Shown here piece after piece: positions 1 to 44,022 of a DNA stretch of 44,022 nucleotides (the first letter of the stretch is position 1; every line of letters starts with the position of its first letter). The notes under the pieces were generated by a model that had not been told where the DNA came from, did no database searches, and worked only from the letters and a program-made list of their open reading frames with translations. This DNA comes from Lachnospiraceae bacterium. Its GTDB lineage: Bacteria; Bacillota; Clostridia; Lachnospirales; Lachnospiraceae. Both the position numbers and the translations under genes were made by a program. The DNA is taken from assembly GCA_018384375.1 (NCBI GenBank), contig JAHAYJ010000054.1, positions 1-44,022 on the forward strand, written 5' to 3'.

Positions 1-2
1 AT

Positions 3-239
3 GATACAGTAGTGGGAATGGATCCGTACCTGGAGCTGTCAGCTTATAAAGGTCCGGTTTTGATTCTGCAGGGGATGGATGACAAAATCGTGGATTATTC
101 TTATGCCATTCGCGCACAGGCAAACTATGAGAAAGGACAATGTCATCTGCAACTGATCCAGCAAATGGGACACGGCTATGATAAGCAGCAACAAAAAAGT
201 ATGGTCGAAGCCATAAGACAATTCCTTGCAGGCGTGTAA
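3..239 (+). CDS. alpha/beta hydrolase, C-terminal part (cut by window start)
   Basis: The frame is open to the left edge, so only the last 78 codons or so are visible. The segment VLILQGMDDKIVDYSYA is the strand and loop carrying the acid residue of a serine alpha/beta hydrolase (GxxD). The MGHGYD segment near the end carries the probable catalytic His. The nucleophile elbow lies outside the window. This is typical of esterases or lipases of the prolyl-oligopeptidase-like group; the substrate cannot be told. It converges with the next gene, whose stop codon is only 2 bases away. Confidence 0.75.
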   Translation, partial: DTVVGMDPYLELSAYKGPVLILQGMDDKIVDYSYAIRAQANYEKGQCHLQLIQQMGHGYDKQQQKSMVEAIRQFLAGV

Positions 240-241
240 TA

Positions 242-904
242 CTATGGAGAAGGCTTTTGTTTCTCATCCTTCAGCTTTTGAGCCTGGTTTTTCCACTTCT
301 TAACAGGTGCCTTTTTCCACAGTCCAATGATCCATACAATGCTGAATATGGAAACAAACACACCGACAACAGGTACGAGAATCAATAGAACAATGCTGAC
401 TGCAAGAAGGAGGATCGTTCCAATGATATAGCCGGGAAGAACCTTGCGGTAATCATCGGTCTGATAAACTAAGCCAACCTGATCCCCCTTAATCTGACTG
501 GTTTTGCTGGTGTTAAGATGGGAACCGTAAAGGGCTTTATTTTGCTGCCAGCCGTCTTCTGCCGTTTGATGATATTGATGAATGACAGTATGGATTTCTC
601 CACTGTCGTCATTCCAATCGGGTTGGGGATTTTCTTGTACTGTTTGCGCTTCTGCATCGGATGTTTGATTGAAACAAGCCATTTCCTCAGTAATTCTTGC
701 CTGTTCATTCTTCTTCGCTTTGCGGAATAACAGAAAGGAAACAATTAATAAGACTGCCGGGACTGGCAGTAAAATAAAAAAGGCACCGATGCTTCTGCTG
801 TTGCCGGCTATACCTAACAGGCATAGTAGGATACCGCCTCCTGCGCATCCAATGACTGTTGCTGCATTTCGTAACCATGATTTGGGCTTTCTTTTTCGGC
901 TCAT
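242..904 (-). CDS. hypothetical membrane protein, about four membrane segments
   Basis: A 220-residue protein I cannot place in a family. Two hydrophobic segments lie near residues 13-33 and 38-60. A soluble, acidic and Gln-rich middle (about 65-150) follows, then two close hydrophobic segments (about 156-195) and a Lys-rich tail. By the positive-inside rule the basic N-terminus, the RKAKK after segment 2 and the C-terminus are probably cytoplasmic, which would put the soluble middle inside. The ATG at 904 has GGAGG 7 bases upstream, and a good sigma-A promoter lies just before it. It is a single-gene unit divergent from the alanine symporter. Function unknown. Confidence 0.75.
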   Translation of the reverse strand: MSRKRKPKSWLRNAATVIGCAGGGILLCLLGIAGNSRSIGAFFILLPVPAVLLIVSFLLFRKAKKNEQARITEEMACFNQTSDAEAQTVQENPQPDWNDDSGEIHTVIHQYHQTAEDGWQQNKALYGSHLNTSKTSQIKGDQVGLVYQTDDYRKVLPGYIIGTILLLAVSIVLLILVPVVGVFVSIFSIVWIIGLWKKAPVKKWKNQAQKLKDEKQKPSP

Positions 905-928
905 AATATTTCCTCCGTTTATGCTTTT

Positions 929-957
929 AGTATAATTTTTATTGTGGTAAAATGCAA
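929..957 (-). promoter_or_regulatory. sigma-A-type promoter of the membrane protein gene
   Basis: On the minus strand TTGCAT (957-952) and TATACT (934-929) are separated by 17 bases. The predicted start of transcription is about 18 bases before the ATG at 904, leaving a short leader with GGAGG. Confidence 0.6.
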
Positions 958-1025
958 TTATTTATATAGAATTTATAATGTAGACGTCTTATAATATAAC
1001 AAAGACAACGAATGGAGGGGCAGTT

Positions 1026-2567
1026 ATGCAAGGCATTTTTGAATCGATTAACGGTATTTTTTCATTTGTGGGACCTTTGTCAGATTTCCTGTGGGATTTT
1101 CCGACAAATTTTGAGTGGTATGCATCAATTCCATTGCTTGGCAATTTTTCATTCGCCATCATTTTACTTTTGGGTTCCGGAATCTTTTTCAGTTTCCGCC
1201 TTGGATTTATTCAGGTGACACATTTTAAGAAGGGAGTTAAGACGATGACGGAAAAGAGAAAGGTGGAAATCGGCATTTCGCCGCTTGCCGCTTTTCTCCT
1301 AAGCTCGGCCATGCGTGTAGGCCCCGGAAACATTATCGGTGTGACCGGTGCAATAGCAGTGGGCGGTCCAGGTGCACTTTTCTGGATGTGGGTTTCCGCT
1401 TTTTTTGGGATGGCGGTAGCTTATATGGAAGGTGTGCTGGCACAGATCTTTAAGGAAAAGAAGGATGATGAGTTTGTCGGAGGGCTTCCGTTTTACGGGA
1501 GAAAGCTGCTGGGAAACAAGGTGTGGATCGGAGTGTTCCTTTCACTGCTTTATATTCTCTATGCGTTCTGCTGTCTCCCGGCACAGGGATTTAATGTGGT
1601 ATCTTCTATTGGAAGAATGGCAGAGATTGTGAGCGGGGCATCAATTCCGACAGATTCTGCTTTCTATTATGTGGTTGGTGCGGGAATCATCCTGATAACA
1701 GCGGTTGTTGCTTTTGGCGGAATCAAAAAGGTTACGAAATGGACAGATAAGATGGTCCCGGTCATGGCAGTGCTCTACATAGTGACGGTTTTAGTCTTAA
1801 TTATCCTGAATATTAAGGCAATTCCTTACTTATTCCGCACGGTATTTTCGGGTGCATTTAAACCGGAGGCATTTTTTGGAGGCGTGTTCGGAACGGTGCT
1901 TGCCCAGGGTGTTAAGAGGGGACTGATGTCCAATGAAGCCGGACAGGGTACGATCACCATGTCAGCAGCGGCAGCGGACGCTGAGCATCCGTGTGAGCAG
2001 GGAATCCTGTCATCCATCGGCGTTTTCTTAGATACGATTGTCATCTGCACGCTTTCCGGCTTTGTTGTGATCATGGCGCATTGCTGGGAAGGGCCAAATG
2101 CGGAAGCCTGGGCTGCACTTGATAAGCTTCCCAAGTTTACAGAATCCGTTGCAGAACTGACGCCGGGGACAGCAGCAAATGCAATTATGACTTTCCTGGT
2201 TACGTTATGCTTCTGTATGTTTGCCTATACCTGTCTTCTGGGAATGATCAGCTTCTCAGAAATCGCAGCAAACCGGATCCGCAAGGACAATAAATTCATT
2301 AATGTGGTCAGAGGAATTGCGCTTTTTGTAGCTGCATTTGGAATTCTGTGTAATATTGCAGGACTGGAACTGGGAAATCTTTGGGCATTTTCGGATCTGG
2401 GGAATATTTTGATTGTATTTTTCAATGTTCCGATCGTTTATATTGGTTCCAAATATGTTTACCGCGCTACGAAGCATTATAAGGAAAACGATGGAACGCC
2501 GTTTACATCCCAAGTGATCGGAAGGAACGACTGTACATTTTGGGATGAGCGGGCAAAGGAAAAATAG
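1026..2567 (+). CDS. AGCS family sodium:alanine (amino acid) symporter
   Basis: A 513-residue polytopic membrane protein of the alanine or glycine:cation symporter family. It imports small neutral amino acids with sodium. The family signature is clear at about residues 95-150: GPGNIIGVTGAIAVGGPGA, then FWMW and AYMEGVLAQ. Roughly ten or more hydrophobic segments follow. The NEAGQGT and SAAAADAEHP region matches the conserved loop of this family. The ATG at 1026 is preceded by GGAGGGG at good distance. The next gene follows after 35 bases with no terminator, so the two are probably cotranscribed. The exact substrate (Ala, Gly or another) cannot be read from sequence. Confidence 0.93.
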   Translation: MQGIFESINGIFSFVGPLSDFLWDFPTNFEWYASIPLLGNFSFAIILLLGSGIFFSFRLGFIQVTHFKKGVKTMTEKRKVEIGISPLAAFLLSSAMRVGPGNIIGVTGAIAVGGPGALFWMWVSAFFGMAVAYMEGVLAQIFKEKKDDEFVGGLPFYGRKLLGNKVWIGVFLSLLYILYAFCCLPAQGFNVVSSIGRMAEIVSGASIPTDSAFYYVVGAGIILITAVVAFGGIKKVTKWTDKMVPVMAVLYIVTVLVLIILNIKAIPYLFRTVFSGAFKPEAFFGGVFGTVLAQGVKRGLMSNEAGQGTITMSAAAADAEHPCEQGILSSIGVFLDTIVICTLSGFVVIMAHCWEGPNAEAWAALDKLPKFTESVAELTPGTAANAIMTFLVTLCFCMFAYTCLLGMISFSEIAANRIRKDNKFINVVRGIALFVAAFGILCNIAGLELGNLWAFSDLGNILIVFFNVPIVYIGSKYVYRATKHYKENDGTPFTSQVIGRNDCTFWDERAKEK

Positions 2568-2602
2568 CAGGAACTATGACATCATTTAGAGGAGGATGCG
2601 GG

Positions 2603-3154
2603 ATGCCACAGGAATTTTTGAAGGAAGGCGGATGTGCGAATAAAGAGCTGAAAGAGCGCTTTGAATTTAGAAATATTCTGCCGGAAGAAGCCGATCAGGC
2701 TGTCTTTATTGAAAAAATATGTTTTCCTCCGAATGAGGCATGTTCTGAAACAATGATGAAGGAAAGAGTTGCCGTGGCGTCTGATCTGTTTCTGGTTGCG
2801 GTTGATAAAAAGACGGGGAAGCTTGCAGGATTTTTGAATGGGCTTTCCACCAATGAAGCTTCCCTTCGGGATGAGTTTTTTACCGATGCCGGTCTGTATG
2901 ACCCGTCAGGGGAGAATATTATGGTGCTCGGACTTGATGTACTGCCGGAATACCGTGGGCAGGGACTGGCAAAAGAAATTATGTCCCGATATCTTAACCG
3001 GGAACGTGAAAAAGGTCGGAAAAGGGTAATCTTGACATGCCTGGATGCGAAGGTAAAGATGTATGAAAAGATGGGATTTCACAACAACGGAGTTTCCGGT
3101 TCGGTCTGGGGCGGAGAGCAATGGTATGAGATGAGCTGTACGCTGAATACCTGA
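2603..3154 (+). CDS. GNAT family N-acetyltransferase
   Basis: A 183-residue GCN5-related acetyltransferase. The core LGLDVLPEYRGQGLAKEIMSRYL (about residues 109-131) contains the acetyl-CoA pyrophosphate-binding motif A (Q/RxxGxG/A, here RGQGLA). The later KMYEKMGFHNNG is the usual C-terminal beta-bulge region. I place the start at the ATG at 2603, because GAGGAGG lies 5-11 bases before it. An upstream in-frame ATG at 2576 has no ribosome site. It is likely cotranscribed with the amino acid symporter and followed by a terminator. The acceptor substrate is unknown. Confidence 0.85.
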   Translation: MPQEFLKEGGCANKELKERFEFRNILPEEADQAVFIEKICFPPNEACSETMMKERVAVASDLFLVAVDKKTGKLAGFLNGLSTNEASLRDEFFTDAGLYDPSGENIMVLGLDVLPEYRGQGLAKEIMSRYLNREREKGRKRVILTCLDAKVKMYEKMGFHNNGVSGSVWGGEQWYEMSCTLNT

Positions 3155-3160
3155 AGAATA

Positions 3161-3190
3161 AAAACACGACACACAGTTGTCGTGTTTTTT
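3161..3190 (+). terminator. intrinsic terminator after the GNAT gene
   Basis: Stem AAAACACGAC (3161-3170) pairs perfectly with GTCGTGTTTT (3179-3188), loop of 8 bases, with the T run overlapping the 3' arm. It starts 7 bases after the GNAT stop codon. Confidence 0.85.
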
Positions 3191-3256
3191 ATAGTATCAT
3201 GATATTTATCAAAGGGGCAGTCATGAAAATATTGAGTGTATGAGGAGGAATTACTT

Positions 3257-3622
3257 GTGAGATATGAATGGATGGATGATTTTTTGATGAGCAAGCCGGG
3301 GGTAACCAGGGATTTGCAAAAAGATTGGAACTGGATACGTTATCAGATCGGTGGGAAGATGTTTGCAGCAATCTGTCTGGGTGATGATGATAAGCCGTAT
3401 TATATTACGCTGAAGCTTGACCCGGTAGAAGGAGATTTCCTGCGGCAGCAGTATGAGGATATCCTTCCCGGTTATTACATGAACAAAATGCACTGGAATT
3501 CCATTAAGCCGGATGGCGCAGTGCCGGATGAGCTGCTTAAGGATTTGTTGGATAAATCCTATCAGCTGGTGCTTTCCGGTTTCAGTAAGAAAAAACAGAA
3601 GGAGATATTGGAGAAAAATTAA
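3257..3622 (+). CDS. MmcQ/YjbR family protein
   Basis: A 121-residue small protein of the MmcQ/YjbR family (a double-wing fold related to some DNA-binding domains). Seen: a short N-terminal helix, KPGVTRDLQKDWNWIRYQIGGKMFAAI, a central ITLKLDP strand, the YYMNKMHWNSI segment, and the C-terminal helix LLKDLLDKSYQLVLSGFSKK. These positions match the family well. I choose the GTG at 3257, because GAGGAGG lies at 3242-3248. The longer frame from 3236 would start upstream of the ribosome site. Biochemical function of the family is not established. Confidence 0.85.
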   Translation: MRYEWMDDFLMSKPGVTRDLQKDWNWIRYQIGGKMFAAICLGDDDKPYYITLKLDPVEGDFLRQQYEDILPGYYMNKMHWNSIKPDGAVPDELLKDLLDKSYQLVLSGFSKKKQKEILEKN

Positions 3623-3683
3623 GAAGGGCAAGAAAGGCTGCTCCGGAGCGTTTAAAGACGGTGGTTCGCCATCCGATAAAAAG

Positions 3684-3711
3684 TTGACTTGCAAGGGAAA
3701 ACTGCTATACT
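3684..3711 (+). promoter_or_regulatory. sigma-A-type promoter before the zinc-ribbon membrane protein
   Basis: TTGACT (3684-3689) and TATACT (3706-3711) with a 16-base spacer. The -10 box lies inside the 5' arm and loop of the terminator-like hairpin at 3698-3733, so promoter and terminator overlap here. Confidence 0.55.
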
Positions 3712-3733
3712 CAAGCTATGGCAGTTTTCTTTT
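3698..3733 (+). terminator. terminator-like hairpin between the YjbR and zinc-ribbon genes
   Basis: AAAACTGCTATA (3698-3709) pairs with TATGGCAGTTTT (3717-3728) with one G:U pair and a 7-base loop, then CTTTT. It would end transcription of the MmcQ/YjbR gene while overlapping the next promoter. Confidence 0.6.
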
Positions 3734-3788
3734 GGGCTTATGGGAGATAACGCCAAATAAAATGATGAAAATACAGGAGATGAACAAG

Positions 3789-4382
3789 GTGGACATTGTT
3801 TACAAAATATTGGCAGCTATGGGGGCATTTTTTATCATGATAGGGCTTACGGTGAGCGCTATTTTTACGGCGATTGAAGGAGTCTCTGTTTTCGCATTGA
3901 TTCCAATGCTCTTTGTCGTAATCGGAATCGGTTTTGTCCTCGGTGTAGCTATTCAGAAGAATAAGAAAAGGAAGATTTTGCGCAAAGGGAAAAAATACGC
4001 TGCAAAAATTTATGGCTATGTAAAGGATACATCTATTCTTGTAAATGGCAGTTACCCCACCAATGTCAAAGTGCATTATTTTGATGAGAAACATGTGGAG
4101 AGGGAGGCAATCATCCCAACCGGATTTCCTACGGGTTCGAGTCAGTACGCGATCGGTATGACAATGGATATCTATGAGTATAAGGGAAAGTATAGTTGGG
4201 ACCCGGCATCGGTCAGAAATGAAGTGCTTAAGGGTGAGGCAGAATTGATGGATGATAAGCCGGTGGAACCGGAAAAGCTGAATCTGATTGCGGTTAATTG
4301 TCCCAATTGCGGAAGCTCCTTTCAGGCTGCAAAAGGCTATGCCAGCAAATGTCCCTATTGCGGCGGCTATATTAATGCATAG
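3789..4382 (+). CDS. membrane protein with C-terminal zinc ribbon (hypothetical)
   Basis: A protein of about 197 residues. Two hydrophobic segments (about residues 5-26 and 32-55) are followed by a basic stretch, then a beta-rich soluble part with AKIYGYVKDTSILVNGSYPT that resembles DUF3592-like domains. It ends in a zinc ribbon with two CxxC pairs (CPNCGSS and CPYCGG). The GTG at 3789 has AGGAG 9 bases upstream. An ATG at 3780 abuts the AGGAG and is less likely, and earlier in-frame codons overlap the YjbR gene. The hydrolase gene follows after 15 bases. Function unknown. Confidence 0.65.
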   Translation: MDIVYKILAAMGAFFIMIGLTVSAIFTAIEGVSVFALIPMLFVVIGIGFVLGVAIQKNKKRKILRKGKKYAAKIYGYVKDTSILVNGSYPTNVKVHYFDEKHVEREAIIPTGFPTGSSQYAIGMTMDIYEYKGKYSWDPASVRNEVLKGEAELMDDKPVEPEKLNLIAVNCPNCGSSFQAAKGYASKCPYCGGYINA

Positions 4383-4397
4383 GAGATTTCTATTAGT

Positions 4398-5318
4398 ATG
4401 AAAGCTTTTTTCGTTGTGCTGTGTATGGTAGTGATTTTTACGGCAGCACTATATTATCTGTATTACGCTATCTTCTGTTATCCGCTTAAAAAACGTTCGG
4501 ATGTGCATGATATCCCTGAAAGCAGACTGTACAAGATACATAGAAATAATATGCTGGAAGTGGTGAACGAGATGGAAAATACTCCTTTTGAGGAGGTCAG
4601 CATATGTTCGACTGACGGATACAGACTTTATGGGAAATTGTATCACATAAAGGAAAACGCACCGCTTATGCTCTTTTTTCATGGCTACCATGGTACGTAT
4701 GCGTGGGATGGATATGGTGTATTTCAAATCTGCAGAAATAATGGAATCAATATTTTAATGGTCGATGAGAGGACGCATGGAAAAAGCGAGGGGAAAGCCA
4801 CTACTTTCGGAATCCGGGAACGATATGATTGCAAATTGTGGACAGAATATGCAGTAAGCCGCTTTGGGGAAAAAACAGATCTGATTCTTGCGGGAGTATC
4901 CATGGGTGCAGCCACGGTTATGATGGCTTCTATGTTGGGGCTTCCTGAAAATGTAAGGGCAATTGTGGCAGACTGCGGGTTTTCTGAGCCCGCAGCAATT
5001 ATAAAGGAAACCATAAGGAAAATGAAGCTTCCCGTAAAGCCGTTTTATCTGCTTGTGAGCTTAGGAGCGCATGTTTTTGGTGGCTTTGATCTGAAGGAGG
5101 CTACAGCATTAAGTGCCGTAAAAAAGCTACAAATACCAATTCTGTTTATCCACGGAAAAGAGGATACTGTGGTTCCGCTTTCCATGTGCGAAGAGCTTTA
5201 TGAAAGCTGTGCCGGGAAAAAGGAGAAGCTGATCGTGGAAGAAGCGGATCACGCAAACAGTGCGGTGGTGGATTTTGAAGCTTACGAGAGAGCGGTAATG
5301 GATTTTTTGAATAGGTAA
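4398..5318 (+). CDS. membrane-anchored alpha/beta hydrolase
   Basis: A 306-residue serine hydrolase with an N-terminal hydrophobic anchor (about residues 3-27). The oxyanion/HG segment FFHGYHG lies at about 94-99. The nucleophile elbow GVSMG gives Ser168, HGKED gives Asp256, and EADHANS gives His285, so the catalytic triad is complete. The DERTHGKSEG segment at about 123-132 is typical of the BAAT/YqkD-like group of peptidase-S9-related hydrolases. AGGAG lies 12 bases before the ATG. It is probably cotranscribed with the zinc-ribbon membrane protein. Substrate unknown. Confidence 0.88.
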   Translation: MKAFFVVLCMVVIFTAALYYLYYAIFCYPLKKRSDVHDIPESRLYKIHRNNMLEVVNEMENTPFEEVSICSTDGYRLYGKLYHIKENAPLMLFFHGYHGTYAWDGYGVFQICRNNGINILMVDERTHGKSEGKATTFGIRERYDCKLWTEYAVSRFGEKTDLILAGVSMGAATVMMASMLGLPENVRAIVADCGFSEPAAIIKETIRKMKLPVKPFYLLVSLGAHVFGGFDLKEATALSAVKKLQIPILFIHGKEDTVVPLSMCEELYESCAGKKEKLIVEEADHANSAVVDFEAYERAVMDFLNR

Positions 5319-5411
5319 ACACCTATAGGAATTATAAAACATATATATTATGCAAATAATAACTTCCAGGATAATATTTTGGAGAAAGAGAAATTGTAAA
5401 TGGAGGTTATG

Positions 5412-5987
5412 ATGAAAAAGGATTACAGCAAGCTGTGGACCTTGTTCCGGTCCATGTTCGTGTTAAGTGCATGTACCTTTGGCGGAGGCTTTGTGATCGT
5501 CTCCCTGATGAAAAAGAAATTTGTAGAAGAACTGAAGTGGCTGGAAGAGGATGAAATGTTGGATGTGACGGCAATTACGCAGTCAGCACCGGGGCCGCTT
5601 CCGGTAAACGCATCTGTGATTATCGGTTATCGCATGGCGGGAGTGGTAGGATCATTAACCGCTATTCTGGGAACGATTCTTCCACCGATGATTATTATTT
5701 CTGTTATCTCTGTTTTTTATGAGCAGTTTAGAACAAACCCTTATATTGCAACTGCATTACAGGTGATGAGAGCCGGAGTTGCCGCCGTGATTTTTGACGT
5801 GGTGATCAACCTGGCGGCAAATGTCTTTAAGACAAAGAGAGCTTTATATATTGGCATGATGATTATTGCTTTTATTGCAACCTACCTTCTTGATGTGAGC
5901 GCTATGATCGTGATCCTGACCTGTCTGGGGATCGGATTGATTGACTTGGTGCTGACACTTAGAAAAAAGAAAAAGGAGGTAGTCTAA
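5412..5987 (+). CDS. chromate transporter family protein, first half (CHR domain)
   Basis: A 191-residue membrane protein with one CHR domain. Seen: SACTFGGGFVIVSLMKKKFVEEL (about residues 16-38), the TQSAPGPLPVNASVIIGYRMAG segment, and about five to six hydrophobic segments. Short CHR proteins normally act as pairs encoded side by side, as here with the next gene one base downstream. The start is the ATG at 5412 with GGAGG 5 bases upstream; the ATGs at 5400 and 5409 are poorly spaced. The family name comes from chromate efflux, but in anaerobes the natural substrate is often unknown. Confidence 0.9.
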   Translation: MKKDYSKLWTLFRSMFVLSACTFGGGFVIVSLMKKKFVEELKWLEEDEMLDVTAITQSAPGPLPVNASVIIGYRMAGVVGSLTAILGTILPPMIIISVISVFYEQFRTNPYIATALQVMRAGVAAVIFDVVINLAANVFKTKRALYIGMMIIAFIATYLLDVSAMIVILTCLGIGLIDLVLTLRKKKKEVV

Positions 5988-5988
5988 G

Positions 5989-6561
5989 ATGTTGTTATTA
6001 AAACTGTTTTTTGCATTTATTCAGGTTGGACTGTTCAGTGTAGGAGGAGGCTATGCCGCAATTCCGCTAATTCAAGAGCAGATAGTCAATATTTACGGAA
6101 TGATGACCCTGGAAGAATTCTCGGATCTGATCACAGTGGCTGAGATGACGCCGGGACCAATTTCCATTAATTCAGCAACCTTTGTAGGGATGCGGATTGC
6201 AGGAATCCCCGGCGTCTTGATCTGTTCCATCGGATGTATTATCCCGTCCTTCTGCATCTGTCTGACGTTGGCTCATTTCTATTATAAATATCGCTCTGTC
6301 AGCGGGGTGCAGATCGTGCTTGGCTCCCTGCGGCCTGCTGTCGTGGCGCTCATTGCATCGGCAGGAGCATCCATTCTTATGCTGGGGCTGTTTCAGGCGG
6401 AGCTCAAAGAGGTAGTGCTTGGTAACATCCGATATGTTGAACTTGGCATTTTTGTGATAGCTTTATGGATACTTCGGAAGTACAAGGTCAGCGCGATATC
6501 AATTATTTTGGGAAGCGGTATCGTGGGGACGATCATTTATGCGCTATTGGGGGCTGTATAA
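5989..6561 (+). CDS. chromate transporter family protein, second half (CHR domain)
   Basis: A 190-residue partner of the preceding protein. Seen: LFSVGGGYAAIPLIQEQIV near residues 15-33 and TVAEMTPGPISINSATFVGMRIAG near 51-74, the same GGG and PGP signatures as in the first half. AAGGAGG overlaps the end of the upstream gene, and one base separates stop and start, so translation is probably coupled. The gene ends only 15 bases before the convergent ferredoxin gene, with no clear terminator between. Confidence 0.9.
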   Translation: MLLLKLFFAFIQVGLFSVGGGYAAIPLIQEQIVNIYGMMTLEEFSDLITVAEMTPGPISINSATFVGMRIAGIPGVLICSIGCIIPSFCICLTLAHFYYKYRSVSGVQIVLGSLRPAVVALIASAGASILMLGLFQAELKEVVLGNIRYVELGIFVIALWILRKYKVSAISIILGSGIVGTIIYALLGAV

Positions 6562-6576
6562 ACAGGGTTCTGCTTT

Positions 6577-7182
6577 TTATTCCATGATCTGTCCGTCGGT
6601 CTTGACGGTAACGACCTGCCAGGGAATGAATTTCCCACTTGCCTTAAGGGCGCGCCTGGCGGCGTTCTCAATTCCTCCACAGCAGGGTACCTCCATTCGC
6701 ACGATGGTCAGGCTCTTGATATTGTTATTTGTAATGATCTGTGTAAGCTTTTCCGCATAGTCGCCTTCATCCAGCTTGGGACAGCCGATCAGGGTAATGC
6801 GATTGCGGATAAAACGGCTATGGAAGTCCCCATAGGCATATGCGGTACAGTCTGCTGCAATCAGAAGGTTTGCACCCTCAAAGTAGGGAGCATTGACTGG
6901 AACAAGCTTGATCTGTACCGGCCATTGTGACAGTTCCCCTCCCTTATGCATTTTTGCTTTGCGAACGGCCTCTTCATTGTAAGCGGGCGCTTCCCGCTCC
7001 TCAAAGCTGATGGCATTCGTAGGACAGGCAGGAAGGCAGTCTCCAAGACCGTCACAATAATCCTCTCTGGTTAAGGTGGCAATACCGTCAATCATTTGAA
7101 TTGCTCCTTCATGACAGGCGGTAGCGCATGCGCCGCAGCCGTTACATTTCTTGGCGTCAATCTTTATTATTTTTCTTATCAT
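6577..7182 (-). CDS. 4Fe-4S ferredoxin-domain protein
   Basis: A 201-residue protein with a ferredoxin-like N-terminus. The first cluster motif is CNGCGACATAC (Cys13, 16, 19, 23). The second is irregular: a Cys near residue 43, five residues, then CLPACP. After about residue 65 a domain follows with further cysteines in IGCPKLDEGDY and EVPCCGGIE. This architecture is a conserved anaerobe family often found next to Crp/Fnr regulators and hybrid-cluster proteins (family knowledge). No hybrid-cluster gene is in the window. It is divergent from such a regulator here and shares a palindromic control region. GGAGG lies before the ATG at 7182. Confidence 0.85.
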   Translation of the reverse strand: MIRKIIKIDAKKCNGCGACATACHEGAIQMIDGIATLTREDYCDGLGDCLPACPTNAISFEEREAPAYNEEAVRKAKMHKGGELSQWPVQIKLVPVNAPYFEGANLLIAADCTAYAYGDFHSRFIRNRITLIGCPKLDEGDYAEKLTQIITNNNIKSLTIVRMEVPCCGGIENAARRALKASGKFIPWQVVTVKTDGQIME

Positions 7183-7209
7183 AATGAATCCTCCGTTTTG
7201 AATATTTCA

Positions 7210-7239
7210 TTGACTTAAGCGTTATCAATATACTATGTT
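7210..7239 (+). promoter_or_regulatory. possible promoter of the Crp/Fnr gene
   Basis: TTGACT (7210-7215) and TATGTT (7234-7239), 18-base spacer. On the opposite strand TATATT (7232-7227) fits a -10 box of the ferredoxin gene that lacks a recognisable -35 box. Confidence 0.35.
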
Positions 7240-7253
7240 TTCTGAAAAATGTA

Positions 7254-7269
7254 TGTTGGAAATCCAACA
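7254..7269. promoter_or_regulatory. perfect palindrome, probable Crp/Fnr-type operator
   Basis: TGTTGGA-AA-TCCAACA is a perfect 16-bp palindrome ending at the ribosome site of the regulator gene. Its centre is about 41.5 bases upstream of the start of transcription predicted from the minus-strand TATATT box. That is the classic position for activation by Crp-family proteins. Confidence 0.55.
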
Positions 7270-7280
7270 AGGAGGAAAAG

Positions 7281-7952
7281 TTGAAACGTTACGAAGAACT
7301 ATATGACCGGATTCCGTTGTTTGAGGGCATTGAAAAAGAAAATCTGAAGAGGATGCTCAAGTGTCTGGAAATCCACATCATGGAATTCGGGCGTGGTGAA
7401 ATGATATTTCATGAGGGTGATCCGGCCGTGTACATTGGTGTTGTGCTTACAGGCAGTGTCCAAATTGTGCGGGATGACTATTATGGAAACAGAAGCATCA
7501 TAGCAACCATTCCTGCATTGCAGCTGTTTGCAGAGGCTTTTCCCTGTGCAAAGATATCGGCTTTGCCGATTGGCGTCTGTGCGGATACAGACACGACAGT
7601 TATGCTGATCGACTGTAAAAAAATTTTGCAGCCCTGCTGTAACGTCTGCGAATTTCATCATACCTTGATCTATAATCTTCTTCAAAACGTATCCCGGAAG
7701 AACCTTTTACTGAATCAAAAAATCGAGATCACCTCAAAAAAGACAACAAAGGATAAGCTGATGACTTTTCTGCTGGTGCAGGCCAAGCAGAAGGGAAGCA
7801 ATGCGTTTACCATTGATTATGACAGGCAGACACTTGCAGATTACCTGGGCGTGGAGCGCAGCGCTATGTCTGCGGAGATCGGGAAACTGCAGGAGGAAGG
7901 ATATATTGAGGTGAATCGACGGTTTTTCAGGATTTTGAGGGAGTGGGAATGA
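7281..7952 (+). CDS. Crp/Fnr family transcriptional regulator
   Basis: A 223-residue regulator. The cyclic-nucleotide-binding-like beta roll covers about residues 10-125 (GEMIFHEGDPAVYIGVVLTGSVQI), followed by the dimer helix and a winged helix at about 155-220, whose recognition segment is LADYLGVERSAMSAEIGKL. Cysteines cluster at 112, 119, 120 and 123 (CKKILQPCCNVC), with more at 28, 89 and 100. That suggests a metal, heme or Fe-S based redox or NO sensor rather than a cAMP sensor (inference). The start is TTG with AAGGAGG five bases upstream. It is divergent from the ferredoxin-like gene, its likely target. Confidence 0.88.
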   Translation: MKRYEELYDRIPLFEGIEKENLKRMLKCLEIHIMEFGRGEMIFHEGDPAVYIGVVLTGSVQIVRDDYYGNRSIIATIPALQLFAEAFPCAKISALPIGVCADTDTTVMLIDCKKILQPCCNVCEFHHTLIYNLLQNVSRKNLLLNQKIEITSKKTTKDKLMTFLLVQAKQKGSNAFTIDYDRQTLADYLGVERSAMSAEIGKLQEEGYIEVNRRFFRILREWE

Positions 7953-7979
7953 AAAAGAATATTTGCCGGTGATGGCATC

Positions 7980-8008
7980 TTGGCATCCTGAACAATGTTC
8001 AATATAAT
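7980..8008 (+). promoter_or_regulatory. sigma-A promoter of the TetR gene
   Basis: TTGGCA (7980-7985), 17-base spacer, TATAAT (8003-8008). The -10 box lies exactly between the two arms of a perfect inverted repeat, which explains how a repressor would block it. Confidence 0.8.
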
Positions 8009-8027
8009 GTATTTGAACATTGTTCAG
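7988..8027. promoter_or_regulatory. inverted-repeat operator of the TetR regulator
   Basis: CTGAACAATGTTCAA (7988-8002) and TTGAACATTGTTCAG (8013-8027) are perfect reverse complements 10 bases apart. Each arm is itself a near-palindrome (GAACAxTGTTC), so the region may hold two dimer sites flanking the -10 box. Confidence 0.75.
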
Positions 8028-8046
8028 AAAGGATGAGCTTGGATTA

Positions 8047-8661
8047 ATGAAAGATGCATCGAGGGTAAAAGAAAATATCATTCGTGCCACAACAGAATTA
8101 ATTGAGCAGAGTAGTGGGAGAATTCACGAGATTACTTCACGAAAAATTGCGCAGCAGGCAGGAGTGGGGTTAGGTCTGATCAATTATCATTTTGGAAGTA
8201 AGGAAAATCTCATAACCATTTGTGTTCAGAGAATTATCAACAATGTGGTCATGTGCTTCTCACAGAAGAAGGACACTGCGGATAGGAGCAATCTGTCAGA
8301 TGAGGAACGACTGGCAGACTGGGCAAAGCAAGTCTTTGATTTCTTATTTGAAAATCATGCAATTTCCAGTATTTCTATTCTTGGCGATATGCAGAACTAT
8401 CACATAGAGAGTAATTCGGTTTATACGCAAAAAGGATTCCTGAAGGCAATACAGGATCAGGAGATGCCGGAAGGAGATAAGAGACTGCTTGTATTTATGC
8501 TTACCGGAGCTATGCAGATTGCATTTTTGTCAGGGGATACAGCAAAGGAGCTTTTGGGATACGATCTGACCATAAAAGAACAGAGAGATTTGTATATTGA
8601 AAAAACTGTAAACATACTCTTTGCGGGTGTGAACGGAAAAGGAGGAGAAAGTCATGAATAA
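8047..8661 (+). CDS. TetR family transcriptional regulator
   Basis: A 204-residue regulator. The N-terminal helix-turn-helix is clear at about residues 5-55: ENIIRATTELIEQ, then ITSRKIAQQAGVGLGLINYHFGSKENLI. The rest is the helical ligand-binding and dimer domain. The start is the ATG at 8047 with an AAAGGATGAG ribosome site; the earlier ATG at 8020 lies inside the operator. The gene overlaps the next membrane protein by 8 bases, so the two form an operon probably repressed by this protein through the 7988-8027 operator. Confidence 0.88.
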   Translation: MKDASRVKENIIRATTELIEQSSGRIHEITSRKIAQQAGVGLGLINYHFGSKENLITICVQRIINNVVMCFSQKKDTADRSNLSDEERLADWAKQVFDFLFENHAISSISILGDMQNYHIESNSVYTQKGFLKAIQDQEMPEGDKRLLVFMLTGAMQIAFLSGDTAKELLGYDLTIKEQRDLYIEKTVNILFAGVNGKGGESHE

Positions 8662-9259
8662 AAAAATCGGAACGGTAGCGGCAAAAGTGAATATCATAGC
8701 AGTAGCAGGGTTTGCACTATCTATGCTGCTTAGAAGTAATTTCTTAAGCTACATAACCTCCATTTTTATTGCGCTCAGCTTTGTGCCGATGATGTGTGCT
8801 CTCTGCTTTTTGGCAGGACAGGAGAAAAAAGCAGCAGGATATGTGTCCATGGCATTTGCAACAATGTATGCAACTATTATTTTGCTGGTTTACTTTGCAC
8901 AGTGTACGACGGTGCGGATGGGTGGACTTTCCAAGCAGGCTTCGGAACTTTTAGATTATCAATCATATGGCCTGTTCTTTCATTATGACTTAATGGGATA
9001 TGGGCTTATGGCACTGTCAACTTTTTTTGCAGGACTTACAATCGATGTAAGGAACAGGGCGGATCGATGGTTGAAGCTTCTTCTGATGATACACGGCGTT
9101 TTTTCAATCACCTGTTTTGTCATGCCAATTCTGGGCGTATTCTCGGCCGATATGCCGGGAGGATACTGGATCGGTGTTGTGCTGTTGGAGTTTTGGTGTG
9201 TCTATTTTCTGCCTGTGGGGATATTGACGCATCTGTATTTTGCAAAACAGAAGGATTAA
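8654..9259 (+). CDS. hypothetical membrane protein in the TetR operon
   Basis: A 201-residue integral membrane protein with about six hydrophobic segments (about residues 12-30, 32-55, 63-85, 105-128, 138-160 and 170-195). No family recognised with confidence. GGAGGAG lies 7-8 bases before the ATG, inside the end of the TetR gene. The overlap means the TetR protein very likely controls it, so it may answer the same small-molecule or membrane stress signal. Confidence 0.75.
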   Translation: MNKKIGTVAAKVNIIAVAGFALSMLLRSNFLSYITSIFIALSFVPMMCALCFLAGQEKKAAGYVSMAFATMYATIILLVYFAQCTTVRMGGLSKQASELLDYQSYGLFFHYDLMGYGLMALSTFFAGLTIDVRNRADRWLKLLLMIHGVFSITCFVMPILGVFSADMPGGYWIGVVLLEFWCVYFLPVGILTHLYFAKQKD

Positions 9260-9312
9260 ATTGATATCAGCAAGGTTTTTGATGTTAATTCATGGAAAAG
9301 GAATATGTGCTA

Positions 9313-9321
9313 TGGTATAAT
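9313..9321 (+). promoter_or_regulatory. extended -10 promoter of the MFS leader
   Basis: TGG directly before TATAAT (9316-9321) makes an extended -10 element. No good -35 box is visible. Transcription from about 9328 would give a leader of about 210 bases before the transporter. Confidence 0.5.
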
Positions 9322-9359
9322 TCCTACTATATAGAAATGTAAGGCTTAGGAGGAATGGT

Positions 9360-9443
9360 ATGTTGTGCCACATGATAATAGATTTAAGCAATTTGCTCTG
9401 TACAAGGTCCGATGAATGGACGAAGCCTGTACAGAGTAAATAG
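9360..9443 (+). CDS. possible 27-residue leader peptide upstream of MFS exporter
   Basis: A 28-codon frame begins with ATG at 9360 behind a perfect AGGAGG (9348-9353) at 6-base spacing, better than the site of the transporter itself. The peptide begins MLCHMIIDLSN, ends KPVQSK, and has no known family. Its second half is encoded inside a strong hairpin (9391-9441), and its stop codon is at the hairpin foot. An alternative start at 9355 in another frame gives only six codons. The layout is that of a ribosome-stalling leader, but translation is not proven. Confidence 0.4.
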   Translation: MLCHMIIDLSNLLCTRSDEWTKPVQSK

Positions 9444-9482
9444 ACAACATGTGAACAAATTCACAGTCAATTGATTCGTCCA
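9391..9482 (+). promoter_or_regulatory. leader RNA with competing hairpins before the MFS gene
   Basis: Bases 9391-9404 pair with 9428-9441 (core CTCTGTACA/TGTACAGAG) to form a 14-bp stem with one G:U. The loop contains GTCC (9407-9410) facing GGAC (9418-9421). An alternative pairing TGGACGAA (9417-9424) with TTCGTCCA (9475-9482) excludes the inner part of the first hairpin. ATGTTGT (9360-9366) can pair with ACAACAT (9444-9450), and GTGAA/TTCAC (9451-9464) forms a further small hairpin. No U run follows, so translational control is more likely than termination. Confidence 0.5.
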
Positions 9483-9539
9483 CATTGGATTTTGTACTTA
9501 TGGATAGTTATATAACAAAAACATAAGGAGATAAATTCA

Positions 9540-10823
9540 ATGAATAACAATTTTATAAGATATATTATATTTTGGCTCAGCCAGGCATTATCACAATTAG
9601 GAAGCTCTATGACCGCATTTGCATTGGTATTATGGGCATATACGCGAAGCGGTTCGGCAATGACAGTTTCTTTGATGTCTTTTTTTAATTATGTCCCCTA
9701 TATTATTGTGAGTTTGTTTGCAGGTGCTTTTGTAGACAATCATAGTAAAAAGAAAATCATGCTGGTATCAGATAGCATAGCTGCTTTCTGCTCACTTGTT
9801 ATGCTGGCATTGAGTGCAGCAGACGGCTTACAGATATGGCATATATACCTGATAAACTTTACGATAGGTTTTATGAATGCTTTTCAGGGACCGGCATCCT
9901 CGGTGGCAATTGGGAAAATTGTACCAAAGGAGAAGCTGGCGCAGGTAAGCGGAATGAATTCCTTTTCCGGCAATCTGGTAACGGTCCTGACACCGGTGCT
10001 GGCAGCAGCCTTGTTTGCGGTAGGAGGGCTTAAACTGATCTTAGTAATTGATTTATGCAGCTTTGTATTTGCTTTTTTGATATTGCTTTTGGTGCTTAGG
10101 ATTCCGGAGGATGTACAGCAAAAGCAGGCAAGAAAGTCTGTGTTTGACGGATGCGCGGAAGGATTCCGCTATTTATATGGTAACAGAGGAATCCTAATGA
10201 TTATCATCACAATGGCATTGCTCAATTTTTTCTCCAGATTAACCTACGAAAATATCTTGTCACCGATGATACTTGCAAGAAGTGGCAATAATAGCGTTGC
10301 ATTGGGTGTTGTGAATGCAGTAATAGGAATTGGTGGAATCATAGGCGGTATTATTGTTTCAACCGGAAAAGTTAAAGGTAATAGCGTAAAAATGATTTAT
10401 GTGTCGGCTCTGTTTTCATTCTTATTTGGAGACGTGATGATGGGAGTAGGCAGAAATACGATAGCTTGGTCATTTGCCGGACTGGCAGCAAGCCTCCCGA
10501 TCGCTTTTATTAATGCCGGACAGATGATGATTCTATATAAATATGTTCCAGATAAAATGCAGGGAAGGATATTTGCAGTTCGAAATGCACTTCAATATAG
10601 TACAATTCCGGCAGGAATTCTTTTAGGAGGGTTCTTGGCTGATTATGTATTTGAACCATTTATGAAAACAGAAAAGTCATTTGCCCAAATGCTCCATAGG
10701 ATAGTGGGAATGGGGACAGGAAGCGGCATGGCTGTAATGTTCTTATGCACAGGATTATTTGGAGCAATATTTAGTTTTATTTCATACCGTCAGAAGGTGA
10801 TTCGGAATCTTGATACCGAATAG
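9540..10823 (+). CDS. MFS transporter, macrolide-efflux (Mef)-like
   Basis: A 427-residue major facilitator protein with about 12 hydrophobic segments. The N-terminal part (FWLSQALSQLGSSMTAFALVLW, then AGAFVDNHSKKKIMLVSD with the loop 2-3 motif) is of the drug:H+ antiporter-3 type that includes Mef-like macrolide exporters and many uncharacterised homologues. AAGGAG lies 9 bases before the ATG. It is a single gene with its own extended -10 promoter, a long structured leader and a downstream terminator. Drug specificity cannot be read from sequence. Confidence 0.85.
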   Translation: MNNNFIRYIIFWLSQALSQLGSSMTAFALVLWAYTRSGSAMTVSLMSFFNYVPYIIVSLFAGAFVDNHSKKKIMLVSDSIAAFCSLVMLALSAADGLQIWHIYLINFTIGFMNAFQGPASSVAIGKIVPKEKLAQVSGMNSFSGNLVTVLTPVLAAALFAVGGLKLILVIDLCSFVFAFLILLLVLRIPEDVQQKQARKSVFDGCAEGFRYLYGNRGILMIIITMALLNFFSRLTYENILSPMILARSGNNSVALGVVNAVIGIGGIIGGIIVSTGKVKGNSVKMIYVSALFSFLFGDVMMGVGRNTIAWSFAGLAASLPIAFINAGQMMILYKYVPDKMQGRIFAVRNALQYSTIPAGILLGGFLADYVFEPFMKTEKSFAQMLHRIVGMGTGSGMAVMFLCTGLFGAIFSFISYRQKVIRNLDTE

Positions 10824-10835
10824 CATATGATCTTC

Positions 10836-10875
10836 AAAGGGGCGATCATCATCTCGCCCCTTTCAGATTTTTAAC
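10836..10875 (+). terminator. intrinsic terminator after the MFS gene
   Basis: AAAGGGGCGA (10836-10845) and TCGCCCCTTT (10854-10863), a perfect 10-bp stem with an 8-base loop, followed by CAGATTTTT. The following 180 bases to the antitoxin stop hold nothing I can identify. Confidence 0.8.
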
Positions 10876-11054
10876 TTTAAATAGAAAGTTCCCTGTCTAT
10901 CTTCATCTCAAAAAACTGAATGTAGCTTTTATAACTTTTGAAAAAATTGGGAGTGGAGATAGATGGTTGAACATAGAAAAGCCATTAAAGGTATTTATAT
11001 TTTGGAAATATAGAGTTAGGAGCATACAGGGAAAAAGGTCAGATTAAAAATCGT

Positions 11055-11327
11055 TTATTTTGACACAGTTAGCTTTAACCCTAAAGGACGCAATATTTTT
11101 AAAAGTGTAGTAATGTTCGGATTAGTTTGCATGGATTCAATTCTTGCGACAGAGGACTGCGGAATGCCACAAATGGCTGCAAGGTCACGCTGACTTAAGC
11201 CAAGCTCGTTACGTTGTTTGATGACGGCAGCGATGATGCTTGCTTGTTCTTCAATGTCCGACAAATCCCTGCCACTATCAGGATCTGAAGCTTTTACATA
11301 TTCTTTATAATCATTCCAGTTTTTCAT
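11055..11327 (-). CDS. HigA-type antitoxin, XRE family
   Basis: A 90-residue helix-turn-helix protein. It begins KNWNDYKEYVKASDPDSGRDLSDIEEQA, typical of antitoxins paired with phage Gp49/RelE-like toxins. The XRE fold is at about residues 30-85 (ELGLSQRDLAAICGIPQSSVARIES). It should neutralise the toxin and repress the operon. The start is ATG 11327, 9 bases after AAAGGA; ATG 11333, which overlaps the toxin stop, is the alternative. Toxin first, antitoxin second is the HigBA order. Confidence 0.85.
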   Translation of the reverse strand: MKNWNDYKEYVKASDPDSGRDLSDIEEQASIIAAVIKQRNELGLSQRDLAAICGIPQSSVARIESMQTNPNITTLLKILRPLGLKLTVSK

Positions 11328-11332
11328 AAACA

Positions 11333-11695
11333 TTAATCCTTTCGAGCTAGATAATCATCGCGTTCTGCCTTGGCTTTATTAATTTGGCGGCGTGGTGTCT
11401 TCTGGGTCTTCTTGCGAAAACTATGAAGAAGTATAAAGCTGTTATTGCCATAATAAAAATAGAAAATACGGTTATTACCGGGACGAAGCTCCCAGATGTT
11501 TTCCTCGATGTGTTTGGTAATATTTTCGGGAAGCATAGTACCATTGTTTTGCAATAACTCTATGCAAAGAACTGTTTGGTTATATTGTATGCGGGCATCT
11601 TTACTCGTGGCTGATTTCTTACGTAGTTTTTCAAGGAAACTCCATATTTCGGATTCGCCGTTTGCTTTTTCATAGAATATGATATTATATGCCAT
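11333..11695 (-). CDS. HigB/RelE-like toxin (phage Gp49-like family)
   Basis: A 120-residue protein of the RelE/ParE superfamily. Seen: MAYNIIFYEKANGESEIWSFLEKL at the N-terminus, WELRPGNNRIFYFYYGNNSFILLHSFRKKTQKTPRRQI towards the end, and a KAKAERDDYLAR tail. This is the usual layout of ribosome-dependent mRNA interferases. TTGGAG lies 5 bases before ATG 11695; longer frames to 11752 run into the promoter. Its stop codon overlaps the second ATG choice of the antitoxin. Activity is inferred from the family. Confidence 0.85.
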   Translation of the reverse strand: MAYNIIFYEKANGESEIWSFLEKLRKKSATSKDARIQYNQTVLCIELLQNNGTMLPENITKHIEENIWELRPGNNRIFYFYYGNNSFILLHSFRKKTQKTPRRQINKAKAERDDYLARKD

Positions 11696-11723
11696 AGTAT
11701 CTCCAATCTGCATATTCATATCC

Positions 11724-11752
11724 TGTTTAAATGATAGCATAGATGCTGTCAA
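11724..11752 (-). promoter_or_regulatory. promoter and operator-like palindrome of the toxin-antitoxin operon
   Basis: On the minus strand TTGACA (11752-11747) and TAAACA (11729-11724) have a 17-base spacer. The palindrome AGCAT-AG-ATGCT (11736-11747) abuts the -35 box and is a plausible site for antitoxin autorepression. Confidence 0.5.
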
Positions 11753-11810
11753 AACGCAACACGCAGATATTATTTATGCAAGAAATTTATTAGAAATGAT
11801 CGTAATAGTT

Positions 11811-11827
11811 GTTATAATAATTATAAC
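11811..11827. repeat. perfect palindrome GTTATAAT-A-ATTATAAC
   Basis: A 17-base perfect inverted repeat about 40 bases upstream of the -35 box of the acyltransferase promoter and about 60 bases upstream of the toxin-antitoxin promoter. Possibly an operator; no protein partner is known. Confidence 0.4.
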
Positions 11828-11866
11828 ACAAACATGTGTTCGAATCAATGACAAAATTGAAAAATG

Positions 11867-11896
11867 TTGTGTCGAACCCTGTCGAACTGCTATAAT
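11867..11896 (+). promoter_or_regulatory. promoter of the acyltransferase leader
   Basis: TTGTGT (11867-11872), 18-base spacer, TATAAT (11891-11896) preceded by TGC (extended -10). Transcription would begin near 11903, exactly where the repeat-rich leader starts. Confidence 0.55.
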
Positions 11897-11904
11897 GTAA
11901 TAGC

Positions 11905-11946
11905 GCAGAAGAAAACCAAGCGACGCCGGAGGCGGCATTTGGTTTT
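11905..11946 (+). repeat. 42-bp direct repeat, copy 1
   Basis: Begins GCAGAAGAAAACCAAGCGAC and ends CATTTGGTTTT. Identical over 42 bases to 12025-12066, 120 bases apart. Each copy folds into a long hairpin with a GGA loop. Confidence 0.9.
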
Positions 11947-12024
11947 CAAGCGCTATTAACGAGCAAACAGACTGCGAAGCAGACAGGAAGCACCGAAGGT
12001 GCTAGTTTGCGAGTATACAACCGG

Positions 12025-12066
12025 GCAGAAGAAAACCAAGCGACGCCGGAGGCGGCATTTGGTTTT
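12025..12066 (+). repeat. 42-bp direct repeat, copy 2
   Basis: Second exact copy of 11905-11946. It ends 12 bases before the ATG of the acyltransferase, so its hairpin could affect access to the ribosome site. Confidence 0.9.
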
Positions 12067-12078
12067 GAGGGGGGAACA

Positions 12079-13344
12079 ATGAAAATACGAACGAAAGAAA
12101 TGCCTTATGACAAGGTGTTGGCGCTGCCGCGCAGCTTACATGAAAAACCAAGGAAGCAGAGTGTAATATTCAGAATGCTGATGAAGGTATTGTCCTTTTT
12201 TGATCTGCTCCGGATAGGCTTTGAATATCAAAAAATCGGAATGGAAAAGCTTGCACCAGGACAGCCTTGTCTGATCTTGATGAATCATTCCTGTTTCCTG
12301 GATCTGGAAATGATTGCAGATCTTTTTTATGATCGGTCGTATCAGATTATCTGTACATTGGATGGATTTGTAGGTAAAAAATGGCTGATGCGTATGCTTG
12401 GCTGTATACCAACCAAAAAATTCATATCAGATCCCGTTCTTGTACGCGATATGGTCTATGCGGTGAGGACGCTAAAAAGCTCTATTGTCATGTATCCGGA
12501 AGCAAGCTACAGCTTTGACGGAACGGCGACTGCACTTCCCGACAGTATCGGAAAATGTATTAAGCTGCTGCAGGTTCCTGTCATTATGGTGTGTTCCTAT
12601 GGCGCTTTTCTGCGTAACCCCTTGTATAACAATTTGCAGGTACGCAAGGTAAAGGTCAGTGCAAAGGTGGAATATCTCTTTTCGCCGGAGGATATTAAGA
12701 ACAAGTCGGCACAGGAATTGAAGGAAATTCTGGATGAACATTTTTCCTTTGATCATTTTCGATGGCAGCAGGAAAATCAGGTTCGAATTACAGAGAGGTT
12801 TCGTGCGGACAGCCTAAACCGGGTACTGTACAAATGTCCAAACTGTCTGACAGAGGGGAAGATGGCCGGAGAGGGAATTTATCTTACCTGCGGAAGCTGT
12901 CATAAGAAGTATGAGCTGACAGAATACGGTTTTATGAAGGCTGTGGAAGGAGAGACAGAAATTCCGCATATTCCGGACTGGTATCGCTGGGAAAGAGAAT
13001 GTGTAAAAAAGGAACTTCAGGATGGAACCTATCGACTGGAACGGCAGGTTGATATCTATATGATGGTAGACTCCAGTGCGGTTTATAAGGTTGGCGAGGG
13101 AATACTGCAGCATACCGGAGAAGGGTTTCACCTGACCGGCTGTGATGGCAAGCTGAATTATACACAGACCCCGGAAAGCTCCTACAGTCTTTATTCTGAT
13201 TTTTATTGGTATGAGATCGGGGATGTGATCTGTATCGGAGACGCTGCTACGCAGTATTATTGCTTCCCGAAAGGGACAGGGGATATTGTCGCGAAAACAA
13301 GATTGGCAGCAGAGGAGTTATATAAACTCACAAAAGCCGTATAG
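12079..13344 (+). CDS. PlsC-like acyltransferase with C-terminal zinc ribbon
   Basis: A 421-residue protein. The lysophospholipid/1-acylglycerol-3-phosphate acyltransferase domain has the HX4D motif NHSCFLD (His70, Asp75). The usual PEGTRS block appears as PEASYSFDG (about 140-148), so the substrate-binding Gly-Thr is altered. A zinc ribbon with CPNC and CGSC (about 259-288) and a C-terminal domain of about 130 residues of unknown role follow. The ATG at 12079 sits behind GAGGGGGG. The frame is open further upstream through the repeats, but without a ribosome site. Probably membrane-associated; the acyl acceptor is unknown. Confidence 0.8.
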   Translation: MKIRTKEMPYDKVLALPRSLHEKPRKQSVIFRMLMKVLSFFDLLRIGFEYQKIGMEKLAPGQPCLILMNHSCFLDLEMIADLFYDRSYQIICTLDGFVGKKWLMRMLGCIPTKKFISDPVLVRDMVYAVRTLKSSIVMYPEASYSFDGTATALPDSIGKCIKLLQVPVIMVCSYGAFLRNPLYNNLQVRKVKVSAKVEYLFSPEDIKNKSAQELKEILDEHFSFDHFRWQQENQVRITERFRADSLNRVLYKCPNCLTEGKMAGEGIYLTCGSCHKKYELTEYGFMKAVEGETEIPHIPDWYRWERECVKKELQDGTYRLERQVDIYMMVDSSAVYKVGEGILQHTGEGFHLTGCDGKLNYTQTPESSYSLYSDFYWYEIGDVICIGDAATQYYCFPKGTGDIVAKTRLAAEELYKLTKAV

Positions 13345-13347
13345 ACC

Positions 13348-13971
13348 TTATGGAATCAACTTACTGATGATATGCTTCTGCGTATAGGCAATTGCGGGAC
13401 CGAAAGCGAAGGCCATGATGACCGTCACGATTCCGGCCTTTGCTCCGAGCAGCAGGCCGATAAGGAAGGCACTGATATCCCATCCCATTCTGACTACCCT
13501 GAAGGACACTTTTTTCAGTTTTTTTTGCAGGATAAAGGGAATTGCATCATAGGGAACAGTTCCCTGCTGGATAGAAATATAGATGGATGCTACCAGAATA
13601 AAAAGTGCAAGTATGGGAAAGGTAATCAATATCCTTGCGGCCATATTCTGAAAAAGGGTATCGGGCAGCAGTTTGTGATTCAGCCATGAAAAAAAGTCGA
13701 AGCTGTAACCCACCAAAAACATATTGGTGATGGTGCCCCAGCCTATTTGATCCTTAGCATATAAAAATACGAAAAGAAACAGCACGGAATTAAAGAGTGC
13801 CTGCCAGTTGCCAAGGGAAATATGTAACAGATCTGCCATGCCTAAGTTAAACATGGTGCAGGGATCTGTGCCGAGAGCGGTCCGGTCTAAAAAGGACAGA
13901 CAAAAGCCCATCGTAATGACGGACAGGAGCAGCCACATAAATTCTACTTTTGTAATACTTTTGAATTTCAT
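13348..13971 (-). CDS. YczE/YitT-like integral membrane protein
   Basis: A 207-residue membrane protein with about five to six hydrophobic segments. The opening LLSVITMGFCLSFLDRTALGTDPCTMFNLGM and the later QQGTVPYDAIPFIL are typical of the YczE/YyaS group (COG2364). GAGG lies 9 bases before the ATG at 13971. It converges with the acyltransferase, the two stops being only three bases apart. Transport role unknown. Confidence 0.8.
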   Translation of the reverse strand: MKFKSITKVEFMWLLLSVITMGFCLSFLDRTALGTDPCTMFNLGMADLLHISLGNWQALFNSVLFLFVFLYAKDQIGWGTITNMFLVGYSFDFFSWLNHKLLPDTLFQNMAARILITFPILALFILVASIYISIQQGTVPYDAIPFILQKKLKKVSFRVVRMGWDISAFLIGLLLGAKAGIVTVIMAFAFGPAIAYTQKHIISKLIP

Positions 13972-14048
13972 AGATCAAAACCTCACTTTCTAAGCATTAT
14001 ACAGGAAGGGAAATGCTATGTCTATAAATATTCCATTCGTAAATTTTA

Positions 14049-14077
14049 TTGACAACGATTTGTAGTAATGCTATGAT
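14049..14077 (+). promoter_or_regulatory. promoter of the T-box/thrS unit
   Basis: TTGACA (14049-14054), 17-base spacer, TATGAT (14072-14077). A near-consensus sigma-A promoter just before the T-box leader. Confidence 0.8.
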
Positions 14078-14084
14078 ACGGACA

Positions 14085-14339
14085 AATAACATAAGAAAAG
14101 CAATGACGGAAAGAGTAGTTTGCAGGAAGCATCCAGAGAGGATAACATTTGGTGGAAGTGATCCATGCGGAACGCATACGAAAACCATTCCAGAGCTGCA
14201 CCGCTGAAGAAGATTAGGCGTTGCCGTAGGCCTGCGTTAAAGGATAGGATTTGTTGGAATCTGAAGTGAAAAGTTAAGGTGGAACCGTGCTAAATGCACC
14301 CTTAAGGCTATAGTATATAGCTTTATGGGTGCTTTTCTT
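14085..14339 (+). promoter_or_regulatory. T-box leader, threonine-specific (ACC specifier)
   Basis: Stem I carries the AG-bulge segment CAGAGAGG and the distal-loop GGTG (about 14134-14154). The specifier is ACC (14184-14186), a Thr codon, in the usual setting before ATTCCAGAGCTG. The T-box sequence AAGGTGGAACCGTG is at 14276-14289; its TGGAA bulge pairs with the NCCA end of uncharged tRNA. Uncharged tRNA-Thr(GGU) would favour the antiterminator and switch on thrS. The terminator is listed separately. Confidence 0.93.
14296..14339 (+). terminator. T-box terminator hairpin
   Basis: GCACCC (14296-14301) pairs with GGGTGC (14327-14332), with an inner stem AAGGCTATA/TATAGCTTT around a GTA loop, followed by TTTTCTT. 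It competes with the antiterminator formed by the T-box sequence. Confidence 0.88.
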
Positions 14340-14392
14340 ATGTTGTTTCAAAAATAATGGTGGAATGTCAAGAAAGAAAGGAGCAACAAATT

Positions 14393-16156
14393 ATGAAGGT
14401 TCTACGAAAAACAGGAGAAATTGTAGAAGTGAGTTTTGAGGAACAGGAGGGAAAAAAGGCATTTTGGCATACAAGTGCACATGTGCTTGCACAGGCAGTG
14501 AAGCGTCTGTATCCGGATACAAAATGTGCAATAGGTCCTGCAATCCTAAATGGTTTCTATTATGATTTTGAATTTTCCTTTCCATTTTCAGAGGAAAACT
14601 TGAAAGCGGTTGAGGAGGAAATGAAAAGAATAGTAAAGGAGTCACTTTCCATTCGAGTATATGAAAAATCAAAGGATGAGGCAATTGCTTTCATGGAGAA
14701 TGCGCATGAAGTGTATAAGCTTGAATTGATCCGTGAGTTGGAGGATTCTGAAAAGATCAGCTTTTACAAGCAAGGTGATTATGAAGAGTTCTGTGCAGGA
14801 CCCCACATCTCAAATACCTGTCAGATTAAAGCTATAAAATTATTATCAGTTGCGGGTGCTTACTGGAGAGGAGACGAAAAGAACCAGATGCTGACCAGAA
14901 TCTACGGAATTTCATTTCCGAAGGCCTCAGAGCTAGAAGAATATCTTCACATGCTGGAAGAGGCAAAGGCGAGAGATCACAGAAAGCTTGGAAAAGAATT
15001 AGAATTGTTTGCCTTGATGGAAGAAGGACCGGGCTTCCCATTTTATTTTCCGAAGGGACTCATTCTAAAGAATCTGCTGATAGATTATTGGAGAGAAATA
15101 CATGCAAGAGAAGGATATGTGGAAATTGCCACGCCTATTATGCTAATGAGAGGACTTTGGGAAAAATCAGGTCATTGGGAGCATTATCGCGACAATATGT
15201 ACACAACGAGTATTGATGATATGGATTATGCGATTAAGCCAATGAACTGTCCGGGAGGAATGCTTGTGTATAAATCAAAGGTTCACTCCTATAGAGAATT
15301 CCCCATGAGAGTCGGTGAGCTTGGAATTGTACACAGGGCTGAAAAGTCAGGTACATTACATGGCCTTATGAGAGCCAGATGCTTTACACAGGACGATGCA
15401 CATATTTTTATGAGAGAGGACCAGGTGCTGTCTGAGATTCAAGGCGTTATGAGGCTGATAGATGAAGTTTATTCGAAGTTTGGATTCCCCTACGAGATTG
15501 AGCTGTCAACAAGACCTGAGAATTCTATCGGAAGTGATGAGGATTGGGAACTGGCAATCAATTCCTTAAAGGCAGCGGTAGAAGGTGCTGGTAAATCATA
15601 TGTGATAAATGAAGGGGATGGTGCATTTTATGGTCCGAAACTTGACTTTCACTTAAAAGATTCCATAGGAAGAACTTGGCAATGCGGTACGATCCAGCTT
15701 GATTTTCAACTGCCACAGCGATTTGAACTGGACTACATTGGTGCAGATGGAGAGAAACACCGTCCAATTATGCTTCACAGAGTAGTTTTTGGCTCGATAG
15801 ACCGTTTTATGGGAATCCTGATAGAACATTATGCAGGGAAATTCCCTTTCTGGCTGGCACCTGTCCAAATCAAGATATTGCCCGTTTCGGATAAGTATCT
15901 GGCTTACGGAAAAGAGGTCATGGAACAGCTGAAGGCCCGGGGATTTCGTGTCGAATTGGATCAAAGGGATGAAAAGCTGGGCTATAAGATCCGGGAAGCA
16001 CAGCTTGATAAAGTTCCTTATATGGTGATCCTCGGAGAACAGGAGCAGAAAGGAAAAACGATCTCTGTAAGGCAGCGGGACGAAAAGCGGGAAAAGCAGG
16101 ATATGGGACAAATGACGGTGGAAGCATTCATCGGGATCATGGCAATTACCGCTTGA
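14393..16156 (+). CDS. thrS: threonine--tRNA ligase, form lacking the TGS domain
   Basis: A 587-residue class II synthetase that charges tRNA-Thr. The editing domain is present: HTSAH (His26, His30) and CAGPH (Cys134, His138). The catalytic core has MNCPGGM (zinc Cys), the motif 2 region VHRAEKSGTLHGLMRARCFTQDDAHIF and motif 3 HRVVFGSIDRFMGIL. The C-terminal anticodon-binding domain is at about 490-585. The N-terminal TGS domain (about 60 residues) of standard ThrRS is absent; the protein begins directly before the editing domain. The start is ATG 14393 with AAAGGAG upstream. Controlled by the T-box leader. Confidence 0.95.
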   Translation: MKVLRKTGEIVEVSFEEQEGKKAFWHTSAHVLAQAVKRLYPDTKCAIGPAILNGFYYDFEFSFPFSEENLKAVEEEMKRIVKESLSIRVYEKSKDEAIAFMENAHEVYKLELIRELEDSEKISFYKQGDYEEFCAGPHISNTCQIKAIKLLSVAGAYWRGDEKNQMLTRIYGISFPKASELEEYLHMLEEAKARDHRKLGKELELFALMEEGPGFPFYFPKGLILKNLLIDYWREIHAREGYVEIATPIMLMRGLWEKSGHWEHYRDNMYTTSIDDMDYAIKPMNCPGGMLVYKSKVHSYREFPMRVGELGIVHRAEKSGTLHGLMRARCFTQDDAHIFMREDQVLSEIQGVMRLIDEVYSKFGFPYEIELSTRPENSIGSDEDWELAINSLKAAVEGAGKSYVINEGDGAFYGPKLDFHLKDSIGRTWQCGTIQLDFQLPQRFELDYIGADGEKHRPIMLHRVVFGSIDRFMGILIEHYAGKFPFWLAPVQIKILPVSDKYLAYGKEVMEQLKARGFRVELDQRDEKLGYKIREAQLDKVPYMVILGEQEQKGKTISVRQRDEKREKQDMGQMTVEAFIGIMAITA

Positions 16157-16162
16157 AAAATC

Positions 16163-16221
16163 TATCATCATAGTGCTAGGATGATACAGGAGCCACGCAG
16201 AGAGATGTTCCTGTTAACAGG
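16163..16221. promoter_or_regulatory. two inverted repeats upstream of the MATE gene
   Basis: TATCATC (16163-16169) with GATGATA (16180-16186), and the perfect palindrome CCTGTTAACAGG (16210-16221) just before AAAGGAG. A weak promoter (TTGAAA 16153, TAGGAT 16177) would overlap the first repeat. Possible operators for an unseen regulator. Confidence 0.35.
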
Positions 16222-16238
16222 CAAAGGAGTTGATAGCT

Positions 16239-17582
16239 ATGATGAAGGATTTGACGGAAGGGAAACCCGGTAAGATACTGTGGCAGTTTACTCTGCCAAT
16301 GTTTGTCAGTGTGGTTTTTCAGCAGCTTTATAATATAGCTGACAGTATTATTGTCGGTAATTTTGCCGGTCACGGGGAGAATGCTCTGGCAGCAGTAGGT
16401 GCCTCGTATCCGATTACCATGATATTTATGGCGATTGCGATGGGGTGCAATGTGGGCTGTTCAGTGGTGATTTCCCAGCTCTTTGGTGCAAAGCGCTATC
16501 AGGAAATGAAGACAGCTGTATCCACTACGATACTTGCCTCCCTGGTACTTTCCCTCTCCCTGACGGCATTAGGGCTTCTGCTTAGCCGATCAATGATGGT
16601 GGCAATTCAGACACCGGAAAATATTTTCTATGATGCGGATGTCTATCTGCGGATCTATATCGGAGGTTTTGTTTTCCTGTTTTTATACAATGTTGTCACC
16701 GGCATTTTTACCTCACTGGGAGATTCCAAGACACCGTTGTATTTTCTGATTGGCTCGTCTCTCAGTAATATTGCACTGGATTGGGTGTTTGTCGCTGTCT
16801 TTCACTGGGACGTGGCAGGTGTGGCCTGGGCCACCTTTCTCTGTCAGGGGGCAGCCTGCATCCTGGCGGTGATTACGTTAAAGAATCGGCTAAAAACAGT
16901 TGCCTGTGAGGAAAAACCGGAATTTTTTTCTTTCCATATGCTGAAACGGATCGCGCTGATCGCGATTCCCAGCATTCTTCAACAGAGCTTTATCTCTGTG
17001 GGGAACATTTTTATTCAAAGGCTGATCAATGGTTACGGGTCTTCGGTGATTGCCGGTTACTCCGCTGCCATTAAGGTCAATACATTTGCAATTACCTGTT
17101 TTAGCACTTTGGGAAATGCTGTGTCGAATTTCACAGCTCAAAATGTGGGTGCCGGAAAAAATGACCGGGTTAAGAAAGGCTTTTATGCAGGACTGAAAAT
17201 GGGGTTCTTAATAGGTGTTCCCTTTTTCCTGTTATGTTTCTTCCGGGGAAATCTTGTTATTCGGATGTTCATGAAGGAGGAGGCATTGGAGGCACTGAAC
17301 ACAGGTATACAGTTTTTGAAGATAGTGTCTCCGTTTTATTTTGTAGTATCCATGAAACTGATTGCAGACGGTCTTTTGCGGGGAGCGGGTGCGATGAGTT
17401 GCTTTATGGCTTCAACCTTTAGTGATCTGATACTGCGTGTCGTGTTGGGCTATATTCTGGCAATACCTTTTGCTACCACGGGTATCTGGATGTCATGGCC
17501 TGTGGGCTGGAGTATTGGTACCGCACTGTCTTTGATATTTTATGGAAAGGGTATGTGGAAGGTTAATCGACAGGAAAAGTAA
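16239..17582 (+). CDS. MATE family efflux transporter
   Basis: A 447-residue protein with about 12 hydrophobic segments in two MATE repeats. Seen: EGKPGKILWQFTLPMFVSVVFQQLYNIADSIIVGNF at the N-terminus and the second-half SAAIKVNTFAITCFSTLGNAVSNFTAQNVGAGK, both diagnostic for the DinF/NorM-like superfamily. Exports cationic drugs or metabolites using H+ or Na+ (family knowledge). The start is ATG 16239, 9 bases after AAAGGAG. Single gene; convergent with the XRE gene downstream. Confidence 0.92.
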   Translation: MMKDLTEGKPGKILWQFTLPMFVSVVFQQLYNIADSIIVGNFAGHGENALAAVGASYPITMIFMAIAMGCNVGCSVVISQLFGAKRYQEMKTAVSTTILASLVLSLSLTALGLLLSRSMMVAIQTPENIFYDADVYLRIYIGGFVFLFLYNVVTGIFTSLGDSKTPLYFLIGSSLSNIALDWVFVAVFHWDVAGVAWATFLCQGAACILAVITLKNRLKTVACEEKPEFFSFHMLKRIALIAIPSILQQSFISVGNIFIQRLINGYGSSVIAGYSAAIKVNTFAITCFSTLGNAVSNFTAQNVGAGKNDRVKKGFYAGLKMGFLIGVPFFLLCFFRGNLVIRMFMKEEALEALNTGIQFLKIVSPFYFVVSMKLIADGLLRGAGAMSCFMASTFSDLILRVVLGYILAIPFATTGIWMSWPVGWSIGTALSLIFYGKGMWKVNRQEK

Positions 17583-17587
17583 TGTTT

Positions 17588-17607
17588 GGAGGCGCGTACG
17601 CGCCTCC
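17588..17607. terminator. GC-rich hairpin between convergent genes
   Basis: GGAGGCGCG-TA-CGCGCCTCC, a perfect stem, followed by TTTG on the plus strand. It sits between the MATE stop and the XRE stop and may serve both directions, although the U run is short. Confidence 0.6.
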
Positions 17608-17611
17608 TTTG

Positions 17612-18298
17612 CTATGCTCGTACAATTCCGATGCAGGTGCCGATACAATCGACCTCATCCATTCTTCGAAGCAGAATATCAAAGCCTCTGCCGTTTAGGC
17701 TTTTGAGGCAATAGCCGTCCTCTTCCTCGATAAACTTTCTGAGATAGGCTTTGTCACTTTTCATAAATACGGCAATTTCTCCATTTTCCGGGAAACGATT
17801 GGCAAATAAAACGCGATCATTCTTGCAAAAGACGGGAGTAAAAAGATTGGTAGTAATTTCGATAGCAAGATAAGCATCGGGAAGAACCGTTTCTATATCA
17901 ACAACATCATTACTGCAGTAAGGGATACCGTCTCCTTTATTTCCGATAGGAATCAGGCAGGGAATCTTATGCTTGTCGGAAGCGTCGCGTTCCGATCTGG
18001 AAATTTTTGACTCATATTTAGCAACCAGCTGAATAATATTTCTTCCATGCAGCCCGCACTTTCGGTAATGTCTAATAATGAATATTTCATCCGGATTGTA
18101 GGTAGGATATCCCATTAAATAGTTAACGGTAACGTTGAGAGCTTTGGAGATTGCCAATACGGTAGAAGCTTTTGGGTCAGTTACTTTGCCGTAATAGATA
18201 TTGCGTACAGTTTCGATTGGAACACCGGAAATATCAGACAATTCCTGGAGAGTTAAATTGTTTGAGCACAATAGTTCCTTTAGTACTTCACTTATCAG
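17612..18298 (-). CDS. XRE repressor with degenerate S24/LexA-like domain
   Basis: About 228 residues. The N-terminal XRE fold reads ISEVLKELL, LTLQELSDISGVPIETVRNI, then ALNVTVNYLMG. The C-terminal half has the S24 layout (residues about 110-228), but where LexA has DSMxP this protein has TTNLFTPVF, so the nucleophilic Ser is replaced by Asn; autocleavage is unlikely. The first HTH helix needs codons upstream of the TTG at 18271. The best site is CTG 18298 (or ATT 18301) behind the very strong AAGGGGTGAT. TTG 18271 with AAAGGA is the conservative alternative. Divergent from the Spo0A-like gene. Confidence 0.75.
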   Translation of the reverse strand: MISEVLKELLCSNNLTLQELSDISGVPIETVRNIYYGKVTDPKASTVLAISKALNVTVNYLMGYPTYNPDEIFIIRHYRKCGLHGRNIIQLVAKYESKISRSERDASDKHKIPCLIPIGNKGDGIPYCSNDVVDIETVLPDAYLAIEITTNLFTPVFCKNDRVLFANRFPENGEIAVFMKSDKAYLRKFIEEEDGYCLKSLNGRGFDILLRRMDEVDCIGTCIGIVRA

Positions 18299-18441
18299 AA
18301 TATCACCCCTTTGTCACACAAGACACAAAAAAAATGTTTCTTTATGCAAAAAATGTTACCCGAAATATTGGTTTTTGTCAATTAATCAAATATTATTATT
18401 AGCGGAACTTTAATTATCAACAAATTTTTGTATGAAAGGGA

Positions 18442-18478
18442 GAAAAATGGAGAAAGAAGGGAAAAATGGAAAAGAAGG
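18442..18478 (+). repeat. purine-only imperfect direct repeat
   Basis: Two copies of a GAAAAATGGA-AAAGAAGG unit (18442-18460 and 18461-18478), the first one base longer. They cover the start of the Spo0A-like gene; the two ATGs are in different frames. Confidence 0.6.
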
Positions 18479-18857
18479 GAAGGGTTGTTCTGGCAGATTT
18501 GGAGATGCCAAAATTCAGGATATTCTGTTAAACATTGGAATTCCGGCAAATATCTACGGCTTTTTGTACATAACCTATGCACTTCAGCTGATCGATCAGG
18601 ATCCGGAGTATATGTACCATGTGACAAAATATCTGTATGTGAGTATTGCCAAAAAATTTAAGACAACACCCAGCAGTGTGGAAAGATCGATCCGGCATGC
18701 GATCTCTGTGGGGTGGCTGAAAGGGGATATTGAATATACAAATCGGATGTTTAAGAACAGTGTAAACTCCAAGAAGGGTGTGCCAACAAACTCACAGTTT
18801 CTTGCGAGGCTCTATTACTATATCAAGAATCTGGATGATGGGACAAGAACGGCTTAG
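18447..18857 (+). CDS. orphan Spo0A C-terminal DNA-binding domain protein
   Basis: About 136 residues. After a Lys/Gly/Glu-rich N-terminus the protein reads IQDILLNIGIPANIYGFLYI, then YLYVSIAKKFKTTPSSVERSIRHAISVGW and GVPTNSQFLARLYYYIK. This is the Spo0A effector domain, including the KFxTTxSxVERxIRHAI recognition helix. There is no receiver domain, so it cannot be controlled by phosphorelay in the usual way. The start is ATG 18447 (GGGAG four bases upstream); the ATG at 18432 has no ribosome site. It probably binds 0A-box-like DNA. It has its own terminator and lies divergent from a dead-S24 XRE repressor. Confidence 0.85.
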   Translation: MEKEGKNGKEGKGCSGRFGDAKIQDILLNIGIPANIYGFLYITYALQLIDQDPEYMYHVTKYLYVSIAKKFKTTPSSVERSIRHAISVGWLKGDIEYTNRMFKNSVNSKKGVPTNSQFLARLYYYIKNLDDGTRTA

Positions 18858-18912
18858 GACGGATTCTTTGAGGGGACTGAGATTTTGAATATCGTATTAT
18901 AAAAAATGACAG

Positions 18913-18956
18913 CGGTCAGGCGCAATCCGAAAGGAAAAGCGCACTGACCGTTTTTT
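18913..18956 (+). terminator. intrinsic terminator after the Spo0A-like gene
   Basis: CGGTCAGGCGC (18913-18923) pairs with GCGCACTGACCG (18939-18950) with one bulged A, followed by six T. Confidence 0.88.
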
Positions 18957-19011
18957 GTCCTGCTTTGCAATGGAAACAAAAAGAAGTATGGAGCAGCATG
19001 GAAACGATACA

Positions 19012-19040
19012 TTGCGGGATAGCGTTAATTATGCTATAAT
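19012..19040 (+). promoter_or_regulatory. promoter of the chemoreceptor gene
   Basis: TTGCGG (19012-19017), 17-base spacer, TATAAT (19035-19040) preceded by TGC. It is sigma-A-like, not the flagellar sigma-D type often seen for chemoreceptors. Confidence 0.6.
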
Positions 19041-19100
19041 ACCATTAGTTTTCAGACTTTTTTTGAATTATTTGGAAAATACATACAAGGGGGCTAAAAA

Positions 19101-21215
19101 ATGGAATACAATGAAGCGTATTTCGCGAAAAGTGCAAACAGAAAAGCGATGGCAATTTGGCTGCTGATCGATATCATCCTTTCGGTAGCATATTCGATTG
19201 AGATCCTGAAAGGACTGCGGACGGTTGGATATTATCTGGTGTTTCTGGCGTTCTGCTGGTTCCCGTTTCTGATAGGTGCGGCGGTACTGAAAATAAAGGG
19301 GATGGGAACGCCCATTTACAAATATGTGATTGGTATCGGTTATGGTATTTTTTATGCGTTTGTGCTGATGACCTCCAATACCATTCTCACGGTTACTTAT
19401 ATATTGCCCTTTACCAGTATGTTGATCCTGTTTAAAAAGCGTAATTTCCTCCTGGGATATGGGATCTGTAATGTGCTTCTGATTGGCGCATCCATTGGGA
19501 AAAATATCATGCTGGGATACAATTCTCCAAGTGACATTACCAATTATGAAATAGAGATTGCTGTTATTATTCTCTGCTATGTGGGATATGTTCTTTCCAT
19601 TAATCACCTGAATAAATCAGATGGGGCTATGGTCGATGCAGTACAGGATAATCTGCAGAAAGTGGTGAAAACCATAGAGCAGGTGAAGGAGGCAAGCACA
19701 GCTGTTGTGGATGGTGTTACGGTGGTGCGGGAACTGTCTGAGGAAAATAAAGAGGGTGCCACTACCGTGGTAAAGAGTATGGAAGAACTGGCAGGCAACA
19801 ACAATACCCTGAACCAGAAGGTGGATTCCTCCATGGACATGACGGAAAATATCAAAAGCCAGGTGGAGCACGTCTCTAACCTGACAGATCACATTGTCAA
19901 GATCATTGATGAATCTGTGGAGCATGCCTCTGCCAGTTCAGCAGAGCTTGCAAATGTGGTGGAATCTACGAATGTGATGGCACAGCTCTCCACTGAGGTT
20001 GACAAGATTCTGGGAGAATTCCGGGAACAGTTTGACATGGTAAAGAAGGAAACCGGAACCATTGCCAATATTACATCCAAGACGAATCTGCTGGCACTCA
20101 ATGCTTCCATCGAGGCAGCCAGGGCAGGAGAAGCCGGAAAAGGATTTGCAGTGGTTGCTGATGAAATCAGAGAATTAAGTATGGGAACCCAGAACTCTTC
20201 CACCAGTATTATGGATGCATTGAAGCATCTGGAAGACACCTCGGATAAAATGACAGAATCTGTTACTACGATTTTAAATCTGATCTCTGAGACGCTGGAG
20301 AAGATGAAAACCGTAGATGCAAGTGTCAACATGATTGCTGAGGACTCCAGACAGTTGGGCAGTGAGATCCAGGTGGTTGATACAGCAGTGAAGCAGGTGG
20401 AAGATTCCAATAAGAACATGGTGGACAACATGCAGCAGGTGAAGGACATTATGGTTCTTATGACAGAGAGTGTTGCGAACTCTGAGATGACCACAAAGAC
20501 CATGCTGAGTAAGTATGCTGAGACGAGCCGCAATGTTGCTAATATTGAAAATGTAGTCGGCAAGCTGGTAGGGGAACTCGGCGCAGGCGGATTTATGGGC
20601 GTGAAGGATGTAAAGCCGGGTATGAGCCTTTCCATTGTCCCATACATCGATGGCAAGCCAGGAAAAGAAGAATATAAGACAGAGGCATCAGAGGTCATGG
20701 AAGACAGTATATTGATCAATATGACCAATGAGGCAGAAAAGTTTCTTGGCACCGAAGACAGCAAACAAAGGTATGAAGTCCGTATCATTGTGGACAATAC
20801 CATGTATACATGGGATGAGGTGAAGCTTGGAACGGCAAAGAATGCCGGATATAACTACTATCGTCTACTGTTAAGCGGTGACCCGAAGGTCGTTAACCGG
20901 AGAAAGTATCCAAGACTTCCCTTAAGGAACAGATGCACAATAACGATTCGGCCGGGGAAAGAGACTTATGAGGGAAATATGATCAATATCAGTGCCGGTG
21001 GCTTTGCATTTGCAACGGAGGCAGAAAAATTTGCAGATGTAGTGGGCAGGCAGATTGAAATTACGATCCGGGATTTTGATCTTCTGGGAGAAGCTGTACT
21101 GAAGGGGATAGCGATCCGCTCCAGTGATGATGAAGGAAGATATGTTGTCGGCTGCAGAATGCCTGCAGATAATATGAAGATCAAAGATTATGTCCAGAGA
21201 AGAATGGAGAGCTAA
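19101..21215 (+). CDS. methyl-accepting chemotaxis protein fused to a YcgR-like PilZ domain
   Basis: 704 residues. About six membrane segments (residues 17-170) take the place of the usual periplasmic sensor. A long coiled-coil signalling domain (about 175-490) follows, with the hairpin tip [20 protein letters not shown] at about 329-348 for CheA/CheW. Residues about 498-595 ([16 protein letters not shown]) resemble the YcgR/FlgZ N-terminal domain. The PilZ domain has RKYPR (Arg601, Arg605) and NISAGG (Asn629, Ser631, Gly634), the full c-di-GMP-binding motifs. AAGGGGG precedes the ATG. It likely couples c-di-GMP to chemotaxis signalling. Confidence 0.92.
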
Positions 21216-21229
21216 AGACAGGGTAGAGT

Positions 21230-21264
21230 GGCGCTGATGACGGAAGGCCATCAGCGCCTGTTTT
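21230..21264 (+). terminator. intrinsic terminator after the chemoreceptor gene
   Basis: GGCGCTGATG (21230-21239) pairs with CATCAGCGCC (21249-21258), a perfect 10-bp stem with a 9-base loop, then TGTTTT. Confidence 0.8.
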
Positions 21265-21811
21265 ATGCCTTATGTTTTTTGGCAAATAAAGCTTTAAATA
21301 TCGTTCTGATAAGCGGCTGAATGAAAAACAACTGGGTAAAGAATGCAAAAGGAAAATTAAAACACACCAGCTTAAGCCAGTTGGCGAGCAGTGTTAAGGC
21401 ATGAAAGCCGGTGTAATAAGGGTAATAGAGGAAGGCGGCGATCAAACTCATTGCCGGACACATGAGCCCTACAGTTGCGCAGATGATGGCGGTCTCAAAG
21501 AGGACGGGATGTGTTTCTCCGGGCTGAAAGATACGGGTGGCCAGCCGGAAGGAGCAGGGGCTTCCCATTATGATTTCCAGAAGATAAGCGAAAATGAATT
21601 CCACGATCACAACACTCCAGATGGGCACAAAGTGCCCAGCCATATAAACGCCTCCCTGGGCATTGATTGCGGCAAGGACACCGGATGAGCCTGTGACCTC
21701 CATCAGTATGTTCCCGTTCACAACATAAAGGCTGTAAAAAACATAAGCATGTACAGTAACTAAAACAGTGAGAAATGCAAAGATCATTCTCTGAAATTGA
21801 CTCTGAGGCAT
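21263..21811 (-). CDS. DUF2798-like membrane protein
   Basis: A 182-residue protein with four hydrophobic segments: about residues 8-30, 57-82, 103-130 and 140-170. The opening QSQFQRMIFAFLTVLVTVHAYVFYSLYVVNG and the paired FAYLLEIIMGSP and FNFPFAFFTQLFFIQPLIR match DUF2798 proteins, whose function is unknown. AAAGGAG lies 8 bases before the ATG. A minus-strand leader with a long hairpin and U run precedes it, so expression may be controlled by attenuation. Confidence 0.8.
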   Translation of the reverse strand: MPQSQFQRMIFAFLTVLVTVHAYVFYSLYVVNGNILMEVTGSSGVLAAINAQGGVYMAGHFVPIWSVVIVEFIFAYLLEIIMGSPCSFRLATRIFQPGETHPVLFETAIICATVGLMCPAMSLIAAFLYYPYYTGFHALTLLANWLKLVCFNFPFAFFTQLFFIQPLIRTIFKALFAKKHKA

Positions 21812-21845
21812 AATAATACTCCTTTTCTGTTTTGGGCATAAAAAA

Positions 21846-21932
21846 ACATGCAGTGAAGGACTTCAAATCTGATCCCACTATAGAGCATTGCTGTTCCGTA
21901 ATCAGATTTACGTGCCTTTGAGCACTACATGT
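21846..21932 (-). promoter_or_regulatory. long leader hairpin followed by U run before the DUF2798 gene
   Basis: Layered inverted repeat: ACATG (21846-21850)/CATGT (21928-21932), AGTG/CACT, AAGG/CCTT and AAATCTGAT (21865-21873)/ATCAGATTT (21901-21909). Read on the minus strand it ends in a run of seven T, like a terminator. A competing small stem CGTAA/TTACG lies in the middle. No known riboswitch class recognised. Confidence 0.45.
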
Positions 21933-21964
21933 GTCGTTATGCAACCTTTATTTTTTTCTATCGA

Positions 21965-21994
21965 ATTTTAGCATATTAACAGGAAAAAAAGCAA
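21965..21994 (-). promoter_or_regulatory. possible promoter of the DUF2798 leader
   Basis: Minus strand TTGCTT (21994-21989) and TAAAAT (21970-21965) preceded by TGC, 18-base spacer. The leader would be about 145 bases. Confidence 0.4.
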
Positions 21995-22051
21995 GTAGAT
22001 TTTTAAAAGATCAGACAGGATTTTTGTCCTGTATTGTCGAAAGGGGAAAAA

Positions 22052-22921
22052 ATGCATTTTGTAACTGCAAAAGGTATTTTATCAGCCCAGAATGGCATAA
22101 ACATATATCGGGGCTGCACGCATGGCTGCATCTACTGTGATAGTCGCAGCAGATGCTATCAGATGAACCATGACTTTGAAGATATTGAAGTGAAACAGAA
22201 TGCACCGGAGCTTTTGGAGAAAGCACTTCGTTCCAAACGTAAAAAGTGCATGATTGGAACCGGTGCTATGTGCGATCCTTATATGCATTGTGAGGAACAG
22301 CTGGGGCTGACGAGAAAATGTATTGAGCTGATAGACCGGTATGGATTCGGACTTTCCATTCAGACGAAGTCAGACAGGATACTCCGTGATCTGGAATTGC
22401 TGAGGAGTATCAATGAAAAATCCAAGTGTGTGGTGGAGATGACGCTTACCACCTATGATGAAAAACAATGTAAGATATTGGAGCCAAATGTATGCACAAC
22501 ACAAAGAAGATTTGAGGTGCTTCAGATCATGCATGAGAATGGGATTCCGACGGTGGTATGGCTTTCACCGATTTTACCTTTTATTAATGACACGAGGGAA
22601 AATCTGGAGGGGATTCTGGATGACTGCGTTAAGGCGAAGGTACATGGCATAATCTGCTTTGGAATGGGTATGACACTGAGAGAAGGAAACCGAGAATATT
22701 ATTATGAGGCTCTTAATAAGTATTTTCCGGGGCTGAGGGAGAAATATCATCGCAAGTATGGCTATGCTTATGAGATTGCCAGTGATCGCCAGAGAGAATT
22801 GATGAAATTATTCCATGCAAGATGTGAAGAAAACGGAATACTCCATGAAGTGGGAAAGGTGTTCGATTACCTGCACGAGTTCCCGGAAAATAAGGGGTAT
22901 GAGCAGCTTTCTCTGTTTTAG
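22052..22921 (+). CDS. SPL-family radical SAM protein
   Basis: A 289-residue radical SAM enzyme. The cluster motif CTHGCIYC (CxxxCxxC, about residues 22-29) is preceded by NIYRGC, the hallmark of the SPL/Rv2578c-like group related to spore photoproduct lyase. Later IGTGAMCDPYMHCEEQLGLTRKCIELI and VEMTLTTYDE are typical of the same group. It cleaves SAM with a 4Fe-4S cluster; the substrate is unknown, and DNA repair is not implied. The ATG at 22052 lies 5 bases after AAAGGGG. A small hairpin ACAGGA/TCCTGT (22015-22032) lies just upstream. Confidence 0.9.
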   Translation: MHFVTAKGILSAQNGINIYRGCTHGCIYCDSRSRCYQMNHDFEDIEVKQNAPELLEKALRSKRKKCMIGTGAMCDPYMHCEEQLGLTRKCIELIDRYGFGLSIQTKSDRILRDLELLRSINEKSKCVVEMTLTTYDEKQCKILEPNVCTTQRRFEVLQIMHENGIPTVVWLSPILPFINDTRENLEGILDDCVKAKVHGIICFGMGMTLREGNREYYYEALNKYFPGLREKYHRKYGYAYEIASDRQRELMKLFHARCEENGILHEVGKVFDYLHEFPENKGYEQLSLF

Positions 22922-23034
22922 CTGTCATGTGATTCTATGCGTCAAGTCTGAGAAATTTGTAGAGTATTTTGTCAGATTCGGTTATAATAAATTTGTTAAC
23001 TGTACATAAGCTTATTAAGGGATAATAAAATAAT

Positions 23035-24618
23035 ATGTATGAATGTCCAAATTGTGGAGGAAATCTGAAATTTGATATTCCCTCCCAGCAATTAGCGTGT
23101 GCACATTGTGGCACACATCTTGATCCATACGCGGTTAAGAAAGAAACAGATGCTACAGAGCAGGATTATTTTGAGGCAACCGTCTTTACCTGCCCGCAGT
23201 GTGCCGGTGAAATTTTCAGCACCGATAATGAAGCGGCGGCTTTTTGCAGCTTTTGCGGCGCATCCACAATTCTTACCAGCCGGATCAGCAGGGAAAAGCG
23301 CCCCAAATTTATCATCCCGTTTAAAAAGACAAAGGAAGATTGCAAGAATGCATATGCACAAACGATGCGCAGGGCCTTCTTTGTTCCGAAAGAATTGAAG
23401 GATCCGAAATATATAGACGGATTCCGTGGAATTTATATGCCCTACTGGACCTATCAGCTGACACAGAAGGGGAGAGTGACGCTTTCCGGTGAAAAGACTT
23501 ACCGGAGGGGAGATTATGTCATTACGGATCACTATGATTTGAGCGGAGACTTGGATGCCTATTATCTGGGATACTCCTATGATGCCTCGTCCTCTTTTTA
23601 TGATAATATCAGTGAGGCTCTGGCACCCTATGATGCCAAGGAACTGGTGAACTTTACCCCTGCATTTTTAAGTGGATTTTATGCGGATACGGCAGATATC
23701 GGTGAGGAGGTTTACAGGCAGGATGCGATAGAACTGGCAAATGACAGTACCTTAGACAGGATCAGCAAGGACAAAGCATTTTCCGGTTATCACATAAACT
23801 CCTCCAAAGGAGGGAGCAGGCTGGGAACCAAGCTGAGAAGTGCGGACAACACCATGTATCCGGTGTGGTTTCTGTCCTATCGGAACGGAGACAGAATTGC
23901 CTATGCAACCGTTAACGGACAGACCGGTAAGGTGGTGGCGGATATGCCCATTTCGCCGATACGATATCTGTTTGCTTCTCTGGTGATGGCTGTTCCGATT
24001 TATCTGCTGTTAAATCTGTTTTTTACAATACGACCGCCGGTATTGATGGGAATTGCATGTGTTCTTGCACTGGTTTCAGGCATTCTCTATATTATGGAGA
24101 TGAATGCCATAGGGCGACGGGCGGTTTACGAGGATGACCGTGCGGTGGAAATCATGCGCAGAAAAAAGCACGGGCAGGCAGCAGAGCAAAAGAGAACAGC
24201 AAAAAAGAAAAGCTCATCCAAAAAGAAGAATAAACTTGGAAAGCCGACGATAAGCTTCCTTATTCTAATTCTATATATTATATGCTATGGACAGCTTATT
24301 ATGGATTTGGCAAATCTATTTTTATGGCCGGTAATTCTTATAGCAATGGTCGTGTGTCTGATTGTGGGTATTTGCAGATACAAAAAAGTGGAGGATGTAA
24401 AGGGACTGTTTGGGTTCATTTTTGCTACAGCGGCTGTACTTATTTCTGGGCTGATCAGGTTGTTTCACCCTGTTTCTGACATCCCATATTATATAGGCGC
24501 GATCCTCACACTTTTGGCGGATACATTTATTTTTGTTGATATTATTCGTAACTATAATAAGCTGGCTATGAGAAGATTGCCTCAGTTTGATAAACAGGGA
24601 GGTGATGATCGTGCGTAA
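23035..24618 (+). CDS. membrane protein with double zinc ribbon (TPM partner)
   Basis: 527 residues. Four CxxC pairs at the N-terminus (Cys4/7, 22/25, 53/56, 71/74) form two zinc ribbons. A large soluble part with YMPYWTYQL and MYPVWFLSYRNGDRIAYATVNGQTGKVVAD follows, then two hydrophobic segments (about 312-355), a Lys/Ser-rich linker (about 385-400) and four more segments (about 405-505). This layout recurs next to TPM-domain genes, as here, where the next gene overlaps by 8 bases. Probably a membrane complex of unknown role. Confidence 0.82.
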   Translation: MYECPNCGGNLKFDIPSQQLACAHCGTHLDPYAVKKETDATEQDYFEATVFTCPQCAGEIFSTDNEAAAFCSFCGASTILTSRISREKRPKFIIPFKKTKEDCKNAYAQTMRRAFFVPKELKDPKYIDGFRGIYMPYWTYQLTQKGRVTLSGEKTYRRGDYVITDHYDLSGDLDAYYLGYSYDASSSFYDNISEALAPYDAKELVNFTPAFLSGFYADTADIGEEVYRQDAIELANDSTLDRISKDKAFSGYHINSSKGGSRLGTKLRSADNTMYPVWFLSYRNGDRIAYATVNGQTGKVVADMPISPIRYLFASLVMAVPIYLLLNLFFTIRPPVLMGIACVLALVSGILYIMEMNAIGRRAVYEDDRAVEIMRRKKHGQAAEQKRTAKKKSSSKKKNKLGKPTISFLILILYIICYGQLIMDLANLFLWPVILIAMVVCLIVGICRYKKVEDVKGLFGFIFATAAVLISGLIRLFHPVSDIPYYIGAILTLLADTFIFVDIIRNYNKLAMRRLPQFDKQGGDDRA

Positions 24619-25399
24619 TAATCGGACTTCTTTGAAGAAACATTTGTGCACCCTGCTTTTTACTGTCTTTATATTTATAGCAGCAATGCTTGGGATAGGG
24701 CAGAGTGTCATTGCAGCACCAGATGCCAATACGGATTATGATACCGGCTATCAGGCATTCATTGAAGATGATGCAGATTTGCTTACCGACACAGAGGAAA
24801 CGGATCTGTATGAGTTGCTGCAGGAACTCACACTGTATGGAAATGTGGCATTTAAAACAATTGACTATAACGAATATTCTTCGACGGAAGGATATATTCT
24901 GAATTATTATGACCAGAAGTTTGGGCAAAGCAGCGGCGGTGTATTTCTGATTGATATGGATTACAGAAATATCTGGATCCGCTGCCATGGGGAAATGTCT
25001 AAGATTATTACCAATGCTTATACCGATACCATTACGGACAATGTTTATACCTTTGCTTCTGATGGGGATTATTACGAATGTGCCTATGAGGCATTTGCTG
25101 AAATGCTGATTCTTTTGCAGGGGAACAAGATAGCACAGCCAATGAAGTATTTGAGCAACGCCTTCCTTGCTGTGATTCTCGGACTGATCATTACTTATTT
25201 TATTGTCAAGCTGACATCGAGAGCGAGTAAGCCCAGCGAAAAGGAGCTTCTGGAGGGAACTAGATACAGTTATCGATTTAATCATGCTGAGGCGGTATTC
25301 AACCATCAGACGAAAAAGTATGATCCGCCAAGCTCCAGCTCCGGCGGAGGCGGCGGAGGTGGTGGCGGTGGTGGAAGCAGCGGCGGCCACAGCTTCTAA
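24611..25399 (+). CDS. secreted, membrane-anchored TPM domain protein
   Basis: 262 residues. Signal peptide: basic start, hydrophobic core to about residue 30, VIAAP cleavage region near 36. The TPM domain (about 45-165) has DDADLLTDTEETDLYELLQELT and FGQSSGGVFLIDMDYRNIWIRC. A transmembrane segment lies at about 178-200, and the tail is a run of 11 Gly followed by SSGGHSF, common in this family. I choose GTG 24611, 8 bases after AGGGAGG; ATG 24605 is too close. Paired with the zinc-ribbon membrane protein. Some TPM proteins act as phosphatases or photosystem repair factors; here the role is unknown. Confidence 0.85.
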   Translation: MRNNRTSLKKHLCTLLFTVFIFIAAMLGIGQSVIAAPDANTDYDTGYQAFIEDDADLLTDTEETDLYELLQELTLYGNVAFKTIDYNEYSSTEGYILNYYDQKFGQSSGGVFLIDMDYRNIWIRCHGEMSKIITNAYTDTITDNVYTFASDGDYYECAYEAFAEMLILLQGNKIAQPMKYLSNAFLAVILGLIITYFIVKLTSRASKPSEKELLEGTRYSYRFNHAEAVFNHQTKKYDPPSSSSGGGGGGGGGGGSSGGHSF

Positions 25400-25431
25400 G
25401 CTTCTTTTTATACAAAAACCTGAAGTGGTTG

Positions 25432-26591
25432 TTAAACAAAGAAACGGATCAGACGGTCTTTGATGGAACTGTAGGGCTGATAGCGCATGGGGAGATCCAT
25501 CCAGGTCTTTTTATCTACAATACTGCGCGGATGGCATCATCCAGCTTCTCGTAAGTTAAAACAGGCAGAACCGGACCAAAGATCTCTTCGCCCATGACAG
25601 CATCCTCCCAGGTAACATCCTTCATCACAGTCGGGGCAATACGGAGTGAAGTTCTGTCGGATTCACCACCGCAGACAAGCTTTTCCCGATCAATCAGTCC
25701 CAGAATGCGGTCAAAATGTTTTTCGTTAATGATCTTTCCGTAATTGGGATTTGAAAGCGGCTCTCTGCCAAACTGGACGGTAATCTCATGGCAGATAGCA
25801 TGGAGCAATTCATCTCGTATTTCAGCGTTACACAAGATATAATCCGGGGCAACACAGGTCTGTCCACAGTTTAAGAACTTTCCGAAAACAATTCGTTTGG
25901 CGGAAAGTTCTATTTTTGCACTTTTTTCCACAATACAAGGGCTTTTTCCGCCAAGCTCCAGGGTTACGGGGGTCAGATGCACGGCAGCATCTCGAAGGAC
26001 TTCCCGACCTACATTTTGCCCACCGGTGAAAAAGATCTTGTCAAACTTCTGGTGAAGAAGAGCTTGATTCTCTGCCCGTCCGCCGGTGACAACGAAGACG
26101 TATTCAGGCGGAAAACAATCTTCGATCAATGCTTTGAGAACAGCGGCGGTAGCAGGCGCATAGGCACTGGGCTTTACGACAACCGTATTGCCCGCAGCCA
26201 GTGCATCGATCAGTGGGTCAATGGTAAGAAGTACGGGATAGTTCCAGGGGCTCATAATCAGTACGTTCCCGTAAGGAGAGGGGGAACGGAAGCTATGGGC
26301 CGCAAATTGTGCGATGGGAGTGTATACGGTTTTTGCCTTGGTGAGATGTCTGATATGTCGCAGCATCCAGTCAAGTTCAGACAAAGAGAGTCCAATCTCG
26401 CACATATAGCTTTCGCTGCTGCTCTTTCCCAGATCAGCCTTCAGCGCATCTGTCAGTGCAGTTTCATGACGGTGGATGGCAGCTTTAAGCTTTCGAAGTG
26501 CAGATATTCTGTTTTCTACCGGCAGTGTGTTTCCGGAAGAGAAAAAATCCTGCTGCTTATTAAGTATTTCCTGTATTTCAATTGTGTTCAT
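25432..26591 (-). pseudogene. aldehyde dehydrogenase, broken by internal deletion and frameshift
   Basis: The N-terminal 358 codons encode a class 3-like NAD(P) aldehyde dehydrogenase: MSPWNYPVLLTIDPLIDALAAGN, FFTGGQNVG, LELGGKSP (catalytic Glu) and NCGQTCVAPDY (catalytic Cys). After DDAIRAVL a TAG stops the frame (25515-25517). In the next frame the normal C-terminal end VDKKTWMDLPMRYQPY follows immediately, to the stop at 25432. About 70 residues between, which should hold the PFGG and SFSH region, are missing. Its partner alcohol dehydrogenase 15 bases upstream is also broken. Confidence 0.85.
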
Positions 26592-26606
26592 TTTATTCCT
26601 CCATCA

Positions 26607-27806
26607 TTAACTCTGAACGGCTTTGTATAAGGGAATCAGCTGCTTTTTGTCCCACAGGACAGGAACCGGATAGAGAGGGTTGGCCTCGTGGTCGGCATAA
26701 GCAGCCAGAGCTTCAAGGTCTTTATTCTGAATGCCCGGCAGGGTAGTAGGAATATTCATGGAAGCATTCATATTACGAATATGGCAGATAAAGCATTCTG
26801 CCGCTTGAGGGTCAGGGACTGCAGCATCGGCGATCCCGGTAGCACGGGCAAGCTCCGCAAGCTTTTTGTGAGCAGAAGCTCCATAGGCTTCAAGCACCAC
26901 AGGCAGCAGGACAGAGTTGGCAAGGCCATGTGCAATGCCATATTTTCCACCAAGACTGTGTGCAACGGCATGGACATATCCCACATAGCTTTTGGTAAAA
27001 GCGGTTCCTGCAAGATAAGCAGCCCGCAACATATTGGCACGGGCAGTGCGATTGCTGCCGTCTTTATATACGGCTTCAAGATTCTCGAAAATTAATTGGA
27101 TTGCTTCAATGGAAGCCCTGCGTGTCCCCGCTGTGGTGGAATGACCGATATATGCTTCCACCGCGTGTGTCAGAGCATCCATTCCTGTGGTGGCGGTGAG
27201 GGAGGCCGGAAGACCAAGCGTTACCTCCGGCTCTAAAACGGCATAGGCAGGAATCAGGGAAAAGTCATTGATAGGATACTTATGGTGTGTTTTTTCGTCA
27301 GTGATAACGGCGGCCAGTGTGGTTTCACTTCCGGTACCAGCTGTGGAGGGTATGGCAATCAGAAGCGGAAGCTTGTGAAGAACGTGAAGAATGCCCTCCA
27401 TTTTGGAAAGAGGCTTTTGCGGTCTTGCGATGCGTGCCCCCACTGCTTTGGCACAGTCCATGGAGGAACCGCCGCCAAAGGCAATCAGAGCCTGGCAATG
27501 CTCATTTAAGTAAAGGGCTCTGGCGGCCTCTACATTAGCTACAGTGGGGTTGGCGACTGTCTCGTCAAAGACAGCGCAGCTGATTTCGGAATCCTCAAGG
27601 AGTTTTTCCAAAGGCTATGTCAGACCGAGCCGGTTTATGCCTTTGTCGGTAACGAGAAGTACCTTTTGAATTTTGTTATTTTTAAGGACACCGGGTACAC
27701 CGGCGAAGCCGTCGATCAGTTTTGGTTCCCTGTAGGGAAGAAAGGGCAGTGCTGCCCGCATGACGATCTGAAAGCCTCTGCAATATATTTTCTTTAGTGG
27801 GTTCAT
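26607..27806 (-). pseudogene. iron-containing alcohol dehydrogenase interrupted by an in-frame TAG
   Basis: The gene begins MNPLKKIYCRGF at ATG 27806 (GAGGAAAG upstream). Codon 64 is TAG (27617-27615), between NRLGLT and PLEKLLEDSE, with the frame unbroken on both sides; the total of about 399 codons fits the family. The rest is intact: FGGGSSMDCAKA (NAD), PSTAGTGSE, MDALTHAVEAY and HAVAHSLGGKYGIAHG (metal-binding His). A fragment could restart at TTG 27611 but would lack part of the NAD domain. TAG is used as an ordinary stop elsewhere in the window (2567, 13344), so recoding is unlikely. Confidence 0.85.
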
Positions 27807-27992
27807 ACTTTTGCTTTCCTCATCTTTCTTATTAAATATTTTAATAGTAGAACATTCATCTTTATTTTGCAAGAGGACACACCGGACAGGCTGACTGCAA
27901 AGAGCGCATTTCCCGATTAAGGAATGGCAATAATTGACTGGATGATATGATGCAGTAAATATATAATATAGACGGGTAAGGAGGATACTGAA

Positions 27993-29996
27993 ATGAAGTA
28001 CTATGTAAATTTGAAGGCTCCGCAGGGCGGTGACGGCAGTAGAGAAAATCCCTTTCAAAAGATTGGAGAAGCGGCGGCAATTGCAGTTCCCGGAGATGAA
28101 GTGATTGTTGCACCCGGAGTTTACAGGGAGTCAGTAAATCCTGCAAACGGGGGAAGTGAGGAAGCCAGAATTGTCTACCGCTCTGAGGTGGAGAAAAAGG
28201 CTGTTATTTCAGGCGCAGAACAGCTGAAGGATTGGGAGGCCTGTGAGGGCGGTATATGGAGAGCACATATTTCAAATGAAAAGTTTGGGGAGTATAATCC
28301 GTATACAACGCTGGTTTATGGAGACTGGTTTGTGGCTTCCATGGTGGCACACACCGGAGATGTTTATTTGAACGGAAAATCCATGTATGAGGTGTGCCAA
28401 TTAGAGAAGGTATTACATCCGGTAAAGAGCAGTACATCCTGGGAACCGGAATTTTCTACGTATGTGTGGTACACCGTGCAGGATGAGGAAAACGATGAGA
28501 CGGTACTGTATGCCAATTTTCAGGGGAAGAACCCGAATGAGGAAAATGTGGAGATCAGTGTCAGAAGAAACTGCTTTTATCCGGAAAAGGAAGGCGTGGG
28601 ATATATTACTCTGTCTGGCTTCACGGTGAGACAGGCAGCAACACAGTGGGCTCCTCCGACAGCTTATCAGGAGGGAATGATCGGACCGCATTGGTCGAAG
28701 GGCTGGATCATTGAAGACTGTGAAATCTATGAGTCCAAGTGCTCAGGCATTTCTCTTGGGAAATATCTACAGCCTGAAAATGATAATAAATGGTCTAAAT
28801 GGAAATATAAGGATGGAACACAGACAGAAAGAGAATGCATATGTCAGGCACAGCTTGAGGGCTGGAGCAAAGAGCAGGTCGGTTCTCATATTATCAGACG
28901 ATGCGATATCCATGACTGTGGACAAACCGGTATTGTGGGTCATCTGGGCGGCGTTTTTTCCATTATTGAGGACAATCGGATCCATCATATAAATAATAAG
29001 CAGAATTTATGCGGAGCTGAGATCGGCGGAATTAAAATGCATGCAGCAATTGATGTGATCATCAGGCGTAACCATATATACAACTGCACCCGCGGACTAT
29101 GGCTTGACTGGCAGGCACAGGGAACCAGGGTGACGCAGAATCTGTTCTTTGATAACTGTCTGCCGAAGGAACAGAATCTGACAAAAGAAAGTGAGATGGG
29201 GGAGGATATTTTTGTGGAGGTATCCCACGGCCCTACATTGATTGATCACAATATTCTTCTGTCAGACTGTTCACTCAGGCTTGCCACGCAGGGGGTTGCG
29301 CTGGTACACAATCTGATTGCGGGTTCTTTTACTGCTGTGGGACGTGGCGTCATGAATGGAACAGTTACAAAGTCTGCTCCTCGATATACGCCGTATCATA
29401 TACCGCATCGTACAGAAATCGCAGGATTTATGACGATTCTGCACGGAGATATGAGGTTTTACAACAACATCTTTGTACAGAAAAAAATACGTCCGGCGCT
29501 GAAAGAAATAGGAGATGCAATGGGGGATAATGAGTGGACAGACGGCAATCTGATAACAGGAACGATTCCCTATGAAAACTATCCTACATATGAAGAATAT
29601 CAGGAACAGTTCAAGGGCTACTGTGGCATGGGATCTGCGCCCAGCGACAGGTATTACAATCCACTTCCGGTATGGGCGGAGGGAAATGTTTATTTTAACG
29701 GAGCAAAACCCATGACAAGGGAGAAGGCTTATGTGGAAGAGGAGCATGAGATAACCCTTTCACTGAGAGAGAAGGATGGGAGTTTTTTCCTGGAAACGAA
29801 TCTATATGATTATATGCCAAGGACAAAAAATCGGATCATCACTTCAGATATTCTGGGAATGGCATTTGAGCCGGAGCAGAGATTTGAAAATCCGGATGGA
29901 ACCGGGATCGTGATGGATAAGGATTATCACGGAAGATCGCGGGGGGCTGTTCCGTTTGCGGGGCCGTTTTCCGATTCTGCCATATTGGAATTGTGA
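27993..29996 (+). CDS. GH120-like beta-xylosidase (right-handed beta-helix)
   Basis: 667 residues, no signal peptide, so probably cytoplasmic. The chain follows GH120 xylosidases through its length: GDEVIVAPGVYRESVNP, FGEYNPYTTLVYGDWF, WAPPTAYQEGMIGPHWSKGW, GSHIIRRCDIHDCGQTGIVGH. From family knowledge the nucleophile and acid/base should be Asp372 in WLDWQAQGTRV and Glu409 in VEVSHGP; both are present. It should hydrolyse xylo-oligosaccharides taken up from plant fibre. AAGGAGG precedes the ATG; TTGACT (27934) is a possible -35. It stands alone, without a transporter or other xylan genes. Confidence 0.82.
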   Translation: MKYYVNLKAPQGGDGSRENPFQKIGEAAAIAVPGDEVIVAPGVYRESVNPANGGSEEARIVYRSEVEKKAVISGAEQLKDWEACEGGIWRAHISNEKFGEYNPYTTLVYGDWFVASMVAHTGDVYLNGKSMYEVCQLEKVLHPVKSSTSWEPEFSTYVWYTVQDEENDETVLYANFQGKNPNEENVEISVRRNCFYPEKEGVGYITLSGFTVRQAATQWAPPTAYQEGMIGPHWSKGWIIEDCEIYESKCSGISLGKYLQPENDNKWSKWKYKDGTQTERECICQAQLEGWSKEQVGSHIIRRCDIHDCGQTGIVGHLGGVFSIIEDNRIHHINNKQNLCGAEIGGIKMHAAIDVIIRRNHIYNCTRGLWLDWQAQGTRVTQNLFFDNCLPKEQNLTKESEMGEDIFVEVSHGPTLIDHNILLSDCSLRLATQGVALVHNLIAGSFTAVGRGVMNGTVTKSAPRYTPYHIPHRTEIAGFMTILHGDMRFYNNIFVQKKIRPALKEIGDAMGDNEWTDGNLITGTIPYENYPTYEEYQEQFKGYCGMGSAPSDRYYNPLPVWAEGNVYFNGAKPMTREKAYVEEEHEITLSLREKDGSFFLETNLYDYMPRTKNRIITSDILGMAFEPEQRFENPDGTGIVMDKDYHGRSRGAVPFAGPFSDSAILEL

Positions 29997-30011
29997 TTTT
30001 GTACGCCGGAT

Positions 30012-30054
30012 AAAAGGGGCGCAGAAGATGATTTATTCTGCAGCTCCTTTTTTA
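30012..30054 (+). terminator. intrinsic terminator after the xylosidase gene
   Basis: AAAAGGGGCGCAGAA (30012-30026) pairs with TTCTGCAGCTCCTTTT (30036-30051) with one bulged A and one G:U, followed by more T. The next 180 bases to the LytTR gene hold no gene I can support. Confidence 0.8.
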
Positions 30055-30237
30055 TTTGGAATAGAAGCCTTATAGTCTGATAAATGATAAAAAGAAAAAG
30101 AATTGTGCGATCATGTGCATACAAAATATAACATTAGTTCCTATTGTTGGCAGTTATTGCTTAGACAGCAATTGGCCATTCTGATTAAGCTTTTTCCAAA
30201 AATACACGTCTTATAGAAGAGAGGGAGAGGAAAAGGT

Positions 30238-30981
30238 GTGAGAAAGAGAGGGAATATGTTGCGGATTGCGGTTTGCAATATGGTGTTGCCGGGAGTGGAG
30301 CGGCTTGCAGAATATTTAGGCATGTGGTCATATGAAAGGAATGTTGTTGCCCGACTTATGAGCTTTCAAAGTGGAGAGGAAGTTCTGTTTGAAATGGAAA
30401 TTTCAGGTGATTTTGCAGTTGTATTTATAGGAATGGGACCGGATAATATAGCCGGAATTGAGACAGCACTCAGCGTAAAAAGGCAGAACCGGCTGACAAA
30501 TATCGTATTTTTGGTGGAAAGTATGCAGTATTTAAAAGAAATGCTGCAGATTTATCCGGTACAATTTGTTTTCGGACAGATAACGCGAAAGAAGATTTTC
30601 GAAGCGATGGATCGCTTCTGGAATGAACGTCGTTATCTTCAGGAAAATTTCTTTTTCCGATTCAATCATCGCTCCTATATGATCGATCTTAGTGAGGTGC
30701 TGTATTTTTCCAGTGAAGGGCGTGTTGTGGAGATTTTGCTGGAGACAGGCAGAAGATATAGGGTGTATACAAGACTGGACACGGTTGAACAGAACTTACT
30801 TGGCAGCAGAGTCTACTTTATCAGGATCCACCAGTCCTATCTGGTAAACAGCAGGCATATTGAGCAATTTTGTTACAGCATGGTAAGACTCAGGAACTGT
30901 GATGAGCTTCCGGTCAGCAGAAAAAGAAGGGGTGAGATTGTCGGATTTTGCCGGGAATGTGTATTATCGTGTCAAAAATGA
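30238..30981 (+). CDS. LytTR-type regulator with degenerate receiver domain
   Basis: 247 residues. The N-terminal 125 residues look like a response-regulator receiver, but key acids are missing: the usual acidic DD near the start is CN (RIAVCNMV), and the phospho-acceptor Asp is replaced in VVFIGMGPD. The LytTR DNA-binding domain (about 145-240) has FFFRFNHRSYMIDLSEVLYFSSEGRVVEI and YFIRIHQSYLVNSRHI. It probably acts without phosphorylation. The GTG at 30238 has GGGAGAGG upstream; ATG 30256 is an alternative. It lies just before the polysaccharide operon in the same direction and is the likely regulator of it. Confidence 0.85.
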   Translation: MRKRGNMLRIAVCNMVLPGVERLAEYLGMWSYERNVVARLMSFQSGEEVLFEMEISGDFAVVFIGMGPDNIAGIETALSVKRQNRLTNIVFLVESMQYLKEMLQIYPVQFVFGQITRKKIFEAMDRFWNERRYLQENFFFRFNHRSYMIDLSEVLYFSSEGRVVEILLETGRRYRVYTRLDTVEQNLLGSRVYFIRIHQSYLVNSRHIEQFCYSMVRLRNCDELPVSRKRRGEIVGFCRECVLSCQK

Positions 30982-31088
30982 CGTAATAGATGTTAATTTT
31001 TACGTATTTTGGGAAAGAGAAAAAAATTCTGTATGATGAAAGAGAAGCGTTCAGATGCAAAGGCTGTGTGTCACGCTTTGATCTTACG

Positions 31089-31113
31089 GGCAGGGAAATC
31101 CCTGCCTCTTGTC
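31089..31113 (+). terminator. terminator-like hairpin before the polysaccharide operon
   Basis: GGCAGGG-AAAT-CCCTGCC (31089-31106) followed by TCTTGTCTT. The T-rich tail is interrupted, so efficiency is uncertain. Confidence 0.55.
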
Positions 31114-31116
31114 TTC

Positions 31117-31145
31117 TTGTGATATTTGGGTTTGTGTGCTAGAAT
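31117..31145 (+). promoter_or_regulatory. promoter of the polysaccharide operon
   Basis: TTGTGA (31117-31122), 17-base spacer, TAGAAT (31140-31145) preceded by TGC. The leader is about 45 bases and carries AAGAGGT before ATG 31196. Confidence 0.5.
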
Positions 31146-31195
31146 ATAGGGTAATATAGGTTTATTATGGAAAAAAATAAAAAGAGGTAATCGAT

Positions 31196-32125
31196 ATGAG
31201 ACTGCTGAGTGCCGTTGTGCCCTGTTATAATGAGGAAGAAAACATAGCAGACTTTTATGCAGAATTCATGAAGACAGAGAATTTCTTTCAAAGCAAGGAT
31301 ATAGCTCTGGAGCTTTGGTTTATAAACGACGGATCGAGGGATCACACCGCAGATGAGGTGAAGAAGCTGAATGAAAAGGATAAAAGAGTGCATCTTTTGT
31401 CTTTTTCCAGAAATTTCGGGAAGGAAGCAGCCATTTATGCCGGACTTGAAAAAGCAAACGGGGATTATGTGGTGTTCCTGGATGCAGATCTGCAGGATCC
31501 CCCTTCTCTTTTACCGGAGATGTTTGCATATATAGAAGAGGGATATGATTCGGTCGCAACAAGGCGAGTGACACGGAAGGGAGAGCCTATGATCCGCTCT
31601 TTCTTTGCGAGGATGTTCTACCGCATTATGAAAAAGATCTCCAAGACAGAAATTGTGGATGGTGCCAGGGATTATCGTCTGATGACGCGCCAGGTAGTCG
31701 AAGCGATTTTATCCATGAAAGAATATAACCGCTTTGCCAAGGGAATTTTCGGCTGGGTGGGATATGAGACCAAGTGGTTGGAATATGACAATATTGAACG
31801 AAAAAAAGGGGAGACGAAGTGGTCCTTCTGGAAGCTCTTTATTTATTCTCTTGAGGGAATCACCTCCTTCTCTACAGCACCCCTTGCCTTTGCGGCATTT
31901 ATGGGAGTGGCCTTCTGCCTGGCAGCTTTTGCATTGATTATTTTTACGATTGTGAGAAAGGCTTTGTTCGGTGATCCCACCTCCGGCTGGCCGTCGCTGG
32001 TGTGTATTATTTCCCTGATCAGCGGGGTACAGCTTTTTTGTCTTGGAATTGTGGGACAATATCTGGCTAAGACGTATATGGAAGTCAAAAGAAGGCCAAT
32101 CTATCTTGTGAAAGAGGAAATTTAG
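31196..32125 (+). CDS. GT2 polyprenyl-phosphate sugar transferase, GtrB/DPM1-like
   Basis: 309 residues. The GT-A domain begins SAVVPCYNEEENI, with FINDGSRDHT and the metal site FLDADLQDPP (Asp96, Asp98), then an amphipathic segment and two membrane helices (about 230-253 and 268-292). This is the layout of enzymes that transfer a sugar from a nucleotide donor to undecaprenyl phosphate. The product usually feeds a GT-C enzyme on the outer face, and one is encoded at the end of the operon. First gene of the cluster; AAGAGGT lies upstream. Confidence 0.9.
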   Translation: MRLLSAVVPCYNEEENIADFYAEFMKTENFFQSKDIALELWFINDGSRDHTADEVKKLNEKDKRVHLLSFSRNFGKEAAIYAGLEKANGDYVVFLDADLQDPPSLLPEMFAYIEEGYDSVATRRVTRKGEPMIRSFFARMFYRIMKKISKTEIVDGARDYRLMTRQVVEAILSMKEYNRFAKGIFGWVGYETKWLEYDNIERKKGETKWSFWKLFIYSLEGITSFSTAPLAFAAFMGVAFCLAAFALIIFTIVRKALFGDPTSGWPSLVCIISLISGVQLFCLGIVGQYLAKTYMEVKRRPIYLVKEEI

Positions 32126-32896
32126 ATGGAAAAGACCGGAGAACTGGTAAGCATTATCGTACCGGTATATAATGCCGGTTCCTATATTGAAGAGACGATC
32201 CGCATGGTTTTAGCTCAGACCTTCCCACACTGGGAACTGATTCTGGTGGATGACTGCTCCTCGGATGACAGCAGAGAGAAGATCAGAGCCTGCATAAAGG
32301 ATGCCGGAGAAGATAAAAGAATCCGGCTGATCGAAAAAACGGAAAATGAAGGTGCGGCAAGAGCAAGAAATACAGGGATCGATGCTGCACAAGGGAGATA
32401 TATCGCGTTCCTTGATGCAGATGATGTGTGGATGGTAAATAAATTGGAAAGGGAGCTTACTTTTTTAAAAGAAAAGGATGCTGCCTTTGTGTTTACGGCT
32501 TATGAATTCGGCGATGAACAGGCAAAGCCTACGGGGAAAATTGTTACTGTCCCGCCTGTGCTGACCTATCGCGAGGCTCTTTCAAGAACCGTTATTTTTA
32601 CGACCACGGTACTTCTGGACACAGAAAAGACGGGCAGGAATCTGATCCGTATGCCCGAGGTGAAGAGTGAGGATTCTGCAACCTGGTGGAAGATCTTGAG
32701 AAGTGGTTTTGTTGCTTACGGATTGAATGAGGTACTTGCTATTTACAGAAGACCTGCAAAATCCCTTTCTTCCAATAAGCTGGAAGCAGTCAAAAGAATC
32801 TGGAATCTGTATCGGAGGGAAGAAAAGCTTTCCCTGCTGCAGAGCGTTTATAATCTTTTTTTCTGGGCGCTTCGTGCGACGATAAGAAGATTGTAG
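32126..32896 (+). CDS. GT2 glycosyltransferase
   Basis: 256 residues, starting directly after the stop of the previous gene. GT-A fold: SIIVPVYNAGSYIEETIRMVLAQTF, ILVDDCSSDDS, GAARARNTGIDAAQGRYIAFLDADDVW with the DxD-type metal site. A C-terminal helical part ends in a basic, hydrophobic stretch (LFFWALRATIRRL) that may sit on the membrane. It adds one sugar to the growing repeat unit on the cytoplasmic face; donor and linkage unknown. Confidence 0.88.
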   Translation: MEKTGELVSIIVPVYNAGSYIEETIRMVLAQTFPHWELILVDDCSSDDSREKIRACIKDAGEDKRIRLIEKTENEGAARARNTGIDAAQGRYIAFLDADDVWMVNKLERELTFLKEKDAAFVFTAYEFGDEQAKPTGKIVTVPPVLTYREALSRTVIFTTTVLLDTEKTGRNLIRMPEVKSEDSATWWKILRSGFVAYGLNEVLAIYRRPAKSLSSNKLEAVKRIWNLYRREEKLSLLQSVYNLFFWALRATIRRL

Positions 32897-32936
32897 ATAA
32901 GAAGGAACATTGAATCCTTTTGTAAGAGGTGTATAA

Positions 32937-34349
32937 GTGAAACGTTTGGAATCCATGAAAAGAATCATTGTGCTGTGGCTGAGCTTTATCGGATTGATTA
33001 TGCAGACAGCAGTTTATGCCTATATCTGGATGGAATATTATTATCCGTTGATCAATAATTTTAACAGAGGATTAAAATTTCACCGGAACGGACATCTGCT
33101 GGTGATCGGCATTTATCTGGTGCTGCTTTTTTTCTTTACCAATACCTACGGAGGCTTGAAGATCGGTTACTTTAAGCCGATGGATGTCTTTCTGTCCCAG
33201 CTTTTTGCGGTGATCATTGTCAATGTAATTACATATTTTCAGGTTTCCCTGATGAGAAACTGGCTGGTGCCGCCGGGGTACTTCTGTATAGCAACCATCG
33301 TCCAGCTGCTTATTGCGGCGGTCTGGACAGCGGTCTGCAACGGTGTATATAAAAGGGTGTTTCCGCCTCGGAAGATGCTGCTCATTCATGGGGAGAGGGA
33401 TATAGAGGATATCCTTCAGAAATTTGCTTCCAGGAAGGACAAGTACCGGATCGTTAAATGCATGGACATCAAGGAAGGGCTTTGGCGGATCGAGGAGGAA
33501 ATTGAGGTCGGCTATGGTGCAGTCGTGCTCTGGGATATTCCCACCGCTGACAGGAACCGTCTGTTGAAATATTGCTACAGTCGCTCCATCAGGGTTTATA
33601 TGATGCCCAAAATACCGGATGTTCTGATTAAAGGCTCTGACCAGCTTCATTTGTTTGATACACCGATTTTCCTCACAAGAGAGTATGCACTGACGGTTGA
33701 ACAACGGATTGCCAAGAGACTGATCGACATTATCTGTTCGCTGCTGTTGCTTTTGATCGCTTCACCGTTTATGCTGATCACTGCGATTGCCATCAAATGT
33801 TATGATGGTGGACCGGTGCTTTATAAGCAGGTTCGATGCACCCGGGGAGCAAAGGAATTTATGATTATGAAATTCCGCAGTATGCGTGTTGATGCGGAGA
33901 AGGATGGTGTGGCGAGACTTGCTGCCAAAAATGACAGTCGCATTACACCGGTGGGAAGGTTTATCCGTGCTGTGCGGATTGACGAGCTCCCTCAGCTGTT
34001 CAACATCTTGAAGGGAGATATGTCCTTTATCGGACCGAGACCGGAGCGACCGGAGATTATCAGACAGTATATGGAGGAAATGCCCGAATTTGCATTTCGA
34101 ATGAAGGTAAAGGCAGGGCTGGCAGGGTATGCACAGGTTTATGGGAAGTATAATACCACCCCCTATGACAAGCTAAAGCTGGATTTGTCTTATATTGAGA
34201 ATTATTCCGTGTGGCTTGATCTGAAGCTGATGCTTTTGACATTGAAAATTTTGATCAAACCGGAGAGCACGGAAGGAATAGAGTCCACACAGGTAACTGC
34301 GATGAAGAATGCAAATGTGGAAGAAAAAGAAGGAAATGAGAATGAATGA
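32937..34349 (+). CDS. initiating sugar-1-phosphate transferase (polyisoprenylphosphate hexose-1-phosphate transferase family)
   Basis: 470 residues. Four to five N-terminal membrane segments (about 5-130), a cytoplasmic nucleotide-fold-like middle, then the bacterial sugar transferase domain: AKRLIDIICSLLLLLIASPFML, FMIMKFRSMRVDAEKDG, RITPVGRFIRAVRIDELPQLFNILKGDMSFIGPRPE. It moves a sugar-1-phosphate from a UDP-sugar to undecaprenyl phosphate, the first step of repeat-unit assembly. The GTG at 32937 is preceded by AAGAGGT. It overlaps the Wzz-like gene by 8 bases. Confidence 0.92.
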   Translation: MKRLESMKRIIVLWLSFIGLIMQTAVYAYIWMEYYYPLINNFNRGLKFHRNGHLLVIGIYLVLLFFFTNTYGGLKIGYFKPMDVFLSQLFAVIIVNVITYFQVSLMRNWLVPPGYFCIATIVQLLIAAVWTAVCNGVYKRVFPPRKMLLIHGERDIEDILQKFASRKDKYRIVKCMDIKEGLWRIEEEIEVGYGAVVLWDIPTADRNRLLKYCYSRSIRVYMMPKIPDVLIKGSDQLHLFDTPIFLTREYALTVEQRIAKRLIDIICSLLLLLIASPFMLITAIAIKCYDGGPVLYKQVRCTRGAKEFMIMKFRSMRVDAEKDGVARLAAKNDSRITPVGRFIRAVRIDELPQLFNILKGDMSFIGPRPERPEIIRQYMEEMPEFAFRMKVKAGLAGYAQVYGKYNTTPYDKLKLDLSYIENYSVWLDLKLMLLTLKILIKPESTEGIESTQVTAMKNANVEEKEGNENE

Positions 34350-35454
34350 GGAATATCTGAACAGAGGAATAGATCTAAAGAGAATGGTATTGTATTTTCA
34401 AAAGAAAATATGGGTCATTATCATGCTGATTGTTCTGGGGGCCACCATTGGCGGGGTGACCTATCAGGTGATCCGTTCCATGAAGATGCCGGTGGAATAT
34501 CAGACGGTGTCCAAGCTTTATTTAAGCTTTGGCGTGGATGAGAGTGGAGAGACCTATCAATACTATAACGGTTATACCTGGAATGATCTTCTGGACAGTG
34601 ATCCCATACTGGACCTGATCATGGCAGAATTGCCCGGCTATGAGAAGGATAAGGTCAGGGAAGCAACCACAGCGGAAATCCTGTCAGATATCAGACTGCT
34701 TACCATTACGGTAAGAGGAGATGATGAGAAATTCGTCAGAGAAGTCAGGGATGCAACAGAAACCGGATTGATGCTGTATGCCAGGGAATGTGAAGAGATT
34801 GAATTAATCAAAGTGATCCGTTCCGGTATGCCGCAGAGAATTTACTGGGATAACCGGACAACGGCGGCATGTATAACAGGAGCAGTTATTCTCGGACTTG
34901 TGGCATTACTTGGCTTTGGTTTTGCTTATGTCTTGAATGAAGGAATCTATGTGCAGAGCGATGTAGAAAAAAGATATCGGCAGAAGGCGCTTGGAATTTT
35001 GACGCAGAATCAAAAAGGACTTGAGCCGTATGCGGGCGAGCTCAAGGCGAATCTTCATTATGTGCTTGGCAGCCGGAAAGCTTTTGCTGTTCTGGATATG
35101 GCGAATCATGCTGATGCACGGAAGCTGGAGCTTGAGGGGCTTCTGAACAGGGGAGAAATGGAGGTCAGCCTGGGAACCAGTGAGGAGGATTTCGGCTGGA
35201 GCATCATGGATGATGACCGAGCAGAGGAACAGGGTGAGTGGGAGGTGATCCCTTTTAACGAGGATGTTCTCGGAGAAGAGGAATGCCAAAAAATCCGGGA
35301 GCTTGGCGGTGTTATCGTATTGCTTCCCTTTGGAAATGATGTGGGCAGAAAGACAGAGAGGATTTTATGCTTCCTTCGGAATCAGGATTGCCCCGTGATC
35401 GGTATGATCATTGCACAGGCAGATGAGGAATTTCTGAACAGATATTATGCATAA
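34342..35454 (+). CDS. Wzz-like chain-length protein with degenerate kinase-like tail
   Basis: 370 residues from ATG 34342 (AAGGA upstream, overlapping the previous stop). Wzz domain: DLKRMVLYFQKKIWVIIMLIVLGATIGG with the first membrane helix (about 23-43), an extracellular part, and a second helix near 182-205 (CITGAVILGLVALLGFGFAYVL). The C-terminal part aligns in layout with a CpsD/BY-kinase (ELKANLHYVL, then VIVLLPFGNDVGRKTERILCFLRNQ) but shows no Walker A motif and no Tyr cluster. It likely controls chain length or export without kinase activity. Confidence 0.78.
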   Translation: MNEEYLNRGIDLKRMVLYFQKKIWVIIMLIVLGATIGGVTYQVIRSMKMPVEYQTVSKLYLSFGVDESGETYQYYNGYTWNDLLDSDPILDLIMAELPGYEKDKVREATTAEILSDIRLLTITVRGDDEKFVREVRDATETGLMLYARECEEIELIKVIRSGMPQRIYWDNRTTAACITGAVILGLVALLGFGFAYVLNEGIYVQSDVEKRYRQKALGILTQNQKGLEPYAGELKANLHYVLGSRKAFAVLDMANHADARKLELEGLLNRGEMEVSLGTSEEDFGWSIMDDDRAEEQGEWEVIPFNEDVLGEEECQKIRELGGVIVLLPFGNDVGRKTERILCFLRNQDCPVIGMIIAQADEEFLNRYYA

Positions 35455-35472
35455 GAAAGGCATGGAGATAAG

Positions 35473-36267
35473 ATGAAATTACAGGTACTGGTAGCGGCGG
35501 TCAATGAAGAGGCGGAATGTCTTTCCGAAAGGATGAATCTGGAAACGGATGCCATCATAGTCAATCAGTGCGACCATTTTGCTTATCAGGAATATCAGCA
35601 TAGGGGAAGAAGCGTGAAGTGCTTTTCTATGGCAGAGAGGGGAGTAGGACTCAGCCGGAATACGGCGCTTTTACATGCTGATGCGGAGATCTGCCTGTTT
35701 TCCGATGAGGATATTGTTTTTTATCCGGGTTATGAGGAGCTGGTGCTGAAAGCCTTTCGGGAAAACCCGGATGCTGATCTGATCACCTTTAATTTTAAGG
35801 TGGATCCGAGAAGGACTACTTATTATAACACTGAAAAAGGAAGAATCCGCTGGTATAATTACGGGCGCTACCCCACTTATGCGGCGGCAGCAAGGACTGA
35901 GTCTCTTCGTCGCGCGAATGTCAGTTTTTCCCTTTTATTTGGGGGCGGCGCCAGATACAGTAACGGGGAGGACAGTCTGTTTTTTCGTGACTGCCTGAAG
36001 AAGGGCCTTCATCTGTATGCGGAAACTGCTGAGCTTGGGGAAGAAATTTACCGGGAATCTACCTGGTTTAAGGGCTATAACGAAAAGTTCTTTTTTGACA
36101 GAGGAGTGCTCTATCATTATCTCTACGGAAGGCTTGCAGGACTATTTGCTCTGCGTTTTTTGTATGCCCATAAGAAGGAGATGCTGCAGAAGATCGGTCT
36201 TTCTGACGCATATCGTTTCATGAAGCAGGGAATACGGGAAGGAAAAGGCCAAAAAGGGCAGGAGTAG
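35473..36267 (+). CDS. GT2-like glycosyltransferase
   Basis: 264 residues. A short GT-A-like start (KLQVLVAAVNEEAECLSERMN), then GLSRNTALLHADAEICLFSDEDIVFYPGYEEL, with SDED taking the place of the DxD motif. GEDSLFFRDCLKKGLHLYA is the usual acceptor-side acidic segment. It begins 18 bases after the Wzz-like gene with GGAGAT before the ATG. A basic C-terminal tail. Donor unknown. Confidence 0.82.
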   Translation: MKLQVLVAAVNEEAECLSERMNLETDAIIVNQCDHFAYQEYQHRGRSVKCFSMAERGVGLSRNTALLHADAEICLFSDEDIVFYPGYEELVLKAFRENPDADLITFNFKVDPRRTTYYNTEKGRIRWYNYGRYPTYAAAARTESLRRANVSFSLLFGGGARYSNGEDSLFFRDCLKKGLHLYAETAELGEEIYRESTWFKGYNEKFFFDRGVLYHYLYGRLAGLFALRFLYAHKKEMLQKIGLSDAYRFMKQGIREGKGQKGQE

Positions 36268-36269
36268 CT

Positions 36270-37379
36270 ATGATTTTATATATTTTTGTGGCAGTGGTAA
36301 CGGTCCTTCTGGGATTTTTGATTAACAACCACTGTGAAAGACAACTAAGCGGTATCAGCAGACAAAAGATGTTGAATGGACTTTCCATGATATCTATTTT
36401 TCTGCTTTTGTTTGGCGTTTCTGCCTGCAGACTGAATGTGGGGAACGACTATGCCAAATATGTAGAGTTCATGCATCTGATTAACTGTGATGCCTTTGTT
36501 CCTACGGAATTTGGTTTTAACTGGATCGTAAAGCTTCTTTATGAGATCAGCGGTTTTGAGAATTATTTGCTGGTATTTGCTTTTTTTGCCTTTTTTACGA
36601 TCTTGCTTTTTCTTGCCGCTATATACAGACAGGCAGATTCCTTTGGCTTCTCTTTTTTCCTGTTTATGGCATTCGGATATTATTTTCAGTCCTTTAATAC
36701 GGTGCGTTATTATCTGGCACTTGCCATTGCACTTTATGTAATTCCTTTTGTACTCAGGAAGGAGTGGGGAAAGTTCCTGCTCATGGTACTGCTTGGAGCA
36801 ACTCTGCACAAATCTCTTTTGGTGGTAATTCCGTTATATATTTTGGCGACTTTGCCCTGGAAAAAATGGCAGCTTGCCCTTGCAGCGGTTTTTTGCTCCT
36901 CCTTCTTTTTCCTGCAGGATTTTTATTTGAAGGTGGTGGTATTTCTTTATCCCACCTATGAGGATACGGAATATCTGGAAGGCGGAACCAGCTATAGTAA
37001 TATTGTGCGCTGTCTGGCAATTTTGATCTTATCACTGCTGTGCTACAGGCAGACGGTGAAGGATTCCAAGCGTAATCGTTTTTATTTTTACTGTAATCTG
37101 GGGGCGCTTGTGATGTATGTGTGTTGTTCCTTCCTGCCGATTATATCCAGAATCGGTTATTATCTGACGATTACTCATATTTTCTTCCTGCCGGCTCTGC
37201 TTGATGGAATTGAAAACGAAAAGCTTCGAAGACTTTTAAAGGCGGGAGTGACGGTGGCGGCCATACTCTACTTTGCTGTCTTTATTTTACTGAAGGCCGG
37301 AAATGACGGACTGCGGATTTTGCCTTATGAAACCTTTATGTTCCACGATATGGTACCGATTCTTTCGGATGTGAACTGA
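36270..37379 (+). CDS. EpsG-like polysaccharide polymerase
   Basis: 369 residues with about ten hydrophobic segments. FGVSACRLNVGNDYAKYVEFM (about 49-69) and the segment SFNTVRYYLALAIALYVIPFVLRKEWGKFLLMVLLGATLHKSLLVV are typical of EpsG/Wzy-type polymerases. Only two bases follow the previous stop. It should join lipid-linked repeat units on the outer face of the membrane. Confidence 0.88.
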   Translation: MILYIFVAVVTVLLGFLINNHCERQLSGISRQKMLNGLSMISIFLLLFGVSACRLNVGNDYAKYVEFMHLINCDAFVPTEFGFNWIVKLLYEISGFENYLLVFAFFAFFTILLFLAAIYRQADSFGFSFFLFMAFGYYFQSFNTVRYYLALAIALYVIPFVLRKEWGKFLLMVLLGATLHKSLLVVIPLYILATLPWKKWQLALAAVFCSSFFFLQDFYLKVVVFLYPTYEDTEYLEGGTSYSNIVRCLAILILSLLCYRQTVKDSKRNRFYFYCNLGALVMYVCCSFLPIISRIGYYLTITHIFFLPALLDGIENEKLRRLLKAGVTVAAILYFAVFILLKAGNDGLRILPYETFMFHDMVPILSDVN

Positions 37380-37401
37380 TTTGGGAAGGGAGATAGGACT
37401 T

Positions 37402-38256
37402 ATGAAGCCATACTTTTCAATTCTGGTAGTGTGTTTAGATCCGGGGAATAAGCTTAAGACTACGCTTGACAGTATTCAAGGTCAGACCTTTCATGATTAT
37501 GAGGTGATCGTCAAGGATGGAGGTTCTGCGGATGGCTCCATAGAGTATGCCAGGGCTTTACAGGCAGAAGAGGGTGTATCCCTGCGGGTGATAGAAAAAA
37601 AGGATGCGGGTATTTATGACGCCATGAACCAGGCGGCAGCGGAAGCTACCGGTCGCTATGTCTATTTTCTGAACTGCGGCGACCGCTTTTATTCCGAACA
37701 GGTGCTTGCACAGATGCAGGAGTTTATTGAAAGCAGAACAGCCGGTGCCGCTGAGAGAGAGAGGATCGGGATCTATTATGGAAATATTTACGAGAGACTG
37801 ACCTCACAGGTGGTGGCCTCCAACCCTCATATGGATGCTTTTGGATGCTATCGGAATGTACCCTGCCATCAAGCGTGCTTCTACAGCAGAGAGCTTCTTC
37901 TTTCCCATCCCTTTGAAATTAAATATCGGGTAAGGGCGGATTATGAGCAGTTTCTGTGGTGTTTTTTTATTGGTACCAGGCAGGGAAATGTGGCTTTTGC
38001 CTATCAGGATCTGCTGATTGCGGATTATGAGGGCGGGGGATTTTCCGAGACAAAGGAAAACCGGAAACGATCTGCCGCAGAGCACAGAGAAATTACGCAA
38101 AAGTATATGAGCCGGGGACAGCTGTTTTATTTTCGTGCAGTAATGGTATTCACTTTAGCACCGCTTCGCACCCTGCTTGCCAGAAATGGAAAAACGGCGG
38201 GGATTTATAACCGGCTAAAAAGCCTGCTTTACCGCTTCAGGGGAAAATCATCATAG
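37402..38256 (+). CDS. GT2 glycosyltransferase
   Basis: 284 residues. FSILVVCLDPGNKLKTTLDSIQGQTFHDYEVIVKDGGSADGS is the nucleotide-binding start, and YVYFLNCGDRFY takes the place of the DxD site (NCGD). The pattern resembles colanic-acid-type GT2 enzymes. The start is ATG 37402, with GGGAG about 10 bases upstream; a TTG at 37381 lies before that site. The C-terminus is basic (LYRFRGKSS), suggesting membrane contact. Confidence 0.85.
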   Translation: MKPYFSILVVCLDPGNKLKTTLDSIQGQTFHDYEVIVKDGGSADGSIEYARALQAEEGVSLRVIEKKDAGIYDAMNQAAAEATGRYVYFLNCGDRFYSEQVLAQMQEFIESRTAGAAERERIGIYYGNIYERLTSQVVASNPHMDAFGCYRNVPCHQACFYSRELLLSHPFEIKYRVRADYEQFLWCFFIGTRQGNVAFAYQDLLIADYEGGGFSETKENRKRSAAEHREITQKYMSRGQLFYFRAVMVFTLAPLRTLLARNGKTAGIYNRLKSLLYRFRGKSS

Positions 38257-38276
38257 GACGAAAGGTGGAGGAACGC

Positions 38277-39623
38277 ATGAAAAGGGTTTTGTGGGTTTGC
38301 AATATCATGCTTCCTGCTATCGCGCAGGAGCTTCATTTACCATACAGTAACCGGGAGGGTTGGCTTTCCGGTATTTTCCGGCAGCTGACAGAGGAATCGG
38401 GAGAGCATACTGCGGAGAGGTCTTTGGCAGAAGCGGAGAAAATCTGTCTGGGAGTCTGCTTTCCGGTGGCGGACCGGTCACAGATCCCAGTGTCGGAAAA
38501 GGCAGGGGGATTTTTGGTAAAGGGTGTTCCCTGCTATGCTTTCCCGGAGGATCTGGGACACCCGGAGAGATATGATGCTTCTTTAGAAGAACGTTTTCGG
38601 GAGATCCTTGAGGATTTCCAGCCCGATATCCTTCATGTTTTCGGAACAGAATTCCCTCATGCGCTGGCTGCCGTGCGCAGCTTCAATAGACCGGAGCGGA
38701 CGCTGATCGGCATTCAGGGGCTGTGTGGGGAAATAGCCAGGGTATATATGGCCGGATTACCGGAAAAGGTACAAAAGCAGGTGACCTTTCGTGATCTTGT
38801 CCGTAAGGATTCTATCCGGCAGCAACAGAAAAAATTTTTGCAAAGAGGAGAGCAGGAGGCTCTGGCGATCAAAGGTTGTGGCAATATTACGGGAAGAACC
38901 CGCTTTGACAGAGAGGGAACGGCAAGACTGAATGCTGACGCGGAATATTTCCCTATGAATGAGACCATGCGGAAGGAATTCTACACAGGAAGCTGGGCAC
39001 TTGAGAACTGTGAGGAACACAGCATTTTTCTGGGGCAGGGGGATTACCCCTTAAAGGGAATGCATTTTGTGCTTGAGGCAATGACCATGCTTTCAGAAAG
39101 CTATCCGGATGTGAAGCTGTATGTGGCAGGAAACAGTGTTATCAATGATCGTACCTTAAAGGATAAGCTGAAGCTCCCCGCTTATGGGAAATATCTGCTG
39201 TCGTTGATGAAAAAGTATAGGTTAGAAGAAAAAGTTATTATGACCGGGAAGCTGACAGCGGAGGAAATGAAGCAGCAGTTTTTGAAAAGCAATGTGTTTG
39301 TCTGTGCCTCCGTTCTTGAGAATTCTCCCAATACGGTGGGAGAAGCTATGCTTCTGGGAGTGCCGGTAGCAGCATCGAATGCGGGCGGAATTCCGGATAT
39401 GATTACGGACGGCCAGGACGGGCTTTTGTTTGAGACGGGAAATGCCGATTCCCTTGCAAAGGCAATCAGAAGGTTGTTTGACAGAACCGTTGACGAAACC
39501 GGACTTTGTCTGGCGCAGAGGCTTTCCGGACAGGCAGCGGCAAGAGCCCGGAGCACTCACAACGGACCAGCGAATTATCATAGGCTTTTGGAAATATATG
39601 ACAGGATCGGGGAAAAGGCATGA
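38277..39623 (+). CDS. GT4 glycosyltransferase
   Basis: 448 residues of GT-B fold. The C-terminal GT4 half is clear: GQGDYPLKGMHFVLEAM, VKLYVAGNSV, KVIMTGKLTAEEMKQQF, then the EX7E-like region VCASVLENSPNTVGEAMLLGVPVAASNAGGIPDMI. Retaining transferase using a nucleotide sugar. GGAGG lies 5 bases before ATG 38277. The next gene overlaps by 4 bases (ATGA). Confidence 0.88.
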   Translation: MKRVLWVCNIMLPAIAQELHLPYSNREGWLSGIFRQLTEESGEHTAERSLAEAEKICLGVCFPVADRSQIPVSEKAGGFLVKGVPCYAFPEDLGHPERYDASLEERFREILEDFQPDILHVFGTEFPHALAAVRSFNRPERTLIGIQGLCGEIARVYMAGLPEKVQKQVTFRDLVRKDSIRQQQKKFLQRGEQEALAIKGCGNITGRTRFDREGTARLNADAEYFPMNETMRKEFYTGSWALENCEEHSIFLGQGDYPLKGMHFVLEAMTMLSESYPDVKLYVAGNSVINDRTLKDKLKLPAYGKYLLSLMKKYRLEEKVIMTGKLTAEEMKQQFLKSNVFVCASVLENSPNTVGEAMLLGVPVAASNAGGIPDMITDGQDGLLFETGNADSLAKAIRRLFDRTVDETGLCLAQRLSGQAAARARSTHNGPANYHRLLEIYDRIGEKA

Positions 39624-40867
39624 CGGTCACATTTGTATCCAATTATATCAATCATCATCAGATTCCCTTTTCCAATGCCTGCTATGCACTTTGGGGAGAG
39701 GATTATCACTTTGTGCAGACGCAGCCGATGGAGCAGGAGCGGCTTTCCATGGGCTGGAGCAGTGCAGGAGAAGAGCTTCCTTATGTTCATTGCCTCTATG
39801 AGGAGGAAGCAAGATGCAAAGAGCTGATCTTAAACAGTGATGTGCTTCTGGCAGGCTGGAGCGGCAGGGAGGATCTGATTCAGGAGCGCATGAAGGCAGG
39901 AAAACTGACGATTCGCATCAGCGAGCGGATTTACCGGGAAGGGCAGTGGAAGGCAGTTTCTCCGAAGGGATTACTTCACAAATATCGGGAGCATATCCGG
40001 TTCAGGAAAAGCCCGGTCTATCTTTTGTGTGCAGGAGCCTATGTTCCGTCTGATTTCCATCTGATCCATGCCTATCCGGACAAAATGTTCAAGTGGGGCT
40101 ATTTTACAGAGCTTAGAACCTATACCGAAGAGGAACTTCTTTCGAAGAAGGCTGCGGATGGAAGTGTTGATATTGTTTTTGCGGGAAGATTTATTCCCCT
40201 AAAACATCCTGAATATATGATCGAATTGGCAAAGGATCTAAAGGCACTGCAGGAAAATAACGAAACCGGAAACAGAAGCCTTAGCGGAAGAATCCGTATT
40301 CATATGGTAGGAAGCGGGGAACTGGAAGAGGAACTTAAGGCTAAAGCAAGAAAATATGGCGTAGAGGACATGTTGATCTTTTACGGGTTTCAGACACCTG
40401 AACAGGTGCGGGACATTATGGAAAAATGCCATATTCACATTTTTACCAGTAATCATCTGGAAGGCTGGGGAGCTGTTGTCAATGAGGCGATGAACAGTGG
40501 CTGCGCAGAGGTTGCAAACGTGCAGGCGGGGGCTGTTCCTTACCTGATCAGGCAGGGGGAGAACGGCATTGCCTATCCGGATAACAGCTATGAGGAGATG
40601 AAAAAAGCCGTGATTTATCTGCTGGAACACCCGGCAGACAGAGAGCGGATGGGGCTTGCCGCTTATCAGACCATTGCGGGGTTCTGGAATGCGTCATATG
40701 CGGCAAATGAGCTTTCCCGAATGATTACGGAGCTGAAGAACGGGACATTCACGCCGGCGAAGGCAGGACCGCTCAGTCCGGCACCGGTGATTTCCCCTAA
40801 AAAAATGTTTCATTTTATGCTGGAAGAAAAGAGCATGCAGAAAGACAGAAATAAAGGCAGGGTGTAA
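39620..40867 (+). CDS. GT4 glycosyltransferase
   Basis: 415 residues. The start VTFVSNYINHHQIPFSNACYALWG is usual for a GT-B N-domain. The C-domain has VFAGRFIPLKHPEYMIELAKDL, HMVGSGELEEEL and FTSNHLEGWGAVVNEAMNSGC with the family Glu residues. The ATGA overlap with the upstream gene indicates coupled translation. Donor sugar unknown. Confidence 0.88.
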   Translation: MTVTFVSNYINHHQIPFSNACYALWGEDYHFVQTQPMEQERLSMGWSSAGEELPYVHCLYEEEARCKELILNSDVLLAGWSGREDLIQERMKAGKLTIRISERIYREGQWKAVSPKGLLHKYREHIRFRKSPVYLLCAGAYVPSDFHLIHAYPDKMFKWGYFTELRTYTEEELLSKKAADGSVDIVFAGRFIPLKHPEYMIELAKDLKALQENNETGNRSLSGRIRIHMVGSGELEEELKAKARKYGVEDMLIFYGFQTPEQVRDIMEKCHIHIFTSNHLEGWGAVVNEAMNSGCAEVANVQAGAVPYLIRQGENGIAYPDNSYEEMKKAVIYLLEHPADRERMGLAAYQTIAGFWNASYAANELSRMITELKNGTFTPAKAGPLSPAPVISPKKMFHFMLEEKSMQKDRNKGRV

Positions 40868-40869
40868 GA

Positions 40870-41871
40870 ATGGGAGAAGGAAGCAGACCGATACTGATCA
40901 GTGTAATCGTGCCGATTTACAATATTGTGGAATATCTGCCAAGATGCGTGAATTCCATCCGCAGACAGACCTACCGGAATCTGGAAATCATTCTGGTGGA
41001 TGACGGTTCTACGGATAACAGTGGTGCCCTGGCAGAGAAAATGGCATTGGAGGATAAACGGATCCGTGTTTTTCACAAGGAGAACGGCGGCTCCTCCTCG
41101 GCAAGAAACCTGGGACTTTCCAAGGCAAACGGTGACTACATTGGTTTTGTTGACAGTGATGATTATATTGAACCGGAAATGTATGAACGGCTCCTTGCAG
41201 CGATGCTGGAGGAAAATCTGCTGATGGCGCAGATATCAAGAGATGAGATTGATGAGCAGGGAAATCGCATGCCCAACGTATGTGAGCCACCGGATAAACT
41301 GGAACTCTGGGAGTGCGAACGATTTATGAGAGAGCTGCTTTTACATCGGGGAGACTGCTCCTTCTGTACCAAGCTGATCCATGCCTCTCTCTTTCAGGAA
41401 GAAAAATTCCCGGAGGGGGAACTGAACGAGGACTTTTATCTGCTTGTGAAGCTCCTTCCTAAAGTGCCCGCAGTGGCAATTCTGCCGGAGCAGGATTACC
41501 ATGTATTCTATCGCTACGGAAGCAATACCAGAACCAGAAATAAGGATGACTTTCCGCAGGTGTTTACGGATATTGTGCGGAATGCAGACAGAGTGCAGGA
41601 AATTGTGGGAAAGGAATATCCGGCACTTTTGCCGGAGGCAATGCGGTTCGGGCTGTTCCAGCGTCTTGATTATATGCTGCATATTCCGATCTCACAGATG
41701 AATCGTGAAAATATATTTTATCAGCAGGTAAAAACTTATCTGAAAAAGCACAGAAAGGATGCTGTAAGATCGCAGTATCTGACGCAGAAAAACAAAGTGT
41801 ATCTGGTCCTGCTTGGCACAGCGCCCAGGCTGGTTCGGAAGGTACACAGTATTTTGCGGGGAAAAGGATGA
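40870..41871 (+). CDS. GT2 glycosyltransferase
   Basis: 333 residues. ISVIVPIYNIVEYLPRCVNSIRRQTY, ILVDDGSTDNSG, GSSSARNLGLSKANGDYIGFVDSDDYIEPEMYE: a textbook GT-A GT2 domain with DSDD metal site. The C-terminal third (from about 230) is helical and basic. It starts 2 bases after the previous stop and ends in an ATGA overlap region with the GT-C gene. Confidence 0.9.
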   Translation: MGEGSRPILISVIVPIYNIVEYLPRCVNSIRRQTYRNLEIILVDDGSTDNSGALAEKMALEDKRIRVFHKENGGSSSARNLGLSKANGDYIGFVDSDDYIEPEMYERLLAAMLEENLLMAQISRDEIDEQGNRMPNVCEPPDKLELWECERFMRELLLHRGDCSFCTKLIHASLFQEEKFPEGELNEDFYLLVKLLPKVPAVAILPEQDYHVFYRYGSNTRTRNKDDFPQVFTDIVRNADRVQEIVGKEYPALLPEAMRFGLFQRLDYMLHIPISQMNRENIFYQQVKTYLKKHRKDAVRSQYLTQKNKVYLVLLGTAPRLVRKVHSILRGKG

Positions 41872-41876
41872 TAAAC

Positions 41877-43502
41877 ATGACAGATGTTGTATCGGATAAA
41901 AAGAAAAAGCTATTTTTTGTAACGATGATGGCGGTGATACTGCTCATGCAGCTTGCCCTTTTTTGCTACTATGGAAACCGTAAAACAGGTTTTCACGAGG
42001 ATGAGCTGTATACCTACTATTCCACGAACAAGACTGCTGGATTGTTTGTAAGCGACAGACAATGGCTGATGCGGGATCAGCTCCGGAACGATTTTGTAGT
42101 GCTCCCGGGGGAGGAATTTCGCTACAATGTGGTGAAGCAGATGCAGTCCTGGGATGTGCATCCTCCGCTTTATTATTATCTCATTCATACCGTATGTTCG
42201 TTGACCCCCGGGGTGTTCAGCAAATGGCAGGGGATCGGTCTGAATCTGCTTGGTTATGTGTTTTCCTATCTGCTGCTTGCCTATGTGACGTATACGGCGG
42301 CTTCGGGGAAGAAAGACAGTACCCGTGGACGGCTTCTTGCTCTTTTGGTGTGTGCAGGCTGGGGATTTTCCGGTGCTGTGATTTCCGGTGTGATGTTTAT
42401 CCGGATGTATCAGTGGCTGACCATGTGGATCTTGCTTTGCCTGGCAATTCATCTGCGAGCGGTGAAAAAGCAGGATTTCAGAATAAGATGCTTTCTGCTG
42501 CCCTTGGGCCTCACTGTATTTGCAGGATTTCTCACCCAATATTATTACATCATATTCCATTGCTTCCTGGGGCTGGCCTTCTGCCTGTATCTTTTGCGAG
42601 GAAAGAAGATTAGGGAATTCATTTCTTATGTGATTACCTGCTTTCTGGGGCTTGCATCGGCACTTTTGTATTATCCGTCCGCACTGTCCCATATCTTCAG
42701 GGGCTATCGGGGTACAGAGGCGGTCAGCGAATTCGGAAATGTATCCAATACGGGAGATCGGCTTCGCTTCTTCTATGGACTGTTTGATGATTATGTCATG
42801 TATGACACGTTAACCCTCTGGATCCTGGTAATTGTTCTTCTGGCTGTAACCGTTCATTTTTTAAAAAAGAGAGGAAAAGTATCCGATAACGTCTTTAATT
42901 CGTCGGTCGGGCTGATAGCTGTTCCGGTGGCAGGGTATTTCTTTACCGTTTCCAAAACAGCGCTTTTGCTTGGAGAGACCTCAAACCGCTACCAGCTTCC
43001 GATTTATGGACTTCTTTTGTTCCTCCTGCTGTATTTTACATGGTGCTGTCTTTGGCAGGTGCTGGAAGCTTTCGGAGTGCAGCGCAGAAGTTTGGGAATC
43101 CCTGCAGGGCTTTTTCTGGTGGTTCTGCTTTTGATCGATGGCCTTGCGCTGCGGGACGGGCGTGTGTTCTTTCTCTATGAGGAGCAGACTGCGGAAAAAG
43201 AATTTGTCAGAGAAAATACAGATGTGCCTGTGGTGGTGTTCTACAATGAGGCCTCCGGGGATCATATCTGGTGGCTTTCCGATGAACTGATGGAATTTCC
43301 GGAGGTATATCTTGCAAGTGAAGAAAACAGGGAACCGATCACGGATAAAAAGCTGATAGACAGTAAGCGGGTATTGGCCTACGTGGCGGATGGTGATTAT
43401 TCCAATGCAGCACTGGAGGAATTCCTTGCGGTAAATACGCATTTGACGTCCTTTGAAAAGATCGCGGAAAGAGAAGCATGGACGCTCTATGAATTAAGAT
43501 AA
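41877..43502 (+). CDS. GT-C type membrane glycosyltransferase (PMT/ArnT-like)
   Basis: About 541 residues. After the first membrane helix comes FHEDELYTYY, where the acidic residues occupy the place of the GT-C metal or catalytic loop. SWDVHPPLYYYLIH follows, the HPP motif common in PMT_2 and ArnT-like enzymes. About ten hydrophobic segments lie between residues 15 and 430, and a soluble C-terminal domain follows. It should use a polyprenyl-phosphate sugar, plausibly made by the GtrB-like enzyme at the head of the operon. ATG 41877 is better spaced from AAAGGA than ATG 41868. Confidence 0.85.
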   Translation: MTDVVSDKKKKLFFVTMMAVILLMQLALFCYYGNRKTGFHEDELYTYYSTNKTAGLFVSDRQWLMRDQLRNDFVVLPGEEFRYNVVKQMQSWDVHPPLYYYLIHTVCSLTPGVFSKWQGIGLNLLGYVFSYLLLAYVTYTAASGKKDSTRGRLLALLVCAGWGFSGAVISGVMFIRMYQWLTMWILLCLAIHLRAVKKQDFRIRCFLLPLGLTVFAGFLTQYYYIIFHCFLGLAFCLYLLRGKKIREFISYVITCFLGLASALLYYPSALSHIFRGYRGTEAVSEFGNVSNTGDRLRFFYGLFDDYVMYDTLTLWILVIVLLAVTVHFLKKRGKVSDNVFNSSVGLIAVPVAGYFFTVSKTALLLGETSNRYQLPIYGLLLFLLLYFTWCCLWQVLEAFGVQRRSLGIPAGLFLVVLLLIDGLALRDGRVFFLYEEQTAEKEFVRENTDVPVVVFYNEASGDHIWWLSDELMEFPEVYLASEENREPITDKKLIDSKRVLAYVADGDYSNAALEEFLAVNTHLTSFEKIAEREAWTLYELR

Positions 43503-43522
43503 AAATCCTGTAAATATGCGGG

Positions 43523-43650
43523 ATGCAACCGAAAAGTGACAGAAAAAAAGACAAAAGCAACAATAAAATGATAGAGGTTGCCCTCATGCAACCGTAATAT
43601 AAAGAGCAAAGAAAGGCACAAAACGGTGCTGAACAATTTTCTAACGGTTG
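43523..43650. promoter_or_regulatory. repeated CAACCG/GCAACC words upstream of the XRE gene
   Basis: ATGCAACCG occurs at 43523-43531 and 43586-43594. The inverse GGTTGC lies at 43576-43581, forming a hairpin or operator with the second copy, and CGGTTG at 43645-43650. Possible binding sites for the regulator encoded just downstream. Confidence 0.35.
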
Positions 43651-43671
43651 AAAAATGAGGAGGAATTGAAA

Positions 43672-44022
43672 ATGAGTTTTGCAGAAAATTTACAGTTTTT
43701 ACGAAAGCAGAAGGAAATCACCCAGGAACAGCTGGCAGAACAGCTGGAGGTGTCAAGGCAGTCCGTATCCAAGTGGGAATCCGGGATAAGCTATCCGGAA
43801 ATGGAAAAGCTGCTGCAGATCTGCAGTATGTTCCATTGTAATATGGATACTCTGATGCAGGGAGATGTGAGCAGAAGTTTTGCCACAGACAGCTGCGGCT
43901 ATGACAGTTTTCAGAATCTGTTTTCTAAGATGATTGCTCTGGGTGTAGCGCTGATCCTGACCGGCATCAGCGTGATGTCTTTCCTTTGCGGGTTTGGATT
44001 AAATGAGGAATATGCATCGGCG
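43672..44022 (+). CDS. XRE family regulator with membrane segment (cut by window end)
   Basis: The first 117 codons are visible and the frame is open at the window end. The HTH domain reads ENLQFLRKQKEITQEQLAEQLEVSRQSVSKWESGISYPEMEKLLQIC (about residues 5-51). After a linker a hydrophobic segment IALGVALILTGISVMSFLCGF (about 89-109) begins, so this is probably one of the membrane-associated XRE regulators common in Clostridia. GAGGAGG lies 8 bases before ATG 43672. Confidence 0.85.
   Translation, partial: MSFAENLQFLRKQKEITQEQLAEQLEVSRQSVSKWESGISYPEMEKLLQICSMFHCNMDTLMQGDVSRSFATDSCGYDSFQNLFSKMIALGVALILTGISVMSFLCGFGLNEEYASA

Follow-up and report, generated by a model that had tools for sequence, protein, structure and literature searches.

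The structured element that precedes an acyltransferase gene in the window (the whole 44,022-nt stretch of Lachnospiraceae DNA that was analyzed) likely belongs to a family of structured interspersed repeats in Lachnospiraceae that are mobile but non-autonomous. It is best read as BOX/REP-like in behavior and is probably now co-transcribed as a 5′ leader. We favor the mobile repeat because (i) copies are dispersed; (ii) the copies have a fixed left boundary; (iii) orthologous promoters are found free of the element; and (iv) close relatives differ in the copies they carry.

Structure and covariation of the element

The element is a unit of about 125 bp, composed of a P1 hairpin and an M2 junction and sometimes extended by a partial second unit. 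The parts of the window copy are listed in Table 1. Two exact 42-bp copies, spaced 120 bp apart, were present as described in the first-pass annotation of this DNA, and folding recovered the architecture that it had proposed, with long hairpins closed by a C(GGA)G loop flanking a junction that bears two GAA-looped hairpins (z −5.51; none of 200 shuffled sequences folded as well). The inner stem of P1 contains a conserved AAGCG/GCATTT mismatch motif. With regard to P1′, 61 of 154 copies have a loose CAAGCG-like motif 95 to 420 nt past the point where the element begins.

Table 1. Features of the element and its immediate surroundings in the window
Feature	Position	Strand	Basis
Extended −10 sequence (TGC-TATAAT) bordering the element on its left	11888..11896	+	sequence
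P1 long hairpin, C(GGA)G loop	11898..11958	+	fold, covariation
P1 outer stem, TAATAGCGC/GCGCTATTA	11898-11906 / 11950-11958	+	fold, covariation
First exact 42-bp copy	11905..11946	+	sequence
M2 helix AC-GA-GCAAAC...GTTTGC-GA-GT with opposed GA dinucleotides, around two hairpins	11959..12014	+	fold, covariation
M2 hairpin A, C(GAA)G loop	11972..11982	+	sequence, fold, covariation
M2 hairpin B, C(GAA)G loop	11990..12002	+	sequence, fold, covariation
P1′, a partial repeat of P1 that lacks the outer stem; corresponds to the other exact 42-bp copy	12025..12066	+	
Downstream acyltransferase gene (PF01553)	12079..13344	+	neighbor, outside the element

The relationship of the element to its promoter and gene was only partly as first described. 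An extended −10 sequence does abut the element; the transcript had been proposed to start exactly there, while a start 7 nt past the hexamer would fall at about 11903, inside the P1 outer stem and not at 11898. A sigma-70 consensus scan of positions 11600 to 12400 returned four promoter-like sites, and TGC-TATAAT was not among them because no −35-like hexamer is found at 16 to 18 nt. The last hairpin does end 12 bases before the ATG, as had been reported. An open frame running through the element into the acyltransferase, which on our reading appears to carry a CxxC...CxxC pattern, was found in the window (61 open codons upstream of the ATG, giving a frame of 482 aa vs 421 aa from the ATG). 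In G023, the closest relative found, the acyltransferase is 96% identical and 424 aa long, yet the frame is open for just 3 codons upstream, which means that G023 does not conserve it. The earlier statement that the element matches no riboswitch class was borne out by the Rfam covariance models, which gave no match between 11850 and 12120 at E-values up to 10.

The sole Rfam match in the whole window at gathering scores was a T-box leader elsewhere (RF00230, 14094-14306, + strand, 100.6 bits), located 5′ of a putative threonyl-tRNA synthetase ORF at 14357. On the other side of the element, a gene pair at 11055-11752 (− strand) encoding a Gp49-like protein (PF05973) and an HTH_3 protein resembles a toxin-antitoxin pair.

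Covarying base pairs, which the first-pass annotation had named as something to look for, were found among the copies. The 154 distinct P1 copies yielded 102 full P1 plus M2 units, of which 90 remained after removal of near-duplicates and 91 when the window copy was added; 70 of these were aligned as type A and 11 as type B, with 10 longer or odd units omitted. In type A, two-sided changes were present in at least one sequence for 32 of the 44 pairs, and pairing was found in 94.8% of the cells, compared with 32 to 46% in versions of the alignment that were slid. Neither value was reached in any of 500 shuffles, a count that is not to be taken as a probability since related sequences can beat shuffles without structure; the slid controls and a test of the outer arms agree with the shuffle result. 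In the latter, at least 8 Watson-Crick pairs were formed by the arms with their own partners in 40 of 116 elements vs 21 of 4158 mismatched pairings. The outer stem is thus nearly free in sequence, yet each arm fits its own partner, and the stems vary even among copies within one genome (e.g., TAATAGCGC, TATCCTGTCAG, and TAACCCATCGG). This covariation strongly supports that the fold of the element is real.

Whether the strand folds as RNA or DNA is not told apart by the stem mismatches (24 G.T, 9 A.C, and 41 other), since these are too few. The hairpin loops are mostly GNA or GNNA. When the 91 units were folded singly, GNA accounted for 188 of 209 triloops and GNNA for 45 of 55 tetraloops (27 GNRA and 18 with a pyrimidine at the third position), and the closing pair was C-G in 227 of 271 loops. 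One tetraloop was UUCG, a loop favored in RNA, and GNA and GNNA loops are tolerated in RNA as well; for these two reasons the loops can hint at folding as DNA but do not prove it. The hint lies in the predominance of GNA and GNNA loops, which when closed by at least two G-C pairs are described as forming extraordinarily stable DNA mini-hairpins (PMC4686876).

Dispersed copies and their left boundary

Copies of the element were found at dispersed sites in its own genome and in scattered members of the family. When the 180-base piece was used as a query against the own genome, 21 matches were obtained, several being fragments of a single copy or chance hits. Based on the sequences and on R1, a covariance model of P1 built from 8 copies of this genome, about 13 dispersed loci were counted, with contigs C31 and C69 merged as one split copy, C59 and C111 treated likewise, and antisense matches, second-hairpin matches, and one weak C4 match left out. 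Within the genus, 25 of 37 genomes match the P1 model at E-values up to 0.01. A pattern scan of genome_contigs detected at least 116 stretches; of the 116 listed, 80 were tested with the model, which matched 79 of them but not a Bacteroidales record. The records are mostly labeled Lachnospiraceae or one of its genera, with some labeled Clostridium sp., Eubacteriales, Bacillota, or bacterium. With a second model, R2, matches were obtained in 15 of 120 Lachnospiraceae genomes (E-values up to 1e-9) and in 3 of 148 genomes of the class sample (1e-6), all three Lachnospiraceae; the own genome is included in both counts, and samples of more than 40 genomes were searched with stricter filters, by which weak copies are missed. 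Thus, the repeat family is found here in scattered Lachnospiraceae members and in none outside the family in the class sample. A literature search over the titles and abstract starts of open-licence papers showed no description of the element among the matches listed, an absence that is weak evidence.

Carriage on plasmids or phages was considered and rejected. Only 2 of 72,556 plasmid records match, both of Lachnospira eligens, and 2 of 50,697 phage records, of which the one inspected is an unannotated, unverified fecal scaffold. Two stretches were found in viral_contigs; one matches model R2 and has a groEL-like end, and is therefore probably bacterial. Several other observations were made among the copies. 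A third subfamily (L102, L346, L353, and L074) has an M2 of the form CGACA...GG and an outer stem with GCGC, and a nearly perfect long palindrome of low model score (L075:1501-1572) looks unrelated to the family. The G123 copies (L314-L324) are near-identical, and several of them end at contig ends; we read these as a recently active subfamily.

The left boundary of the copies is fixed at (TATR)ATRTA, where two kinds of site were distinguished. In copies that do not overlap a stop codon, TATAAT is present at 5 or 6 of 6 positions in 102 of 118, vs 18 of 148 for a control window of the same width located about 67-82 nt upstream. The other kind comprises 36 of the 154 copies, in which a long upstream frame terminates within element positions 1-12, such that its stop codon and the element overlap; 13 of these also have TATAAT at 5 or 6 of 6. 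The stop is placed exactly at element positions 8-10 in 22 of the 36, among which T6 is found in 22 of 22 and A5 in 20 of 22, neither being required by the stop, while the best TATAAT is no better than 4 of 6 in 17 of 22. These 22 copies are not independent, with 17 distinct left ends among them, and several of the stop-codon copies are groEL or thyA ends, where the end of the protein may dictate T6. At the right end, a general TATAAT repeat was rejected: across 90 units, 5 or 6 of 6 positions matched in 21 vs 20% in shuffles, and a perfect hexamer was found in 7 vs 1.6%, and the feature is confined to G123, in which 6 of 11 loci have TATAAT on both sides, and one subfamily.

The copies are mostly oriented with the gene that follows. 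Using simple longest-ORF calls, a co-oriented downstream ORF was found in 112 of the 129 copies that had ORFs called on both sides, whereas 6 were antisense to both neighbors; a Lachnospira eligens copy (strain ATCC 27750) lies between two co-oriented genes, one encoding an MBL-fold protein and the other hemZ. Clustering of the 147 downstream ORFs gave 121 clusters, with no common function and no pathway link of the riboswitch type; by their sequences, some of the ORFs resemble folA, murA, malic enzyme, rlmL, phosphoglycerate mutase, and a small-subunit ribosomal protein. Copies in front of unrelated genes are what the first-pass annotation had given as pointing to a MITE-like repeat.

Orthologous loci with and without the element

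Two promoters were found in both filled and empty form. In G000 and G023, the element stands behind TAGAAT in the malic-enzyme promoter; relatives that include G009, G010, G025, and G031 have in common with them TTGCAC and a 17-bp spacer, followed by TATGAT or TAGAAT, and the element is absent. Similarly, the rlmL promoter of G005 and G011 reads GATTGTGGTATAAT without the element, while G000 and G023 have the same sequence with one base changed, followed by the element. The P1 model matches both loci in G000 and G023 and none of the 56 other malic-enzyme and rlmL loci fetched (28 per gene), including those flagged by a looser pattern in G013, G002, and G024, the last of which has just 93 nt upstream at its rlmL locus. 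Promoter sequences were compared at 17 malic-enzyme and 13 rlmL loci, out of 30 for each gene. Since relatives keep the −10 box without the element, we conclude that the element entered existing promoters. The host leaders are too diverged for an exact right junction or a loss of host bases to be read from them.

At the 3′ end of groEL, the model matches 6 of 30 loci. G023 has no element there, though it matches G000 at 100% identity over the GroEL part and sequence further downstream is common to both. Across species, at least five other outer stems were found at groEL-like ends (G016, L131, L139, L341, and L354), a variety that suggests that elements arrived at one spot, or replaced each other there, more than once. 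The groEL 3′ ends of G013, G017, G022, G023, and G030 share GCGTATAAACAG-CGATGCG directly past the stop, and this stretch (L262, L269, L271, L255, and L276) occupies the place that the element has in relatives. At four sites (groEL, folA, the window locus, and rlmL), absence or truncation of the element distinguishes G000 from G023; which of these are gains and which are losses is inferred. Since four loci differ between such close relatives, the element is hardly a part that the genes need.

The acyltransferase locus itself was examined in six orthologues of at least 63% identity (own included). The P1 model matches only the own locus, which has the full element, and that of G023, which has the second hairpin part alone; the other four loci gave no match. 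As judged from these sequences, a regulatory RNA of the acyltransferase is not supported. Thus, of the two readings offered by the first-pass annotation, the mobile structured repeat is retained and the new cis-regulatory RNA tied to this gene is not, although the element may have a regulatory effect on some genes.

Proposed spread of the repeat, alternative explanations, and significance

The following route is proposed for the mobile repeat. An enzyme supplied in trans would recognize the folded single strand and spread the repeat, which would insert past −10 boxes or onto stop codons with an ATNTA motif. Insertion behind a −10 box would leave the promoter working, such that the mRNA would begin with the structured repeat, which would be tolerated; upon insertion at a stop codon, the repeat would simply follow the gene. 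Any influence on mRNA life or translation would be a side effect, sometimes kept by selection, and later recombination between P1 and P1′ may have generated the tandem and truncated forms that were seen. A more specific version, which we consider unlikely, is that the hairpin travels as single-stranded DNA and inserts directly 3′ of the −10 box, into the strand that is melted in the open complex. It would thereby land gene-oriented with the promoter unbroken, and the GNA/GNNA loops, extra stable in DNA, would mark the single-stranded intermediate; the open complex as target is a conjecture consistent with the position and the loops. Set against the mobile repeat are that no transposition was seen and neither a mobilizer nor a clean target duplication was found, and that the outer stems differ among the copies of one genome, whereas an ordinary MITE has ends common to its copies. 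In addition, some sites recur across species (groEL, folA, and murA), which could be explained by selection too.

Three alternatives were weighed. The element could be a cis-regulatory leader RNA that binds a protein or metabolite and controls a set of unrelated genes, with two alternative pairings made possible by the ability of P1′ to pair with the 3′ arm of P1. The absence of a common function among the downstream genes makes this unlikely in our estimation, as does the finding that 36 of the 154 copies, groEL ends among them, lie on an upstream stop codon and that most orthologues lack the element while close relatives differ; such a leader would nonetheless account for the strong covariation, the position just behind the −10 box, the co-orientation with genes, and the partial P1′ of the C59 copy, which leads into AAGGAG ahead of the start codon. 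A further point against the leader is that in 32 promoter-class rows the outer stem keeps its pairing at columns 9-11, probably upstream of the start site, though just 8 of the 96 cells vary with pairing kept on both sides. A domesticated repeat kept as a 5′ mRNA stabilizer, in which the hairpin at the 5′ end blocks a 5′ exonuclease, is improbable to a greater degree: promoter-class copies do have a hairpin at the predicted 5′ end and some sites do recur across species, but the stop-codon copies and the Lachnospira eligens copy are not obviously at a 5′ end, and the four loci that differ between close relatives again speak against retention.

Movement of a REP-type element by an IS200/RAYT-like Y1 (HUH) transposase is the least probable of the three, and we give it very little weight. 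The imperfect palindrome, stable hairpin loops, and fixed orientation to the target motif that were seen here would fit such an element, and Y1 genes were found in 21 of 37 genus genomes. The carriers G023, G008, G015, G016, G021, and G024 gave no Y1 match, although draft genomes could miss the gene. The Y1 transposase was rejected as the mobilizer on the grounds that its presence does not track the copies.

REP/BIME elements, which are associated with RAYT transposases, are imperfect palindromes that are extragenic and spread within lineages. The element shares these three properties (BIMEs are also covered in PMC3049150) and differs in that no Y1 transposase was found in several of its carriers and most of its copies are at promoters. 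BOX of Streptococcus pneumoniae, as portrayed in PMC3049150, is likewise a small interspersed repeat that is modular and expandable, strongly folded if transcribed, able to carry open reading frames, and thought to have spread as a mobile repeat. BOX is, however, over-represented between convergent genes (PMC3049150), whereas 112 of 129 copies of the element precede a co-oriented ORF; the host family is another one, the element starts at a −10 box or stop, and the two are likened by features. Correia elements of Neisseria are reported to lie mostly immediately upstream of genes, one of them being inserted immediately downstream of the mtrCDE promoter in a placement like that of the element (PMC10969869). 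Correia elements carry their own sigma-70-like promoters according to the same source, while the −10 box of the element is common to element-free relatives at two loci and its outer stems differ between copies. MITEs are characterized in PMC3049150 as short, dispersed, highly base-paired, and AT-rich, with terminal inverted repeats and a target site duplication. The element is short, dispersed, and highly base-paired; its unit is 49% G+C vs 44% for the window and so is not AT-rich, and its outer stems pair but differ, leaving no terminal inverted repeats common to the copies. As to a target duplication, TATAAT flanks the element on both sides in 6 of 11 G123 loci but not in general.

If the mobile repeat is correct, a repeat family for which we found no earlier description would provide many genes of a major gut family with structured leaders, and would show insertion concentrated at the −10 box. 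In these genomes, covariation in a leader may point to a repeat and not to a riboswitch. Furthermore, the filled and empty versions of one promoter would make the effect of a structured leader on expression testable.
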